Source of the DNA: Caldicellulosiruptor diazotrophicus | GTDB taxonomy: Bacteria > Bacillota > Thermoanaerobacteria > Caldicellulosiruptorales > Caldicellulosiruptoraceae | DNA: 64,000 nt | Reading direction: 5' to 3' | Assembly (NCBI RefSeq): GCF_017347585.1 | Contig: NZ_AP024480.1 | Span: 1,696,001-1,760,000 of the forward strand | Shown here: positions 1-64,000 of the stretch, in pieces | Layout of the letters: each line of letters opens with the position of its first letter | Numbering within the stretch: position 1 is the first letter of the stretch | Notes under the pieces: generated by a model | The model's database searches: none | The model's input: the letters and a program-made list of their open reading frames with translations, nothing else | Told to the model about the DNA's origin: nothing | Made by a program: the position numbers and the translations under genes

Positions 1-384
1 GCTTTTTCTTATTTCCACATTATCAGTTGCATCAAATATATAATTTGCTTCCATCAAAAATATATCAAGGTTTTCTAAATAAGCCTTTTCCTTTATTGGC
101 TCAAAATAAACTGCAGGATTTATCTCTTTTACTCTTTTCTCTGCTTCAAATACTTTATACTTTCCAAGGTTGTTTACATTTGAAATTATCTGCCTATTCA
201 AATTTGTTTCATCAAAAGAGTCCATGTCAACTGCTATAATTTTTTTCACTCCAAGCCGCGCAAGCCCTTCTATTAAAAAACCACCTATTCCGCCCACCCC
301 AACAACTGCAACTGTTGTTGAAAGAATCTTTCTTTGTCCTTCTTCTGTTATAGCATTCAAGTTTTTTAAATACCTTTTTTGCAT
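1..384 (-). CDS. ThiF/MoeB/HesA-family sulfur-carrier adenylyltransferase (3' end beyond window)
   Basis: The first 128 residues of an E1-like activating enzyme are visible; the C-terminal part lies outside the window. The start is an ATG at 384, eight bases after the stop of the MoaD-like gene. After a short helical N-terminus comes the Rossmann nucleotide-binding motif VVGVGGIGG (about residues 31-39), then the acidic strand end AVDMD, the NLNRQ segment that contacts ATP in this family, and DATDN near residue 121. Family members adenylate the C-terminal glycine of ThiS, MoaD or similar carriers so that it can receive sulfur. Because the gene follows a MoaD-like gene and an AOR gene, I infer a role in pyranopterin (tungsten or molybdenum cofactor) sulfur transfer. 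A thiamine role (ThiF) cannot be excluded without the missing half. Confidence 0.85.
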   Translation of the reverse strand, partial: MQKRYLKNLNAITEEGQRKILSTTVAVVGVGGIGGFLIEGLARLGVKKIIAVDMDSFDETNLNRQIISNVNNLGKYKVFEAEKRVKEINPAVYFEPIKEKAYLENLDIFLMEANYIFDATDNVEIRKS

Positions 385-391
385 ACTCAAA

Positions 392-622
392 TTAGCCTCC
401 AGTTGCATATGGAGTTATATACACACTATCATTTTCTGACAACACATAATCAAAGTCAACTCTTTTTTGATTGACAATCACAAATCCTACTTTGTCTTTT
501 GGAATGTTTAAGTTTTTAAGAAGCTCTTCCACGTTTGTGTTCGGTCCAATTTCAACCTCCATTTTCCCTACTTCACTTCCATATCTCCTAAAAAAATCAT
601 TTACCTCTACTCCAATTTTCAT
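392..622 (-). CDS. MoaD/ThiS-like ubiquitin-fold sulfur carrier
   Basis: A 76-residue protein ending in the diagnostic Gly-Gly (ATGG-COOH), the site of adenylation and thiocarboxylation in MoaD and ThiS. The start MKIGVEVNDF fits the beta-grasp fold; an in-frame GTG/ATG further upstream exists, but the ATG at 622 has AAAGGAAT just before it and gives the usual family length of about 75-80. The gene overlaps the end of the AOR gene by 26 bases and is followed by its probable activating enzyme, so translation is probably coupled. The known family role is sulfur donation to the dithiolene of the pyranopterin. Assignment to that cofactor rather than to thiamine is inferred from the AOR neighbour. 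Confidence 0.85.
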   Translation of the reverse strand: MKIGVEVNDFFRRYGSEVGKMEVEIGPNTNVEELLKNLNIPKDKVGFVIVNQKRVDFDYVLSENDSVYITPYATGG

Positions 623-2357
623 ATTCCTTTTCCACCCTCTCAATATACATCTTCAAAAGTCTGTTTAGTCTCTCTTCGTCCATCTTGCCCCACAAAGTTG
701 GCGTTTCAAAAATTCTCTTTGGGAATTTGTAGTTTTCAAGCGAATATCCCAGTTCCTTTTTGATTTTAAGTTTTGTAAAGAAGACGTCATTGGCAAGTCT
801 TATCAAATCTTGGTCAGTCCAATTAATACCAATCGAATTTAAGGCTTTTAAGATTGTAGGTCTGTCATATACTTTTCTTGCAAACAAGCATATGCAAAGG
901 GAGGTCAAGATTGCTCTTTCCTTTTCCTCATTTATTACATAATCTATTATTTCCTCATCTTTGATTTCTTTTGCACTCTGGTCATAAGAGTAACCTGCAT
1001 TATCCAAATGAGAATGCCTTGCCCCAACTGTTTGACCAAGCGCAAATGCATAGCCTGTATGATATCCTGCCATTTCATTTCCACCATACAAAAGAGCAAA
1101 TTCTTCTCCTCCGTATTTTTTCACAGCCTCTTTCAAACCGTTGCCTATTGTGTAATAAAACTCGTTTACTCTATCTGCGATATTATCAATTGCTTTAATA
1201 TACTCCATGGTGTTGCCAAACTCAAGGTCCGCAAGGGTATCTTCCCTTGATATAAGCCCTTTTTTGAGCGCTTCTGTTGCCCATGCCAGTACAACACCAG
1301 TTGAAATGGCATCAAGTCCTACAAGCTCAACTTCTTCTATAATCTGCAAAACTTCATCTGTTGTCTTTACTCCCAATAGGCTTCCAAGTGCATATATAAG
1401 TTCATGGTCATATGAAACAGAAATAGATTCATACTCATATCCCTTGTCAAACTCGCGTCTGAACTGTCCTATATGGATACATCCAATAGGACAACCAACA
1501 CACGAAACTTTTCTGACAAGGTTTTTCTCAGCAAATGTCTCACCTGAGATATCATCTGCATGTTCAAACGTAGATTGAAGTAAATTTTTTGTTGGAAGAG
1601 AACTTATGCTATTTAGAACTTTGATGTTCATAGGCGTCCCAAGCTCGTGGTATTTAGCCATTGCATCTGTCTGTGTAACTTTTTTGTATATTTCTTGATA
1701 GGTCTTAAAATACTCTTTAAGATTAGCAATTGGTAAGTTTTCTTCTCCCATTATCATTATTGCTTTCAAATTCTTACTTCCAAGGACTGCACCAATTCCA
1801 AGTCTTCCAAAATGTCTGTAAGTATCAACATTGACACAAGAGTATGTTACAAGGTTTTCTCCTGCCCTGCCAATTCTGATTATACTTCTTTTCCCTGGAC
1901 CTGGCTCTCTTTCTCTTATCACTCTTCCTGTTTCTTCTATGTCAAGTCCCCACATAGCTCTTGCATCTTTAAATTCAATATTTTTATCTGTAATGACAAG
2001 GTATGTTGGCTTCTTAGCCCTTCCTGTTATGACTATGGCATCATATCCTGCATTTCTTATAGCCATTGCAAGTCTTCCACCTGCGTGACTCTCACCATAC
2101 TCACCTGTGTGAGGTGAAATAAAAGTTGCTACAGCTTTTGTTACCACAGGAAATATGGTTGAAAGAGGTCCGATTGAAATGATTAACGGCTGGCTTTCAT
2201 GCAATGGGTCAACACCTTTTTTCATATTTTCCTCTAAAAGTTTTACTGCAATACCTGCCCCACCAAGGTATTTGTAAAGGTCCTTCCTTTCTTGAATGTC
2301 TGCCTTTTTGTTTGTAAGGTCTATATAAAGCACTCTTATAAACTCTGTCCCTATCAT
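597..2357 (-). CDS. Aldehyde:ferredoxin oxidoreductase family, tungstopterin enzyme
   Basis: A 586-residue member of the AOR family. The N-terminal domain shows the family features VLYIDLTNKK, YLGGAG, the segment around TGEYGESHAGGRLA (residues 84-97) and RIGRAGENLV (161-170) that build the bis-pyranopterin site. The [4Fe-4S] ligands are Cys286, Cys289 and Cys293 (C-VG-C-PIG-C) with a late cysteine at 488 or 490 (SLCIC). Length agrees with the family (about 600). The ATG at 2357 follows GAGGTGAG by about nine bases and sits two bases after the stop of the ferredoxin-like gene. Enzymes of this family oxidise aldehydes to acids and reduce ferredoxin. Caldicellulosiruptor is known to carry tungsten AOR-type enzymes with a small Fe-S subunit (named XOR and GOR), and this gene pair has that arrangement; the substrate cannot be told from sequence alone. 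Confidence 0.93.
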   Translation of the reverse strand: MIGTEFIRVLYIDLTNKKADIQERKDLYKYLGGAGIAVKLLEENMKKGVDPLHESQPLIISIGPLSTIFPVVTKAVATFISPHTGEYGESHAGGRLAMAIRNAGYDAIVITGRAKKPTYLVITDKNIEFKDARAMWGLDIEETGRVIREREPGPGKRSIIRIGRAGENLVTYSCVNVDTYRHFGRLGIGAVLGSKNLKAIMIMGEENLPIANLKEYFKTYQEIYKKVTQTDAMAKYHELGTPMNIKVLNSISSLPTKNLLQSTFEHADDISGETFAEKNLVRKVSCVGCPIGCIHIGQFRREFDKGYEYESISVSYDHELIYALGSLLGVKTTDEVLQIIEEVELVGLDAISTGVVLAWATEALKKGLISREDTLADLEFGNTMEYIKAIDNIADRVNEFYYTIGNGLKEAVKKYGGEEFALLYGGNEMAGYHTGYAFALGQTVGARHSHLDNAGYSYDQSAKEIKDEEIIDYVINEEKERAILTSLCICLFARKVYDRPTILKALNSIGINWTDQDLIRLANDVFFTKLKIKKELGYSLENYKFPKRIFETPTLWGKMDEERLNRLLKMYIERVEKEYENWSRGK

Positions 2358-2358
2358 C

Positions 2359-2769
2359 TTATTCGCTCACCTCTTCCATAGAAAGACAATTGTGTGGACA
2401 CATCCTCACACATGCCCCACAGTGTTTACAAACAATCGGGATTTTTCTGTCATAGTCCATGTGAATTGCCCCAACTATGCACGCGCTAACACATTTTTCA
2501 CATGCAATGCATTTTTCTTCAATTAGCTTAACACCGCCACCGGGCCTTTTTACAAGTGCATTTGTGGGACAAGCCTCTGCACACGCTGGTTCCTTGCACG
2601 CAACACAAATTGTTGCCGCAAACTTGCTCTGAAGTCCCCCTCTTGTCTTCACCTTTATAGAACTTTTTGCAAGGTTGTGGTTGTTATGGTTTACTGCTGC
2701 GCATGTAAGCATACATGTAAAGCATCCAAGACACTTGTTCATGTTGTCAGCTCGAAGAACCTTTGGCAA
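2359..2769 (-). CDS. Four-cluster ferredoxin-like electron-transfer subunit of the AOR enzyme
   Basis: A small polyferredoxin of about 136 residues with four cysteine groups: CLGCFTC...C, CVACKEPACAEAC, CIACEKC...C and CKHCGAC...C. The count is enough for four [4Fe-4S] clusters arranged as in the HycB/NrfC/DmsB-like subunits. The start is uncertain. An ATG at 2793 is in frame, but a TTG at 2769 lies six bases after a strong AGGTGGTG ribosome site and leads straight into PKVLRADNMNKCLGC, so I prefer the TTG. Its stop is two bases before the AOR start, so the two are co-translated. I infer that it relays electrons between the tungsten subunit and a soluble ferredoxin. A promoter with TATAAT is present upstream. 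Confidence 0.9.
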   Translation of the reverse strand: MPKVLRADNMNKCLGCFTCMLTCAAVNHNNHNLAKSSIKVKTRGGLQSKFAATICVACKEPACAEACPTNALVKRPGGGVKLIEEKCIACEKCVSACIVGAIHMDYDRKIPIVCKHCGACVRMCPHNCLSMEEVSE

Positions 2770-2905
2770 CCAAATCACCACCTGTAAAATCATATTTAAA
2801 ACTTTCCAAAATTATTATCCTACAAAATACTATTTAAATTAATACCCAAAATATAAGATTTTTAATCATCCAAAGCCCAAATTTCGTTTAAAATTTAACA
2901 ATCTT

Positions 2906-2934
2906 ATTATATCACCAAAAATGAAAGTTTACAA
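2906..2934 (-). promoter_or_regulatory. Sigma-A-type promoter of the AOR operon
   Basis: On the minus strand TTGTAA (2929-2934) is followed after exactly 17 bases by TATAAT (2906-2911). It drives the ferredoxin-like, AOR, MoaD-like and ThiF-like genes and leaves a leader of about 110-130 bases, in which I see no strong structure. Confidence 0.65.
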
Positions 2935-3030
2935 GAGGCCACTTGCAATTTATTATTTGTGTTTTTGGAGAGGATATTATATAATTTTGACCAAGTTATA
3001 TTTTATATTATTGAGAGGTGCTCAAGAAAT

Positions 3031-3780
3031 ATGAAACTGGGAAGATTTTTTTATGCAAACAAAACATTTTTCGGGTTTATTGATGGCAGCTCAGTGAAGG
3101 TTTTAAAAAGTCTTGACCCACTTAAAATAAGCAAAGAATCTTTTACTTTAGATGAGTTAAAGATTTTGCCTCCTGTCAAGCCTTCAAAGATTGTATGTGT
3201 GGGACTTAACTACAAAGATCATGCAAAAGAACTCGGACTTGAACTTCCAAAAAATCCAGTGCTTTTCCTAAAACCTCCGACATGTGTGATCGGTCACAAC
3301 GACAGTATAATTTATCCGCAGCACATGAGTAGCCATGTGGATTATGAAGGAGAACTTGCAGTGGTCATAAAAAAAGAGTGTCGCAATGTAAAACCTCAAG
3401 AGGCAAATGAGTACATACTTGGTTATACATGTGCAAATGATGTAACTGCAAGGGATTTACAACCCAAAAACGGTCAGTGGACTGTAGCAAAATCTTTTGA
3501 TACTTTTTTGCCACTTGGTCCTATTATAACTGACGAAATCGACCCGAACAACAGCCCAATCAAAACTTATATTAATGGTACAATTGTTCAAAATTCAAAT
3601 ACAAGCAATTTTATCTTTACTGTGCAGGAACTTGTAAGTTATATAAGCTCTATTATGACTTTAAAACCTTTTGATGTGATAATAACAGGAACACCCTCTG
3701 GCATTGGAAGTATAAAAAAGGGAGATGTGGTTGAAGTTGAAATTGATGGGATTGGAAAACTCACAAATTATGTAAAATAA
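3031..3780 (+). CDS. Fumarylacetoacetate hydrolase (FAH) family protein
   Basis: A 249-residue enzyme of the FAH superfamily. It has a short N-terminal domain and then the catalytic fold from KPSKIVCVGLNYKDHAKELG. Metal ligands are visible as E-x-E in VDYEGELAVV, followed by the family signature GYTCANDVTARDLQ and a C-terminal TGTPSGIG. The ATG at 3031 was chosen because GAGGTG lies about ten bases upstream and MKLGRFF begins the domain; an earlier ATG at 2959 gives an unconserved extension. Family members include acylpyruvases, oxaloacetate tautomerase/decarboxylase and hydroxyhepta-dienedioate isomerases; the substrate here is unknown. It is one of only two plus-strand genes in the window and stands alone, ending at a bidirectional terminator. 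Confidence 0.9.
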   Translation: MKLGRFFYANKTFFGFIDGSSVKVLKSLDPLKISKESFTLDELKILPPVKPSKIVCVGLNYKDHAKELGLELPKNPVLFLKPPTCVIGHNDSIIYPQHMSSHVDYEGELAVVIKKECRNVKPQEANEYILGYTCANDVTARDLQPKNGQWTVAKSFDTFLPLGPIITDEIDPNNSPIKTYINGTIVQNSNTSNFIFTVQELVSYISSIMTLKPFDVIITGTPSGIGSIKKGDVVEVEIDGIGKLTNYVK

Positions 3781-3810
3781 AGGCTGGCAGTTTAAATTGT
3801 GCCAGCCTTT
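3779..3810. terminator. Bidirectional intrinsic terminator
   Basis: Perfect 11-base arms AAAGGCTGGCA and TGCCAGCCTTT around a 10-base loop, lying between the convergent FAH gene (stop at 3778-3780) and the minus-strand gene ending at 3821. T-rich runs follow the stem on both strands. Confidence 0.85.
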
Positions 3811-3820
3811 CAAGGCTTTT

Positions 3821-4183
3821 TTATACAGCATTATGAACAAAAGCAACTATCTTTCTGCATGGAATGTCAACTATTGAACCAAGTCCGCAAAATCTTCTGT
3901 GTGGTGGACAGCATCTTACTCTTCGATGATGTTCACCAAACTCTTCTCTTGAGTCATAGCCTCTGTACCAGAATGGATCATCTGGTGGTGTTCCTATTGT
4001 AACAATGAGTCTTACAAATCTTGGTGTAACCAATGCTAAAACTCCTGTAAATCCCTGACCACTTTCTCCTCCGCTCTCTGTAAAAACTGTAACAGTTTCA
4101 CCCAGGTATCTTTTCATGTGTTCACAAATGTCATGGTAATGATGCTCATGACCTTCATACCTCAAATCCAATTCTTCTGACAT
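3821..4183 (-). CDS. Uncharacterised 120-residue histidine/cysteine-containing protein, possibly LSm/spore-coat-like
   Basis: I do not recognise a named family. The N-terminus is rich in His, Glu and Tyr (ELDLRYEGHEHHYHDICEHMKRYLG). It is followed by a beta-rich segment (GETVTVFTESGGESGQGFTGVLALV and RFVRLIVTIGTPP) that reads like a small SH3/LSm-type barrel. Then comes a basic region with a Cys-Cys pair (RRVRCCPPHRRFC) and a hydrophobic end GSIVDIPCRKIVAFVHNAV. Similar small proteins occur in spore-forming Clostridia, so a coat or other sporulation-linked role is possible but unproven. The ATG at 4183 has GGGAGGTAGG upstream, and the first bases of that site lie in the arm of a perfect 20-base hairpin. 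The gene ends at a bidirectional terminator. Confidence 0.75.
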   Translation of the reverse strand: MSEELDLRYEGHEHHYHDICEHMKRYLGETVTVFTESGGESGQGFTGVLALVTPRFVRLIVTIGTPPDDPFWYRGYDSREEFGEHHRRVRCCPPHRRFCGLGSIVDIPCRKIVAFVHNAV

Positions 4184-4195
4184 ACATTCCTACCT

Positions 4196-4245
4196 CCCAT
4201 AATTCATATTATGTTTTCTTTCATTAACATAATATGAATTATGGG
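4196..4245 (-). promoter_or_regulatory. Perfect 20-bp inverted repeat overlapping the ribosome binding site
   Basis: Arms 4196-4215 and 4226-4245 are exact inverse complements of 20 bases with a 10-base loop. On the minus strand the distal arm ends in GGG, which is also the beginning of the GGGAGG ribosome site of the gene starting at 4183. No T-run follows, so it is not a usual terminator. It could be a translational on/off or RNA-stability element, or an operator in DNA form. Confidence 0.7.
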
Positions 4246-4269
4246 TAAACTATGTTACATATAATTTTT

Positions 4270-4842
4270 TTAACTCCCAAAATCCTCAATTATCTTAATT
4301 GCATCTTCAAACGAGTTAACCACAATTCCTTTTTTTAAATCATTGACCTCTTGTTCTGGTAAGCTTTCAATGCTAATTGGAGTAATGAGCTTCAGAGTAT
4401 CACCGTCTACCGGTTGTGAATAAAATATAGCTACCCTTCCGTCTTTTATAGAAATTATAAAATGATTTGGGCAAAAACCGTCAAATACACGGCTTATTAC
4501 CACATACTTAGAGCTGAACGCATCTATTTCCCATCCGGCAAACATATTTTTAAAGTCCTGCTTTGACATCCCTACATACTCTTTTGGTACTAATTTCTTC
4601 TCTTCGATGACATGTCCACATCCTTTAAAATATTTTCTTACAACAAACAAAGTATTATCAGCTATCCTGGCTTCTTTATCTTTGTTTATAAAGGCAATCT
4701 GTGTAACATTCTTACCTTTTATGTCCTTTTCAGATTTTACTTTTCCTCTTTCTAATGTTATAGTAAACCCCACTGCAAATGACACTATAAACAAGAAAAT
4801 AATAATAGCAGTGAGCGTGGCAGTTTTAAAATACAGTCTCAT
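4270..4842 (-). CDS. BofC C-terminal-domain protein, membrane-anchored
   Basis: A 190-residue protein with an N-terminal hydrophobic anchor (about residues 8-30) and an extracytoplasmic domain. The segment KEYVGMSKQDFKNMFAGWEIDAFSS, then VVISRVFDGFCPNHFIISIKDGRVAIFY, matches the BofC C-terminal domain pattern (aromatic-rich, CPNH, G-x-VA-x-FY). In Bacillus, BofC restrains the SpoIVB signalling protease in the forespore intermembrane space. Similar domains occur widely in Clostridia, and the short form without the Bacillus N-terminal domain is common, so a sporulation role is inferred only. It is followed on the same strand by the unassigned gene at 3821-4183 and preceded by yebC, 74 bases away. 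Confidence 0.75.
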   Translation of the reverse strand: MRLYFKTATLTAIIIFLFIVSFAVGFTITLERGKVKSEKDIKGKNVTQIAFINKDKEARIADNTLFVVRKYFKGCGHVIEEKKLVPKEYVGMSKQDFKNMFAGWEIDAFSSKYVVISRVFDGFCPNHFIISIKDGRVAIFYSQPVDGDTLKLITPISIESLPEQEVNDLKKGIVVNSFEDAIKIIEDFGS

Positions 4843-4916
4843 CTTCTTCTGCCCCCATGAGTACTCAAACTTTTTTTACTATTATTCCCTGCCAAACCCA
4901 CTGCTATACATAAAAA

Positions 4917-5648
4917 TTACTCTTCATCTTCTTCCCAGTTATGATATACCTCTTTTACATCATCGTTGTCTTCAAGCATGTCAATAAGTTTTCTCATCTT
5001 CTGGGCATCCTCATTTGAAAGTTTTACAGTTGTCTGGGGAATCATCTCTATTTGCGCTCTTATAAATGTAAAACCTTCTTTTTCCAGACCTTCCCTGACC
5101 TTCGAAAAATCTTCAGGTGATGTAATTATCTCATATATATCCTCTCCTGAGGAAAAATCCTCAGCACCATACTCTAACGCCTTTTCCATCACAAAATCCT
5201 CATCTGGAAAGCTTTCTTTTTCAATAACTATGACACCTTTTCTGCTGAACATCCATGAAACGCAACCTGTTTGACCAAGATTACCACCGTTTTTGTCAAA
5301 AATGTGTCTAAGCTCTCCGGCCGTCCTGTTTCTGTTGTTTGTCATTGCCTCAACAATAACTGCAACCCCGCCAGGACCATAACCCTCGTACGTAATATCT
5401 TCGTACCCTGTTGTATCAATCTCACCAGCTGCTCTCTTTATAAACCCCATTATTTTATCCATGGGCATGTTGCTTGCCTTAGCCTTTGCAATAACATCCC
5501 TGAGTTTTGGATTTGTTTCAGGGTCAGGTCCGTACATCTTTGCCACAACCATAAGTTCTCTACCAAGTTTTGTAAAAAGTCTTCCTTTCTGTGCATCTGT
5601 TTTTTCTTTTTTATGCCTTATATTTGCCCATTTTGAATGTCCAGACAT
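4917..5648 (-). CDS. YebC/PmpR-family regulatory/translation factor
   Basis: A 243-residue, full-length YebC family protein beginning MSGHSKWANIRHKKEKTDAQKG, the invariant family N-terminus. GYGPGGVA (about residue 90), RTAGELRHIFDKNGGNLG and the acidic C-terminus (NWEEDEE) are also typical. Members were first described as transcription regulators (PmpR); the YeeI/YebC_II branch is reported to relieve ribosome stalling. It is cytoplasmic. It has its own consensus promoter at 5694-5723. Confidence 0.95.
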   Translation of the reverse strand: MSGHSKWANIRHKKEKTDAQKGRLFTKLGRELMVVAKMYGPDPETNPKLRDVIAKAKASNMPMDKIMGFIKRAAGEIDTTGYEDITYEGYGPGGVAVIVEAMTNNRNRTAGELRHIFDKNGGNLGQTGCVSWMFSRKGVIVIEKESFPDEDFVMEKALEYGAEDFSSGEDIYEIITSPEDFSKVREGLEKEGFTFIRAQIEMIPQTTVKLSNEDAQKMRKLIDMLEDNDDVKEVYHNWEEDEE

Positions 5649-5693
5649 AACTTTTCCCCCTACCTTTTAAGCTGCTATTTTGCTCAATATGGA

Positions 5694-5723
5694 ATTATAA
5701 ATTAGATTTAGAGCTAATGTCAA
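5694..5723 (-). promoter_or_regulatory. Sigma-A promoter of yebC
   Basis: TTGACA (5718-5723) and TATAAT (5694-5699) on the minus strand, separated by 18 bases, about 40 bases before the yebC start. Both hexamers are perfect consensus. Confidence 0.75.
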
Positions 5724-5749
5724 ATAAAATTGATACATAAGATTTAATA

Positions 5750-7270
5750 ATGAACAAAATATTAATTCGTTATGAAAGAAAAATGAATAAGAAGATTCTA
5801 AACCAAATTGTAATACTTACACTTTGTAATGTTTTAACATACAGTCTTTTTTTCTTTTATAGAGTGTTCATATCACGCAGGATTGGTTCTGTTGGTATGG
5901 GACTTTATACATTTGGAATGACACTTTATTACTTGTTTTACAGCATATCAAGCGGTGGGATTTTGACAGCAATTTCAAAATATATTGCTGAAAATTGCTA
6001 TACAGTCGGGCTAAAAGAAAAAGTTGTCTTTGTGTTAAGTAAGATACTTTTTTTGTGGAGTATCATGATTGCTATACTATTTTGGATATTAAATCCATTT
6101 TTTTGCGACTTTGTGTTTACAACGCCACAACTTAAACATTTGGTATACCCTCTTATTGCATGTGTCGTGGTTGTCACTCAGTCAGCCATTTTAAAAGGCT
6201 TTTTTTACGGAATTCAAAACCCTACTCCACCTGCCTTAGCAGAGGTTTTTGAAAATATCGTCAGACTTTCTATTACATGTCCTATTTTTTTAACAGTATC
6301 AACATCATCTTCGCTTGACACAAAACTTCTTCTATCTTTCTTAGGAATTCTTATTGGAGAAATTTCAAGCCTGAGTTTTCTTTGGATATCATATAAATTT
6401 AAATACAAAAATCCACAGATTTTAATTAATTTATCTGACATCGCCGAAATTTCTTCAAATGTATTCAAAGTATCCATTCCTCTTGCTACAGCCAGTGTAG
6501 TTGGAATGATTTTTCAATCGTTTGAAAACATGATAATTCCTAAAACGTTTGAAATCATTGGCAATACAAAAAGCCAAGCAATTTCTATTTATGGAATAAT
6601 TAATGGAATGAGCTTCCCAGCGGCAACTCTACCTCTTGTGATAATAAATTCTTTATCTATAATAATAGTTCCTACCATCTCTGAAACAAAGATTAATACA
6701 AAAGCACTAAACTCTCGAATAAATTCTTTTCTCTTGCTTACCATTGCTATTTCATTACCAGTAACATGTATATTTTTGCTTTTTCCCACACAGATTTGCA
6801 ATTTACTATATAAAAACTCTCAAGCAGGAGTATATCTTAAACACATTGCACCTGCAATTGTATTTTATTATCTTTCTGTTGTACTTTCAAGTTTACTTAA
6901 CGCACTTGATAAAGCCAATTTTAATTTTATCTTAAATACAGTACTAACAGCAGCAAGATTGATAGCCTATATCCCAACAATATTACTTTTTAAAAGTGAA
7001 ATCTCTTATATTTGGATTTCAAATATATTCGCGCTTATTTCATGCATTATAATGATTGAAAAGATATCAAACCTTGAGTTTGAATTTATTATTGAAAAAC
7101 GAATAATCTTTCTCATATTTCAATTTGCAGTTGTATGCCTACTTATATTCACCATACTTATTTTCCTGAACATAACCTCAATGCAAGTTTTTATTATTCT
7201 ATTCCTATCGGGATACTCTTTACTTAGTTACTTTATCTTTTTATATCAAAAAAGGCGTAAGGAAAAATGA
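5750..7270 (+). CDS. SpoVB/MurJ-like polysaccharide flippase (MOP superfamily)
   Basis: A membrane protein of about 506 residues with 13-14 hydrophobic segments and the start of the polysaccharide-transport/SpoVB family (YRVFISRRIGSVGMGLYTF, SSGGILTAISKYIAE). Stage V sporulation protein B and related MVF-type proteins flip lipid-linked oligosaccharides for wall or cortex synthesis. The start could be the ATG at 5750 or the ATG at 5783 (MNKKILNQIVIL); neither has a strong ribosome site, so the N-terminus is uncertain by 11 residues. The gene is on the plus strand and its last 30 bases overlap the end of the convergent membrane-protein gene. Whether it serves sporulation or vegetative wall synthesis cannot be told. 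Confidence 0.85.
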   Translation: MNKILIRYERKMNKKILNQIVILTLCNVLTYSLFFFYRVFISRRIGSVGMGLYTFGMTLYYLFYSISSGGILTAISKYIAENCYTVGLKEKVVFVLSKILFLWSIMIAILFWILNPFFCDFVFTTPQLKHLVYPLIACVVVVTQSAILKGFFYGIQNPTPPALAEVFENIVRLSITCPIFLTVSTSSSLDTKLLLSFLGILIGEISSLSFLWISYKFKYKNPQILINLSDIAEISSNVFKVSIPLATASVVGMIFQSFENMIIPKTFEIIGNTKSQAISIYGIINGMSFPAATLPLVIINSLSIIIVPTISETKINTKALNSRINSFLLLTIAISLPVTCIFLLFPTQICNLLYKNSQAGVYLKHIAPAIVFYYLSVVLSSLLNALDKANFNFILNTVLTAARLIAYIPTILLFKSEISYIWISNIFALISCIIMIEKISNLEFEFIIEKRIIFLIFQFAVVCLLIFTILIFLNITSMQVFIILFLSGYSLLSYFIFLYQKRRKEK

Positions 7271-7852
7271 AGGAAAATATATATAAAACAAACCAAAAAA
7301 GAGTACAATTATACATACTATTACCAAAGCCTTCGGCTTTGGTATTCCAAAACCTTTTGAAAGTGCTTCATAAACAGATATTAAGAAAAACATCTCTGAG
7401 AGTTTAAAAACTGCATAACCAATTGGTAAAAACCATAAAACAATACCCATCAAAAATGTATATGACGGAAGAAGATACGATACTGTTAATGTGGTTATAA
7501 CTTGTGAAACATTAGCTCTTTTTGCTGTAGCAACGGAAGCTGCTAAAAAGACTATAGCTACCAGAATAAAAAGCTTAAAAACTTGGTTTGAAAAAAGTGT
7601 AATGATTAGCCTTGCCAGTCTTAAATTTTCTAAATCAGACTTTATTCTATCTGTGAAAAATACAAGACCTGCTTCCCCTGGCATTATTTCATATCCCTTT
7701 CTTATCTGAATATAAACATATATTGTAAAAAGTGTAATATATATCAAGAAAACTACTATTCCTGCTACAAAATTATTAAGAAGTGAAATGTTCTGCACAA
7801 AATAAAGAGGATTTATAAAAAGTTGTTTATATACATTGTCTTTCTTGTACAC
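7241..7852 (-). CDS. Yip1-like multi-pass membrane protein, function unknown
   Basis: About 203 residues with roughly five hydrophobic segments (near residues 25-50, 90-115, 125-155, 160-175 and 180-200). The opening PLYFVQNISLLNNF followed by membrane helices resembles Yip1-domain proteins, but the match is by eye only. No ATG start is available. A GTG at 7861 is too close to the AAAAGG site, while the next in-frame GTG at 7852 has better spacing. The gene begins right after the yigZ stop (7871) and is probably transcribed with it. Its 3' end overlaps the convergent spoVB-like gene by 30 bases. Confidence 0.7.
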   Translation of the reverse strand: MYKKDNVYKQLFINPLYFVQNISLLNNFVAGIVVFLIYITLFTIYVYIQIRKGYEIMPGEAGLVFFTDRIKSDLENLRLARLIITLFSNQVFKLFILVAIVFLAASVATAKRANVSQVITTLTVSYLLPSYTFLMGIVLWFLPIGYAVFKLSEMFFLISVYEALSKGFGIPKPKALVIVCIIVLFFGLFYIYFPSFFLTPFLI

Positions 7853-7870
7853 TTCACACACATCCTTTTC

Positions 7871-8491
7871 TTAAATTACTCTCAAAACTGTTCCTTTCCT
7901 ATCAGCCAAGAAGTTACCGGAAGTAATATCTGAAACCTTCTTTATAAACTCATCTACCTCTTCTTTTTTGATTGCTAAAAACAAGTCTACAATTTGAGAA
8001 TATTCAATTTTTTCTATTATTGCATTATATCTTGAAATAAGCCATCTAATCTTATCAAAGTCAGAATATTCTATGCTCAGCAAAATCTCTTCACACTCAT
8101 GATACTCCAAAATACCTGCTTTCTCAAGTCCGAGAGTGGCTGCTTGTGTATATGCCCTAACAAGTCCTGAGGCACCCAGCAAAATTCCACCAAAATAGCG
8201 GGTTACTATTATAAGAACATTTGAAACATTGCTCTTTCTTATTACCTCCATGACAGGGAGTCCTGCTGTTCCCTGTGGTTCACCGTCATCTGAATATTTT
8301 TGTACAGGATATTCAATACCGTACGTATATGCATACACGTTGTGTGTTGCATCATAAAACTCTTTCCTGACTTGCTCAAGGAAGATATTAACCTCACGTT
8401 GATTTTCTACCTTGAAAACTGATGCAATAAATTTTGATTTTTTTTCAATAAATTCTACTCGGACATTTTGAGCAACCGTTTTAAATCCCAT
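7871..8491 (-). CDS. YigZ/IMPACT family protein (UPF0029)
   Basis: A 206-residue protein with the IMPACT N-terminal fold: SKFIASVFKVE, then DATHNVYAYTYG, SDDGEPQGTAGLPVMEVI and VTRYFGGILLGASGLVRAYTQAA, all signature stretches. A DUF1949-type C-terminal domain follows from about residue 135. Length is usual. Eukaryotic IMPACT affects translational control; the bacterial role is not settled. The ATG at 8491 has AAGGGG upstream. Probably transcribed alone or with the membrane-protein gene downstream. Confidence 0.95.
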   Translation of the reverse strand: MGFKTVAQNVRVEFIEKKSKFIASVFKVENQREVNIFLEQVRKEFYDATHNVYAYTYGIEYPVQKYSDDGEPQGTAGLPVMEVIRKSNVSNVLIIVTRYFGGILLGASGLVRAYTQAATLGLEKAGILEYHECEEILLSIEYSDFDKIRWLISRYNAIIEKIEYSQIVDLFLAIKKEEVDEFIKKVSDITSGNFLADRKGTVLRVI

Positions 8492-8548
8492 TTTTCGTTT
8501 TAAGCCCCTTTGCCGTGATTAATCAAATAACTATTTCTACATCAAAAA

Positions 8549-8583
8549 GGGCTGTCATTTTATGTTAAAATCTATGACAGCCC
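8549..8583 (-). terminator. Intrinsic terminator of the Nudix gene
   Basis: Arms GGGCTGTCAT (8549-8558) and ATGACAGCCC (8574-8583) are perfectly complementary. On the minus strand the stem is followed by a run of five T. Confidence 0.85.
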
Positions 8584-8620
8584 ATCAAATTTTTTCACCA
8601 TATATATTATAAATTGTGAT

Positions 8621-9043
8621 TTAAATATTCACAAGTTGTTTGTACTGTTCATACGCACAAGATGCTAAAGCCTTGTCTTGGCTGTAAGTAATCTTCTGGA
8701 TAGCTTCTTCAATGTCAAAATATCCAGCATCAAAAACATTCTCTTCCTTGTTTTCTTTCAAAAATTCTGGAGATCTTGCTTCCATGATATACCATATAAT
8801 CTTATTACAAACTGGTCTCTGACGTGTAACAGAATAGAACTCATAACTTGTTTGACCTGCCGTTGAGAGAATTGAAGCATCAATCCCAACTTCTTCTTTC
8901 ACTCTTCTTACTGCAACTTCGGGCGCAATCTCACCGTTTCGAATAACACCTTTTGGAAACACCCATTCGCCCTTTTCGTTTTTCATGATAAAGATTTTTC
9001 CCTGGTAGAACACAACTCCACCAGCACAATTACGGATTAGCAA
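8621..9043 (-). CDS. Nudix hydrolase
   Basis: About 140 residues. The Nudix box is recognisable as G-VIRNG-E-IAPEVAV-RRVKEEVGI. Compared with the consensus GX5EX7REUXEEXGU, the first Glu of REU is Arg, while the two metal-binding Glu of EE and the final Gly are kept. Substrate (nucleotide sugar, diadenosine polyphosphate, (d)NTP) is unknown; the short form and MSALLIRNCAGG-type start resemble diadenosine-tetraphosphate-type Nudix proteins. No ATG is available: a TTG at 9052 touches the AAAGGGG site, so the next in-frame TTG at 9043 is preferred. It ends at a strong terminator. Confidence 0.88.
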   Translation of the reverse strand: MLIRNCAGGVVFYQGKIFIMKNEKGEWVFPKGVIRNGEIAPEVAVRRVKEEVGIDASILSTAGQTSYEFYSVTRQRPVCNKIIWYIMEARSPEFLKENKEENVFDAGYFDIEEAIQKITYSQDKALASCAYEQYKQLVNI

Positions 9044-9135
9044 TGCGGACAACCCCTTTCTTTTATTTTAATGAAAATTTCCCCCTACTTTAATAATACC
9101 CTCTTTATTCATCATATTCAACAAATTTCATATAA

Positions 9136-10707
9136 TTATATCCTCTCAACAATCATATCAAGTAAAGTGCTAATTCCTCTGCCCTCTTGAGCAGAAATAA
9201 AAACATGTGGAAGATTATCAAACACATCTACATTTGAAAGGTCTACTTTATCTATCTTATTATAAACCCTTATAACAGGGATATTTTCTGCTCCAAGCTG
9301 TTTTAGCAAATCCTCAGAAACTTTTATGTGGTCATAAAAATATGGGTCGGATATATCTACTACGTTCAATATAAGGCTTGAATACTTGACTTCTTCTAAT
9401 GTTGAGGAAAATGCCTCAATAAGATGATGTGGCAAATTTCTTATAAATCCAACAGTATCAGTGAGCAAAAATTCTTTTCCCTTGTGATATACTCTTCTTG
9501 TTGTAGTATCAAGTGTCGCAAATAGTTTATCTTCTACTAAAACATTTGCTTTTGAGAGTTTGTTCATGAGAGTAGACTTACCCGCATTTGTGTAACCAAT
9601 GATTGATACCACCGGCATCTGATTTTCTATTCTGCTTTTTCTTTGTACTTCTCTGTTTTTTTTCACCTTTTCAAGTTCTTTTTTTATTTCTTCGATCCTA
9701 CGCTGGATATGTCTCCTGTCAATTTCAAGTTTGGTCTCACCTGGTCCCCTTGTTCCTATTCCACCACCAAGTCTTGAAAGTAGCACTCCTGTTCCACGCA
9801 GGCGCGGAAGCAGTGTCAAAAGCTGTGCAAGTTCTACCTGAAGTTTTCCTTCTTTTGTCCTTGCACGTTTTGCAAATATGTCAAGTATAACATCAGTTCT
9901 ATCTATTACTTTTCTCAAAAGCAGCTCTTCCAAGTTTTTTATCTGAGCAGGTGAAAGCTCTCTATTGAATATAACAACGTCAATGTCTTTTTGCTGACAG
10001 ATTGAAAGTATCTCTTCAGCTTTACCTCTTCCTATAAAATATGCAGGGTCTATGCTCCTTCTTACTTGTACTATCGTGTCAACAACTTTAACTCCTGCTG
10101 TATTGCACAGACTCTCAAGCTCTTCTAAAAGATGCCTGTCAAGATCAGATAAACTTTTTGGCCACACATCAACTAGTAAAGCCCTTTCTTCTTTTTCTGC
10201 CATAACCTCATGAGTTTTTTCTCTTTCCTTCTGTTTTTCATCCAGTTCTGTGATCTTAGATGATATATCAAGACTGTAAAAATATTCTATTCTGTACGGT
10301 CCGATCGTTTCCACCTCTTTAAGAAACCTTCCCCAAAAAGCTAATGTAGCTTCTTCAGTTTTGAGAGAGACTGTCATAACATAGTCATATTTTTTCAATA
10401 TAAGTGTAGAAAGTTCAAACATTGATGGATGCGATAAAGAAGATAATTTTGTAAAGATTAACGCTGCCTTTTTAGGGAAAGAATCCTGGTTTTCCAATTC
10501 GTCAAATTCCTTTTTTTCTATTAGGACTTCTTCAATTCTTCCTTTTCTGTTCAATACAATTGCTACTTCCTTATTGAGATTTAATGAAAACTCCTTCAAA
10601 GAGTTGTAAATAAACTCATCAATCATATATTCTTCTGTCTGATGGGACTTTAGTTTTTGAATCACACTGTAATAATACTCTCTTATTCTTGGCATAGAAT
10701 CTATCAA
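9136..10707 (-). CDS. hflX: Ribosome-associated GTPase HflX
   Basis: About 523 residues. The N-terminal half holds the HflX domain (VDVWPKSLSDLD..., VVDTIVQVRRSIDPAYFIGRGKAEEI). A glycine-rich linker follows (LLSRLGGGIGTRGPGETKLE), then a coiled-coil stretch (RRHIQRRIEEIKKELEKVKK). The G domain has GYTNAGKST (Walker A), DTVGFIRNLPHHLIEAF and NKID. An extra N-terminal region of about 190 residues precedes the usual HflX core. The start is a TTG at 10707, directly after GGAGGTG. A longer reading frame reaches 10770 but would run into the tuf terminator, so it is rejected. HflX splits stalled or hibernating ribosomes after stress. Confidence 0.93.
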   Translation of the reverse strand: MIDSMPRIREYYYSVIQKLKSHQTEEYMIDEFIYNSLKEFSLNLNKEVAIVLNRKGRIEEVLIEKKEFDELENQDSFPKKAALIFTKLSSLSHPSMFELSTLILKKYDYVMTVSLKTEEATLAFWGRFLKEVETIGPYRIEYFYSLDISSKITELDEKQKEREKTHEVMAEKEERALLVDVWPKSLSDLDRHLLEELESLCNTAGVKVVDTIVQVRRSIDPAYFIGRGKAEEILSICQQKDIDVVIFNRELSPAQIKNLEELLLRKVIDRTDVILDIFAKRARTKEGKLQVELAQLLTLLPRLRGTGVLLSRLGGGIGTRGPGETKLEIDRRHIQRRIEEIKKELEKVKKNREVQRKSRIENQMPVVSIIGYTNAGKSTLMNKLSKANVLVEDKLFATLDTTTRRVYHKGKEFLLTDTVGFIRNLPHHLIEAFSSTLEEVKYSSLILNVVDISDPYFYDHIKVSEDLLKQLGAENIPVIRVYNKIDKVDLSNVDVFDNLPHVFISAQEGRGISTLLDMIVERI

Positions 10708-10763
10708 AAACACCTCCCCTGAAATACAATAGTTTTCACAATATATTCTCTTTAGCCAAAAAA

Positions 10764-10819
10764 AGCCCAAACCTAAGTTTAAAAAGCTTCCAAAGCTTTT
10801 CTTACCTTAGGCTTGGGCC
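10764..10819 (-). terminator. Strong intrinsic terminator of the str operon (tuf)
   Basis: A 13-base outer stem (10765-10777 with 10806-10818, one G-U pair) encloses a second small stem AAAAGCTT/AGCTTTT. On the minus strand it is followed by seven T. It lies 8 bases after the tuf stop. Confidence 0.9.
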
Positions 10820-10826
10820 TTTCTGA

Positions 10827-12029
10827 TTATTCAATTATTGTTGTAACAGAACCTGCACCAACAGTTCTTCCGCCTTCACGGATAGCAAATCTGAGTCCTG
10901 ACTCAATAGCAATTGGAGAAATAAGCTCAACTGTCATTTCGACATTGTCACCAGGCATGCACATCTCTACACCCTCTGGCAGTGTAATCGTTCCTGTAAC
11001 GTCAGTTGTTCTGAAATAGAACTGTGGTCTGTACCCATTGAAGAACGGCGTATGTCTTCCACCCTCTTCTTTTGTCAAGACGTAAACCTGTGCTTTGAAC
11101 TTTGTATGAGGTTTAATTGTGCCTGGCTTTGCAAGAACCTGACCTCTTTCAACCTCATTCTTCTGAATACCTCTGAGAAGACATCCTACATTGTCACCAG
11201 CAACAGCCTCGTCAAGTACCTTTCTAAACATTTCAATACCTGTTACAACTGTCTTTCTTGGCTCTGGAGCAAAACCTACAATTTCAACCTCTTCGCCAGT
11301 CTTAAGTGTTCCTCTTTCAACTCTACCTGTTACAACAGTACCTCTACCTGTGATTGAGAACACGTCTTCAATTGGCATCAAGAATGGTTTGTCAATATCT
11401 CTTTGTGGTGTTGGGATGTATTTGTCAACAGCATCCATAAGTTCTAAGATACACTGATACTCTGGAGCATTTGGATCCTGTGACGTTGACTCTAAAGCCT
11501 TCAACGCTGAACCTTTTACTATTGGTACTTCATCCCCAGGATAGCCATACTTAGATAGAAGCTCTCTTACTTCCATTTCAACCAACTCAATCAATTCTGG
11601 ATCGTCTACCATGTCAACTTTGTTGAGGAATACAACGATGTATGGAACGTTAACCTGTCGAGCAAGCAAAATGTGCTCTCTTGTCTGTGGCATTGGACCG
11701 TCTGCTGCAGATACAACCAAGATTGCACCGTCCATCTGCGCAGCACCTGTTATCATGTTCTTGACATAGTCAGCGTGACCTGGACAGTCAACGTGTGCAT
11801 AGTGCCTTGCATCTGTTTCATATTCAACGTGTGCTGTGTTGATTGTAATACCTCTTTCTCTTTCCTCTGGAGCCTTGTCAATCTGGTCATAAGCCATAAA
11901 CTGCGCTTTACCTTTGAGAGCTAAAACCTTTGTGATTGCAGCTGTCAATGTTGTTTTTCCATGGTCAACGTGTCCAATTGTACCTATGTTTACGTGTGGT
12001 TTTGTTCTTTCAAATTTAGCCTTTGCCAT
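10827..12029 (-). CDS. tuf: Elongation factor Tu
   Basis: A 400-residue EF-Tu. Domain 1 carries GHVDHGKT (P-loop), the switch I segment [25 protein letters not shown] and NKVDMVDD; domains 2 and 3 follow to the conserved [15 protein letters not shown]. The start is the ATG at 12029 ([19 protein letters not shown]), seven codons after an unused in-frame ATG. It delivers aminoacyl-tRNA to the ribosome. It is the last gene of the str operon and ends at a strong terminator. Confidence 0.99.
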
Positions 12030-12112
12030 CCTGATTTTATCCTCCTTCACAATAATATTTTATTTATGTGAATTTTTAAAATTGCAACCGCAGTTTAAGA
12101 CTATTTTAACAC

Positions 12113-14188
12113 TTATTTATTCTTCATTTCAAGAATCTTATCAGCAATATTCTTTGGAACTTCTTCATAGTGGTCAAACTGCATGGTGTATGTTCCTCGA
12201 CCCTGTGTCTTTGACCTCAAGTCTGTTGCATAACCAAACATCTCAGCAAGCGGAACATATGCACGAATAACCTGCGCATTTCCTCTAAGTTCCATTCCCT
12301 CAATTCTTCCACGTCTGGAGTTTATATCACCCATGACATCTCCCATGTACTCTTCAGGAACAACAACCTCGACCTTCATAATAGGCTCTAAGAGTACTGG
12401 GTCTGCTTTTTTCATACCTTCTCTGAAGGCTTGAGCTGCTGCAATTCTGAACGCCATGTCGCTTGAGTCGACTTCGTGGTATGAACCATCAAACAATGTA
12501 ACTCTTACGTCCACTACAGGATATCCTGCCAACACACCTGACTGCATTGCTTCCTGAACACCTGCATCAACAGATGGTATGAATTCTTTTGGAATCACAC
12601 CACCAACTATCTTGTTCACAAACTCATACCCTGCACCTCTTTCAAGCGGTTCAAGTTCAAGCCAAACGTGACCGTATTGACCTCTACCACCAGACTGTCT
12701 GATATATTTTCCTTCAACCTTGACAGATTTCTTGATTGTCTCTTTGTAAGCTACCTGAGGTTTACCTACATTAACTTCTACTTTAAATTCTCTTCTCATT
12801 CTGTCAACAATAATCTCTAAATGCAACTCTCCCATACCTGCAATAAGTGTTTGCCCTGTTTCATGGTTTGTAGATACCTTGAATGTCGGGTCTTCTTCAG
12901 CAAGTCTTTGCAGTGCAATACCCATCTTTTCTTGGTCAGCTTTTGTCTTTGGTTCAATAGCAACTTGTATAACAGGTTCTGGGAACTCCATAGACTCTAA
13001 TACAATTGGATGATTTTCATCACAGAGGGTGTCACCTGTTGTTGTATTAGAAAGACCAATTGCTGCACAAATATCACCGGCATATACAGCATCAACATCT
13101 TCTCGATGGTTTGCATGCATGTGCAACAGTCTTCCTACTCTTTCTTTCTTGTTCTTTGTTGAGTTATAAACATATGAACCTGCATGAAGAACACCTGAGT
13201 AAACTCTTAAAAATGTCAGTTTACCAACATATGGGTCAGACATAATCTTAAATGCCAGTGCACAAAACGGCTCATCTTCACTTGTTTTTCTTTCAATTTC
13301 TTCACCAGTATCAGGTGAAAATCCTTTTACTGCAGCAATGTCAACAGGTGATGGCAGATAATCAACAACTGCATCTAAAAGTGGTTGAACACCTTTATTT
13401 CTATATGATGAACCACATAATACAGGTGTCATTTGCATGTTGATTGTAGCCTTTCTTATTGCAGCCTTGAGCTCTTCAACTGTAATCTCTTCACCCTCTA
13501 AATATTTCATCATAATCTCTTCATCAGTCTCAGCAACAGCCTCTAAAAGTTTAATTCTATACTCTTCCGCAATATCTTTTACATCCTCTGGAATCTCAGT
13601 CTCTTGAGATACTTTTCCAAGATCATCAACATAAATTATAGCCTTCATTGTCAGAAGGTCTACAATCCCTCTAAAAGTATCCTCTTTCCCAATTGGAACC
13701 TGTATTGCAACCGGATTTGCACCAAGTCTTTCTTTCATCATATCAATGACATTGAAAAAGTTCGCACCCATTATATCCATCTTATTTACATAAGCTATCC
13801 TTGGCACACGGTATTTGTCAGCCTGTCTCCAAACAGTCTCTGACTGTGGCTCAACACCGCCTTTTGCACAAAATACAGCAATTGCACCGTCAAGCACGCG
13901 CAGGGACCTTTCTACCTCAACTGTGAAGTCCACATGTCCTGGTGTGTCAATGATGTTTATCCTGTGACCTTTCCATTCACATGTTGTGGCAGCAGAGGTG
14001 ATTGTAATACCTCTTTCCTGTTCCTGTTCCATCCAGTCCATAGTAGCAGTCCCTTCGTGGACTTCACCCATCTTGTGGACCTTACCTGTGTAAAAAAGAA
14101 TTCTTTCTGTTGTTGTAGTCTTCCCCGCATCTATATGAGCCATAATACCTATATTTCTTGTTTTTTCAAGTGGAAACTGCCTGGGCAA
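12113..14188 (-). CDS. fusA: Elongation factor G
   Basis: A 691-residue EF-G of standard length. GTPase motifs [30 protein letters not shown] and NKMD are present, followed by domains II-V (domain IV begins near [28 protein letters not shown]). It catalyses translocation and, with RRF, ribosome recycling. It lies between rpsG and tuf, the usual str order. Confidence 0.99.
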
Positions 14189-14217
14189 TTTCTTCTGTCC
14201 TCCTTGTCAAAATAGTA

Positions 14218-14706
<489 letters not shown>

Positions 14707-14760
14707 CTATAAAACTGTAAATATTCATGCCTATCTTTCCCATACACTTTTTTGAAAATT

Positions 14761-15198
14761 TTATTTCTTTGCAGCGCCTGCTGCTTGTTGTTTTGGCCTT
14801 TTTGCACCGTACTTAGAACGGCCCTGTCTTCTGTTAGCAACACCAGCACAATCCAAAGTACCTCTTACAATATGGTATCTGACACCTGGCAAGTCCTTGA
14901 CTCTTCCGCCTCTTACCAGAACAACTGAGTGTTCCTGTAAGTTGTGACCAATACCAGGAATGTATGCTGTCACTTCAATACCATTTGTAAGTCTTACCCT
15001 TGCAACTTTTCTTAAAGCTGAGTTTGGCTTTTTAGGAGTAACAGTTTTGACAACTGTGCAAACTCCTCTTCTCTGAGGACAGCTGATATCATAATACTTC
15101 TTTTTCAAAGAGTTAAACCCCTTTTGAAGTGCTGGTGCCTTTGACTTTTCAACTTTTTTCTCTCTGCCGTATCTAACAAGCTGGTTTATTGTTGGCAT
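14761..15198 (-). CDS. rpsL: 30S ribosomal protein S12
   Basis: 145 residues, beginning [15 protein letters not shown]. The conserved [17 protein letters not shown] (with the lysine targeted by streptomycin-resistance mutations), [29 protein letters not shown] and an alanine/lysine-rich tail are all present. It sits at the decoding centre. It follows the L7Ae-like gene. Confidence 0.99.
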
Positions 15199-15221
15199 TC
15201 TTGCACCTCCTTGAAAAAATC

Positions 15222-15476
15222 TTATTCAATTATCGCGGCGGACGATGCCGCCACACTTATACCACAAATTCTTCCAAGTTCCTTTTTTGAATCCACAAAT
15301 ACAAGCTTAATCCCTTTTTGCTTGCACATATCTATGATATCCCTCACTACCCACTCATCACTGTCCTTTGCGACAAAAACAACCTTCGCTTTGCCTTTTT
15401 GGATAGCTTGGGCAGTCTGGCGCGCACCAACTGTCTTCTGTGAAGTTTTTAAAGCCTCAATTTCTGATGATGACAA
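15222..15476 (-). CDS. L7Ae-family RNA-binding protein (YbxF/RplGB-like)
   Basis: About 84 residues of the L7Ae/L30e/S12e/Gadd45 fold: [32 protein letters not shown], then [19 protein letters not shown]. In Bacillus the equivalent YbxF lies at this same position before rpsL and binds kink-turn RNA. A GTG at 15482 is too close to the GGGAGGAA site, so the in-frame TTG at 15476 is the better start. It is the first gene after the promoter at 15526-15554. Confidence 0.92.
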
Positions 15477-15525
15477 ATTCACTTCCTCCCTCTTTTACAT
15501 GGAAGGTGTAAAATTACACTCAAAT

Positions 15526-15554
15526 ATAATAACACTCAAATTATTTAATGTCAA
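15526..15554 (-). promoter_or_regulatory. Sigma-A promoter of the L7Ae-rpsL-rpsG-fusA-tuf operon
   Basis: TTGACA (15549-15554) and TATTAT (15526-15531) on the minus strand with a 17-base spacer, about 45 bases before the L7Ae-like gene. It would let the str operon be expressed separately from rpoBC. Confidence 0.75.
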
Positions 15555-15612
15555 GAAAGTTTAAAAGCACATCTTTTGTTTTATTGCAACTTCAAAAAAT
15601 TTTAATTTTGGA

Positions 15613-15642
15613 GCGGGCATACCTTTTCTTTGAGGCATACCC
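15613..15642 (-). terminator. Hairpin after rpoC, probable partial terminator
   Basis: An 11-base GC-rich stem (minus-strand GCGGGTATGCC with GGTATGCCCGC, two G-U pairs) lies just after the rpoC double stop TAG TAG. The T-run is weak and begins some 13 bases later, so termination may be incomplete and allow read-through into the str genes. Confidence 0.6.
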
Positions 15643-15655
15643 GCAACCAATACTA

Positions 15656-18600
15656 CTACTGATTTTCTTCAATCACAATGTTTCTATACTTTGCCATTCC
15701 AGTTCCTGCAGGAATAAGTTTACCAATGATGACATTCTCTTTGAGCCCAATTAGTGGATCAACTTTTCCTTTTATTGCTGCATCTGTCAATACCCTTGTG
15801 GTCTCCTGAAATGACGCAGCAGACAAGAATGACTCAGTCGAAAGCGCTGCTTTTGTTATACCAAGAAGTACCCTTCTTCCAAGTGCAGGACGTTTCCCTT
15901 CTGCTATTGCCTTGTCGTTTTCTTCTTCAAACCTGTGTATTTCAACAATGTCGCCTGGCAAAAGCTCAGTATCGCCTGGGTCTTCTATTTTGACCTTTTT
16001 CATCATCTGTCTGATTATTATCTCTATATGCTTGTCGTTTATATCAACACCCTGCATCTTGTAAACTTTCTGCACCTCAGCTAAAAGATAGCTCTGGACA
16101 CCTCTTGGTCCTTTTATTCTTAAAAGGTCGTGCGGATTTATTGAACCTTCTGTCAACTCATCCCCTGCTCGAATGTAGTCACCATCGTTTACTTTTAATC
16201 GTGCACCGTAGGGTATTTCATATGTTCTCTCTTCACCATTGTCATTTCGAACAGTTATCGTCCTCTTTTTATCTTCTTTTATTGAAACATACCCTTCTAT
16301 TTCAGAAATCACAGCAACACCCTTTGGTTTTCTAGCCTCGAACAACTCCTCAACCCTTGGAAGACCTTGTGTGATGTCTTGTCCAGCAATACCACCTGTG
16401 TGGAAAGTTCTCATTGTAAGCTGAGTACCCGGCTCACCTATAGCCTGTGCAGCAATTATTCCCACTGCTTCACCTACGTTTACCGGCTGACCTGTACCAA
16501 GGTCAAGTCCATAACATTTTGTACAAACGCCATATCTTGTTTTGCACTCTAAAACTGACCTTACATATACCCTTTTGATTCCAGCATCTACTATCTTTTT
16601 TGCTGCCTCTTCAGTAATTAGCTCGTTTTTCTTTACAATTATCTCGCCTGTCATTTCATTTTTTATATCATCAGCTGCATACCTTCCTATAATCCTTTCT
16701 TCAAGTGTTTCAATTACCTCTGTGCCATCTCTTATCTCTTCAACCCATATACCTTTTTCTGTTCCACAATCCTCTTCCCTTACAATTATGTCCTGTGCAA
16801 CATCTACAAGTCTTCTCGTAAGATATCCTGAATCTGCAGTTCTGAGCGCTGTGTCAGCAAGCCCTTTTCGTGCACCATGTGTGGATATAAAAAATTCTAT
16901 AACATTGAGCCCCTCTCTAAAGTTTGACTTAATCGGCATCTCAATTGTTTTTCCAGATGGGTTTGCCATCAGTCCTCTCATACCAGCAAGTTGTGATATC
17001 TGATTTTTTGAGCCTCTTGCACCAGAATTAGCCATCATAAATATTGGATTAAATTCATCAAGATTCTGAATAAGCTCTTCTGTGAGCTTGTCTTTTGTTT
17101 CGTTCCATATAGAAATTACTTGCTCATACCTTTCTTGGTCAGAAATCAAGCCATGTCTGTATAGTTTTTCAATGTTCTCAACCTTTTGTTCAGCCTCTGC
17201 TATGAGTTTCTGCTTAACTTCTGGAATAACCATATCTGAAACTGAGATAGTAATCGCCCCTCTTGTTGAAAATCTAAATCCAAGTTCTTTTATCTCATCC
17301 AGTATCTCTGCCGTTCGAGTATTTCCATAAACTTTTATACATCTATCAATAATTTTTCCTAACATCTTTTTATCTACAAGTGTATCAATTTCATACCTCA
17401 AAAGATTTTCTCTTTTGCTTCTGTCAACAAACCCAAGATCTTGTGGTATTACTTGATTTAGTATTATTTTGCCAACCGTTGTCTCAACTAGTCCAGAGAT
17501 AATTTCCCCTTCTACTTCTGCTATCCTCTTAACTTTTATCCTTGCATGGAGACCAACAACCTTGTGTTCATACGCTAAAAGCGCTTCTTCTTCTGAGGAG
17601 AATATCATTCCCTCGCCCTTATCGCCTTTCTTTTCAAGAGTGAGGTAGTAAATTCCCAAAACCATATCCTGGGTTGGAACCACAATTGGTTTGCCATCTG
17701 CTGGTTTTAATAAGTTATTTGCAGAAAGCATCAAAAACCTTGCTTCAGCCTGAGCTTCGGCTGAAAGTGGAACGTGTACCGCCATTTGGTCACCGTCAAA
17801 GTCAGCATTGTACGCTGTACAAACAAGCGGGTGAAGTCTTATAGCTCTTCCTTCAACAAGCACTGGTTCAAACGCCTGAATACCAAGCCTGTGTAAAGTA
17901 GGTGCTCTGTTTAGAAGTACTGGATGGTCTTTTATTACCTCTTCTAAAATATCCCAAACCTCGCTTCTCTGTCTCTCGACAGCTTTTTTTGCATTTTTTA
18001 TGTTGTTACAGATTCCTTTTTCAACCAGCTTTTTCATAACAAATGGTTTGAAAAGTTCTAAAGCCATCTCTTTTGGAAGACCGCACTGGTAAATCTTGAG
18101 CTCAGGTCCTACAACTATAACAGAACGCCCTGAATAGTCAACTCTTTTTCCCAAAAGGTTCTGTCTGAATCTCCCCTGCTTTCCTTTGAGCATATCAGAA
18201 AGTGATTTTAGCGGTCTGTTGCCAGGACCTGTTACCGGTCTTCCTCTTCTTCCATTGTCTATAAGAGCATCAACAGCTTCTTGAAGCATTCTCTTTTCGT
18301 TCCTGATAATTATATCGGGTGCACCTAAGTCCATTAGTTTTTTGAGCCTATTGTTTCTGTTTATTACTCTTCTATAAAGGTCATTTAGGTCAGATGTTGC
18401 AAACCTTCCACCGTCAAGCTGAACCATTGGTCTGAGTTCAGGTGGAATAACAGGTATAACGTCAAGTATCATCCATTCAGGACGGTTGCCAGACTTTCTA
18501 AAAGCTTCAACAACCTCAAGTCTTTTGATTATCTTTAATTTTTTCTGGCCTGTTGCAGTCTCAAGTTCTTGCCTGAGCTCCTGCGATAGTTTATCAAGGT

Positions 18601-19147
18601 CAATTTCCTTCAAAAGCTCTTTTATCGCCTCAGCTCCCATTCCTGCCTTGAACCTATCGCCATACTTCTCTTTTAGCTCTCTGTATTCTTTTTCCGAAAG
18701 AATTTGTTTCTTTTCTAAATTTGGCACGTCACCTGGATCAATTACTACATATGCAGCAAAGTACAAAACCTTTTCTAAATTTCGTGGTGTCATGTCTAAA
18801 ATGAGTCCCATTCTGCTTGGAACACCTTTAAAATACCAGATGTGAGAGACAGGGGCAGCAAGCTCAATATGCCCCATCCTCTCACGTCTTACCTTTGCCT
18901 TTGTTACCTCAACACCACATTTGTCACATACAACACCTTTATATTTAACTTTTTTATACTTTCCACAGTGGCATTCCCAGTCTTTTGTTGGTCCAAAAAT
19001 CTTTTCACAGAAAAGCCCATCCTTCTCGGGCTTGAGTGTTCTATAGTTTATAGTCTCGGGTTTTTTTACCTCCCCACGCGACCATTCTCTTATCTTTTCA
19101 GGAGAAGCAAGACTAATTTTGATAGCATCGAAATTGAACAAATCCAT
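15656..19147 (-). CDS. rpoC: RNA polymerase beta' subunit
   Basis: 1163 residues. The N-terminal zinc finger (CHCG...CDKCG), the active-site loop [12 protein letters not shown] with three catalytic aspartates, the trigger-loop region ([28 protein letters not shown]) and the second zinc site ([13 protein letters not shown]) are all visible. The start is the ATG at 19147 ([23 protein letters not shown]), the usual bacterial N-terminus. Upstream in-frame codons overlap the rpoB end and are not used. It ends in two adjacent TAG stops. Confidence 0.99.
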
Positions 19148-19175
19148 CAGTCTTAACACCCACCTTTTCGAGGTT

Positions 19176-22100
19176 TTACTCATCTATATCATCTATCTCG
19201 CCCTGATCATCTTCTTGTGTCGCATTCATCAAATCCTCATAAAACTTCTCCTTATCCTCTTGAACATCTTTGTCTTCCTCTATTTCATCGCCACCTATTT
19301 CAAAAGCACTAAGTCCTTGTGGCTGCTCATCTTCATCAACAGACTCTTTTAGCTCAATCTCTTCGTTATTCTCAGACAAAAGCTTCACATCCAAACACAA
19401 GCTCTGAAGCTCTTTGACAAGCACTTTGAAAGACTCTGGTATTCCTGGTTCTGGAATATTTTCTCCTTTTACTATCGCTTCATATGTCTTGACTCTTCCT
19501 GTTACATCATCAGATTTTACAGTCAAAAGCTCTTGTAGAGTATATGCAGCACCGTATGCTTCAAGTGCCCAAACCTCCATCTCGCCAAATCTCTGACCGC
19601 CAAACTGAGCTTTACCGCCAAGTGGCTGCTGAGTAACAAGTGAATACGGCCCAGTCGAACGTGCGTGAATCTTATCGTCGACAAGGTGCACAAGTTTTAG
19701 CATATACATATACCCAACAGTTACTTCATTGTCAAATGGTTCACCTGTTCTACCATCATACAGGATTGTCTTACCTGTAGGATTTAATCCTGCAAGCTTT
19801 AATGCCTCTTCGATATCTTCCTCTTTAGCACCATCAAAAACAGGAGTTGCAACCTTCCATCCAAGCGCTTTAGCTGCATATCCAAGGTGCGTTTCCAAAA
19901 TCTGGCCAATGTTCATACGCGATGGTACACCAAGAGGATTTAAAACTATGTCAACAGGTGTACCGTCAGGTAAAAATGGCATATCCTCAACTGGAAGGAT
20001 CCTTGATATAACACCTTTGTTGCCATGGCGGCCTGCCATCTTGTCACCAACTGATATTTTTCTTTTCTGAGCAACATACACTCTTACAAGCTGGTTTACG
20101 CCAGGTGGGAGTTCGTCTCCTTTGTCGCGCGAAAATACCTTTACATCTACAACTATTCCACCTTCGCCATGTGGTACTCTCAATGAAGTATCTCTTGTCT
20201 CTCTTGCCTTTTCACCAAATATAGCTCTCAAAAGTCTTTCCTCAGCTGTAAGTTCTGTCTCACCCTTTGGAGTAACCTTACCAACAAGAATATCACCGCT
20301 CTTTACTTCTGCACCAATTCTTATAATGCCTCTTTCATCCAGATCTTTGATTGCATCTTCGCCAACATTAGGAATATCTCTTGTTATCTCCTCAGGTCCA
20401 AGTTTTGTATCTCTCGCCTCACACTCATATTCTTCTATATGAATAGAGGTATAAACATCTTCTTTTACAAGCCTTTCTGAAATCAATATAGCGTCCTCGT
20501 AGTTGTATCCTTCCCATGGCATGAAAGCAACAAGGACGTTTTTGCCAAGTGCAAGTTCACCATGGTCTGTGGAAGGTCCATCCGCAATAACTTCTCCAGC
20601 TTTAACCTCTTGTCCTTTTCTTACAATTGGTCTTTGGTTGAAACATGTCCCCTGGTTTGTTCTTTTAAACTTCAAAAGATGATACACATCTTTTGTTCCA
20701 TCATTATTTCTGATAACAATCTCATCAGCAGATACCTTTTCAACCACACCATCTTTCTTTGCAAGAATACATACACCAGAATCAACCGCAGCCCTGAATT
20801 CAACGCCTGTTCCAATTATTGGAGACTCTGTCATCAAAAGCGGCACCGCCTGGCGTTGCATGTTAGAACCCATAAGTGCCCTGTTTGCGTCGTCATTTTC
20901 TAAAAACGGAATTAGTGATGTTGAAACTGATACAATCTGTTTAGGTGATATATCTATAAGATCAACCTCATGCTTGTCAACCTCTATAATTTCTTCACCA
21001 AATCTAACAGTGACCCTCTGATTTATAAATCTTCCTTCTTCGTCAACAGGTTCTGTTGCTTGAGCAATCTTGTAAGTATCTTCCTCATCAGCGGTAAGAT
21101 ATACAACCTCATTTGTCACCCTTGCTTCTTTCTTGTCCACCTTTCTGTAAGGTGTCTCTAAAAATCCGTACTCGTTGACCCTCGCATATGTTGCCAAAGA
21201 GGTAATAAGACCTATGTTTGGGCCTTCAGGGGTTTCGATAGGGCACATCCTTCCATAATGAGAATGATGTACGTCTCTTACTTCAAACCCAGCTCTGTCT
21301 CTGGAAAGTCCACCTGGTCCCAAAGCAGAAAGCCTTCTTTTGTTTGTAAGTGCTGCAAGTGGATTTACCTGGTCCATAAATTGGGATAGTGGGCTTGAAC
21401 CAAAAAATTCCTTAATTGCTGCTGTAACAGGTCTTATGTTTATAAGCGTCTGAGGAGTTACAGTGTCAATATCATGTATGTTCATTCTCTCACGAATAAC
21501 TCTTTCCATTCGTGCAAGACCAATTCTGAACTGGTTTTGCAAAAGTTCTCCTACCGCTCTTACCCTTCTGTTGCCCAAATGGTCAATATCATCAGTTGTA
21601 CCTATGCCATATTTGAGACCCAAGAAATAGCTTGTTGCTGCAAATATATCATCTATTGTAAGGCAATATGGAACAAGCTCTCTCTCTCTTTCTTTTATAA
21701 GTCTTTTAATCTCAAGAACATCATTTGTAGTATTAAGAATATCATCCAAAACAGGTTTATAAACAAGTTCTTTTATGTTAAGGTCAGAGACATCAAATTC
21801 TACATATCTATCAAGTTTTACGGTGTTGTTCCCTACAACCTTAAATGGTCTTTCTTCATCTGCATATACCCATACTTCGTTAATACCAGCATCCTGAATT
21901 TGAGTAGCAATCTCTCTTGTAATCAACTCTCCTTCTTTTATTAATATTTCTTCAGTCCTGGGGTCAACTACATCCTGAGCAGATCTTTTATTGAAAATTC
22001 GTTTCCAGAGCGATAATTTTTTATTGAATTTATATCTCCCTACTTTTGCTAAATCATACCTTCTTGGGTCAAAGAACATATTGTAAAGAAGATTTCGAGC

Positions 22101-22868
22101 ATTTTCAACATTTGGTGGCTCTCCTGGTCTAAGTCTTCTATATACCTCTAAAAGAGCATTCTCAACTGGATTGCCAAGCTCACCTTTATTAGCTTCTTTC
22201 TCAAGAGAAGCTTTCAGTCTTTCATCCTCACCAAACTTCTCAAATATTAGCTGCTGATTGTAAAGCCCAAAAGCCTTCAAAAGGGTTGTGAGAGAAACTT
22301 TTCTTGTCCTGTCAAGTCTAACAGACAAAAGTTCACTCGCATCAGTTTCAAATTCAAGCCATGCACCCCTGTTTGGAATAAGAGTCCCTGAAAATATCTT
22401 TCTGCCCTGTTTATCAATAGAAGATGCAAAATAACATCCCGGCGAACGGATGAGCTGGCTTACAATAACCCTTTCTGCTCCGTTGATAATAAATGTTCCG
22501 GTTTCAGTCATAATTGGAAATTCGCCCATATAGATGTCCTGTTCCTTTATCTCACCTGTTTCTTTGTTTATGAGTCTTACCTTTACTTTTAGAGGTCTTG
22601 CATATGTGGCATCTCTTTCCTTGCATTCTTGTTCTGAATATTTAGGTGGCCCATCAAAATAATAGTCTACAAACTCCAAAAGCAAGGTCTCACTGTAATC
22701 TTTAATTGGAGATATCTCTCTTAAGACCTCTCTCAGTCCTTCATCTAAAAACCATTGAAATGATTTTTTCTGGATTTCCAAAAGATATGGCAAATCCAGA
22801 ACTTCCTTAACCTTACCATAACTCATTCTTTGAACTTTGCCATATTGCACAGGATGAGGTAGTGCCAA
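19176..22868 (-). CDS. rpoB: RNA polymerase beta subunit
   Basis: 1230 residues. The rifampicin-site region ([40 protein letters not shown]), [13 protein letters not shown], the GRHGNKGV motif and the C-terminal [24 protein letters not shown] are typical. The start is a TTG at 22868 seven bases after GAGGTGA. The C-terminal tail is acidic ([14 protein letters not shown]...DDIDE). It is read from a perfect promoter at 23014-23042. Unlike in many bacteria, rplJ/rplL are not directly upstream; cheB is. Confidence 0.99.
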
Positions 22869-23013
22869 CTATATCACCTCTTAAAAAATTTCCTTATCTT
22901 TATTATTATTTCCTTAAAAATACAATCTATTCTTGAAAGCCTTCGCATATTGCAGCTTTTATTAGAATAGTCTAAGTTGAAAGGAAGTTATACCCATATT
23001 AACGCATTTTGTT

Positions 23014-23042
23014 ATTATAACATAAGCAGTTTTTTGTGTCAA
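23014..23042 (-). promoter_or_regulatory. Consensus sigma-A promoter of rpoBC
   Basis: TTGACA (23037-23042), 17-base spacer, TATAAT (23014-23019) on the minus strand: a perfect match to consensus. The predicted start leaves a leader of about 140 bases before rpoB, in which I see only weak hairpins. Confidence 0.85.
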
Positions 23043-23078
23043 TGAAGTGAATAAAAATTTATTTTCACTTTAAAAAAT

Positions 23079-23120
23079 AAAGATGACCACTTGTTCAATA
23101 ATTTTTGAGTGGTCATCTTT
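23079..23120 (-). terminator. Intrinsic terminator of cheB
   Basis: Perfect 13-base arms AAAGATGACCACT (23079-23091) and AGTGGTCATCTTT (23108-23120), followed on the minus strand by TTTATTTTTT. Confidence 0.9.
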
Positions 23121-23147
23121 TTAAGAACTTTAAATTTTTTAAATTTT

Positions 23148-24188
23148 TCATACTCTATTTAAAAGATCAACAATTTGGTCGGGGCTTAAAACAAGTTCAA
23201 TTGCTCCTTTTTCAATGGCTGCTTTGGGCATTCCAAATACAACACAACTTTTTTCATCCTGTGCAATCGTGAGAGCACCTTTTTTCCTCATCTCTAAAAT
23301 CCCATCACTCCCATCAGAACCCATCCCTGTCATCACAATTCCAACAGAAGCTTTTCCACAAGCTTCTGCAATTGAGCTGAAAAGAATGTCCGCTGAAGGT
23401 TTGTGGCTTTTTATTTTCTCAAGGTCAAGAACTCTTGTATAAAGTTTTCCATTCATCTCTTCCACTGCCAAATGATAGCCACCTTTAGCAATATATATAC
23501 AACTACCTTTTATCTCTTCATTATCAGTAACCTCTTTTATACATTTTGATGTAAGGGCAGCAAGTCTTGTTGCAAACGGTTTTGTGAAGTTAGGTGGCAT
23601 ATGTTGAACAACAAGAATGGGAATTGGAAAATCTTTTTTCAGTGCTTTAAACATTTTTTCTAAGACTGGAGGACCTCCTGTGGATATACCAATACCGATA
23701 ACCTTAGCCAATCTTACTCTTTCAATTACATTTTCCTCCAGTAATATTTTGTCTTCACTAGCAGCTGGAAGATTGTAGTTTTTTGATGTGTCTTCTTTTT
23801 TACACTCTTCGCAGACTGCAGTAAGTTTCCTTATTAGCTCATATTTAAAATCTTCAAGTTCTTCTTCTGAAGACGGTTTTAAAATATAATCGAAAGCACC
23901 TGCAGACAATGCCTCAAATGTTGTATATGCTCCAGGCCGCGTGTACGCACTTATCATCAAAATCTTCGTATCCGTTATCTCTTTTATTTTTTTTATAAGC
24001 TCAACACCATTCATATATGGCATTTCATAATCAATTGTTATTATATCAAACTTGAATTTTCTTACTTTGTCAAGTGCAATTAGAGGAGTTTGAGCAACTG
24101 TAACAACAAATTTACCTGTATTTTCTAAGATAGATTTTATGAGCTGTCTCATAAACGCTGAATCGTCAACAACCAATACCTTGTACAT
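23148..24188 (-). CDS. cheB: Chemotaxis response regulator / protein-glutamate methylesterase CheB
   Basis: 346 residues with two domains. Residues 1-125 form a receiver (VLVVDDSAFMRQ with the acidic pair, IITIDYEMPYMNG with the phospho-acceptor Asp, KIS-type ISAYT and a conserved Lys in KPSS). After a linker come the methylesterase motifs GISTGGPP (catalytic Ser), QHMPPNFTKPFATRL (catalytic His) and MTGMGSDGSDG (catalytic Asp). It removes methyl groups from chemoreceptors. The ATG at 24188 begins MYKVLVVDD; a longer in-frame ATG at 24248 adds an unconserved lead. No other chemotaxis gene is in the window; its partner upstream is the glycerol-1-phosphate dehydrogenase homologue. Confidence 0.95.
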   Translation of the reverse strand: MYKVLVVDDSAFMRQLIKSILENTGKFVVTVAQTPLIALDKVRKFKFDIITIDYEMPYMNGVELIKKIKEITDTKILMISAYTRPGAYTTFEALSAGAFDYILKPSSEEELEDFKYELIRKLTAVCEECKKEDTSKNYNLPAASEDKILLEENVIERVRLAKVIGIGISTGGPPVLEKMFKALKKDFPIPILVVQHMPPNFTKPFATRLAALTSKCIKEVTDNEEIKGSCIYIAKGGYHLAVEEMNGKLYTRVLDLEKIKSHKPSADILFSSIAEACGKASVGIVMTGMGSDGSDGILEMRKKGALTIAQDEKSCVVFGMPKAAIEKGAIELVLSPDQIVDLLNRV

Positions 24189-24260
24189 AAACTCATCACC
24201 AATACAATCATTTTCAATAATATTTATTCCCAAAATTTCAGGTATCAAAACAGAAAATGC

Positions 24261-25478
24261 TCAGAAGCTTTGGATAACTTCATCTGTTAAGCCTAAAAAT
24301 TCGTACAAATGTAGTATAGTAAACCTTTCTCTGATATTCGGTGCACATAGAAATGACATCTTAAAAAGATTCTCATCTAAACCGATCTCCCAATAATTCA
24401 GAGGCATTTCAAGTTTTTTATATGAATCAACCAACTCTTTATACACTCTTATTGCATCCTTTATTAAATTATCTATAACCTCTTTCTTTTCAACAATCCT
24501 GTTTATTACTTGACTCCTAAACTCTTCATTGTTTATCTTTCTTACTCTCCTTTCATTTTGTTTAATCACATTTTCAAAAGTCCATTGAAATGCTTTTTTA
24601 ATTATATTTTCCCATCTATTTATATTTACTTTATATTCTTTTCTTTCAATAATTTCGGACTTATCAAGATTCAAAAAGTGTTGATAAAACCTTAGTACAT
24701 AAAGGGTTGCAAGTCCAACTTTAATCCCATGATAAGTTTTTACTCTGTGATATTCCCAAAAATGAGAAAGATGGTGTTCACTGCCAGACGCAGGTCGCGA
24801 TGAATTAACTCTTGACATCATAATACCAGATGTTATTAGTCCTTCCAATAAATTTCTGTAAAAATTGTTTTTACCTACTGATTTTAGCGTTTTTAAATAT
24901 GTATCTTTCATAATTTGTAAAACTTCTAAGTCTAACATTTCATCAAAGATGATATGCGAAAGTTGCCAGTCAAGAAGAGCAGTTATCTTGCCCATCAAAT
25001 CTCCAAAACCAGCCTTCTTTAAAATTTCAGGTGAATTCACTATTACTTCCATATCTACAAATATAGCTTCTGGTGGTGATGCTATAACCGTTGTTTTTAA
25101 ACCATTTATAGTAAGTGCTGCTACAGAAGACGCAAATCCGTCCATAGAAGGTGCGGTAGGAAACAAAACAAATGGGGTTTTTAACTTGTACGCTGTATAC
25201 CGCGTAATATCAGAAATGGTTCCACTTCCTATCCCAACAAATATGTCCGCCTGTTCTATCTCAAACAAAATTCTTCCAAGTGAATACTCATCTGCAATAG
25301 CATCTGGCTCAAAACATACAATCTTATATTTAATATCATTTGTTTCAACAGCTTCCCTGACTTTATTGGCACACACATTAAGTGTATTTTTGTCGCATAC
25401 AATCAACAAAGATTTATATCCATTTTTGTTAATGAACTTTGAAAAAGACTCATATGGTTCTTGCCATATCACTTTCAC
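24261..25478 (-). CDS. egsA: sn-Glycerol-1-phosphate dehydrogenase (EgsA/AraM family)
   Basis: About 405 residues of the iron/zinc-dependent alcohol dehydrogenase-like superfamily. It shows the NAD site GIGSGTISDITRY, the family signature PTAPSMDGFASSVAAL, GDLMGKITALLDW, and metal-binding histidines in SGSEHHLSHFWEYH and YHGIKVGLAT. Family enzymes reduce dihydroxyacetone phosphate to sn-glycerol-1-phosphate; in Bacillus, AraM feeds heptaprenylglyceryl phosphate synthesis. The start is the GTG at 25478 because GAGGTG lies six bases before it and covers an earlier GTG at 25487. It is followed by cheB after a 72-base gap with no terminator. Confidence 0.9.
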   Translation of the reverse strand: MKVIWQEPYESFSKFINKNGYKSLLIVCDKNTLNVCANKVREAVETNDIKYKIVCFEPDAIADEYSLGRILFEIEQADIFVGIGSGTISDITRYTAYKLKTPFVLFPTAPSMDGFASSVAALTINGLKTTVIASPPEAIFVDMEVIVNSPEILKKAGFGDLMGKITALLDWQLSHIIFDEMLDLEVLQIMKDTYLKTLKSVGKNNFYRNLLEGLITSGIMMSRVNSSRPASGSEHHLSHFWEYHRVKTYHGIKVGLATLYVLRFYQHFLNLDKSEIIERKEYKVNINRWENIIKKAFQWTFENVIKQNERRVRKINNEEFRSQVINRIVEKKEVIDNLIKDAIRVYKELVDSYKKLEMPLNYWEIGLDENLFKMSFLCAPNIRERFTILHLYEFLGLTDEVIQSF

Positions 25479-25518
25479 GCGTATCACCTCTTTCTGGGAA
25501 TCAAATATACTAGATATA

Positions 25519-25588
25519 ATTCAAAAAGGCTGCCCATTTTTCAGTTTTTGTATAATAAGCTAATAATCTTTCGGCAGCCTTTTTGAAT
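25519..25588 (-). terminator. Terminator after thrS
   Basis: Perfect 16-base arms (25519-25534 and 25573-25588, core AAAAAGGCTGCC) with a 38-base loop, starting two bases after the thrS stop. The minus-strand second arm itself contains the T-run. Confidence 0.8.
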
Positions 25589-25590
25589 TT

Positions 25591-27510
25591 CTACTCTAAA
25601 GCTCTTTTCTCAACTTTATCTTTAACTATTGAAATAAATTCATCAAGGGTAAAAGAACCTAAATCTCCCTTTTTTCTATCTCTCACAGAAATAGTATTAT
25701 CTTTTTGCTCTTTTTCACCCACTATCACCATATATGGTATCTTTTGTAATTGCGCATCTCTTATTTTATATCCTACAGTTTCTGACCTAAAATCTTCTTC
25801 AACTCTAAATCCATTCTCCTTTAGTACTTGAGATACCTTAGTTGCATAATCATTGAAATTGTCAGATACAGGTATTATTTTTATTTGAGTGGGTGCTAAC
25901 CACACCGGAAATGCACCAGCAAAGTGTTCAGTAAGTATTGCAATAAATCTCTCTATGCTGCCAAAGACAACTCTGTGTAGCATTACTGGTCTATGTTTAG
26001 CACCATCTTCACCTATATAATATAAGTCAAACCTCTCTGGCATTTGAAAATCAAGTTGGATTGTTGCACATTGCCACGTTCTTTTTAAACTATCCTCAAG
26101 ATGAAAATCAATTTTAGGACCATAAAAAGCTCCATCGCCTTCATTTATTTTATAATCTATACCTACTTCCTCTAAAGCTTCTTTTAGAGCAGTTTCAGCC
26201 ATATTCCATTGTTCATCTGTCCCCATATAATTTTCCGGCCTTGTTGAAAGTTCAACATGATATTTGAAACCAAATACATTATAAAAATAATCAATAAGGT
26301 CAATTACACCTTTAATTTCATCTTTTATCTGCGACGGTAACATGAAGATATGAGCATCGTCTTGCGTAAAACATCTTACTCTCATAAGTCCATGCAATAC
26401 ACCAGATAACTCATGTCTGTGAACAAGCCCAAGTTCACACAGTCGCTGAGGAAGGTCCCTGTATGAATGTGATTTTCTTTTATAGACTAATATGCTGCCT
26501 GGACAGTTCATAGGTTTTATTGCAAACTCCTGTTCATCTATCTTGGTAAAATACATATTATCTTTATAATGGTCCCAATGTCCTGACTGAACCCAAAGCT
26601 CTTTTGTTAACATTATAGGAGTTTTTATTTCCTGATAACCTCTTTTCTTATGTTCATCTCTCCAAAAGTCTTCTAATATGTTTCTTATAATCATTCCTTT
26701 GGGCAAAAAGAAAGGAAATCCTGGGCCTTCCTCAAAAATATCAAATAAATCAAGTTCTCTCCCAAGTTTTCTATGGTCTCGTTTCTTTGCTTCTTCAAGC
26801 ATTGTGAGATATTCATCAAGTTGCGATTTTTTTTCGTAAGAGATTCCATAGATCCTTTGAAGCATCTTATTTTTTGAATCTCCCCGCCAATAAGCGCCTG
26901 CTATAGAAAGCAACTTGAAAGCTTTTACCCTCCCTGTTGTTGGAAGATGTGGACCTGTGCAAAGGTCAACAAATTCACCTTGCTTATAAAAAGATATAAT
27001 TTCTCCTTCTGGAATATCATTTATAAGTTCAACTTTGTAGTTTTCTCCTCTTTGTTGCATAAGTTTAATCGCTTCTTCTTTAGAAAGTTCAAATCTTTCA
27101 ATTTTTAAATCTTCTTTTATTATTTTTTGCATCTCTTGCTCAATTTTTTCTAGAAGTTCCTTAGTAATTGACTCTTCAATGTCAAAGTCATAATAAAAAC
27201 CATTATCAATTGCAGGTCCTATGCCAAGTTTTACTTTATCGCCAAAGATTCTTTTGACAGCCTGAGCTAAAATATGTGAGGTTGTGTGCCAGTAAACCTT
27301 TTTACCTTCATCACTTGAAAATGTAACAATCTCAAAACTGCAATCTTCCTCGAGAACAGTCCATAGGTCTTTCAATACTCCGTTAATCTTACATGCAACT
27401 GCCTCTTTATAAAGTTTCATAGAGATTGTCTTTATAAACTCTATAGCAGATATTCCTTTCTCTGCTTCTACTATTTTTTCATCTGGAAGAGTTATATTAA
27501 TTTTGTCCAT
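25591..27510 (-). CDS. thrS: Threonyl-tRNA synthetase
   Basis: 639 residues, full length. It has an N-terminal TGS domain (ITLPDEKIVEAEKGISAIEF), an editing domain with the HTTSHILAQAVKR and CTGPH metal sites, and a class II core with motif 2 (RVRCFTQDDAHIF) and motif 3 near HRVVFGSIERF. The zinc-type site MNCPGS precedes an anticodon-binding C-terminus. The ATG at 27510 begins MDKINITLPD; an ATG at 27549 that overlaps the stop of the TPR gene (ATGA) is also in frame and has a weak site. No T-box was seen, because the gene lies inside an operon. Confidence 0.98.
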   Translation of the reverse strand: MDKINITLPDEKIVEAEKGISAIEFIKTISMKLYKEAVACKINGVLKDLWTVLEEDCSFEIVTFSSDEGKKVYWHTTSHILAQAVKRIFGDKVKLGIGPAIDNGFYYDFDIEESITKELLEKIEQEMQKIIKEDLKIERFELSKEEAIKLMQQRGENYKVELINDIPEGEIISFYKQGEFVDLCTGPHLPTTGRVKAFKLLSIAGAYWRGDSKNKMLQRIYGISYEKKSQLDEYLTMLEEAKKRDHRKLGRELDLFDIFEEGPGFPFFLPKGMIIRNILEDFWRDEHKKRGYQEIKTPIMLTKELWVQSGHWDHYKDNMYFTKIDEQEFAIKPMNCPGSILVYKRKSHSYRDLPQRLCELGLVHRHELSGVLHGLMRVRCFTQDDAHIFMLPSQIKDEIKGVIDLIDYFYNVFGFKYHVELSTRPENYMGTDEQWNMAETALKEALEEVGIDYKINEGDGAFYGPKIDFHLEDSLKRTWQCATIQLDFQMPERFDLYYIGEDGAKHRPVMLHRVVFGSIERFIAILTEHFAGAFPVWLAPTQIKIIPVSDNFNDYATKVSQVLKENGFRVEEDFRSETVGYKIRDAQLQKIPYMVIVGEKEQKDNTISVRDRKKGDLGSFTLDEFISIVKDKVEKRALE

Positions 27511-27545
27511 TGTACCATCAATGCCTCCTTTTGTAAAATAACATT

Positions 27546-28931
27546 TCATATTTCCTTGTTAAGCAGAAGTTCTTTGAAATCACTAAACCATTTAGAGAAA
27601 ACTGCCTGTGAAATACCAAAAATTTTAGCTATGTCTTTTTGTTTTATTCTCTCTTTTTTGATAAATTTTTTGAATACGTATAATACAATTGCAGCAATAA
27701 CCTGAAGATTTAATTTTGGCTTTTCAAGAGGAAGATTTTTTAGAAGATTAATAATAGTCTCTTGGTCCTTCTGATTTAATTCTGTATACTGCCGTAAAAT
27801 TTCTATAACTTTTTGTCTGTTTTCCTCTACAGTTTGAGAAAAATAATTGTCAATATGATTTTGGAGTTGTTTTTTTAGCTCCTTTTCTTCCATGCCCTCT
27901 AAAAACTTGAAACCTGATTCGAAATAATCAATAATATCTTTTTCAAATGTCTTTATTACATTATCGACTTTCTTCAAAAAATAGTCAATCCTAATCTCAG
28001 GCATTTCAAAGTTCCTTTTTAAGTATTCCCAAATTTTTTTTGCTTTAAGATACCTTCGTGTGTTGTAAAGGCTTATGGCTTCAATATGTTTAAAATATGG
28101 CTCTTTTGTAATCTCAAAAAGTTCATTTGCGCGCTGGGCAATTTCACTATGCTGATTTAACTTGATAAGAGTATCTAAAATCTTTATTTTGTCTTTGCTA
28201 TCATATGTTTTTATGTCTAATACCACTTTTAAATGCCTTTTCATCTCTCTTTCTTTTCCTATACTCCTGTAAAAAAACGCTAAATTACAGTTTGCATATA
28301 TATTGTACTTGTCAATTTGAAGAACTTTTTTTGCTTCTTCAATCGCTCTTTGAACATCGCCTATATAAAAATAAGCAAGTGAAAGGTTGTTTCTTGCAGC
28401 AAGGACGCTATTATCTTTTGCTAATATCATCTTAAAATATTTCATTGCATCTTCGTATCTTCCACTTTCAAGAAGGAAATTACCTCTTTCTAATAGTTTT
28501 GAATATTTTTCGATTTCTTTTTGTTCTTTTTCAAACTCTTCTTGACTTTCAATAAAGTCAAGAAGGTCCTCCGCTGCTTCTTTAAACTCAATGTTATTAG
28601 AAAGTTTTATATACCTCTTTAAAAAATTTTTTGCCTCTTTGAATTTGCCCATCTCAAAAAAATTGCATCCAAGACCAAAAAGTGAATCATAGAACTCCGG
28701 ACTATCTTTTGCTAGCTCGTTCAACAGCTTATTTGAAGTCTCAAAATCACCAACCTGTGCTAAAAGTCCAGCGAGGTTAAACTTTATCTCAACATTTTTA
28801 TTATCAAGTTCAAGAGCTTTCATGAGTCTTTTTATTGCAAGATCTATTTCTCCCTTTTCGTAATGTTTAATCCCAATTTTAAAATACATTGATGATGTAG
28901 GATTGAGGTTAATTACCTTCCCCTTGGTCAT
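27546..28931 (-). CDS. TPR protein with C-terminal helix-turn-helix-like domain
   Basis: 461 residues. Residues 15-250 hold tetratricopeptide-like repeats (for example YFKIGIKHYEKGEIDLAIKRL and RGNFLLESGRYEDAMKYFKMIL), with further helical repeats to about 330. The last 60 residues (LQVIAAIVLYVFKKF, then KQKDIAKIFGISQAVFSKWF) look like a helix-turn-helix region, resembling a TFIIB cyclin-type repeat or the DUF6398 domain. I know no assigned function. The repeats suggest protein-protein contact and the tail suggests nucleic-acid binding. The ATG at 28931 has GAGGAG upstream. Its end overlaps the possible upstream thrS start by four bases. It follows the AlbA_2 gene after 19 bases. Confidence 0.85.
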   Translation of the reverse strand: MTKGKVINLNPTSSMYFKIGIKHYEKGEIDLAIKRLMKALELDNKNVEIKFNLAGLLAQVGDFETSNKLLNELAKDSPEFYDSLFGLGCNFFEMGKFKEAKNFLKRYIKLSNNIEFKEAAEDLLDFIESQEEFEKEQKEIEKYSKLLERGNFLLESGRYEDAMKYFKMILAKDNSVLAARNNLSLAYFYIGDVQRAIEEAKKVLQIDKYNIYANCNLAFFYRSIGKEREMKRHLKVVLDIKTYDSKDKIKILDTLIKLNQHSEIAQRANELFEITKEPYFKHIEAISLYNTRRYLKAKKIWEYLKRNFEMPEIRIDYFLKKVDNVIKTFEKDIIDYFESGFKFLEGMEEKELKKQLQNHIDNYFSQTVEENRQKVIEILRQYTELNQKDQETIINLLKNLPLEKPKLNLQVIAAIVLYVFKKFIKKERIKQKDIAKIFGISQAVFSKWFSDFKELLLNKEI

Positions 28932-28950
28932 TTTTCATTACTCCTCTTTT

Positions 28951-30075
28951 TCACAGTTTATCAATTGGTGGCAATATAATTTTAAATGTATTTTGTGAGT
29001 TTATATTTATAATCTTAACATTTGGATATGTTTTTCTTATCCTTGATATTCCTTTACCAGCCTTTAAAAAAAGGTTATTGTCATCTAAAATTATCATCTT
29101 TTGGTATATCCATGGATTTCGACGCCTTGGTAGAATTTCTCTACCCATATTGAATATCATGTTATTTTCAAGAAGACAGCCAGGATTCGCAATTTCTATA
29201 TTTCTTTCAGAAATTTTAACTGCTGTGCACCTTGTTAAGTCATAATAATCTCTGTGGACAAGTGCATTTACAATTGCTTCAAACAAAGCCCACAGGTTTT
29301 TGTGAGGATACCTTTGAGTAAAAAAATTTATAGTTTTTTTAATTATACTATATATGTTACCACAAATAATTTGAATTTGTTCGAAAAATTCAATTGCCAA
29401 ATACGCCGATGGCAAAAACCTCTCAGGATATTTTCCAAACACAAGGATACCAGCTAAGGTAGGATAAAGGTTATTGCTTTCTCTATCTCTCTGAACAATC
29501 CCAAAACTTTCAAGCAAAATTAAGTTGTCCCACTCTGATAAAATACCACTTTTTTTAAAAAACATAGAAATTAGCTCAGGTTCAAGGTCGGTCAAATTCG
29601 CATTTCTTACAACTGACATTTCAAAATTGATACTCCCACTTTCTTCAAACATAGATGCTATCTCTTCTCTTCTCGCAACATCTGTTGTTGACCCCCGTCT
29701 TATATAAAACACACCGTTTTGCACCATCTGATGAGGTCTCAAACTACTCTTATATATTGTAAGAACACCAAGTTTTTTACCTTCGTATTCTACAATCTCA
29801 AACTTAATTGATACAGGTGGGTCACATCTTCCTGATATTATCTGCTGAATTTTTTCTTCAGAAATATTTTCGTCTTTTATTCCAATAACTCTTTTTGTCT
29901 TATCTTCAACCCCAAAGATAATATAGCCTCTTCCACCTCTTGAATTTGCAATAGCAATCACATCTTTTACAAGCTCTTTCTTTTCACCATCAGTTTCAAT
30001 TGAAAGAGACTGTTTAAAATCAAGTTTTGGCCCTTCATCAGATTCCAAAAGCATTTTAAGCTTATATTTATCCAT
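28951..30075 (-). CDS. AlbA_2 (Schlafen-type) putative DNA/RNA-binding and ATP-binding protein
   Basis: 374 residues. The N-terminal AlbA_2 domain is clear: LLESDEGPKLDFKQSL, IAIANSRGGRGYIIFGVED and FYIRRGSTTDVARREEI. The middle and C-terminal part matches the ATP-binding helicase-like HATPase_c_4 arrangement (LYPTLAGILVFGKYPERFLP, LWALFEAIVNALVHRDYY, IEIANPG). Such proteins are common in bacteria but rarely studied; they have been called putative transcriptional regulators. Its start overlaps the end of the HD-GYP gene by eight bases, so both are translated together. The usual C-terminal GKGISRI region is present, giving normal length for the short class. Confidence 0.85.
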   Translation of the reverse strand: MDKYKLKMLLESDEGPKLDFKQSLSIETDGEKKELVKDVIAIANSRGGRGYIIFGVEDKTKRVIGIKDENISEEKIQQIISGRCDPPVSIKFEIVEYEGKKLGVLTIYKSSLRPHQMVQNGVFYIRRGSTTDVARREEIASMFEESGSINFEMSVVRNANLTDLEPELISMFFKKSGILSEWDNLILLESFGIVQRDRESNNLYPTLAGILVFGKYPERFLPSAYLAIEFFEQIQIICGNIYSIIKKTINFFTQRYPHKNLWALFEAIVNALVHRDYYDLTRCTAVKISERNIEIANPGCLLENNMIFNMGREILPRRRNPWIYQKMIILDDNNLFLKAGKGISRIRKTYPNVKIININSQNTFKIILPPIDKL

Positions 30076-31723
30076 CTATCTTCATCTCTACTATTTTTGA
30101 GATTTTTTCCTCTTTAAGAACACCTAAAAACTCCTCAAACACTTCTGGGTCAAATTTTTTACCTACGTCCTCTTTCATTATTTCCAATGCTTGTTCCTCA
30201 GAAAAAGCCTTCCGGTAAGGTCTGTCTGTAGTAAGAGCATCAAATACGTCTGCAATTGAGATTATCCTTGACTCAAGAGGAATTTTGTCTCCTTTTATCC
30301 CCAGTGGATACCCACTTCCATCAAAATTCTCATGATGATATAGAACAATCTCTTTTATATTATCAAAATATTCAATGTTTGAAAGAATGTTATAACCATC
30401 TAAGGAGTGTCTTTTAACAATAGAATATTCTTCTTGCGTTAGCTTGCCAGGTTTATTTAATATGCTTTCCGGAATTACAATCTTGCCAATATCGTGAAGA
30501 TATGCAGCAATTTCAAGGTCAAATAGGTCAATTTTATGCCCTTTTGAAGAAAGCTTTTCACCTATTTTTTTACTATATCTCATAACCCTTTCTGCATGTC
30601 CTTTAGTATAAGGGTCTTTCATTTCAATAATAGATATCAAAAGTTTTATTGCCCCTTCGAAGTTTCTCTTTTCTTTCTCAAATAGTTCTTTTAGGAGTTT
30701 ATCTTGTTGTTTTAATAACGAAATCTTGCTTTTTATTTCGTTTGAAAAATATTCTAAAACAAGTTCTACATTTTTAAACTTTCCTTCTTTTCTTATGTTT
30801 GGTTTTGGAAAAGTTACATCACCGTTTATACCAGAAAATAGTGAAATAGCATAATCTTCAAGCTGAACAATCCTTTTTGTAAGGTATACTCCACTTAAAA
30901 ATGCTATAAGTAAAGTAAAAACCATGAGAAATAAAAACGTAATAATAAGCAGTTTTTCAAAGTGTCTTTTTATATTCAAAAGTGTTCTTTCATTATAATC
31001 AATTACGAGTGTGCCTACCTTATACCCCTCAATATCAAATAAATCAACATGATTTTTAAGAAGGTTTTCTTTAGAAGACACATTTGTCTTATCTACAAAA
31101 TATATTCTATCCACCATGTAAGGCTGTATCAAAGATACAAACTCATCAACATCTCTTGCCAAAAAAAGAGCTCCAGCAATAGGTTTTGTTAAATCTTTGT
31201 CATCTAAGACAGGACAACAAACAAACGCAAAAACTTTACCATTTATTTTTAGAAAACCTCTTTCAACAGGTATAAGATTTATATCGTTTTCAGAATATAC
31301 TTTACTTATTACTTTCTTGAATACTTTTGAAATTACGACTTGGCCAGTGTTTCTAATTCCTTTATAATTAGAATAATATGAGATAATATTTCCTTCTTTT
31401 GAAAAACCAATTATTAAGGAAAAACTGTAAGGTTTTTGGTAGAGCCAGCTTGTCCAGTAAAAGTTAATAGTCTCTTTATCATTTTTTATAACAGCTCTGT
31501 AAAGTTCATTCCAGATAGCATACTCTTTTGATATATTCTCCATATCATCAAAAATTTTTTGAATTATCCTCTCTAATGTTTGTTGTTGTTTATTAACAAA
31601 GTAATCATAGGTAATTTTTTCATACTGAGGAATTATGTTATTCATTACATACACAGCAACAATGGTCGATGGTAAAAATGCAACTATCAGTGTAAGAACA
31701 AGTATTTTAAATCTTAGCTCCAC
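30068..31723 (-). CDS. Membrane sensor with extracellular CHASE4-like domain and HD-GYP output
   Basis: About 551 residues. A transmembrane helix (about 5-30) is followed by an extracytoplasmic region like CHASE4 domains (ENISKEYAIWNELYRAV), a second helix near residue 250 and a short linker with a HAMP-like segment. The HD-GYP phosphodiesterase domain follows: HAERVMRYSKKIG, AAYLHDIGK with the HD pair, HSLDGYNIL, HHENFDGSGYPLGIKGDKIPLESRI with GYP, and ADVFDALTTDRPYRKAF. It should hydrolyse c-di-GMP. The start is given as GTG 31723, which has GGATGGGG upstream; an ATG at 31762 has no visible site and adds 13 polar residues. Confidence 0.9.
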   Translation of the reverse strand: MELRFKILVLTLIVAFLPSTIVAVYVMNNIIPQYEKITYDYFVNKQQQTLERIIQKIFDDMENISKEYAIWNELYRAVIKNDKETINFYWTSWLYQKPYSFSLIIGFSKEGNIISYYSNYKGIRNTGQVVISKVFKKVISKVYSENDINLIPVERGFLKINGKVFAFVCCPVLDDKDLTKPIAGALFLARDVDEFVSLIQPYMVDRIYFVDKTNVSSKENLLKNHVDLFDIEGYKVGTLVIDYNERTLLNIKRHFEKLLIITFLFLMVFTLLIAFLSGVYLTKRIVQLEDYAISLFSGINGDVTFPKPNIRKEGKFKNVELVLEYFSNEIKSKISLLKQQDKLLKELFEKEKRNFEGAIKLLISIIEMKDPYTKGHAERVMRYSKKIGEKLSSKGHKIDLFDLEIAAYLHDIGKIVIPESILNKPGKLTQEEYSIVKRHSLDGYNILSNIEYFDNIKEIVLYHHENFDGSGYPLGIKGDKIPLESRIISIADVFDALTTDRPYRKAFSEEQALEIMKEDVGKKFDPEVFEEFLGVLKEEKISKIVEMKIDG

Positions 31724-31787
31724 CTTGCCCCATCCTTTGTTTTGCTCAGATTTGTTTATCATCGTCTGTCGATTTTTGTCTAAGTTT

Positions 31788-31817
31788 AGTATAGCATAAT
31801 TTAGGTTGAAATGTCAT
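31788..31817 (-). promoter_or_regulatory. Probable sigma-A promoter of the HD-GYP/AlbA_2/TPR/thrS operon
   Basis: ATGACA (31812-31817) and TATACT (31788-31793) on the minus strand, separated by 18 bases. Each hexamer has one mismatch. It lies 26-60 bases before the possible starts. Confidence 0.55.
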
Positions 31818-31835
31818 TTGTGAAATATTCCTAAA

Positions 31836-32411
31836 CTACATCTTTTCTTCTCTCTTAAAATATATAAAGTCTTTTCCCACAAGATTTAATGGCAGTTTAT
31901 ATCCTACTATCTCACCCTTTTTTAAAACTTGCCCTTTTTGTACGTTTAAAACATCAATATTTTCAATTCTATAAAGTATCTTGCTTTCTTGCTGTATAAT
32001 AATATCAAAAGTTTCTCCTTTTTTAATAGTTTCCATTATTACTCCATCACAGGGACTGCGAATATCAGTCTTTTTTTTAACTATAATAAAAGTCCCACCA
32101 TCGTCAGATGACTGAATTTGTCCGTCCGCAGGGTATATGTAGGATGTAGAAGATAAACTTTTTGTCATATAGCTATTCCTTGTCTGTTTTGAAAAAGATA
32201 AAGGCTTTAAAAAATCTTCTATCCATTTTACTAAATTCGAATAAAGTTTCTCATCACGCTGAAAATAAAGTTTAGCTTTCTCAAACGAAAAATTGTCTAT
32301 GTAAATATATTCGAACTTTAACGAAAGAACTAAAAAAACAACTAAGGCTACTGTCGTTATTTTCATTACTGCTACCTTTGAACTCTTTTTTTCTATTTTC
32401 TTTTTTCTCAT
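31836..32411 (-). CDS. Degenerate M23 (lysostaphin-fold) membrane protein, SpoIVFA-like
   Basis: About 191 residues: a basic N-terminus, one membrane helix (near residues 16-34), an extracytoplasmic linker, and a C-terminal beta-sheet domain of M23 type (YPADGQIQSS, IRSPCDGVIMETIKKGE, NVQKGQVLKKGEIVGYK). The catalytic histidines and aspartate of active M23 peptidases are missing, as in SpoIVFA and other structural members. That suggests, without proving, a SpoIVFA-like scaffold; no spoIVFB-type gene is next to it, though an M50 protease of another type is at 35768. The ATG at 32411 has GAGAGG eight bases upstream. Confidence 0.65.
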   Translation of the reverse strand: MRKKKIEKKSSKVAVMKITTVALVVFLVLSLKFEYIYIDNFSFEKAKLYFQRDEKLYSNLVKWIEDFLKPLSFSKQTRNSYMTKSLSSTSYIYPADGQIQSSDDGGTFIIVKKKTDIRSPCDGVIMETIKKGETFDIIIQQESKILYRIENIDVLNVQKGQVLKKGEIVGYKLPLNLVGKDFIYFKREEKM

Positions 32412-32459
32412 TTTCACTACCTCTCTAAAGCATTTTCAATTTAATTTTTATTCGTTTAT

Positions 32460-32498
32460 ATAAAAAAAGATGATAGCAAGGCTACCTTACTATCATCT
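32460..32498 (-). terminator. Terminator of ytfJ, with the stop codon inside the stem
   Basis: 14-base arms (32468-32481 and 32485-32498, one G-U pair) with a 3-base loop, followed on the minus strand by seven T. The ytfJ stop at 32493-32495 lies in the first arm. Confidence 0.9.
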
Positions 32499-32876
32499 TC
32501 TTTGAATTATTTCTTTTATATCTTCAATTATATTTGGAATAATATCAATTATTCTCTCAATATTACTGTTTGCTGAGACATTTAAAAGTCTTATCTGGTC
32601 CTGCGTTACAACCAAAAAGGCAATCGGCATAACAGAAATTCCTGCACCAGTTCCACCTGCAAAGAGCGGAGTATTTTCATCGGTTTTGTTCATCTTATTA
32701 TTATCTTGTTTTATATCACCCCCACCTGCCACAAAACCAAATGAAACTTTTGATACTGGAATTATAACAGCTCCAGATGAACTTTGAACAGCATCACCTA
32801 CAATTGTGTTTACGTCAATCATCTGTTTTAGATTTTCCATCGTTGTCTGCATAAGCATTTCAATTGGATGTGCCAA
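32493..32876 (-). CDS. ytfJ: GerW/YtfJ-family sporulation protein
   Basis: About 127 residues. HPIEMLMQTTMENLKQMIDVNTIVGDAV, VIIPVSKVSFGFVAGGGD, AGGTGAGISVMPIAFLVV and a C-terminal helix match the YtfJ/GerW family, which is produced in the forespore and needed for germination responses in Bacillus. The start is a TTG at 32876, which matches the short family N-terminus and follows GAGGGGTGG. It overlaps the end of the DUF2953 gene by 17 bases, a pairing common in Clostridia. Confidence 0.93.
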   Translation of the reverse strand: MAHPIEMLMQTTMENLKQMIDVNTIVGDAVQSSSGAVIIPVSKVSFGFVAGGGDIKQDNNKMNKTDENTPLFAGGTGAGISVMPIAFLVVTQDQIRLLNVSANSNIERIIDIIPNIIEDIKEIIQRR

Positions 32877-33417
32877 GTTTAACACCACCCCTCTGTTTTT
32901 TTATTACTTTAAGCCAACCAGTCAAAAGCTTTATAGGAAGAATTTTTACATAAACATTTAATTGTAAAATGCTTGAAAAAAAGTCTTCTTTCAAGAAGGC
33001 TTTACAATCAAGATTGGTATTTTGACCACATGACATTAATATTCCCCAAATTGAATAAATACTTGCACTTAAAATACTCAAAATAAACGCATCTTTACAG
33101 TAAATGCGCACAAAAATCTTTTCTATTTTTACCACAGTTGATAAAAGAAAGATTCTTATAAGATTAAATGTCATTTTAGTAGAAATATGCTTTGATTTTA
33201 TATTTCTGCCTTTTTCTACAATTGAAAATCTCTTATCTCTTTTGTAATCAGAAACTTGAATCTTCTTATGAAATATTGACACATAAATTCCTAAAATGTT
33301 AAATTTTATTGTAATACAAATTCTCTTTTCAACTTTTATCTCAATCAAAAATATTTTTGGCAGAAAAAGATAAATTAGCAAAAACGCAAAGGACAAGAAA
33401 TAAATGAAAATTTCCAA
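32860..33417 (-). CDS. DUF2953 membrane protein
   Basis: 185 residues with an N-terminal hydrophobic stretch and a second one near residue 85, beta-rich charged segments between, and the DUF2953 features KVEKIF and a Cys-containing C-terminal part. The assignment rests on these and on the constant placement beside ytfJ in spore formers. The function is unknown; a sporulation role is inferred. The start is a TTG at 33417 after AGGCAG. Confidence 0.7.
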   Translation of the reverse strand: MEIFIYFLSFAFLLIYLFLPKIFLIEIKVEKRICITIKFNILGIYVSIFHKKIQVSDYKRDKRFSIVEKGRNIKSKHISTKMTFNLIRIFLLSTVVKIEKIFVRIYCKDAFILSILSASIYSIWGILMSCGQNTNLDCKAFLKEDFFSSILQLNVYVKILPIKLLTGWLKVIKKQRGGVKLGTSN

Positions 33418-33476
33418 TTCTTACTGCCTATTAACCCTTTCAAACTTTTTATTAAAATTATTCCCACAAAAATTAA

Positions 33477-33505
33477 AGAGGATACCTCAAATTGAGGTAT
33501 CCTCT
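33477..33505 (-). terminator. Terminator of scpB, with the stop codon inside the stem
   Basis: 14-base arms AGAGGATACCTCAA and TTGAGGTATCCTCT are perfectly complementary with a single-base loop region. The scpB TGA at 33487-33489 is within the hairpin. A T-rich run follows on the minus strand. Confidence 0.9.
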
Positions 33506-34032
33506 TGCTGGATTTTTGAAATCTTCTCTTTAAGTTCTTCTAAATCTTTTATTCCAAGAGAAGTGTAAAAAAGTGAAGTTACCTCATATAAAGCAGGCTT
33601 ACCTATTGTATCAAGTCTTCCAGCTTCTTTGATAAGTCCTTTTTCTATAAGGCTTTTTATTACATTCTCACTATTTACTCCTCTTATCTTTTCTATCTCT
33701 TGTCTTGTAATAGGTCCTTTTAATGCAACAATTGATAACACCTCATACGCTGCTTGAGAAAGTGACACAGACTTTTGCTCCACATCAAAGTATTCTTTTA
33801 TATATCCAGAGTTTTCTGGATTAGTAACCAGTATATATCCATTTTCTTGTTCGGCTATTAAAAATCCTCTGTTTTGTTGAAGATATTCTTGTCTCAGCTG
33901 CTCGACACAATTTTTAACCTCTTGAAACTCTAACTCCAAAATCTTAGCCAGTTTTTGGATATTCAATGGTTCCGTAGCCAAAAAGAGTATGCTTTCTATA
34001 ACCGATTTTATCTTTGCAGCATCCATTACCAT
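33487..34032 (-). CDS. scpB: Segregation and condensation protein B
   Basis: 181 residues of the SMC-ScpAB condensin accessory subunit. Two winged-helix units are seen (KSVIESILFLATEPLNIQKLAKIL, then GPITRQEIEKIRGVNSENVIKSLIEKGLIKEAGRLDTIGKPALYEVT). The ATG at 34032 has GAGG seven bases upstream; a second ATG two codons later would also serve. It starts four bases after the scpA stop. Confidence 0.97.
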   Translation of the reverse strand: MVMDAAKIKSVIESILFLATEPLNIQKLAKILELEFQEVKNCVEQLRQEYLQQNRGFLIAEQENGYILVTNPENSGYIKEYFDVEQKSVSLSQAAYEVLSIVALKGPITRQEIEKIRGVNSENVIKSLIEKGLIKEAGRLDTIGKPALYEVTSLFYTSLGIKDLEELKEKISKIQQEDTSI

Positions 34033-34036
34033 CCTG

Positions 34037-34747
34037 TTACCTCTTTAAAATCTTTATATCATCAAATATTTTATCTTGATGAGCAAAGATATGACCAAGC
34101 TTACAAAGTTCTAATATAGCCAAAAATCTGTAGATAATTCCTTCCTTTGAAATCCCTTTAATGAGATTGCTAAAATACAAGGTACCTTTTTGTTTAATAT
34201 ATTCAAGTACTTGTTTTATAACTTTCAAAATAGATATTGATTGCTTCTTGGTAATCTCTTGAAGTTTTTGAACATTTTCTTTTGAAAAATCTTCATTCTT
34301 CTCGACAGTTGCTAAATATGCTCTGCAAAGCTTTTTAATATCAAGCTGAAGTACAAGATCTTTTCTGCTTTCATTTAATAGTAGATAATCTTGGCTTGTC
34401 TTTCTATAGCATTCTCTGTAAGGAAAGTTTTCTTTTAAGTAAATTGCTACCTGTTTGTATTTCTGATATTCTCTTAGTCTTTCTACAAGTTCTTGGCGTG
34501 GATCTTGGTCTTCCTGAGCTTTGGGCAAAAGCATTTTTGATTTTATCTCTAAAAGTGTTGCTGCCATTACCATAAACTCTGAAACAGAATCCACATTGAC
34601 AGTATCTAAACGGTTGAGATATTCCAAGTACTGGCTTGTGATTTCGGATATTGGTATATCATATATATTTATTTTCTCTTTTTTTATGAAGTAAAGCAAC
34701 AGGTCAAGTGGTCCTTCAAAGTTAGGAAGTTTAACCTCAAAGTTCAT
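34037..34747 (-). CDS. scpA: Segregation and condensation protein A
   Basis: 236 residues, kleisin subunit of SMC-ScpAB. The N-terminal FEGPLDLLLYFIKKEKINIYDIPISEITSQYLEYL is diagnostic, with MAATLLEIKSKMLLP after it and a C-terminal winged helix. It bridges SMC heads. It overlaps the trpS end by four bases (ATGA). Confidence 0.97.
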   Translation of the reverse strand: MNFEVKLPNFEGPLDLLLYFIKKEKINIYDIPISEITSQYLEYLNRLDTVNVDSVSEFMVMAATLLEIKSKMLLPKAQEDQDPRQELVERLREYQKYKQVAIYLKENFPYRECYRKTSQDYLLLNESRKDLVLQLDIKKLCRAYLATVEKNEDFSKENVQKLQEITKKQSISILKVIKQVLEYIKQKGTLYFSNLIKGISKEGIIYRFLAILELCKLGHIFAHQDKIFDDIKILKR

Positions 34748-35721
34748 AACAGACCTGCCCTGTCCTTTGCTTCTTGCAATGTTCTTGAGGCTATTTCTTT
34801 CGCCTTTTTTGCACCTTCACTGATAACTCCCAAAACATAGTCAAGGTCATTTTCAAGATCTCTTCTTTTTGCTTGAATTGGCTCTAAAAACCTTGAAATA
34901 TTTTCAAATAGCTTCTTTTTGCATTCAACACAACCCATTTTACCCTGTCTACAATTTTCTTCAGTCTCTGATACAATCTCTGGGCTGAATATCTGATGAT
35001 ATGTAAAAACTGTGCACACCTCAGGATGTCCAGGGTCGTTCTTGCGAATCCTTGCAGGGTCAGTCACCATGTTCATTACCTTTTTCCTGATACTTTCCAA
35101 GTCTTCTGAAAGCGCAATTGTATTTCCATAGCTTTTACTCATCTTGCGTCCGTCTGTACCAACAAGCACTTTTACGGTGTTAAGAATTGCCTGTGGTTCT
35201 GGAAAAGTTTGACCATATAAAAAGTTAAACCTTCTTGCAATCTCTCGTGTAAGCTCCAAATGTGGAAGCTGGTCTTCACCAACTGGGACAAACTCTGCCT
35301 TGTATATCAGTATATCAGCAGCCTGAAGACATGGATATCCCAAAAAACCATATGTTGCTATGTTTCTTTCTTTTAATTCTCTCATCTGGTCTTTGTAAGT
35401 TGGACACCTATAAAGCCAAGAAAGAGGAGTTATCATAGAAAATAAAAGATGAAGCTCAGCATGCTGTGGAACATGCGACTGCACAAATATTGTACACTTT
35501 TTTGGGTCAAGACCGCACGCCAAAAGGTCTATAACAACCTGCTTTGTATATTCTCTTAAATTCGAAGTATCTTCATATCCTGTTGTAAGTGCGTGCCAGT
35601 CGGCAACAAAAAAGAAACATTCATATTCATCCTGAAGCTTTATCCAACTTTCTATAGCTCCAAAATAGTTCCCAAGATGTAAAATTCCCGTAGGTCTTGT
35701 ACCAGACAAAACTCGTCTCAT
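34744..35721 (-). CDS. trpS: Tryptophanyl-tRNA synthetase
   Basis: 325 residues. Class I signature HLGNYFGA (HIGH-type) and KMSKSYGN (KMSKS) are present, with GEDQLPHLELTREIARRFN. The CRQGKMGCVECKK segment is typical of thermophile forms. The gene starts MRRVLSGTRPTGILHLGN. It sits between the M50 protease gene and scpA. There is no T-box in the 46-base gap upstream. Confidence 0.98.
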   Translation of the reverse strand: MRRVLSGTRPTGILHLGNYFGAIESWIKLQDEYECFFFVADWHALTTGYEDTSNLREYTKQVVIDLLACGLDPKKCTIFVQSHVPQHAELHLLFSMITPLSWLYRCPTYKDQMRELKERNIATYGFLGYPCLQAADILIYKAEFVPVGEDQLPHLELTREIARRFNFLYGQTFPEPQAILNTVKVLVGTDGRKMSKSYGNTIALSEDLESIRKKVMNMVTDPARIRKNDPGHPEVCTVFTYHQIFSPEIVSETEENCRQGKMGCVECKKKLFENISRFLEPIQAKRRDLENDLDYVLGVISEGAKKAKEIASRTLQEAKDRAGLL

Positions 35722-35767
35722 CTTTTCATTCCCCTATTCTCATCAAGATTTTTATATAATTATACTT

Positions 35768-36403
35768 TTAAGGAAATAAACTTAAAATAAATTCAATAAA
35801 GGTAAAAATAACATGAGCAATAGGTTGTAACACATATGAAAGCAAGTAAGGAGCAAATAATATGCATGCAATCAATATCATCTGGCCGACTACCTCATAT
35901 CTATAATAAAATTCTATATATTTGTTCGGCGCAAAGATAAACAAAATCTTTGAACCATCTAAAGGAGGTATTGGCAATAAATTGAATATAGCAAGGTAAA
36001 CATTAATCAAATAGGCCTGTTGAACCATTATTAATAGATACTTATTCGTAATTATATTGTATTTGTTAGCATATTTTAGCGCAACAGCAAACAAAATTGC
36101 CGAAAGAATATTTGCAACAGGCCCTGCTAAAGCAGTCAGACCCATACCTGTTTTTGGATTTTTGTACTTTGTTGGGTCAGTCACCACAGGTTTTGCCCAT
36201 CCAAACCCAAAAAGGATCAATGCTATCGCACCAAACAAATCTATGTGTGGCAATGGATTTAAGGTTATCCTCCCCTGCCTTTTAGGAAGATCATCACCTT
36301 GCAGGTATGCAACAAATCCATGGGCTGACTCGTGTACAGATATTGCAAAAAGCAGCCCTGGAATTCTCAAAAGCATAGTTATAATACTTGGTACAGTCAT
36401 CAT
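35768..36403 (-). CDS. Site-2 protease family M50 membrane protein
   Basis: 211 residues, five or six membrane helices. The zinc motif HESAHG (HExxH) is near residue 25, the second metal motif is in NLLPIPPLDGS near 150, and GWAKPV and LAGPVANIL are typical of the S2P/M50 'rhomboid-type' small members. These cleave substrates within the membrane. No PDZ domain is present. Substrate unknown; no anti-sigma gene is adjacent. Probably one transcript with lysA and trpS. Confidence 0.93.
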   Translation of the reverse strand: MMTVPSIITMLLRIPGLLFAISVHESAHGFVAYLQGDDLPKRQGRITLNPLPHIDLFGAIALILFGFGWAKPVVTDPTKYKNPKTGMGLTALAGPVANILSAILFAVALKYANKYNIITNKYLLIMVQQAYLINVYLAIFNLLPIPPLDGSKILFIFAPNKYIEFYYRYEVVGQMILIACILFAPYLLSYVLQPIAHVIFTFIEFILSLFP

Positions 36404-36427
36404 AAATTCTCTCCAATTTAAATTTTG

Positions 36428-37729
36428 TTAAATCTCCAAGTCGTTTCTCACAATGTCTTCATAAGTTTCACGCTTTACAATCACTCTTGCTTGTCCATTT
36501 TTCAAAAGTACAACTGCAGGCCTTGGAAACCTATTGTAATTACTCGACATAGAATAATTATATGCTCCTGTTGCCAAAATGGCAATATGTTGCCCACTCT
36601 TAAGCTCAGGAAGCTTAATATCTTTGATGAGTATATCACCAGACTCACAGCATCTTCCCGCTATTGTATAAACTTTCGTCCGTTCTCCCAGCGGGTTTTC
36701 AACAACATATGCATCATATCTTGCTTGATACAGTGCATATCGTGGATTGTCTGTCATCCCACCATCAACAGATACATAGTTTCTGACATTTGGTATTTCT
36801 TTGACACTTCCAATTGTATAAAGAGTAATCCCAGCTTCACCAACAATTGATCTTCCAGGTTCCAAAACAATAAACGGTTTTTTTAACCCTCTCAAACTGC
36901 AAAATTCTTCTACCTCTTCAGCAATTACTTCTATAAACTTTTCAACTCTCGGTGGTTCGTCATATGCGGTATATTTTATTCCGAATCCACCACCTAAATC
37001 TAATATTTCTATTTCATAGTCAAGTTCATTTTTAATCTTGAGCATAAACTCAAGCATGACTCTTGCAGCAAGTTTAAATGGAGCTGTCTCGAAAATCTGT
37101 GAACCAATGTGGCAATGAAGACCTACCAAGTTTAGTTCCTCTTTTTGTAAAACCTTTTGAACCATAGAGAACGCTTCGCCATTTTCAAGCGTAACTCCAA
37201 ACTTTGAGTCTATCTGGCCTGTCCTAATAAACTCGTGTGTATGAGCTTCTATTCCCGGTTTTATTCGAATTAAAACATCTGCTTTTTTGTCTCTTGTTTT
37301 ACATATCAAACTTAGCATCTCAAGCTCATCAAAATTATCAAGTACAATCTTTACACCCTTTTCAACTGCCATCTCAAGTTCATCGTATGTTTTATTATTT
37401 CCATGGAAGAATATTTTGTCTGGATTAAAATTTACAGAAAGTGCTGTGTAAAGCTCTCCACCCGATACAACATCAAGTCCAATTCCTTCTTCCTTTGCTA
37501 TTTGACACATTGCTTTTGTACAAAAAGCTTTTGAAGCATATATTATAAGACCATTCTCTCCAAAATATTTATCAAGGGAAGATTTAAATCTATTAATATT
37601 TTCTCTTATCATTGTCTCATTCATAACATAAAGAGGTGTTCCATACATCTCTATCAAGTCAAGAAGGTCAATCCCTTCCCATGAAAGATTGCCTTTTGGT
37701 GAAATTTCAAGATTATATCTTAGGTGCAT
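36428..37729 (-). CDS. lysA: Diaminopimelate decarboxylase
   Basis: 433 residues. The PLP-barrel shows YASKAFCT (Schiff-base Lys), HGNNKT, HCHIGSQI, DLGGGFGIKYT, EPGRSIVGEAG and, in the C-terminal barrel, CCESGDIL and GAYNYSMSSNYN. It makes lysine from meso-diaminopimelate. The ATG at 37729 follows AGAAGGT; an earlier in-frame ATG at 37774 adds unconserved residues. It may be read with the acyl-CoA synthetase gene, 84 bases upstream. Confidence 0.97.
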   Translation of the reverse strand: MHLRYNLEISPKGNLSWEGIDLLDLIEMYGTPLYVMNETMIRENINRFKSSLDKYFGENGLIIYASKAFCTKAMCQIAKEEGIGLDVVSGGELYTALSVNFNPDKIFFHGNNKTYDELEMAVEKGVKIVLDNFDELEMLSLICKTRDKKADVLIRIKPGIEAHTHEFIRTGQIDSKFGVTLENGEAFSMVQKVLQKEELNLVGLHCHIGSQIFETAPFKLAARVMLEFMLKIKNELDYEIEILDLGGGFGIKYTAYDEPPRVEKFIEVIAEEVEEFCSLRGLKKPFIVLEPGRSIVGEAGITLYTIGSVKEIPNVRNYVSVDGGMTDNPRYALYQARYDAYVVENPLGERTKVYTIAGRCCESGDILIKDIKLPELKSGQHIAILATGAYNYSMSSNYNRFPRPAVVLLKNGQARVIVKRETYEDIVRNDLEI

Positions 37730-37813
37730 ATACCTTCTCCCCTCACAATTTAATATTGAAAATAATTCTAACATACAATTAAAGAAAAATTCAATATTTT
37801 CTAAGGTAAGAGA

Positions 37814-39475
37814 TTAAGCTGTTTCGATGTTTGCTGCATCATGAAGAGAAAATTTCTCTATTGCCATCTCTCTCAATTTATATTTTTGGACCTTACCATT
37901 TGCAGTTGTTGGGAACTCACTAACAAACACAACATATCGTGGAGTTTTGTGACGAGAAAGGTTTGCTTTTACAAACTCTTTTATTTCTTCCTCGTTTACA
38001 TAACACCCATCTTTTAGGATTATAAATGCAGCTATTTCCTCACCATAGACCTTATCTGGTACACCAACAATCTGCACATCTTTAACTGCCGGATGTGTAT
38101 ATAAAAACTCCTCTATTTCGCGTGGATAAATGTTTTCTCCACCTCTTATAATCATGTCTTTGAGTCTACCGGTAATCCTTAAATATCCATTTTGGTCAAT
38201 ATACCCTAAATCACCTGTGTGGAGCCAGCCCTCCTCGTCGATGGCTTGTTTTGTTGCTTCTGGCATTTTATAATATCCTTTCATAACGTTGTATCCCCTC
38301 GCACATATCTCGCCAACAACACCGTCTGGGACCTCTCTTTTTGTGTGGATATCCACAATCTTTACCTCCACACCATCAAGAGGTTTTCCAACCGTGGACA
38401 CTCTAAACTCAAGAGGGTCATCAACTCTTGTTTGAGTTATTACAGGTGATGCTTCTGTTTGACCATACGCTATTGTAATCTCTTTCATGTGCATTTTTTC
38501 AACAACCTCTCTCATCACCTTGATAGGACAAGGTGCTCCAGCCATTATGCCAGTACGAAGAGAAGAAAAATCAAATTTATTAAATTCGGGATGCTGCAAG
38601 ATTGCAATAAACATTGTTGGCACCCCGTGCAAAGCAGTGCATCTTTCAAAATGGACTGTCTCCATAACTTTAAGAGGATTGAAATGGTCAAGCGGAACCA
38701 TTGTGGCACCTTTTGCCACACATGCACTTATACCCAATACAAGTCCAAAACAGTGAAAAAACGGAACAGGTATGCATAGTTTGTCCTTGTACGTAAGTTT
38801 CATGCAATCTGCAATAGCGTTTGCGTTGTTTAGAATGTTTTTGTGTGTAAGCATTACACCCTTAGGAAATCCGGTGGTGCCAGAGGTATACTGCATATTT
38901 ATTACTTCATCTGGCTCAAGGCTTTTTTGTCTGCTAATAAGTTCCTCATCAGAAATATTTTTACCAAGTTCAATTACTTCATCCCAGTTATAAATTCCAC
39001 TATGGAAACCTTGTCCAATATAAATAAGCCTTTTGAGAGATGGTAGATTTGGATTTTCAAGATCTCCTTTTTTGCACGACTGAAGCTGAGGATTGAGTTT
39101 TTTCACAATCTCAAGATAATTCGAATCTTTAAATCCTTCTGTGAATATTAAAGTGGAACTGTCAGATTGTCTGAGAAGATACTCAAGTTCATATATTTTG
39201 TAGTTGGTATTTACAGTAACAAGTATTGCTCCAATTTTGGCCAAAGCAAAGATAGCAATGAGATATTCAAGCCTGTTCGTTGCCCATACAGCTACATGTT
39301 CTCCTTTTTGAATGCCGATCGCCATAAATCCTTTCGCTGTATCATCCACCATTTTTTTGAATTGAGAATATGTAAGGAAAATCTTTTCATGATGATAAAT
39401 GACAGCAGGATTGTCAGCATATTTTACAGCTATCATATCAAAATAGTCTGGAATAGTCATTTCAATAAAGGCCAT
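37814..39475 (-). CDS. Acyl-CoA synthetase (AMP-forming), FadD/medium-chain type
   Basis: About 553 residues. The ATP/AMP motif YTSGTTGFPKGVMLTH, then YGQTEASPV, TGDLGYID and the C-terminal GGENIYPREIEE and NGKVQKYKLRE motifs mark an adenylate-forming acyl-CoA ligase. The middle includes the 'HCFG' and 'AGAPCP' stretches of fatty-acyl CoA ligases. The ATG at 39475 follows GAGGCTC. The acyl substrate is uncertain. It is led by a promoter at 39556-39585 and a strong hairpin. Confidence 0.93.
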   Translation of the reverse strand: MAFIEMTIPDYFDMIAVKYADNPAVIYHHEKIFLTYSQFKKMVDDTAKGFMAIGIQKGEHVAVWATNRLEYLIAIFALAKIGAILVTVNTNYKIYELEYLLRQSDSSTLIFTEGFKDSNYLEIVKKLNPQLQSCKKGDLENPNLPSLKRLIYIGQGFHSGIYNWDEVIELGKNISDEELISRQKSLEPDEVINMQYTSGTTGFPKGVMLTHKNILNNANAIADCMKLTYKDKLCIPVPFFHCFGLVLGISACVAKGATMVPLDHFNPLKVMETVHFERCTALHGVPTMFIAILQHPEFNKFDFSSLRTGIMAGAPCPIKVMREVVEKMHMKEITIAYGQTEASPVITQTRVDDPLEFRVSTVGKPLDGVEVKIVDIHTKREVPDGVVGEICARGYNVMKGYYKMPEATKQAIDEEGWLHTGDLGYIDQNGYLRITGRLKDMIIRGGENIYPREIEEFLYTHPAVKDVQIVGVPDKVYGEEIAAFIILKDGCYVNEEEIKEFVKANLSRHKTPRYVVFVSEFPTTANGKVQKYKLREMAIEKFSLHDAANIETA

Positions 39476-39506
39476 TGAGCCTCTGTGCCCCCTTATATAA
39501 ATGTAC

Positions 39507-39544
39507 AAGCCTTTTACCTTAGTTTTAAGGTAAAAGGCTTTTTT
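39507..39544. terminator. 15-base perfect hairpin in the leader of the acyl-CoA synthetase gene
   Basis: Arms 39507-39521 and 39526-39540 are exactly complementary around GTTT. The six-T run is on the plus strand, so as a terminator it would serve a plus-strand transcript, which I cannot see. On the minus strand it lies at the 5' end of the ligase transcript. Confidence 0.6.
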
Positions 39545-39555
39545 AATTTTAGATT

Positions 39556-39585
39556 ATTATAAATTTTGAATGCATAAAATGTCAA
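39556..39585 (-). promoter_or_regulatory. Sigma-A promoter of the acyl-CoA synthetase operon
   Basis: TTGACA (39580-39585), 18-base spacer, TATAAT (39556-39561) on the minus strand, between sigG and the ligase gene. Confidence 0.75.
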
Positions 39586-39595
39586 CAACAAAATC

Positions 39596-40363
39596 TTAGA
39601 TATACTTCTTGATATGTCCTATCGCACTTTTTTCAATTCTTGACACCTGTGCCTGTGAAATTCCCACAATTTTTGCTACCTCCATCTGAGTTTTTCCTTT
39701 ATAATAACGCAAATACAATATCTCTTTTTCACGTTTTGTGAGTTTTGAGAGAGCATCTTTGAGCGATATCTCCTCAAGCCAAACACTTTCACATGATTTG
39801 TGATCACATAGCTTTTCCACAACATACATTGTATCAGTACTATCTTGAAACACTGGTTCATAAAGAGATATAGGTTCTTGAATTGAATCAAGTGCAAAAA
39901 CAAGATCTTCTTTGGTTATTGAGAGTTCTTTAGCTATCTCTTCTAATGTGGGTTCTTTTTGGTTATTACTTATATATTTTTCTTTTATTTTTAAAGCTTT
40001 ATAGGCTGTATCTTTCAAAGACCTCGAAATTCTCATAGAGTTGTTATCCCTTAAATATCTTCTTATCTCACCGATTATCATTGGCACTGCATAAGTCGAA
40101 AATTTTACATTCTGAGAAAGGTCAAAATTATCGATTGCCTTTATAAGACCAATACACCCAACCTGGAACAAATCGTCTAAATTCTCGCCCCTGTTAGCAA
40201 ATTTTTGTACAACGCTTAAAACAAGTCTCAAATTCCCTTCGATAAAAATCCTTCGTGCTTCTTTGTCCCCTTCTTTCATTCTTTTCAAAAGTTCAAGTTT
40301 TTCTTCATGGCTCAAAATGGGGAGTGTTGATGTATTTACACCACAAATTTCTACTTTATTCAA
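39596..40363 (-). CDS. sigG: Sporulation sigma factor SigG (late forespore)
   Basis: 255 residues. The N-terminus MNKVEICGVNTSTLPILSHEE is the SigG type. Region 2 is RLVLSVVQKFANRGENLDDLFQVGCIGLIKAIDNFDLSQNVKFSTYAVPMIIGEIRRYLRDN, and regions 3-4 end in TKREKEILYLRYYKGKTQMEVAKIVGISQAQVSRIEK. The start is TTG at 40363 after GGGGAGG. It follows sigE by 84 bases. The 84-base gap has a weak GAATA/GGTTAATAA pair that could be a forespore-sigma promoter. Confidence 0.96.
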   Translation of the reverse strand: MNKVEICGVNTSTLPILSHEEKLELLKRMKEGDKEARRIFIEGNLRLVLSVVQKFANRGENLDDLFQVGCIGLIKAIDNFDLSQNVKFSTYAVPMIIGEIRRYLRDNNSMRISRSLKDTAYKALKIKEKYISNNQKEPTLEEIAKELSITKEDLVFALDSIQEPISLYEPVFQDSTDTMYVVEKLCDHKSCESVWLEEISLKDALSKLTKREKEILYLRYYKGKTQMEVAKIVGISQAQVSRIEKSAIGHIKKYI

Positions 40364-40447
40364 TTTAATTACCTCCCCCTTTTTTACTTTACACTATGGT
40401 TATTATTAACCTTGGGGAAGGTAATTATTCCAAAATAGATTTCTATA

Positions 40448-41182
40448 TTATATAATTTTTGCCAGCTCTTTTTTAAGTCTTGTTATAATCTTTTTTTCCA
40501 ATCTCGAAATATAGCTTTGTGATATCCCCAGCATATCAGCAACCTCTTTTTGGGTCTTTTCTCCACCATCTCCAAATCCAAATCTCAATTCAACAATCTT
40601 TTTTTCCCTTGATGGAAGCTTTTTAATTGCTTGCAAAAGTGCTTCTTTTTCTACATTACTCTCAATCCTGTTGTAAATTTCTTCTGTATCAGTCCCCAGA
40701 ACATCAGAAAGCAAAAGTTCGTTGCCATCCCAATCTACATTTAGTGGCTCATCTATTGACAATTCAAGTTTCTTGCTCGAATTTCGTCTCAAAAACATCA
40801 GAATTTCATTCTCAATACATTTTGAAGCATAAGTAGCAAGTTTTATATTCTTGTTTGGATTATATGTATTTATTGCTTTAATCAAACCTATTGTACCTAT
40901 TGAAACAAGGTCTTCAAGATTAATCTTTGTATTTTCAAATCTTCTCGCAATATAGACAACCAGCCTCAAATTCCTTTCTATTAAAAGCTTCTTTAATTCT
41001 TCTTTTCCTTGGTAGTGAATCTTGTATAAAATCTGCGCCTCTTCGTCAGGTGTAAGCGGTGGTGGAAGTGTATCACATCCACCAACATAAAAAATCTCCA
41101 TTAACTGGCTTTTTGAAAATGAAAAACCAAGTTTTTTCAATATTTTTAACACATATTGCAGGATATTAGACTCAAGTCTCAT
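40448..41182 (-). CDS. sigE: Sporulation sigma factor SigE (pro-protein)
   Basis: 244 residues. The N-terminal pro-sequence [20 protein letters not shown]...[12 protein letters not shown] is the family feature removed by SpoIIGA. After it come sigma-70 region 2 ([57 protein letters not shown]) and region 4 ([41 protein letters not shown]). The ATG at 41182 has AAGGAGG. It lies 33 bases after spoIIGA. Mother-cell sigma factor early in sporulation. Confidence 0.97.
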
Positions 41183-41215
41183 AAAATCACTCCTCCTTAA
41201 AAAAATCAAGAAGAA

Positions 41216-42049
41216 TTAAATCAGATCAGGACCAAGAAGTGCTGAGTACCTGTTCGAAATTTTCTTGTCATACAAGGCAATAGCCACATCTTTCTTTACC
41301 CATGTATTTTTGTTTTCTGAAACATAAAACTCATCTGGAATAACCCCTACTAAAACCCCATGTTCCTGACCAATTGAATTGTAAGGTATCAAAACAATTT
41401 TGCTACCAAAAACTTTTTGGAGTTTTTCAAGGTCCTTTGAAGATATGTCTTTCTCTTCTTCTTCCATTCCAAGTAGATTTCTTTCAACAATTACAACAGG
41501 TTTGCCAGAAAAAGGTTCTTTTAAGTTATTGCCTGTATCTATATATCCAACACAGCTATACTCTAATTGATTTATCCTGAATCTTATATACCTAATGAGT
41601 GAATCTTTGTAAACCATTTTGATTATAAGCTCATATGATAACTTGAACACAATTAGTGAAACACCAATCGCAAGTAGTACGTTCCTCAACTTGAGCTGAA
41701 AAGAGTATTCAATACTATTTTCTGAAATATAATATAGAAAAAATCCCATTCCTCCAAACATGATTGTAACAAGATAAAAACTAAGAAATTGTCTAATAAA
41801 TCCAAAAAAATTTTTAGGCAAAAAGGTAAAATATACAAAGAAAGCTGAAACAATAATTTTCCCAATCGGAGAATATAATAGCTGTAAAGGCTTATAAAAT
41901 TGAAATAGCGAATAAAAAGCTCCAAGTATACTCATAACAATAATCTTAAAACTGTTTACATTTTCTTTAAGTAAATATGACGTTACAAGTAGAATAAAAT
42001 AATTTATAACCAAATTTTCTAATATATATACATCTGCATAAATAATCAT
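41216..42049 (-). CDS. spoIIGA: Sigma-E processing peptidase SpoIIGA
   Basis: 277 residues. Five N-terminal membrane helices (MIIYADVYILENLVINYFILLVTSYLL...) and a C-terminal aspartic-protease-like domain with the catalytic CVGYIDTGNNLKEPFSGKPVV motif (DTGN). It cleaves pro-SigE at the sporulation septum. Followed by sigE; the promoter upstream has a 21-base spacer. Confidence 0.95.
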   Translation of the reverse strand: MIIYADVYILENLVINYFILLVTSYLLKENVNSFKIIVMSILGAFYSLFQFYKPLQLLYSPIGKIIVSAFFVYFTFLPKNFFGFIRQFLSFYLVTIMFGGMGFFLYYISENSIEYSFQLKLRNVLLAIGVSLIVFKLSYELIIKMVYKDSLIRYIRFRINQLEYSCVGYIDTGNNLKEPFSGKPVVIVERNLLGMEEEEKDISSKDLEKLQKVFGSKIVLIPYNSIGQEHGVLVGVIPDEFYVSENKNTWVKKDVAIALYDKKISNRYSALLGPDLI

Positions 42050-42097
42050 TTCATTCTATCAACTCTTTATCCTCAAAACAGGTATCTCTAAGTAATA

Positions 42098-42130
42098 ATT
42101 ATATTCCTTAAAAGGGTAAAATTATGTCAA
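42098..42130 (-). promoter_or_regulatory. spoIIG-type promoter with 21-base spacer (Spo0A-dependent type)
   Basis: TTGACA (42125-42130) and TATAAT (42098-42103) on the minus strand are perfect hexamers, but are 21 bases apart. In Bacillus the spoIIG promoter has a similarly long (22-base) spacer and needs Spo0A. A possible 0A-box (TGTCAAA, one mismatch to TGTCGAA) lies on the opposite strand over the -35. Confidence 0.6.
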
Positions 42131-42247
42131 AATATTTTCAAGTTGCTCCTAAGTAAAAATCAATTTTCTAACAATTTTTTGCAAAAAATAAAGTTTTAAT
42201 TGTTTTATAACCATCGAAACTGTACATTTATAAATTTTGAAAGCAAA

Positions 42248-42288
42248 AAGGGACTATCCAATTAACATTTTTTGCTGGATAGCCCCTT
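42248..42288 (-). terminator. Terminator of ftsZ (end of dcw cluster)
   Basis: 13-base arms (42248-42260 and 42276-42288, one G-U pair) and a five-T run on the minus strand. The rest of 42050-42324 holds the spoIIGA promoter. Confidence 0.85.
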
Positions 42289-42324
42289 AATTTTACAAAA
42301 TTTATTTTTAAATAATACTTGTTA

Positions 42325-43407
42325 TTATTTTTTATTTTTCAAGAATATTGGAATTTCAAATATGTCATCATCTTGGAACAGATTTTGAAGATTGCCCATC
42401 TTTTGCATCGGAGCTTTATTAACTTGAGCAGATGACGATTCTTCATTGGTTGTGTCAAATCCTGTTGCAATGACAGTAACTTGAACCTCGTCTTTCATTT
42501 CTTCATTGAAAACAATCCCCATTATAAAGTTAACATTCTCATCAGCCTCCGAAGAAATAAGCTCATTCGCTCTTTCAATCTCATCAAGAAGTAATTCTTC
42601 TGGATTTCCTGTGTAGTTTACAAGAACACCTTTTGCTCCTTTTATTGAAGTCTCAAGAAGCGGGCTGTTGATTGCCTGCTCTAAAGCTTTGAGTACCTTT
42701 TCATCACCTTTAGCCTTGCCTATTCCCATGTGTGCATATCCCTTATTCATCATAATAGCCTTTACATCTGCAAAATCCACATTTATTAGCCCCGCATTCA
42801 ATATGATATCAGAAATTCCTTGAACACCCTGTCTTAGCACATCATCAGCCATTCTGAATGCATCTGAGATTTTAAGACTTTTATTGGTGGAAAGCATAAA
42901 TAGTCTATCATTTGGGACAATAATTATTGTATCTACAATCTTCTTAAGTTCTTCTATTCCTTTTTCTGCGTTGACTCTTCGCTTTGCACCTTCACTTTTA
43001 AACGGTCTTGTAACAACAGCAACAGTCAATATCCCCAGCTCTTTTGCTATCTCAGCAACAACAGGTGAAGCTCCAGTACCCGTCCCGCCACCCATTCCTG
43101 CTGTAATAAATACCATGTCCGCTCCCTTTAAAACCTGAGCTATATCCTCTTTACTCTCCTCTGCAGCTTTTCTTCCAATTTCAGGGTCAGCCCCCGCTCC
43201 AAGTCCTTTTGTAATTTTCTCACCTATCTGAATCTTATAATGCGCTTTTGAGCGTTGAAGAGCCTGCTTGTCGGTATTAACTGCTATGAACTCTACTCCC
43301 GATACGCCAACATCAATCATTCTATTGACTGCATTATTTCCTGCACCACCAACACCAATAACTTTCAATTGTGCAACAGTCATTTTTTCTGTGTCAAAAC
43401 TAATCAT
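42325..43407 (-). CDS. ftsZ: Cell division protein FtsZ
   Basis: 360 residues. The tubulin-type GTPase shows [15 protein letters not shown], the signature [15 protein letters not shown] and the synergy-loop [11 protein letters not shown]. The variable linker is short and the C-terminal peptide is [13 protein letters not shown], the protein-partner site. The ATG at 43407 (AAGGAGG upstream) overlaps the stop of sbp in ATGA. No ftsA gene stands next to it. Confidence 0.99.
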
Positions 43408-43766
43408 TGGTTTTTCTCCTCCTTAGAAAAACTCTTATTTTTTATTAAAATGCTTCTTCGCATTTCCCCAAAATTTTGAAAAATCCTGACACCAAAAGCC
43501 ACAACCGCTGCTTGGTACAGCGGAATACCAAGCATGTCACCCATATAAGCAAGAAGCATGGCTATTAATGTATTGCCAACAAATCCAGAAATGAATATAT
43601 CTATCTTGAAGTCACCCTTTAAATTTGATTTCAGAGCACCAAATATAGAGTCAAGTGCTGCAAGAAGACCAACTGCAACATAAGATGAATAATCCTGAGG
43701 AATACTTATTGGAATAAAAAGTCCTATTAATATACCAATTAAAAGAGCAATTACAAGTACTATCAT
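43404..43766 (-). CDS. sbp: Small basic protein Sbp (DUF1290)
   Basis: About 120 residues with three or four membrane helices. [32 protein letters not shown], then [43 protein letters not shown] is the DUF1290 pattern. It lies between DUF881 and ftsZ as in Bacillus. The ATG at 43766 has GAAGGAAG upstream; a GTG at 43787 is also in frame. Role unknown. Confidence 0.9.
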
Positions 43767-43773
43767 TTTTTCA

Positions 43774-44517
43774 TCAGCTTCCTTCACTTCTTATCTTTGC
43801 GTAATTGAATTTTAAACTTCCAGTATAACGTGGAATTACAACTTTTGAAGCTTCTTCAATCTTAACCCCTATAGAAAATTCCTTTAAAAGGTCTATGATA
43901 CCTCCCCGCATCTCAAGAGAATTTTTAAGAATCTTAGGATCACCAATTGCTTTTATTATGTACGGGGCAGAATACCTTGTGTTGTTTATACTAATAGTTG
44001 GTCCTGCACATCTGATCTCAGTTGTTGAAACTACTCTCTGGTCATTTATCGCTATTGCTTCAGCTCCTGCTGCCCGAAGTTCGTTTATAACCTGCAAAAT
44101 GTCAGAATCATGTAGCAGAAAACTGTTTGGATCAACATTGGGTTGGGCAGGTATTTTGCTGTCATCAAGTGTAATAATTATACCTGGTCCTTCTACATCT
44201 GTGAGCCCAGCTAAAATCTTGACTTTATCAAGCTCTTCTTTTAAAAGTTCTGTAGTTTTGCTAATACTTGCTGCTGAGTCCTGATATTCTTTGATTTTTT
44301 TCTCATAATCATAAATCTGCTGGCGAAGACTCACATTTTCTTCTCTAAGCTTGTTTATCTGTTCAGCAAGTTCAATGGCTCTTGCTTTTTCTAAATTTTT
44401 TAGTTCATTACTTTGTCTAACACTTTTAATTTGCATTGACATTAATATCCCTAAAACCAAAAGCAAAATAGCAATGGCAACCTGTCCACCTGTCGGTTTT
44501 TTAATCTTCACCTTCAT
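43774..44517 (-). CDS. DUF881 family protein (YlxW/YlxX-like)
   Basis: 247 residues: a membrane helix (residues 12-30), a coiled-coil stretch (about 40-95) and the DUF881 domain (GPGIIITLDDS, ILQVINELRAAGAEAIAINDQRV, CAGPTISINN, YIIKAIGD). Family members sit in the dcw cluster of many Firmicutes and Actinobacteria; function not settled. Only one copy here, whereas Bacillus has two. Confidence 0.9.
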   Translation of the reverse strand: MKVKIKKPTGGQVAIAILLLVLGILMSMQIKSVRQSNELKNLEKARAIELAEQINKLREENVSLRQQIYDYEKKIKEYQDSAASISKTTELLKEELDKVKILAGLTDVEGPGIIITLDDSKIPAQPNVDPNSFLLHDSDILQVINELRAAGAEAIAINDQRVVSTTEIRCAGPTISINNTRYSAPYIIKAIGDPKILKNSLEMRGGIIDLLKEFSIGVKIEEASKVVIPRYTGSLKFNYAKIRSEGS

Positions 44518-44523
44518 ATTCTT

Positions 44524-45276
44524 TCAATTGTCCTCCCCAGTATCTGGACTGAACGTGGCGATACCATTAGAATTTAGTGTAATAATCCCTTCAACATTTT
44601 TTGGTAATTTATCATACACACTTTTCAAAAGTCTTAATTTGTAATCTATATCTGACCCGTCTCCAAGTTTTATAGTTAGCTTGTCCATTTTAAGTTGAAG
44701 GTCACTAACATTTTTTAAAAGCAAAATGACTTTTTCTATTTTAAAAACCTTTAACGCATTAAAACGTAAAAGACCTTGAGCTACTTCAATTGCTCTCTGC
44801 AAAAGTATTTCATCTGTAACAACAATTTTCTTACCCACTGTTGCTTGAACCACTTTTAGACCTTCAAACACAATCGAATTTTGCGGTAAATCTCCTTCTA
44901 TTCTTATTACATACCCTTTTTTATCAATTTCTATATACGAATTTAAATATTTTATAAGTCCAACTGTACTCTTTTCATTCACATATATTAAAAGTGTATC
45001 AGGCAGCTTTCTCTTTATTACAACATCTTCTATTTCTGGATTTTCCAATAGTTTGTGTTTTATATCTTTTGTGTTTACACTCAATATGTTCTGGTTTTGA
45101 TATTGCTGTATTATCTTTATAATATCATTTTTTTTAACTCTTTGCAAATTATGTATACTGAAATTTTTTACCTCAAAGTAGTCCAAATTAAAAATTAAAA
45201 GAGTAAATGTAACTCCTAACATTAATAATACACTAATCTTTACACTCAATCTACCCATTTTAAAATACTCACTCAC
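44524..45276 (-). CDS. divIB: Cell division protein DivIB/FtsQ
   Basis: 250 residues: an N-terminal membrane helix (about 12-30), then a POTRA domain (VKNFSIHNLQRVKKNDIIKIIQQYQNQNILSV, NPEIEDVVIKRKLPDTLLIYVNEK) and the FtsQ beta domain. It bridges FtsL and the divisome synthase. Its start overlaps the murA end by eight bases. Length is normal. Confidence 0.93.
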   Translation of the reverse strand: MSEYFKMGRLSVKISVLLMLGVTFTLLIFNLDYFEVKNFSIHNLQRVKKNDIIKIIQQYQNQNILSVNTKDIKHKLLENPEIEDVVIKRKLPDTLLIYVNEKSTVGLIKYLNSYIEIDKKGYVIRIEGDLPQNSIVFEGLKVVQATVGKKIVVTDEILLQRAIEVAQGLLRFNALKVFKIEKVILLLKNVSDLQLKMDKLTIKLGDGSDIDYKLRLLKSVYDKLPKNVEGIITLNSNGIATFSPDTGEDN

Positions 45277-46537
45277 TTTTTATTCTGAGAATTTTCGCAC
45301 CAAGTAAAGAATATTTTTCCTCTATCTTCTCATACCCCCGGTCGATGTAATCTGCATCCACAACTTCTGTTACTCCTTGAGCAGAAAGCCCCGCTACAAA
45401 AAGTGCTGCACCACCTCTCAAATCACGTGCAAAAACCTTACAACCTTTCAATTTCTCAACACCATTTATTACTGCAATATCCTTTTCAACATGTATATCT
45501 GCACCCATTTTTACAAGCTCGGATATATGTTTGAATCTGTTTTCAAAGATGGTTTCTTTAATTATTGTAACTCCATTTGCTACTGCAAACACGCTGCAAA
45601 TAGGAGCCTGAAGGTCTGTAGGAAAACCAGGATAATAATGTGTAGTAATCCGCCACCCACCTTTTAATCTTCGTTCTTTCTTTATCCAAATTTCATTTTT
45701 TGACTCTTTAATTACACATCCCGCATTTTTGAGAATATATAGTATTGAATCTAAATGTCTTGGAAATACACTTTTTAAAACTACTTCCTCCCCGCACGTA
45801 GCAACTGCACACAGGTACGTCCCTGCTACAATTCTATCAGGTATAACATTGTGAGCCACCTCTTCACTCTTTAACCTTTTTACACCCTCAATCTTAATTA
45901 TATGTGTCCCAGCACCCTTTATCTTTGCACCAAGCTTATTTAAGAAATGGCAAAGATCCGCTATCTCTGGCTCTTTTGCTGCATTTTTTATTACAACTTC
46001 TTCATCACAAAATATGGATGCAAGAATTATATTTTCTGTTGCTCCAACTGAAGGTATTGGCAAAAAAATTTCACCGCCTTTAATTTTATCACAACGGCAA
46101 ATTATTCTGTTATCATGTTCAAACACTTCTATACCAAGTTGTCTAAAAGCTAAGATGTGTAGATCAATTGGTCGTTGCCCTATCTCACACCCCCCTGGAT
46201 GATTAGAAAGCTCTGCTCTTTTGAACTTACTCAGAAGCGCCCCCATAAAAAGTACACTTGAACGCATGAGCTTTGCATACTCAGATGGTATGGTAAATCT
46301 TTTAATTGAGCTACTATCTATCACCACTGTATTGTTTTCAAACGATACAATACAACCAAGATATTTGAGAATCTCTATTGTATGTCTCACATCAACAATG
46401 TCAGGTACATTTGTGATAATAACTCTATTGTTGCTTAAAATAGATGCTGTCAATATAGGAAGTGCTGCATTTTTGGCACCTTCAACCTCAATCTCTCCCA
46501 TGAGCCTTGTCGGACCATATATTATAAGTTTTTGCAT
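45269..46537 (-). CDS. murA: UDP-N-acetylglucosamine 1-carboxyvinyltransferase
   Basis: 422 residues. It begins MQKLIIYGPTRLMGEIEVEGAKNAALPILTA (KNA loop) and has the catalytic cysteine in HPGGCEIGQRPIDLH. The C-terminal GYPTDLQAP-type FPTDLQAP motif, SRGGAALF-like LRGGAALFVAG and DRGYE are typical. First committed step of peptidoglycan synthesis. The ATG at 46537 follows GGAAGTG. Placed between murG and divIB, where many Firmicutes have murB. Confidence 0.97.
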   Translation of the reverse strand: MQKLIIYGPTRLMGEIEVEGAKNAALPILTASILSNNRVIITNVPDIVDVRHTIEILKYLGCIVSFENNTVVIDSSSIKRFTIPSEYAKLMRSSVLFMGALLSKFKRAELSNHPGGCEIGQRPIDLHILAFRQLGIEVFEHDNRIICRCDKIKGGEIFLPIPSVGATENIILASIFCDEEVVIKNAAKEPEIADLCHFLNKLGAKIKGAGTHIIKIEGVKRLKSEEVAHNVIPDRIVAGTYLCAVATCGEEVVLKSVFPRHLDSILYILKNAGCVIKESKNEIWIKKERRLKGGWRITTHYYPGFPTDLQAPICSVFAVANGVTIIKETIFENRFKHISELVKMGADIHVEKDIAVINGVEKLKGCKVFARDLRGGAALFVAGLSAQGVTEVVDADYIDRGYEKIEEKYSLLGAKILRIKSE

Positions 46538-46611
46538 CTTCACTTCCAAACTTTCTAGAAAACTGTCGCATATTATTTTATTCTTAACTTGCATTGTCTG
46601 TTACAAAAATC

Positions 46612-47721
46612 TTATTTGATGTATTCCCTTATTACTCTCACTATATTTTCAGTTGCATCAGGTCTTCCAAGGTTTTTGCTCTTTTTTTCCATCGAAGCAT
46701 ATAGTTGTTTATCATGTATAAGCTTTTCTAATAGAATTCTGAGCTTATCACCCTCAAGCTCACGTTCAAGCACTACAAAACATGCTCCTTCTTTTTCTAA
46801 AGCCCTTGCGTTGTACTCTTGATGGTTATTAACAACATATGGTGATGGAACAATGATACTTGGCTTACCAAGTGCAGTAATCTCTGAAATAGCTATAGCA
46901 CCACCCCTTGAAATAACAATATCAGCAGCAGCAAGATATTTTGGCATTTCTTTAATGTATGGATACAAACTTATGTTTGATCTAACATTCAACTGTTCTG
47001 CAAAGCTCTTCGCATCTTCAAACTTTTTCTCACCTGTCGAAAGGATAAAATGTATATTATTGTTACTTTCAAAAGATTTTGCAAGTCTTATTGCGGCTCT
47101 ATTTAGATTTTCTGCTCCTCTACTCCCACCAACTATCAAAACAATGATTGTGTTATCTAATCCAATTTCACGTTTTGCTTGGTTTTGATTATAATTTAAA
47201 ATCTCAAGCCTAATAGGATTTCCTGTTAAAATGACATTTTTGCTTTTTTTGAAGTATTTTCTGCTCTCCTCAAAGCTTATCAAAACCTTGTCACAAAACT
47301 TTGAAATTATCCTGTTGGCAAGACCTGGAAAAGTATTTTGTTCGTGCAAAATAATCTTTATACCAAAACTTTTCGCAGCAAGTGCAACAGGAAGTGATAC
47401 ATACCCGCCAGTTACAAATACACAAGCTGGATTGCACTGTTTTAATATCTTCCTAGCCTGCCAAAATCCTTTCAAAAACTTTACTGCTACAGTTATATTT
47501 TCTATTTTAAACTGTCTTTTAAGACCTTTTACTTCTATGAACTCTATTCTGTACCCTACCTCTGGTACAATCTTTGCTTCAAGTCCTTCTCTTGTTCCAA
47601 TAAAGATTATGTCTACCTGACTATCAATCTTTTTCAAACAGTCAGCAACAGAAATTGCAGGATAAATATGACCACCTGTCCCACCACCACTTAATATCAA
47701 CGTTTTTCTTATTTGTGTCAT
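46612..47721 (-). CDS. murG: Undecaprenyldiphospho-muramoylpentapeptide beta-N-acetylglucosaminyltransferase
   Basis: 369 residues, GT-B fold. ILSGGGTGGHIYPAISVAD (N-terminal glycine loop), HEQNTFPGLANR, and ISRGGAIAISEITALGKPSIIVPSP are family signatures. It makes lipid II at the inner face of the membrane. The ATG overlaps the ftsW stop (ATGA). Confidence 0.98.
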   Translation of the reverse strand: MTQIRKTLILSGGGTGGHIYPAISVADCLKKIDSQVDIIFIGTREGLEAKIVPEVGYRIEFIEVKGLKRQFKIENITVAVKFLKGFWQARKILKQCNPACVFVTGGYVSLPVALAAKSFGIKIILHEQNTFPGLANRIISKFCDKVLISFEESRKYFKKSKNVILTGNPIRLEILNYNQNQAKREIGLDNTIIVLIVGGSRGAENLNRAAIRLAKSFESNNNIHFILSTGEKKFEDAKSFAEQLNVRSNISLYPYIKEMPKYLAAADIVISRGGAIAISEITALGKPSIIVPSPYVVNNHQEYNARALEKEGACFVVLERELEGDKLRILLEKLIHDKQLYASMEKKSKNLGRPDATENIVRVIREYIK

Positions 47722-48824
47722 TTTATCACCTTTATCTTTCTTGAAATACTCAGTAATATTCCTACACCAAAAAGATGAAACACTATTGAAGTTCCGCCGT
47801 AAGTTATAAAAGGTAGAGGTACACCTGTTGCTGGCACTGATGCTGTTACAACAGCAATGTTCAAAATTGCCTGCATGGCTATTATACTTGTGACACCAAA
47901 TGCTAAAAGCGTTCCAAACCTATCAGGACTATTTAGCGCAATAACAATTCCTCTCCATACAAAAAGAACAAATAAGACTATCACAAAAATAGCTCCAATA
48001 AACCCCAGCTCTTCACATAAAATTGAAAATATAAAATCTGTGTGGGGTTCAGGAATGTACAGTAGTTTTTGTCTACTCTGACCAAGCCCCATACCGAAAA
48101 GTCCACCAGAGCCAATTGCATACAATGACTGAATTATCTGGTACCCCTTGTCTGTCGGGTCTGCCCATGGATTGAAAAGTGCTTGAATTCTTTCTACTCT
48201 GTACTGTTCTTTTGTTGTAAGGTAATACAAAACTGGTACAGCCATAGCACCCATTGTGATAAAATATCCAATATTCAATCCCCAAGCAAAGAGCATAAGT
48301 ATTGAAATTCCAAGTATCAGTATGCAAGTGCTCATGTTTGGTTCCTTGTATATAAGTGCAAAAAATAATCCTGTCAAAATCATTGATATGATAAAAGCTT
48401 TAAATTTTGACTTCGGTTTTTCAATATGGTCAAAATAAGTACTAAGTGTTATAACAAGAGCATATTTTGCAAGTTCTGATGGCTGAAACTGAATAGGTCC
48501 AATATCAATCCATCTACGTGCGTTGTTTACAAGTTTACCTATTCCCGGAATTAAAACAGCTATAAGCGATATTGTAGCTACTATATAAAGCATAATAGCA
48601 AACTTTTTCCATACTCTATAGTCAATCTGAGTTGTTATATACATCACTATTAAACCAAGTACAAGACCTATTATCTGTTTTTTTAAAAAATGGTAGCTGT
48701 CATGAAAATGGTAATAAGCATAGTAATAGCTTGCGCTAAATATCATCACAACGCCAATTAGCGAAAGCAAAAGAGTAATATACAAAAGCGGATAATCTAT
48801 CATCTTCCTTTCCATTTTCAACAC
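47718..48824 (-). CDS. ftsW: SEDS-family peptidoglycan polymerase FtsW/SpoVE
   Basis: 368 residues, about ten membrane helices. RWIDIGPIQFQPSELAKYALVI, EPHTDFIFSILCEELGFIGAIF and LPFITYGGTSIVF are SEDS signatures. It works with the class B PBP downstream on the map (54007). FtsW and SpoVE are near identical in sequence, so the choice is uncertain; only one such gene is in the cluster. Start is GTG at 48824, directly after the murD stop, with other candidates (TTG 48821, ATG 48815) close by. Confidence 0.95.
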   Translation of the reverse strand: MLKMERKMIDYPLLYITLLLSLIGVVMIFSASYYYAYYHFHDSYHFLKKQIIGLVLGLIVMYITTQIDYRVWKKFAIMLYIVATISLIAVLIPGIGKLVNNARRWIDIGPIQFQPSELAKYALVITLSTYFDHIEKPKSKFKAFIISMILTGLFFALIYKEPNMSTCILILGISILMLFAWGLNIGYFITMGAMAVPVLYYLTTKEQYRVERIQALFNPWADPTDKGYQIIQSLYAIGSGGLFGMGLGQSRQKLLYIPEPHTDFIFSILCEELGFIGAIFVIVLFVLFVWRGIVIALNSPDRFGTLLAFGVTSIIAMQAILNIAVVTASVPATGVPLPFITYGGTSIVFHLFGVGILLSISRKIKVIK

Positions 48825-50201
48825 TCACATCCCTGTTGTTAAAAGCTCATTTACATATTCTTTAAATATCCTTCCTCTTTGCTCATAGTTTTCAAACATA
48901 TCCCAGCTTGCACATGCAGGTGACAGAAGTATAATATCACCATTTTGAGCACATTCAAAGCTCTTTTTAACCGCTTCTTTCAAGTTTGAAACAAGCTCAA
49001 AGTTTTTATATCCGTTTTTCTCAAGTTCACTGGCAATCTTTTGTTTTGTCTGACCAAGTAAAAATACTTTTTTAGCCTTCTTAGCAACTAAGCTTGCAAA
49101 TTTCTCGAAACTTTCTCCCTTGTCATACCCGCCGGCAATTAAAATTATTGGGTTTTCAAAAGCATTGAGTGCCTTTTCAGCAGCATCAGTGTTTGTACCT
49201 TTTGAATCATTATAAAATTTTATACCATTTATTTCTGCCACAAATTCTATGCGGTGTTCAACACCTTTAAAAGTCTTGAGAACTTGCTTAATCGTATTTT
49301 TTTCTATTCCAAACGGCAAAGTACAACTAATTGCTGCAAGAGCATTCTCTAAATTATGTTGACCCGGTATAAATATTTCGTCTTTTTTCATAATTTTTTG
49401 TGTTTTTCTATCAATGGTAAAATAAATTATATCGTCTTCAACAAATACTACATTTTCAAACTGAACCCTTGTTTTTGAAAATACTATAACATTCCCTTTT
49501 GCCACTCCAATTAAATCACGGGTTATGTCATTGTCATAGTTGAGAACTGTATATCCCTTTTCATCTATATTTTCGAATATTCTCATCTTTGCTTTTATAT
49601 AATTCTCCATTGTTATATGTCTGTTTAGATGGTCAGGGGTGATATTGAGAATACATCCAACTCTTGGTTTGAAATATTTAATAGTTTCAAGCTGAAAACT
49701 TGATATCTCAAGCACAAAAATAGTATCTTCACTTGATGTTTCTATTGTATCAATAAATGGTAGACCAATGTTTCCACATACAACAACATCTTCATACTGT
49801 TTTTTTAAAATTTCTCCTACAAGAGTTGTGGTTGTTGTTTTACCATTTGTACCTGTGATAGCAACAATATTTTTACTTTTACAGAACCTATATGCAAGCT
49901 CAATCTCACCAATAACCTCAACACCTTTTTTATAAGCAAGCACCAAAGGTCTTTTGGTAAGTGGCACGCCAGGACTAACAACAACAAGCTGAACCTTGTC
50001 AATCACCTCATCGGGAATCTCACAATAATAGATTTCGTCACAGTACTTTTCTGCACAATTTCTATCTTCTTCTTTGAACTGTTCTTCTGCCTTTTCATCA
50101 AAACCTATCACAAAAGCACCATATTTTTTTAAAAATTGTGCACAAGCCAATCCACTTTTACCAAGACCTACTATCAAAACATTTTTCCCTATTAAATCCA
50201 A
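48825..50201 (-). CDS. murD: UDP-N-acetylmuramoylalanine-D-glutamate ligase
   Basis: 458 residues. Mur ligase features: VLIVGLGKSGLACAQFLKKYG, the P-loop GTNGKTTTTTLVGEIL, LNITPDHLNRH, and FYNDSKGTNTDAAEKAL. It adds D-Glu. Start is a TTG at 50201 after GGAGG. Confidence 0.98.
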   Translation of the reverse strand: MDLIGKNVLIVGLGKSGLACAQFLKKYGAFVIGFDEKAEEQFKEEDRNCAEKYCDEIYYCEIPDEVIDKVQLVVVSPGVPLTKRPLVLAYKKGVEVIGEIELAYRFCKSKNIVAITGTNGKTTTTTLVGEILKKQYEDVVVCGNIGLPFIDTIETSSEDTIFVLEISSFQLETIKYFKPRVGCILNITPDHLNRHITMENYIKAKMRIFENIDEKGYTVLNYDNDITRDLIGVAKGNVIVFSKTRVQFENVVFVEDDIIYFTIDRKTQKIMKKDEIFIPGQHNLENALAAISCTLPFGIEKNTIKQVLKTFKGVEHRIEFVAEINGIKFYNDSKGTNTDAAEKALNAFENPIILIAGGYDKGESFEKFASLVAKKAKKVFLLGQTKQKIASELEKNGYKNFELVSNLKEAVKKSFECAQNGDIILLSPACASWDMFENYEQRGRIFKEYVNELLTTGM

Positions 50202-50220
50202 TTTTAAAAACCTCCAACTA

Positions 50221-51183
50221 CTAAATTTTCAGCTGTATCATTGCCAAGGCAAGCAAGCAAAACAAAATTGTAAATATCCAAAAGACAACAACAACTTTCG
50301 CTTCATCCCAGCCTAAAAGTTCAAAATGATGATGTAAAGGTGCCATTCTAAATATTCTTTTTTTCGTGAGCTTAAAATATAATACTTGAAGCATTACTGA
50401 TGCTGCCTCCATTATATATAGCCCACCTATAACCAACACAAGTACAGGCTGTTTTAACATCACAGCAATTGAAAATATGGAACCACCCAACATCAGAGAT
50501 CCTGTATCTCCCATAAACACAACTGCCGGATGTGCATTGTATCTCAAAAATCCCATACAACTCCCCACAATAGCTCCACTAAAAATTGCCATATCATGGT
50601 TTTTGGAAAATATGGAGATAATGGCTAAAAATAAAGATACTATCATTGTTACACCACTTGCCAAACCGTCAAGTCCATCTGTAAGATTCACAGCATTTAC
50701 AGTGAAAACCATTAAAACCGACATCACTGGAACATATGCCCATTTCAAGTCAATGTATCTATTCAGAACTGGCAGATAAACATCACTTCCTAAATGTTTC
50801 TGTATAATATACAAAAAGGTTATACTGATTAAAAATTGAAGTACCAGTTTTTCACGTGCTCGAAGGCCTAAAGATCTTTTTAGCACAACCTTTATGAAAT
50901 CATCTATAAAACCTATAAGTCCAAAAGCAAATGTGGCTATAAGAGGTGCTCCAATTGCAGGATATTTTTTGTAGAAAATTAGTGATGTTACAATAATAGC
51001 AAAACCTATAACCAGCCCGCCCATTGTTGGTGTTCCACTTTTTTTGTGGTGTGTTTTTGGCCCATCATCACGTACAACCTGACCAAATTTTAAATATTTT
51101 AAAAATGGAATTACAATTGGCATAGTAATTAAAACAATCAAAAACGAAATCATTATTGCAAGTATTGTATCAATGTCAAGCAT
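50221..51183 (-). CDS. mraY: Phospho-N-acetylmuramoyl-pentapeptide transferase
   Basis: 320 residues with ten membrane helices. [28 protein letters not shown] (catalytic Asp region), [12 protein letters not shown] and [11 protein letters not shown] are invariant in MraY. It makes lipid I. The ATG at 51183 has AAGGAG. Confidence 0.98.
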
Positions 51184-51186
51184 TTT

Positions 51187-52533
51187 TTATCTCTCCTTGA
51201 GAAATTCATCTACAACTTCATCCAGTTTTATACCCCGCGAAGCCTTAAAAAGAATTGTACAGTTACTTGTAACTTCTCTTTCCAACACATCTAAACACTC
51301 ATCTTTTGAAACAAAATATGCTTTTAAACCATCTTTTTTCTTTACTTCATCATATATATAAAATGCGTCTTTCCCTGTGCATACAACAACATCAATTGGC
51401 TTTTGCAATATGTACCTGCCAACTTTTCTGTGTTCCTCTTCAGAAAATTCGCCAAGTTCGAGCATATCGCCCAGCACCAATATCCTTTTGCCATCAAACT
51501 CACATATGCTGTCTATAGCAGACAGCATCGAATGTGTACTTGCATTGTAAGTATCATCTACAACTGTAATGTTTCCTTTTCTGATAATTTCAAACCTTCT
51601 CTTTAGTCTCTCTTTTTGGCGGATTGCTTCTTTCACAAGCTGCCTGTCTACTCCTAAAATTGTACCTACCGCAATTGCAAAAAGAGAGTTATAAATGTCA
51701 TGAAAATTAAAGCTTTCTATAAAATAGGTGTAGTTATCTACCTCAAATGAAAATCCATTCTGATGTCTTTGCACGTTTTGTGCTCTAAAATTGCTCTCGT
51801 TTTCAATCCCAATAGTAATAACCTTTCTTTTGAATTCCCTTTTATGAAGATTCAAAATGTCATTGTCGTTATTTATAATCAGTATCCCATTTTCTGGCAT
51901 CCCGTCCTGAATCTCTGACTTTGCAAGAAAAATGTTGTATCTTGACTTTAAATTTTCAATGTGTGCAATACCAATATTTGTTATAATTCCAATATCAGGT
52001 TTTGCAATTTGAGATAGTTTTGATATTTCGCCAAAATTATTCATTCCCATTTCAAATACAGCAATTTGAGTATCATCTGGAATATTCAGAATAGAAATCG
52101 GAAGACCTATATGATTATTATAGTTACCTTGGTTTTTATAAGCTTTATATTTTAAGCTAAGTACACCGTATATATATTCCTTTGTTGAAGTCTTGCCTAC
52201 ACTTCCAGTAACCCCTATAACTTTTAAGTCGCTTAATTTTTTTCTTATATAATAAGCCAAATTTTGCAGTGCTAAAAGAGAATCCTGGACTTTAACATAA
52301 GGTATATTTACATCTTCAAATTCTTTTTGAGAAATAAACGAAATTGCACCATTTTGCAATGCTTCTTTTACAAAATCATGTCCGTCAAATCTAATTCCTT
52401 TTAAAGGAATAAATAAGGTATCTTTTCCTATGTTTTTGCTATTAATTGAAAAATTTTTAACAATTACATCATTAGAAAAATTTTTAAGTTCTCCATTCAC
52501 AGCTTTTGCTATCTCAGAAAGCCACAGGTTCAT
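51187..52533 (-). CDS. murF: UDP-N-acetylmuramoyl-tripeptide-D-alanyl-D-alanine ligase
   Basis: 448 residues. VTGSVGKTSTKEYIYGVL (P-loop), FEMGMNNFGEISKLSQIAKPDIGIITNIGIAHIENL, and VDDTYNASTHSMLSAI are the MurF signatures. The ATG overlaps the murE stop. Confidence 0.98.
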   Translation of the reverse strand: MNLWLSEIAKAVNGELKNFSNDVIVKNFSINSKNIGKDTLFIPLKGIRFDGHDFVKEALQNGAISFISQKEFEDVNIPYVKVQDSLLALQNLAYYIRKKLSDLKVIGVTGSVGKTSTKEYIYGVLSLKYKAYKNQGNYNNHIGLPISILNIPDDTQIAVFEMGMNNFGEISKLSQIAKPDIGIITNIGIAHIENLKSRYNIFLAKSEIQDGMPENGILIINNDNDILNLHKREFKRKVITIGIENESNFRAQNVQRHQNGFSFEVDNYTYFIESFNFHDIYNSLFAIAVGTILGVDRQLVKEAIRQKERLKRRFEIIRKGNITVVDDTYNASTHSMLSAIDSICEFDGKRILVLGDMLELGEFSEEEHRKVGRYILQKPIDVVVCTGKDAFYIYDEVKKKDGLKAYFVSKDECLDVLEREVTSNCTILFKASRGIKLDEVVDEFLKER

Positions 52534-53990
52534 TTTCTTAACTCCTTTAAGATATTCTTCACAACCTCTCTTTCATCAAACGGTATAGTTCTATCCTTTA
52601 AAATCTGGTAAGTTTCATGGCCTTTCCCAGCAAGAACAATAAAATCATTTTCTCTTGCATTCTTTATAGCATATCTGATAGCTTCATATCTGTCGGGTAT
52701 AACCACATAATCAACATTTGTCTTTCTTATCCCCTCCAAGATATCGGCAATTATCTTGAGCGGGTCTTCTGTTCGCGGATTGTCAGATGTAACAATTACA
52801 AAATCTGCCATCTTGCCAGCAATCTCGCCCATAATTGGTCTTTTTGCTCTGTCTCTGTCTCCGCCACATCCAAAAAGTAACACTTTTCTACCATTCGTAA
52901 CTTCATCTACTGTCTTCATAAGATTTAATAGTCCATCTGGTGTGTGTGCATAGTCAATTACCACAGTAAACTTTTCATTTGACTCAACAATCTCAAATCT
53001 GCCGGGCACAGCTTTTAATTTCTCAAGTCCTTTTTTTATTGTATCAAGTTCAAGGCCAAGCGCGATGCAACACGCTCCAGCGGCAAGGCTATTGTAAATT
53101 GAAAAAAGACCGGGGATATTAAGTGTTATCTCTGCTTTTTTGTCATTATACCACATATCAAATTGATTTTTGTTAACAAAAAGTTTAATGTTTTGTGCAA
53201 AAACTTGGGCATCGCTGTCCTTTGCATATGTCACACTGTCAGGATACATTTCTATAATTCTCTTCCCCCACATATCATCGGCATTTACAACCCTTTTTTT
53301 GCTCATATTAAAAAGTTTTAACTTAGCATTAAAATAATTTTCCATTGTTCCATGAAAGTCTAAATGATCCTGAGTAAGGTTTGTAAAAACTCCAACGTCA
53401 AAATCACAGCCGTAAACCCTGAAAAGCTCAAGAGAGTGTGAAGACACTTCCATCACAACACTGTCAACACCTTCATTTTTCATTTGCCAAAAGAGTTTTT
53501 GCAGGTCATAAGACTCAGGCGTTGTATGCTGTGCCTCAATTTCTTTGCTACCTATCATATTCTTGATTGTACCAATCAACCCCACTTTTTGTCCATGAAC
53601 TTCAAGGATAGACTTTATCATAAATGTTGTCGAAGTTTTACCATTTGTACCTGTCACACCAATCAGTAAAAAGTCCTTTGAAGGATGACCAAAAAAGTTT
53701 GCAGACATAACAGCAAGGGCCCTTCTGGTATTTGAAGTCTTTATATAATCAACCTTCCCTTCAATCTTAGATGTGTCAAAAAACTCATCTACAACCACCA
53801 AACGAGCACCATTGTGGACCGCTTCATCGATATATTCATGCCCATCTGTCTTAAAACCTTTTATACACACAAAAGCACAGTCTTCTTTTGCATTTTTTGA
53901 ATTGTATACAATATCAATTATTTCTTTATCAAAATCCTTAACATTTGTTTCTATAATATCAACGTCCTCAATTAAATCTTTTAATTTCAA
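52530..53990 (-). CDS. murE: UDP-N-acetylmuramoyl-L-alanyl-D-glutamate-2,6-diaminopimelate ligase
   Basis: 486 residues from the TTG at 53990. GVTGTNGKTSTTFMIKSIL, TTPESYDLQ and the DAP-recognition DNPRTEDP motif (DNPR) point to meso-diaminopimelate as the amino acid, in line with lysA in the window. I chose TTG 53990 because GGGTGA lies seven bases before it and it removes an overlap with the PBP gene; a longer frame from 54047 overlaps it by 41 bases. Confidence 0.97.
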   Translation of the reverse strand: MKLKDLIEDVDIIETNVKDFDKEIIDIVYNSKNAKEDCAFVCIKGFKTDGHEYIDEAVHNGARLVVVDEFFDTSKIEGKVDYIKTSNTRRALAVMSANFFGHPSKDFLLIGVTGTNGKTSTTFMIKSILEVHGQKVGLIGTIKNMIGSKEIEAQHTTPESYDLQKLFWQMKNEGVDSVVMEVSSHSLELFRVYGCDFDVGVFTNLTQDHLDFHGTMENYFNAKLKLFNMSKKRVVNADDMWGKRIIEMYPDSVTYAKDSDAQVFAQNIKLFVNKNQFDMWYNDKKAEITLNIPGLFSIYNSLAAGACCIALGLELDTIKKGLEKLKAVPGRFEIVESNEKFTVVIDYAHTPDGLLNLMKTVDEVTNGRKVLLFGCGGDRDRAKRPIMGEIAGKMADFVIVTSDNPRTEDPLKIIADILEGIRKTNVDYVVIPDRYEAIRYAIKNARENDFIVLAGKGHETYQILKDRTIPFDEREVVKNILKELRK

Positions 53991-54006
53991 GAATTCTTCA
54001 CCCTTT

Positions 54007-56166
54007 CTATTCTGCATTTTCTTTATCAGCAATTTCAACCTCAACAATTGAACCTATTGGGACTTTTGTCCCTGGCTGTGGATTTTGTCTTATAATCTTT
54101 CCTTTCATTCCTTTAACTTTTATGTTGAGAAGACTATTTGAAAGCACCTTTTGTGCATCCTGTGCACTCAAGCCCACTACATTGGGAACAATTACAGTTG
54201 TTTGTGACATTTCTTGAGTGAACAATATTATTGTTGAACCTTCTTTCAACATAAACCCAGCTTTTGGAACCTGGTCAATCACCTTGTCACCATTTCCTAT
54301 GACCCTTGCATTAAATTTGTTATTGTTAATTTCTTTCTTTGCATCCCCAACATTCATTCCGATTGTGTTTGGAACTATAAACTCTTTATATAGCTCTATC
54401 TGTTTTAACTCCTCAGCTGTATACTGTGGCTGGACATCCAAATATCTGAGTATATCATTTAATAAGTCTCTTGCAACTGGTGCGGCTATAAGACCTCCAT
54501 AATAAAGTGAAGGGTCAGGCTCATCTATAATGACAAGAACTGACACCTCGGGATTGTCGGCCGGCGCAAACCCCCCAAATGATGCTATATACTTTTTAGA
54601 TGTTTTGTCGTACTTTTGCGAAGTTCCTGTTTTCCCTGCAACTTTATAGCCCAAAAGATAAGCATTGTGACCTGTACCGTTTGTCACAACAGACTGAAGC
54701 ATTATTTTAAGCCTTCGTGCAACGTCCTGGTGCAAAACTCTTCTTTTTTTCGGGCTGTCAAAAGACTTTATCAGTTTTTTGTCCTTATCATATATGGCCT
54801 TTACAACATGAGGCTGGACCCACACACCGTCATTTGCAACTGCATTTATCATACTGATAACCTGAATTGGAGTTGCTGAAATTCCCTGACCAAAAGAAAT
54901 TGTTGCAAGTTCAACAGGCCCAATCTTACTCAGTGGCTGAACAATCCCTTTTGCCTCACCGGGAAGGTCTATTCCAGTCTTTTGACCAAACCCAAAAAGA
55001 TTTATATACTTGTAGAGTTTCTCTTTTCCCAGCCTTTGTCCCACTTCTATGAATACAGGGTTGCAAGAATTTTGAACACCTTCAACAAAGTTTTCACTGC
55101 CGTGTGGATTGTAATACCTCCAACATTTTATCGTTGCATTTGCAACCTTGACATATCCTTTGCAATAAAATTGAGAATTTTCATTAACAACCCCTTCTTC
55201 AAGCCCTGCAGCTGCGGTGACTATCTTAAATGTTGAACCGGGCTCGTATGTGTCTGTCAGTGCTCTGTTTTTCCACATTGACTGGACTATCTTGTTCTTT
55301 TCAGCTTGAGATAGTTTATCAAAGTCAGGAAACCTGTCTTTGTATATAAGATCAAATGGTTTATTGGGGTCAAAATCAGGTTTGGAGGTCATAGCTAAAA
55401 TCTCGCCTGTTTTGACTTTCTCAACAATAATGGTTACACTCTTTGCTTTGTTATCATAAAGAGCTTTTTGTGCATACTTTTCAGCAAAATGCTGTATTGT
55501 TTCGTCAATTGTAAGCATCAGGTCATAGCCATCGACAGGCTTTTTAAAAAACTCTTCTGAAAATGGAGCAGCTCTGCCACTTGCATCAGTCTGGGCTGAA
55601 ATGGCACCTGGTTTGCCGCGAAGATACTTATCATAATAAAGTTCAAGCCCAGACAGTCCTTGGTCGTCAATCCCTGTAAAGCCAAGAACCTGAGCCAGAA
55701 AATTACCGTTTGGATACACCCTTTTTGTCCCACCTGTCAAATAAATCCCTGGCAGAGCATATTTTCTTATCTTATCTGCCTTCTCTTTGTCAATATTGCG
55801 TGCTATGTAAATATCTGAAACTCCCTTTGTATTTAGCTTTTTTAAAATTTTTTGATAATCCATCTGTAAAATACCAGATAACACTTTAGCAGTCCACTCT
55901 TTTTCTTTGATTTGATTCAAAGATGCAACAACCGTTTCAGCTGTAATTGACATCGCTAAGATCTTGCCATTTCTATCCACAATACTTCCTCTTTTGGGTG
56001 CAACAAGCCTTTCCCGCGTCCATTGTGAAAAAGCTCTTTTTTTAAGTTCTTCACCTTTTATTAGTTGAAGATAAAAAAGCCGTCCCACCAGCATTACAAA
56101 GCTTAAAAAAAACACTGACATAATAAAAAGAATTCTCTTTTTTATCTTTATAGATGCTTCTTTCAA
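54007..56166 (-). CDS. Class B penicillin-binding protein with PASTA domains (SpoVD/FtsI type)
   Basis: 719 residues. A membrane anchor (residues 9-30) leads to the dimerisation domain (RGSIVDRNGKILAMS) and the transpeptidase domain: serine motif STFK (GSTFKIVTAAA), SCN (NSCNPVF) and KTG (GKTGTSQK). Two PASTA repeats follow (about 585-650 and 655-715). Two C-terminal PASTA repeats are seen in SpoVD and in Firmicute PBP2B-type proteins. As only one such gene is in the cluster it may serve both division and sporulation. Start is a TTG at 56166 after GGAGG. Confidence 0.95.
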   Translation of the reverse strand: MKEASIKIKKRILFIMSVFFLSFVMLVGRLFYLQLIKGEELKKRAFSQWTRERLVAPKRGSIVDRNGKILAMSITAETVVASLNQIKEKEWTAKVLSGILQMDYQKILKKLNTKGVSDIYIARNIDKEKADKIRKYALPGIYLTGGTKRVYPNGNFLAQVLGFTGIDDQGLSGLELYYDKYLRGKPGAISAQTDASGRAAPFSEEFFKKPVDGYDLMLTIDETIQHFAEKYAQKALYDNKAKSVTIIVEKVKTGEILAMTSKPDFDPNKPFDLIYKDRFPDFDKLSQAEKNKIVQSMWKNRALTDTYEPGSTFKIVTAAAGLEEGVVNENSQFYCKGYVKVANATIKCWRYYNPHGSENFVEGVQNSCNPVFIEVGQRLGKEKLYKYINLFGFGQKTGIDLPGEAKGIVQPLSKIGPVELATISFGQGISATPIQVISMINAVANDGVWVQPHVVKAIYDKDKKLIKSFDSPKKRRVLHQDVARRLKIMLQSVVTNGTGHNAYLLGYKVAGKTGTSQKYDKTSKKYIASFGGFAPADNPEVSVLVIIDEPDPSLYYGGLIAAPVARDLLNDILRYLDVQPQYTAEELKQIELYKEFIVPNTIGMNVGDAKKEINNNKFNARVIGNGDKVIDQVPKAGFMLKEGSTIILFTQEMSQTTVIVPNVVGLSAQDAQKVLSNSLLNIKVKGMKGKIIRQNPQPGTKVPIGSIVEVEIADKENAE

Positions 56167-56201
56167 GCCTTTTTCCTCCAGCTTTTTGGGTCTTAAAAAT
56201 T

Positions 56202-56702
56202 TTAAAAGATTTTCTTAATAAAGTTTATTATCAAAGACACTTTATTATTATAATTCGATTTTTCTTCTTTTGCGACCTTCTGTTTTTTTTCTTCAGGCAA
56301 CTGAACAGTAACATACACAACTTGCGAAAATTCAGGATATGCCATTGAATATTTTTGTTGTGCAATCTTTTCTATCTCAGATAGAGTAAGCTTCCCATCT
56401 ATCTCAAGTTTTAACTGTTTGTTTATATCAGTTTGTAATTTAAGGTCATTCTGAAGCTGAGCAAGTTTTGCTCTCTCATGAGTAATATTCACATACCCGC
56501 ACATAATAATTATTGACATGCTGCAAAATATGCAAACAAACAATATATTCCTAAAAAACCTTGATCTTTCAACTTTCTTTTGTTTTAATATTTGTTTTCT
56601 TATGTGATTTTTTTTTGCAATTTCTTGTTCAATCTCTTCTCTATCAGCCAAATTATTTTCCCAGTAATCTTCGCTATAAATTGCTGAACCTGCTCTTGAC
56701 AT
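56202..56702 (-). CDS. ftsL: FtsL-like septal cell division protein
   Basis: 166 residues: a charged cytoplasmic N-terminus, one membrane helix (about residues 52-72), a coiled-coil stretch (HERAKLAQLQNDLKLQTDINKQLKLEI) and IEKIAQQKYSMAYPEFSQVVYV at the end, the FtsL/DivIC-type pattern. It is weakly conserved, but placement between rsmH and the PBP supports FtsL. It lies 35 bases before the PBP. Confidence 0.85.
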   Translation of the reverse strand: MSRAGSAIYSEDYWENNLADREEIEQEIAKKNHIRKQILKQKKVERSRFFRNILFVCIFCSMSIIIMCGYVNITHERAKLAQLQNDLKLQTDINKQLKLEIDGKLTLSEIEKIAQQKYSMAYPEFSQVVYVTVQLPEEKKQKVAKEEKSNYNNKVSLIINFIKKIF

Positions 56703-56726
56703 TTTAAAAAACCCCCTTTTTATTTT

Positions 56727-57650
56727 TCAGACCTTTTCAGCAACTCTCAGTTTTGCGCTGTGACTTCTTTTGTTTTTCTCAATCTCTTCTTTAGAAGGGG
56801 TTATTGGCTTTTTTGTTATGATGTTAAGCTCTTTTTTCTTGCCACATATACAGACAGGAAGATCTTTCGGACAAATACAGTCAAGTGAGTGAAATTTGAA
56901 AAACTCTTTTACTATTCTATCTTCAAGAGAGTGAAAAGAAATTGCACATATCCTCCCACCAGATTTCAAAAATCTCAAACTCTTTTCAAGCGCGATCATT
57001 ATTTCCTCAAGTTCTCTGTTTACCTCTATTCGGATAGCCTGGAAAGTCTTTTGTGCAGGATGTGAACCATCTTTTGGCTTCGGTACCACAGAAGAAATCA
57101 AGCTACTCAATTCTGTTGTGGTTTCAATAGGCTTTTTATTCCTTCTTTCCACAATCGCTTTTGCAATCCTTCTTGCAAACCTCTCTTCACCATACTCTCT
57201 TATTATTCTCTCTAAATCTTCCTTAGAATAGAAATTGATAACATCATACGCGGTTAGTTTTGATGTTGTATCCATCCTCATATCTAAAAAAGCTTCTTTG
57301 CTGTACGAAAAACCTCTTTCTTGCTTGTCAAGTTGCAATGAAGAAACACCAAAGTCGAAGAGTATTCCATCTATCTTTTCAATTCCTAAAGCTTCCAGCA
57401 CCTCATCAACTTTTGAAAATGAAGAATGCACTATCTCTACATTCTTGTAAGCTTCTAATTTTCTTCTGCCAAGCTCAATAGCTTCCAAGTCCCTGTCAAT
57501 AGCAATAAGAAAACCTTTGTTAGAAATCCTTTCAAGTATTCTTTTTGAATGTCCACCAAGACCAAAAGTAGCATCAACATAAATTCCATCCGGATTTGTA
57601 ACAAGAAAAAACACCGACTCTTCAAGTAGCACCGGTATGTGTTCATACAT
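56727..57650 (-). CDS. rsmH: 16S rRNA (cytosine-1402 N4) methyltransferase
   Basis: 307 residues. HIPVLLEESVFFL, DATFGLGGHSKRIL (SAM motif), FDFGVSSLQLD, FQAIRIEVNRELEEI and HSLEDRIVKEFF are RsmH signatures. SD AAGGAG before the ATG. Second gene of the dcw cluster. Confidence 0.98.
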   Translation of the reverse strand: MYEHIPVLLEESVFFLVTNPDGIYVDATFGLGGHSKRILERISNKGFLIAIDRDLEAIELGRRKLEAYKNVEIVHSSFSKVDEVLEALGIEKIDGILFDFGVSSLQLDKQERGFSYSKEAFLDMRMDTTSKLTAYDVINFYSKEDLERIIREYGEERFARRIAKAIVERRNKKPIETTTELSSLISSVVPKPKDGSHPAQKTFQAIRIEVNRELEEIMIALEKSLRFLKSGGRICAISFHSLEDRIVKEFFKFHSLDCICPKDLPVCICGKKKELNIITKKPITPSKEEIEKNKRSHSAKLRVAEKV

Positions 57651-57677
57651 TAAACTTTCCCCTACTCCTTCTAAAAC

Positions 57678-58109
57678 TTATATACCCAGCTCCTCCATTT
57701 TTTGTGCTATTCTATCAACCGAAAGGTCCTCATTAGTCATTTCTTTGAGCCAGTTATCCTCGCTCCATATTTCAATTCTTGTCATAACACCAATTATAAA
57801 TACCTCTTTTTGAATACCTGCATATTCTCTTAGGTTCTGGGGAATGAGGACTCTCCCCTGCTTGTCAACCTCGCACTCACACGCCCCCGCAAAGAAAAAT
57901 CTCAAAAATGTTCGTGCTTCTTTGCTTGTAAGTGGAAGTTTTTTAAGCTTTTCCTCAAGCACAGACCACTCTTTCAAAGAATATCCAAAAAGGCAGTTAT
58001 CAAGTCCTTTTGTAAGGATAAATCTCTCACCAAGTTCTTCTCTGAATTTAGAAGGAAGTATTATTCTACCTTTATTGTCTACCACATGCTTGTATTCTCC
58101 TATTAACAT
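57678..58109 (-). CDS. mraZ: Transcriptional regulator MraZ
   Basis: 143 residues: two SpoVT/AbrB-like halves ([26 protein letters not shown] and [23 protein letters not shown]). It controls the dcw operon by binding short direct repeats. Three AAAGTGG boxes lie directly before its start. Confidence 0.97.
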
Positions 58110-58113
58110 TAAA

Positions 58114-58140
58114 CCACTTTACTCCACTTTGAACCACTTT
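58114..58140 (-). promoter_or_regulatory. Three MraZ-type operator boxes
   Basis: Exact AAAGTGG repeats (minus strand) at 58134-58140, 58124-58130 and 58114-58120, each 10 bases apart; the last ends four bases before the mraZ ATG. AAAGTG-type repeats at this period are the known MraZ operator pattern. Autoregulation is inferred. Confidence 0.8.
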
Positions 58141-58150
58141 ATAAAAATAT

Positions 58151-58180
58151 TCTATACCAATTTGAAAAATCCTTCAACAA
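58151..58180 (-). promoter_or_regulatory. Probable promoter of the dcw cluster
   Basis: TATAGA (58151-58156) on the minus strand with a weak -35 (TTGTTG, spacer 18, or TTGAAG, spacer 15). It lies just upstream of the MraZ boxes. The exact -35 cannot be decided by eye. Confidence 0.4.
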
Positions 58181-58190
58181 ATGAAAAAAA

Positions 58191-58220
58191 AAATAGGGCA
58201 GATTTTTATCTGCCCTATTT
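58191..58220 (-). terminator. Terminator of the Spo0E-like gene
   Basis: Perfect 12-base arms AAATAGGGCAGA (58191-58202) and TCTGCCCTATTT (58209-58220); a nine-T run follows on the minus strand. It separates the Spo0E-like gene from the mraZ promoter. Confidence 0.9.
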
Positions 58221-58291
58221 TTTATATCGTAAAAATTCTCATCTTTTGTGTTTTGCCTCCTATCAGGCTCTTTTTGACCAGGCAAACTTTT

Positions 58292-58471
58292 TTACACATT
58301 CCCTTCCTTTTTGACTAACTTTTTGAGCACCATTTCATTTCTCTCTTTGTAATAATCCAGAATCAGCTTGTCCAATTCTGTACTGACATGATATATTGAC
58401 TCATAATCAGCGTTGCTGTTAATCAGTTCATCCAACTTCTCTCTCAACTTCATTATCTTTTCTGTTATCAT
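58292..58471 (-). CDS. Spo0E-like aspartyl-phosphate phosphatase (small)
   Basis: A 59-residue protein of two helices. It starts MITEKIMKLREKLDELINSN and carries HVSTELDKLILDYYKE, the Spo0E-family core (S-x-E-LD-x-LI-x-x-Y). Such proteins dephosphorylate Spo0A~P or similar receivers and slow sporulation. The ATG at 58471 has GGTGGG upstream. It has a consensus promoter (58503-58531) and its own terminator, so it is a single-gene transcript between lgt and mraZ. Identification is by motif only. Confidence 0.85.
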   Translation of the reverse strand: MITEKIMKLREKLDELINSNADYESIYHVSTELDKLILDYYKERNEMVLKKLVKKEGNV

Positions 58472-58502
58472 ATTCCCACCATCTTACAAAGATTGTATTT
58501 TA

Positions 58503-58531
58503 ATTATAAACCCAAACGCGTATTTTGTCAA
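58503..58531 (-). promoter_or_regulatory. Consensus promoter of the Spo0E-like gene
   Basis: TTGACA (58526-58531), 17-base spacer, TATAAT (58503-58508) on the minus strand, 32 bases before the start codon. Confidence 0.85.
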
Positions 58532-58568
58532 CAAAAATACTCTAAAAATACATTGTGCTGTTTTTTTG

Positions 58569-59372
58569 CTATATTTTGTCGAAAAATGACCTTTTGTTCT
58601 TTAACACAATTGTACTTCCTACAACAATGCACAAAGCTGCAACAATCTGGGATACTCTAAAATTCCCTATCATTAAACTGTCTGTTCTCAACCCCTCGAT
58701 GAAAAACCTTCCGGTAGAATAAAATATTAAATAAAATCCTAACATATCCCCTTCTTTCTTTTTATACTTTCTGAGAAATAATAAAAGCAAGAAGACAAAA
58801 AAGTCCCATAAAGACTCATACAAAAATGTTGGATGAACATCTATTCTTCTCCCAACTTCATTGCTATAAATCTGCATACGCCATGGAAGATTTGTCTCAT
58901 AGCCGTAAGCTTCCCTGTTTGCAAAGTTACCCCATCTTCCTATTGCCTGCCCTAATATCAGACCGTGAACACCCACATCACATATTTTGAAAAAATTTAT
59001 TTTTTTTATCTTGCAATAAATGTATGTGCTCAAAAGCGCACCTATCAAAGCTCCATATATCGCAATTCCACCCTGGCGAATGGCAAAAATGCTTAGAATA
59101 TTGTCCTTGAACTCTTTAAAATTAAAAATCACATAATAAGCCCTTGCAAAGATTATTGCAACAGGTAGTGCAATTATTGCAATGTCAAGCAAAACCTCTG
59201 GGTTTACTTCTTCTTTTTTAGCAAAATATGTGCTTGCAAGAAAACCACATAAAAAACCAATTGCAATTATAATCCCGTACCATCTGACCTCAAGTCCAAA
59301 AATCTTAAATGCAACTGGACTAAAATTAAATCTCAAACCAAGCCCTGGAAAAACAATACTATCATCTATCAT
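58569..59372 (-). CDS. lgt: Phosphatidylglycerol-prolipoprotein diacylglyceryl transferase
   Basis: 267 residues, seven membrane helices. VRWYGIIIAIGFLCG, the Lgt signature GRWGNFANREAYG (with the conserved Arg) and HPTFLYESLWDF are present. It attaches diacylglycerol to lipoprotein cysteines. The ATG at 59372 begins MIDDSIVFPGLG. Confidence 0.97.
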   Translation of the reverse strand: MIDDSIVFPGLGLRFNFSPVAFKIFGLEVRWYGIIIAIGFLCGFLASTYFAKKEEVNPEVLLDIAIIALPVAIIFARAYYVIFNFKEFKDNILSIFAIRQGGIAIYGALIGALLSTYIYCKIKKINFFKICDVGVHGLILGQAIGRWGNFANREAYGYETNLPWRMQIYSNEVGRRIDVHPTFLYESLWDFFVFLLLLFLRKYKKKEGDMLGFYLIFYSTGRFFIEGLRTDSLMIGNFRVSQIVAALCIVVGSTIVLKNKRSFFDKI

Positions 59373-59401
59373 TTTCCTTTGCTCCAAACTTTATATTTGT
59401 C

Positions 59402-60682
59402 TTAATTTGTTGGCCAAACAATTGATATACAGCTTGTACTTTCATCAAAAAATTCTTTGAGCCTTTTTTCGCACATTTCAAATGATACAGAAGATATTTG
59501 TTTAACATATTCAAATATATTTACTCCTTTGAAATAGTTGTATATAAACTCAACAGAGAGTTTTTCAGGATTATCAAACTTTCTCAAGTGAGTCCCCAAA
59601 ACAACCTTTTTTGCTCTCTCAAACTCTTCTCTGTCAATTCCTTTTTTCTTGACATCCTCAATGTGCTCAATTATTCTTCTGTAAACCTCTTCAGGGTCTT
59701 TGCTCTCTCCACCAATCATAAAGAATGAATATTCAGGTTCACAGTTGTACTCAAACCCAAAGTTCTGGTTGATAAGTCCTTCTTTATAAAGCTTTTCATA
59801 AAAATCTGTGGATTTTCCAAACAGCATTTCAGCCATTATCTGTGTTTGTATATCCTTCATTATCATCTCATATGGCGGAAGGTCATTTTGATTGTCTTTA
59901 AAGCCTATATAGAAGATTGGCACTGCCACTGAAAGCCTTGCCTCTATCTTTTTTTGATTTAATTTTTCAGGCTCATCAGGATAAATCCTTTCTATCAGGC
60001 TTTGATATTCTTTTGTCTTTTCCATCCTTTCAATTGTATCAAAAACTTTTTTAGGGTCCACATCACCGCATACAACAATTATCATATTGCTTGGATGATA
60101 GAATGTATTATAACACAAATACAAATCCTCTTTTGTAATTTTTTGAATACTCTCTAATGTTCCTGCAATGTCAATTTTCACAGGATTGTTTACATAAAGT
60201 GCATTCAAGAGATTAAAATAAACCCTCCAGTTTGGATTGTCCTGGTACATTCTTATCTCCTGTCCAATTATCCCTTTTTCTTTCTCGACATTTTGATCAG
60301 TAAAATACGGATTTTGAACAAAATCTAAGAGAATCTCAAAATTTTCATAAAAGTTTTGAGTGGATATAAAATAGTAGACTGTTTCTTTGAAGGAAGTAAA
60401 TGCATTTGCCATTGCACCAAATTTTGCAAATCTGTCAAACACATTTCCTTCTTCTTCCTCAAACAATTTGTGTTCCAAAAAATGTGCAATGCCATCTGGA
60501 ACCTCAACAACCTCTTTTGTTTTTGGATGAACAAATTTACTATCAACAGAACCGTATTTTGTTGCAAAACCTGCAAATGCCTTGCTGAAGTTTTTCTTTT
60601 TTATGACAAAAGCTTTTAGTCCATTTGAATATGAATTTATATAAATCTCTTCATTGAGAGCATCATCATAAATCCTTTCCAT
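59402..60682 (-). CDS. M16 family zinc peptidase, YmfH-like
   Basis: 426 residues. The inverted zinc motif HFLEH (residues about 66-70) with KLFEEEEGNVFDRFAKFGAMANAFTSF marks an active M16 enzyme; the downstream Glu of the second metal site lies in the EKEKGIIGQEIRMYQDNP stretch. In Bacillus ymfF-ymfH are adjacent; here the inactive partner precedes it with a 17-base overlap. Substrate unknown. Start ATG 60682 after GAGGTG. Confidence 0.93.
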   Translation of the reverse strand: MERIYDDALNEEIYINSYSNGLKAFVIKKKNFSKAFAGFATKYGSVDSKFVHPKTKEVVEVPDGIAHFLEHKLFEEEEGNVFDRFAKFGAMANAFTSFKETVYYFISTQNFYENFEILLDFVQNPYFTDQNVEKEKGIIGQEIRMYQDNPNWRVYFNLLNALYVNNPVKIDIAGTLESIQKITKEDLYLCYNTFYHPSNMIIVVCGDVDPKKVFDTIERMEKTKEYQSLIERIYPDEPEKLNQKKIEARLSVAVPIFYIGFKDNQNDLPPYEMIMKDIQTQIMAEMLFGKSTDFYEKLYKEGLINQNFGFEYNCEPEYSFFMIGGESKDPEEVYRRIIEHIEDVKKKGIDREEFERAKKVVLGTHLRKFDNPEKLSVEFIYNYFKGVNIFEYVKQISSVSFEMCEKRLKEFFDESTSCISIVWPTN

Positions 60683-61940
60683 CTTTAGCAACACCTCTGT
60701 TTTTCAAAAAATATACAGTATCAAGCTCAAACCTGTTTGCTATCTTTTTTATATCCTCTATATTCACATTTTTGAGGTTTTCAAAAACTTCCTTGGGTTC
60801 TATTATTTGTCCAACTAATGCCTGATTTAAATAAAAACTCAGAAGATCCCTTGGACTGTCATATATAGCCATCAGAGCTGTTTTATAATAGTTTATTGCA
60901 CTTTCATATTCGATATCATCAATCCTCCCATTTTTGATATCCTCTATCTGCTGCAAAATCATATTTAAAGCCTTTTCATAGTTTTCAATTTCAATTCCAG
61001 AGCTAATAATCATTACAGATTTGAACCTGTCAATCCTTGAAAATACGTAGTAGCACAAAGAAGCTTTTTCGCGAACATTTTCAAAAAGTTTTGATTTTGG
61101 AGATGCTCCTAGAATTCCGTTGAGCATCAAAAGTTTGTAATAATCCTCAGATGTCACATCCACATTTGTTCTTATCCCAAGGGCAATTTTGCCTTGATTT
61201 ACTTCCATCTCTTCTGTTACATATCTTGTGTTTTCAAATGGAATGTCTACAAAAAAATCATTGTGTATACTCTCTCTTTTTTCCTCTCCAAAAATCTCTA
61301 ATGCTTTTGAAGTTGCCCATTCTTCATCATAGTCACCATAGACAAACACGTACATAGGCTTTTTGGTAATAACCTCTTGGTATTGTGAAAAGAGCTTTTC
61401 TTTTGTGATGGTTTGCAAGTCATCAACATTTCCTTTTTCATAAAGAGCATAATTTTGCCCCTCAAACATAATCTCTATACATCTGTCAATTGCATATTGA
61501 ACCTTGTCGTTTATCCTGCTTTCAATCTCCTGTTTTAGATTGTTCTTCTCTTGCAATATAGCTTCTTCTTCAAATCCACCGCCATATTTTATCGGACCAT
61601 ATATGATGTCATACAAAAACTGTAGCGCTTTTGTATAAAGGTTTTCTCCTGCAAATCTATCATTTAAAAAGCTTATTGCAAATGAAATTGCCTGCAGGTC
61701 ACCCTTTTTATCCACATCAATGCTCAAAGATGCACCATACATATTGTCCAAAAATCTATTTATTTCTTTCATATCCTTGTACTTATTGTTCCCTCTTATT
61801 AAAACCATTGGAAATAGAGCATTTAAAGTATTTTTTTCTCTTTCAAGCCTATCTATAAAGGTAACTGAAATCCTGTTTATCTTGAACCTGTCATCACAAA
61901 ACGCCATATAAAAATTGTTGTTTTTCTCTTTTTTTTGCAT
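60666..61940 (-). CDS. M16 family protein without zinc motif, YmfF-like
   Basis: 424 residues with the M16 fold (FGEEKRE... region, KENVREKASLCYYVFSRIDRFKSVMIISSGIE) but no HxxEH motif; at the equivalent place is MVLIRGNNKYKDMKEINRFLDNMYGASLS. Probably the structural partner that forms a heterodimer with the YmfH-like peptidase. ATG at 61940 with GAGGAGATGG upstream. Confidence 0.9.
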   Translation of the reverse strand: MQKKEKNNNFYMAFCDDRFKINRISVTFIDRLEREKNTLNALFPMVLIRGNNKYKDMKEINRFLDNMYGASLSIDVDKKGDLQAISFAISFLNDRFAGENLYTKALQFLYDIIYGPIKYGGGFEEEAILQEKNNLKQEIESRINDKVQYAIDRCIEIMFEGQNYALYEKGNVDDLQTITKEKLFSQYQEVITKKPMYVFVYGDYDEEWATSKALEIFGEEKRESIHNDFFVDIPFENTRYVTEEMEVNQGKIALGIRTNVDVTSEDYYKLLMLNGILGASPKSKLFENVREKASLCYYVFSRIDRFKSVMIISSGIEIENYEKALNMILQQIEDIKNGRIDDIEYESAINYYKTALMAIYDSPRDLLSFYLNQALVGQIIEPKEVFENLKNVNIEDIKKIANRFELDTVYFLKNRGVAKDGKDL

Positions 61941-62033
61941 CTTACCATCTCCTCAAAAGACAACTTGCTAAAAGCTTATTTTCTCAATTTTATTTTACCC
62001 TTTTTTACAAATCTATCAACAAGTTTGCCATCT

Positions 62034-62435
62034 TCATAGCTCAGAAATTATTATCTCTTCAAACTTTAAAACCAACTTCCTAAATAGCTCTACATACTCA
62101 AGTTTAATGTTTTGGTAAATCTCATAAGCCATTTTTTGGTCATATAAGTGAGAAGTCATATTTCTATCTGAAAGCATTTTAAGCCATTTGTCACCGTCTT
62201 CTATAATGCCATTTTGATATGCATACTTTATAACGGTCCGAGGATTGTTAATCTCCAAACCAGTATACTTCAAATATTCCCTCATGAGCTTCCATGAAAG
62301 TTCAAAGACAAATTCAAATCTCTGGATTGCCCCGTCCATAATAATATCCTTGTCCGGCTGTATACTTATACCTTCTTCTAATCTTTTTAAAGCAGTCTTA
62401 AAATCTTCATACTTCTCTACTATTCTCTCTTTCAT
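62034..62435 (-). CDS. hepT: HEPN-domain toxin HepT (HI0074 family)
   Basis: 133 residues, all-helical HEPN fold. The RNase motif R-NMTS-H-L-Y (RX4HXY) is in LSDRNMTSHLYDQKMAY, near residue 95; FELSWKLMREYLKYTG and NPRTVIKYAYQNGII are typical of the HI0074 type. In studied pairs the tyrosine of this motif is adenylylated by MntA to block toxicity. Overlaps the mntA end by 29 bases. Confidence 0.92.
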   Translation of the reverse strand: MKERIVEKYEDFKTALKRLEEGISIQPDKDIIMDGAIQRFEFVFELSWKLMREYLKYTGLEINNPRTVIKYAYQNGIIEDGDKWLKMLSDRNMTSHLYDQKMAYEIYQNIKLEYVELFRKLVLKFEEIIISEL

Positions 62436-62742
62436 ATATAATTACTCCTTCTTTTATGATACTTTCTTTGAGATTTTCTTTTGTAATGCTATCGAACGCA
62501 ACAACATCAAACAGCAATATTGTATTAACTTCTTCTAATTCATCCTGGATTTTATAAATTGGATTTTCACTCTCCTCTTCAAGCCAAATACATATATCTA
62601 CATCAGAACCTCTTCTATAGTCTCCTCTTGCCCTCGAACCAAAGATACAAGCTTTTCTCACTTGCTTGTATTTCTTAAAAATTTCGATAATCTTATTTAA
62701 GATTTCTTCCTCTATTCCAAACCTTTTGGTTTCCACCTTCAT
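62407..62742 (-). CDS. mntA: MntA-type nucleotidyltransferase antitoxin (HI0073 family)
   Basis: About 111 residues. The minimal nucleotidyltransferase motif is GS-RARGDYRRGS-DVD (GSX10DXD), with a third acidic residue in LLFDVVAFD. It is the antitoxin that modifies HepT. ATG at 62742 has AAGGTGAG before it. Confidence 0.93.
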   Translation of the reverse strand: MKVETKRFGIEEEILNKIIEIFKKYKQVRKACIFGSRARGDYRRGSDVDICIWLEEESENPIYKIQDELEEVNTILLFDVVAFDSITKENLKESIIKEGVIIYERENSREV

Positions 62743-62763
62743 TCTCACCTTTTCAAAAAATTT

Positions 62764-62800
62764 AAAAAAGAGGGAGCTTAAATTTTCTCAAGCTCCTCTC
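62764..62800 (-). terminator. Terminator of gatB, with the stop codon inside
   Basis: GAGAGGAGCTT and AAGCTCCCTC form a stem with one bulge around an AT loop, followed by six T on the minus strand. The gatB TAA at 62778-62780 lies in the hairpin. Confidence 0.75.
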
Positions 62801-64000
62801 TTAAGATTTCATTCACAAGCTGTGGATTGGCCTTGCCTTTTGTTATCTTCATAACCTGCCCCACCAAAAATCCAAACGCCTTGTCTTTGCCATTCTTGTA
62901 ATCTTCTACTGATTTTGGATTGTTTGCTATTGCCTGTTTCACAGCTTCTAAAATTACGTTCTTGTCTGTTATCTGAACAAGCCCTTTTTCTTTTACAATA
63001 ACTTCAGGATCTTTGCCCGTTTCAAACATCTCTTCAAAGACTTGTTTTGCAATAGTGTTGGAAATTGTCTTGTTATCAACAAGGTTAATAAGGCTTGCAA
63101 GCTGATTTGGCTTAATCTTTATATTATTAATTTCCTCAGGTTCTAACCCTTTGTCATTTAAGATTCTCATAATCTCTCCCATCATCCAGTTGCTTGCAGC
63201 CTTTATGTTTTGCGTATATTTTATGCACTCTTCAAAATAGTTGGCTATAGCCTTTGATGAAGTCAGAACGCCGGCATCATATTCTGGAAGCCCATACTCT
63301 TTTATATACCTTTCCTTTTTCTGGTCAGGAAGCTCAGGAATTCTCTTTCTAATCTCCTCAATCCAGCTGTCGTCTACAACTATAGGTGGAAGGTCAGGCT
63401 CTGGGAAATACCTGTAGTCATGCGCTTCTTCTTTTGTCCTCATAGATAAACTTATACCTTTTGCATCATCCCAGCGCCTTGTCTCCTGAACAACAACACC
63501 GCCGCTTTCTAAAACCTCTATTTGTCTTCTTGCCTCATATTCTATTGCCCTCACAACAGATCTGAAAGAGTTTAAGTTTTTCATTTCTGTTCTTGTACCG
63601 AATTCTTTTGAACCTTTTGGTCGCACAGACAAATTCACATCCACTCTGAGCGAACCTTCCTGCATCTTGCAGTCAGAAACCTCTGTGTATTGCAAAATTG
63701 CTTTTAGCTTTTCAAGAAAAATTCGTGTCTCCTCACTTGAACGTAAATCCGGCTCTGTAACAATCTCAATCAAAGGAACACCGCACCTGTTAAAATCAAC
63801 AAGACTTCCTTCTTCCCACTGGTCATGAAGAAGCTTTCCAGCATCCTCTTCTATGTGAATTCTTTTTATTCCTATTCTCTTTTTCTGCCCATTTACCTCA
63901 ATGTCTATATAACCATTGTAACAGAGTGGCAAATCATACTGTGAAATCTGGTAAGCCTTTGGAAGGTCCGGATAAAAATAATTTTTTCTGTCTTGCTTAC
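62778..64000 (-). CDS. gatB: Asp-tRNA(Asn)/Glu-tRNA(Gln) amidotransferase subunit B (5' end beyond window)
   Basis: 407 residues of the C-terminal part are visible, open to the right edge ([23 protein letters not shown] at the start). [39 protein letters not shown] and [15 protein letters not shown] are GatB signatures, and the C-terminal YqeY/tail-helix domain ends LREELEKI. It provides kinase and tRNA-binding function of the GatCAB complex. gatC and gatA presumably lie to the right. Confidence 0.97.

Follow-up and report, generated by a model that had tools for sequence, protein, structure and literature searches.

Genes at the Locus

The window, by which we mean the whole 64-kb stretch of DNA that was analysed, contains a short reading frame on the minus strand (58292–58471) that starts with ATG, encodes 59 residues and carries the signature S30-T-E-L-D34. 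It is located between lgt on its upstream side (58569–59387, minus strand; PF01790 at 260.8 bits, TIGR00544 above cut-off) and mraZ, the first gene of the dcw cluster, on its downstream side (57678–58109, minus strand; PF02381, TIGR00242 above cut-off). Just upstream of lgt, NCBIfam places YfmH and YfmF, EF-P 5-aminopentanol modification-associated proteins, at 59402–61940 (minus strand). A HepT/MntA-type nucleotidyltransferase pair follows at 62034–62748 (minus strand), for which PF08780, Polbeta and TIGR01987 are above cut-off while the HepT and MntA equivalogs of NCBIfam are below it.

Family Membership and Conservation of the Spo0E-Like Protein

The first-pass annotation described the frame as a 59-residue Spo0E-like gene with an S-TELDKLILDYY core and proposed a search with the family model. 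The core is present as quoted, and the label is supported by a PF09388 match that scores 30.8 bits, the cut-off being 23, and in which residues 2–42 cover the entire 42-position Pfam profile. This is the sole PF09388 match in the full genome. The SxxxD motif of Spo0E proteins is stated in PMC11115286. Both S30 and D34 are unchanged throughout an alignment of 13 sequences, of which G012, a genome of the sister genus, contributes 2 and the genus the other 11; L010 was omitted from this alignment as its protein is identical to that of L009. Spo0A is also encoded, with one Spo0A_C match per genome in 13/13 genomes of the family.

The PF09388 search found the gene in all 13 family genomes. It is single-copy in the 12 genus members, and G012 has a second, divergent copy besides the first. 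The reading frame is intact in 12/12 genus members, among which 12, 7 and 45 sites are variable at codon positions 1, 2 and 3, respectively (59 sites each). The excess at third positions indicates purifying selection on the coding sequence. No dN/dS ratio is given, since the NG86 dS was saturated in four out of five pairs. NCBIfam gave no match for the 59-residue frame, so an annotation based on NCBIfam only would leave the gene without a name. That missing match is the one point in favour of a chance ORF that is no gene, which is next to inconceivable: the Pfam score is above cut-off, the frame stays open with mostly third-position changes in 12/12 species, and an orthologue sits at the equivalent place in the sister genus (G012). 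Conservation thus rules out a chance ORF, and the frame at 58292–58471 is a gene and an ordinary member of the known Spo0E family.

A single-sequence AlphaFold2 model predicts two helices (H2–17 and H23–57) joined by a loop, with a pLDDT of 94.9. A sequence-profile search of the PDB with the protein returned 2bzb, which we take to be a Spo0E-type protein, at a weak E of 0.21. Foldseek found no match to the model in the PDB at E ≤ 0.001, and a Spo0E protein is absent among the matches listed. Neither of the two structure searches singles out Spo0E or confirms the predicted fold. A scan of the protein against a genome contig collection, from which close records may be excluded, returned no relative.

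The likeness to Spo0E, YnzD and YisI of Bacillus (PF09388) lies in the short protein, the Pfam domain, the SxxxD motif, the two predicted helices and the presence of Spo0A in the genome. The three proteins are described for B. subtilis in the part of PMC3533761 at hand, whereas one copy is found here, and the gene here differs from the Bacillus family in being located between lgt and mraZ. The 53-residue Spo0E of C. difficile is likewise a short clostridial form with SxxxD, according to the text available from PMC11115286. The same text reports that it co-purifies with Spo0A and has a predicted contact with the receiver domain, and that it represses sporulation and interacts with both Spo0A and RstA.

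Gene Order in Clostridia

The order lgt, spo0E, mraZ was found by tblastn in 12/12 genus members and in G012. For a wider comparison, 80 clostridial mraZ loci were used, the best 80 of 547 relatives by MraZ similarity. Among them, lgt is upstream of mraZ in 60 (tblastn), and some of the other loci end at contig edges. A same-strand Spo0E-like ORF is present between the two genes in 24 of these 60 loci, at a distance to mraZ of 160–409 bases in 16 cases and 1462–1925 bases in the other eight. Eight of the 24 ORFs were submitted to Pfam and all eight scored above cut-off. As a side observation, YfmH has a match on the upstream side of mraZ in 33 of these best 80 loci. A class-wide search gave a Spo0E-like match in 34/37 genomes; in 17 Spo0E-like loci outside the family (L124–L140), tblastn found neither lgt nor mraZ within the 1.5-kb flanks. 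Our literature search found no paper that joins Spo0E with mraZ. Judged by gene order, the lgt–mraZ position of spo0E is old in Clostridia, but the perfect 0A box described below is not common to it.

The Transcription Unit

The gene had been credited with its own promoter and terminator, and both are present and conserved in the genus. The promoter is a consensus sigma-A promoter at 58503–58531 (minus strand), with TTGACA at 58526–58531, TATAAT at 58503–58508 and a spacing of 17 bp, matching the consensus at 12/12 positions. The hexamers and the spacing are identical in 12/12 genus members and are also readable in G012. Such promoters are rare by chance: the 64-kb window contains four perfect ones (spacing 16–18), whereas 20 first-order Markov sequences had 0.15 on average. 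The distance between the −10 hexamer and the ATG is 31 bases. A putative ribosome-binding site, GGTGGG, was read from the sequence at 58475–58480 (minus strand) and is identical in 12/12 genus members.

Downstream, an intrinsic terminator with a 16-pair stem occupies 58184–58223 (minus strand). Its stem-loop spans 58188–58223 and its T run, at 58184–58193, has ten residues and not nine as initially counted. By eye, the alignment retains the stem core in 12/12 species while the loop varies. A terminator scan of the gap between lgt and spo0E gave no terminator-like site, so read-through from lgt is possible. Rfam, run over 57600–58800, found no RNA element, no family reaching its gathering score.

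A sigma-H-like promoter, GAAGGATTTTT...TATAGAAT, precedes mraZ at 58149–58175 (minus strand) and is present in 12/12 genus genomes. It is followed, just upstream of mraZ, by three AAGTGG repeats 10 bp apart (58114–58142, minus strand), which are conserved in the genus alignment and are presumably MraZ boxes. Co-transcription of spo0E and mraZ was rejected as the terminator and this separate promoter stand between the two genes; judged by sequence, spo0E and the wall cluster probably have separate transcripts. The description of the gene as lying inside the dcw neighbourhood is therefore correct as far as its place between lgt and mraZ goes, but it would be a separate unit beside the dcw cluster. 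The idea that it ties Spo0A dephosphorylation to that cluster fared similarly: it has the conserved neighbourhood in its favour (12/12 genus members, G012 and the 24 of 60 clostridial loci), but a common transcript is unlikely.

The Sigma-H-Like Promoter of mraZ

The promoter of mraZ has the same form as that of spoIIA in the genus, GAAGG(A/G)TTTTT...ATAGAAT. The sigma-H label rests on the consensus as we remember it and on this match to the spoIIA promoter. A search with GAAGGATTTT-N10-ATAGAAT, one mismatch being allowed, gave 50 matches in the 12 genomes against one for the reversed control. These comprise mraZ (12/12), spoIIA (12/12), a third site of identical sequence (12/12), a fourth, similar site in eight genomes and six others; beyond the loci that were read, the sites were sorted by sequence alone. 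A gene for sigma-H is above cut-off in 13/13 family genomes, and the mraZ promoter of G012 has the form seen in the genus.

The same arrangement was found more widely. In a scan of the 300 bp upstream of mraZ at 76 other clostridial loci, AGGAWWW-14-GAAT was found on the strand of the gene in 31 and on the other strand in none (0/76); these 31 matches are not independent, several loci being closely related. The 76 loci are those of the best 80 (L152–L231) that remain when four with fewer than 300 bases upstream are left out. When the gap was varied from 8 to 20, a gap of 14 gave the 31 matches, a gap of 18 gave one and the rest none, and no gap gave any on the other strand.

The occurrence of this promoter in many Clostridia suggests that the entire division cluster may answer the same transition-state network. 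A better form of the idea of a tie between spo0E and the wall cluster is one that would run via a shared Spo0A/sigma-H network. In the portion of PMC10693644 available, wall synthases encoded in the C. difficile dcw cluster are reported to serve sporulation, which fits with this. A literature search found no paper treating SigH, dcw, Clostridia, Spo0A and promoter together.

The third site precedes what we take to be an HU-like gene in the loci that were read (L088 and L095; six loci matched). At G000:C1:1861107-1861133 (L095), the promoter and the HU-like gene are followed by ORFs presumed to be RqcP-, YabP- and YabQ-like. The fourth site precedes a gene presumed to be sugar-ABC-transporter-like (L103, L107 and L108).

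The 0A-Box Motif Upstream of spo0E

The range initially marked for the gene, 58191–58531, ends at the −35 hexamer and misses a perfect 0A-box motif, TTTTGTCGAAAAA, at 58574–58586 (plus strand; core TGTCGAA at 58577–58583), which extends over the last codons and the stop of lgt. The centre of the core precedes the inferred transcription start by about 84 bp, and the core is 106–112 bp upstream of the spo0E start codon. In the part of PMC3485338 available, TGTCGAA is given as the core recognised by Spo0A; C. difficile Spo0A is reported there to bind promoters with this core, and the boxes are 67–82 bp upstream of four start codons. A second motif, TGTCAAC, overlaps the −35 hexamer (58526–58532, plus strand); its core centre and that of the first motif are 51 bp apart. 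It may be a weak 0A-like site, with two mismatches to TTTTGTCGAA, and its conservation could be explained by the −35 hexamer alone.

The perfect motif, ATTTTGTCGAAA, is found at spo0E in 12/12 genus genomes. Across these genomes it has 48 matches against 101 for the reversed control, and hence is not enriched; the genome-wide count carries no meaning and function can be argued only from orthologous positions. The neighbours of the 48 sites are spo0E (12/12), a spoIIAA-like gene (11/12), a Band_7/SPFH gene (8/12), a zinc-ribbon TcaA/YvbJ-like gene (4/12) and 13 others. They were assigned from loci by tblastn for 41 sites and by coordinate for seven, and one locus each of the SPFH and zinc-ribbon kinds was examined with Pfam. 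An example of the Band_7/SPFH gene downstream of the motif is found at G000:C1:2391712 (L071). The spoIIAA-like gene is below the NCBIfam cut-off and was so called because the ORFs that come next (L106) are, as we take them, anti-sigma-factor-like and then sigma-factor-like. spoIIA shares the motif with spo0E, but its promoter is sigma-H-like and that of spo0E is consensus sigma-A.

Outside the genus the motif fades. In G012 the box is degenerate, a one-mismatch motif being retained at the lgt stop, and a second near-match was seen by eye 10 bp from the first. A perfect TGTCGAA was found within 200 bp of 0/24 Spo0E-like genes at the other clostridial lgt–mraZ loci (shuffle mean 0.31), which, on this sequence comparison, would count against an old feedback.

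Apparent Constraint on the DNA

In the control region from the 0A box to the start codon (58472–58584, minus strand; 113 bp), all of 11 species agree at 104 of 113 columns. The mean pairwise identity of this region is 96.3%, compared with 83.4% for the spo0E coding sequence and 81.3% for lgt. The last five codons of lgt, TTC GAC AAA ATA TAG (FDKI*), are nucleotide-identical in 11/11 species with an intact lgt frame. Elsewhere in lgt, the amino acid is invariant at 155 degenerate codon columns, of which only 34 are nucleotide-invariant, so the constraint on the five codons looks to be on the DNA and not on the protein. The identity and codon comparisons omit L009 (G010), in which a shift of the lgt frame shortly before the 3′ end of the gene is either an assembly error or a real change.

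Aligned identities of 113 bp upstream were also obtained for hup (99.5%, 6 loci), spoIIAA (91.7%, 12 loci) and mraZ (87.2%, 12 loci). From the value for hup, strong conservation is common to at least one other promoter and is not special to spo0E.

Proposed Control by Spo0A and Its Sign

From the conserved motif, Spo0A, the master regulator of sporulation, and the protein that probably switches it off may control each other. We consider it fairly probable that the protein is a Spo0A~P phosphatase under direct control of Spo0A, the control probably being repression; phosphatase activity, Spo0A binding and the direction of the feedback are all deduced from sequence. Direct dephosphorylation of Spo0A~P by Spo0E in B. 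subtilis is reported in the available sections of PMC3269414 and PMC4213463. In the proposed mechanism, the small two-helix protein would bind the receiver domain of the single Spo0A and remove the phosphate. Its gene would be expressed as a short separate message from the consensus sigma-A promoter. Spo0A~P would occupy the box centred near −84, perhaps together with the weak site over the −35 hexamer, and alter transcription. With repression, Spo0A~P at a high level would silence the gene for the enzyme that dephosphorylates it, so that the cell would be held in the Spo0A-on state.

Two features favour repression over activation: the promoter is at consensus as it stands, and the second site lies over the −35 hexamer. 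Nevertheless, activation is also allowed by the place of the main box, which precedes the promoter just as the box at spoIIA does. If Spo0A~P activated spo0E, a direct negative feedback would replace the indirect loop of Bacillus via AbrB; we regard this as rather unlikely. A negative feedback loop of spo0A, abrB and spo0E in B. subtilis is described in the accessible text of PMC3269414; there the loop includes AbrB, whereas here a perfect 0A-box motif is found upstream of spo0E itself. Up-regulation of spoIIG by Spo0A~P in B. subtilis, reported in the part of PMC4213463 available, also speaks for activation, as the spoIIG loci of the family resemble spo0E in having TTGACA over the −35 in 8/11 cases (CTGACA in two, GTGACA in G012). 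The spacing of the two promoters differs, being 21 bp from the −35 hexamer to TATAAT in 11/11 spoIIG loci and 17 bp at spo0E. A promoter with 12/12 consensus matches and 17-bp spacing should need no activator, and this normal spacing moderately favours repression. The spoIIGA promoter of the window is located at 42098–42132 (minus strand), and its −35 region resembles a 0A-like motif. In B. subtilis, spoIIG has a wide-spaced promoter that needs Spo0A.

The protein might also be a phosphatase without any feedback from Spo0A, expressed from a strong constitutive promoter, the box being due to chance or kept for another reason such as the lgt C-terminus or another regulator. The excess of control matches over motif matches, the lack of a perfect core at the distant copies and the 51 bp between the box and the −35 site are in line with this reading. 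It does not easily explain why the last five lgt codons are nucleotide-identical or why the identical motif is found at spoIIA, and we judge it unlikely.

A Possible Role Outside Sporulation

PMC3533761 counts 30 genomes that keep Spo0A in bacteria not known as spore-formers, Caldicellulosiruptor being among those named. If the genus studied here is Caldicellulosiruptor, as we take it to be, its one Spo0A, paired with one phosphatase gene that carries the conserved 0A-box motif, would be a simple place to test for a role of Spo0A independent of spores. The parts worth an experiment are this motif and the sigma-H-like mraZ promoter.

Two genomes of the genus bear on the question. In G007 no spoIIGA match was obtained, and in G008 the gene is broken, yet spo0A, spo0E, the region upstream of spo0E and the 0A box are all intact in both, which points to a use of this pair beyond spore formation. 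The retention of spo0E and its upstream region in these two genomes would also be accounted for by a Spo0E-like adaptor that acts mainly with a protein other than Spo0A, such as an RRNPP regulator, and controls motility or surface functions. The C. difficile protein, according to PMC11115286, has RstA as a further binding partner and represses both motility and toxin. An adaptor of this kind is quite improbable here; Spo0A is retained in G007 and G008, and a non-sporulation role of Spo0A explains the observations equally well.

Returning to Spo0A as the partner, we put forward, as a speculation that may well prove wrong, that Spo0A and its sole Spo0E-type phosphatase form a direct double-negative switch in a lineage thought to be non-sporulating. 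spo0E would be retained beside a division cluster that is itself read, in many Clostridia, by the transition-state factor sigma-H, and a single locus would thereby link the decision taken by Spo0A with the making of septum and wall. In G007 and G008, which lack an intact spoIIGA, the switch would persist and serve a purpose other than spores. The 0A site that departs from the genus pattern in G007 is that of spoIIA, where TTTGACAAAATAT is found in place of ATTTTGTCGAAA.
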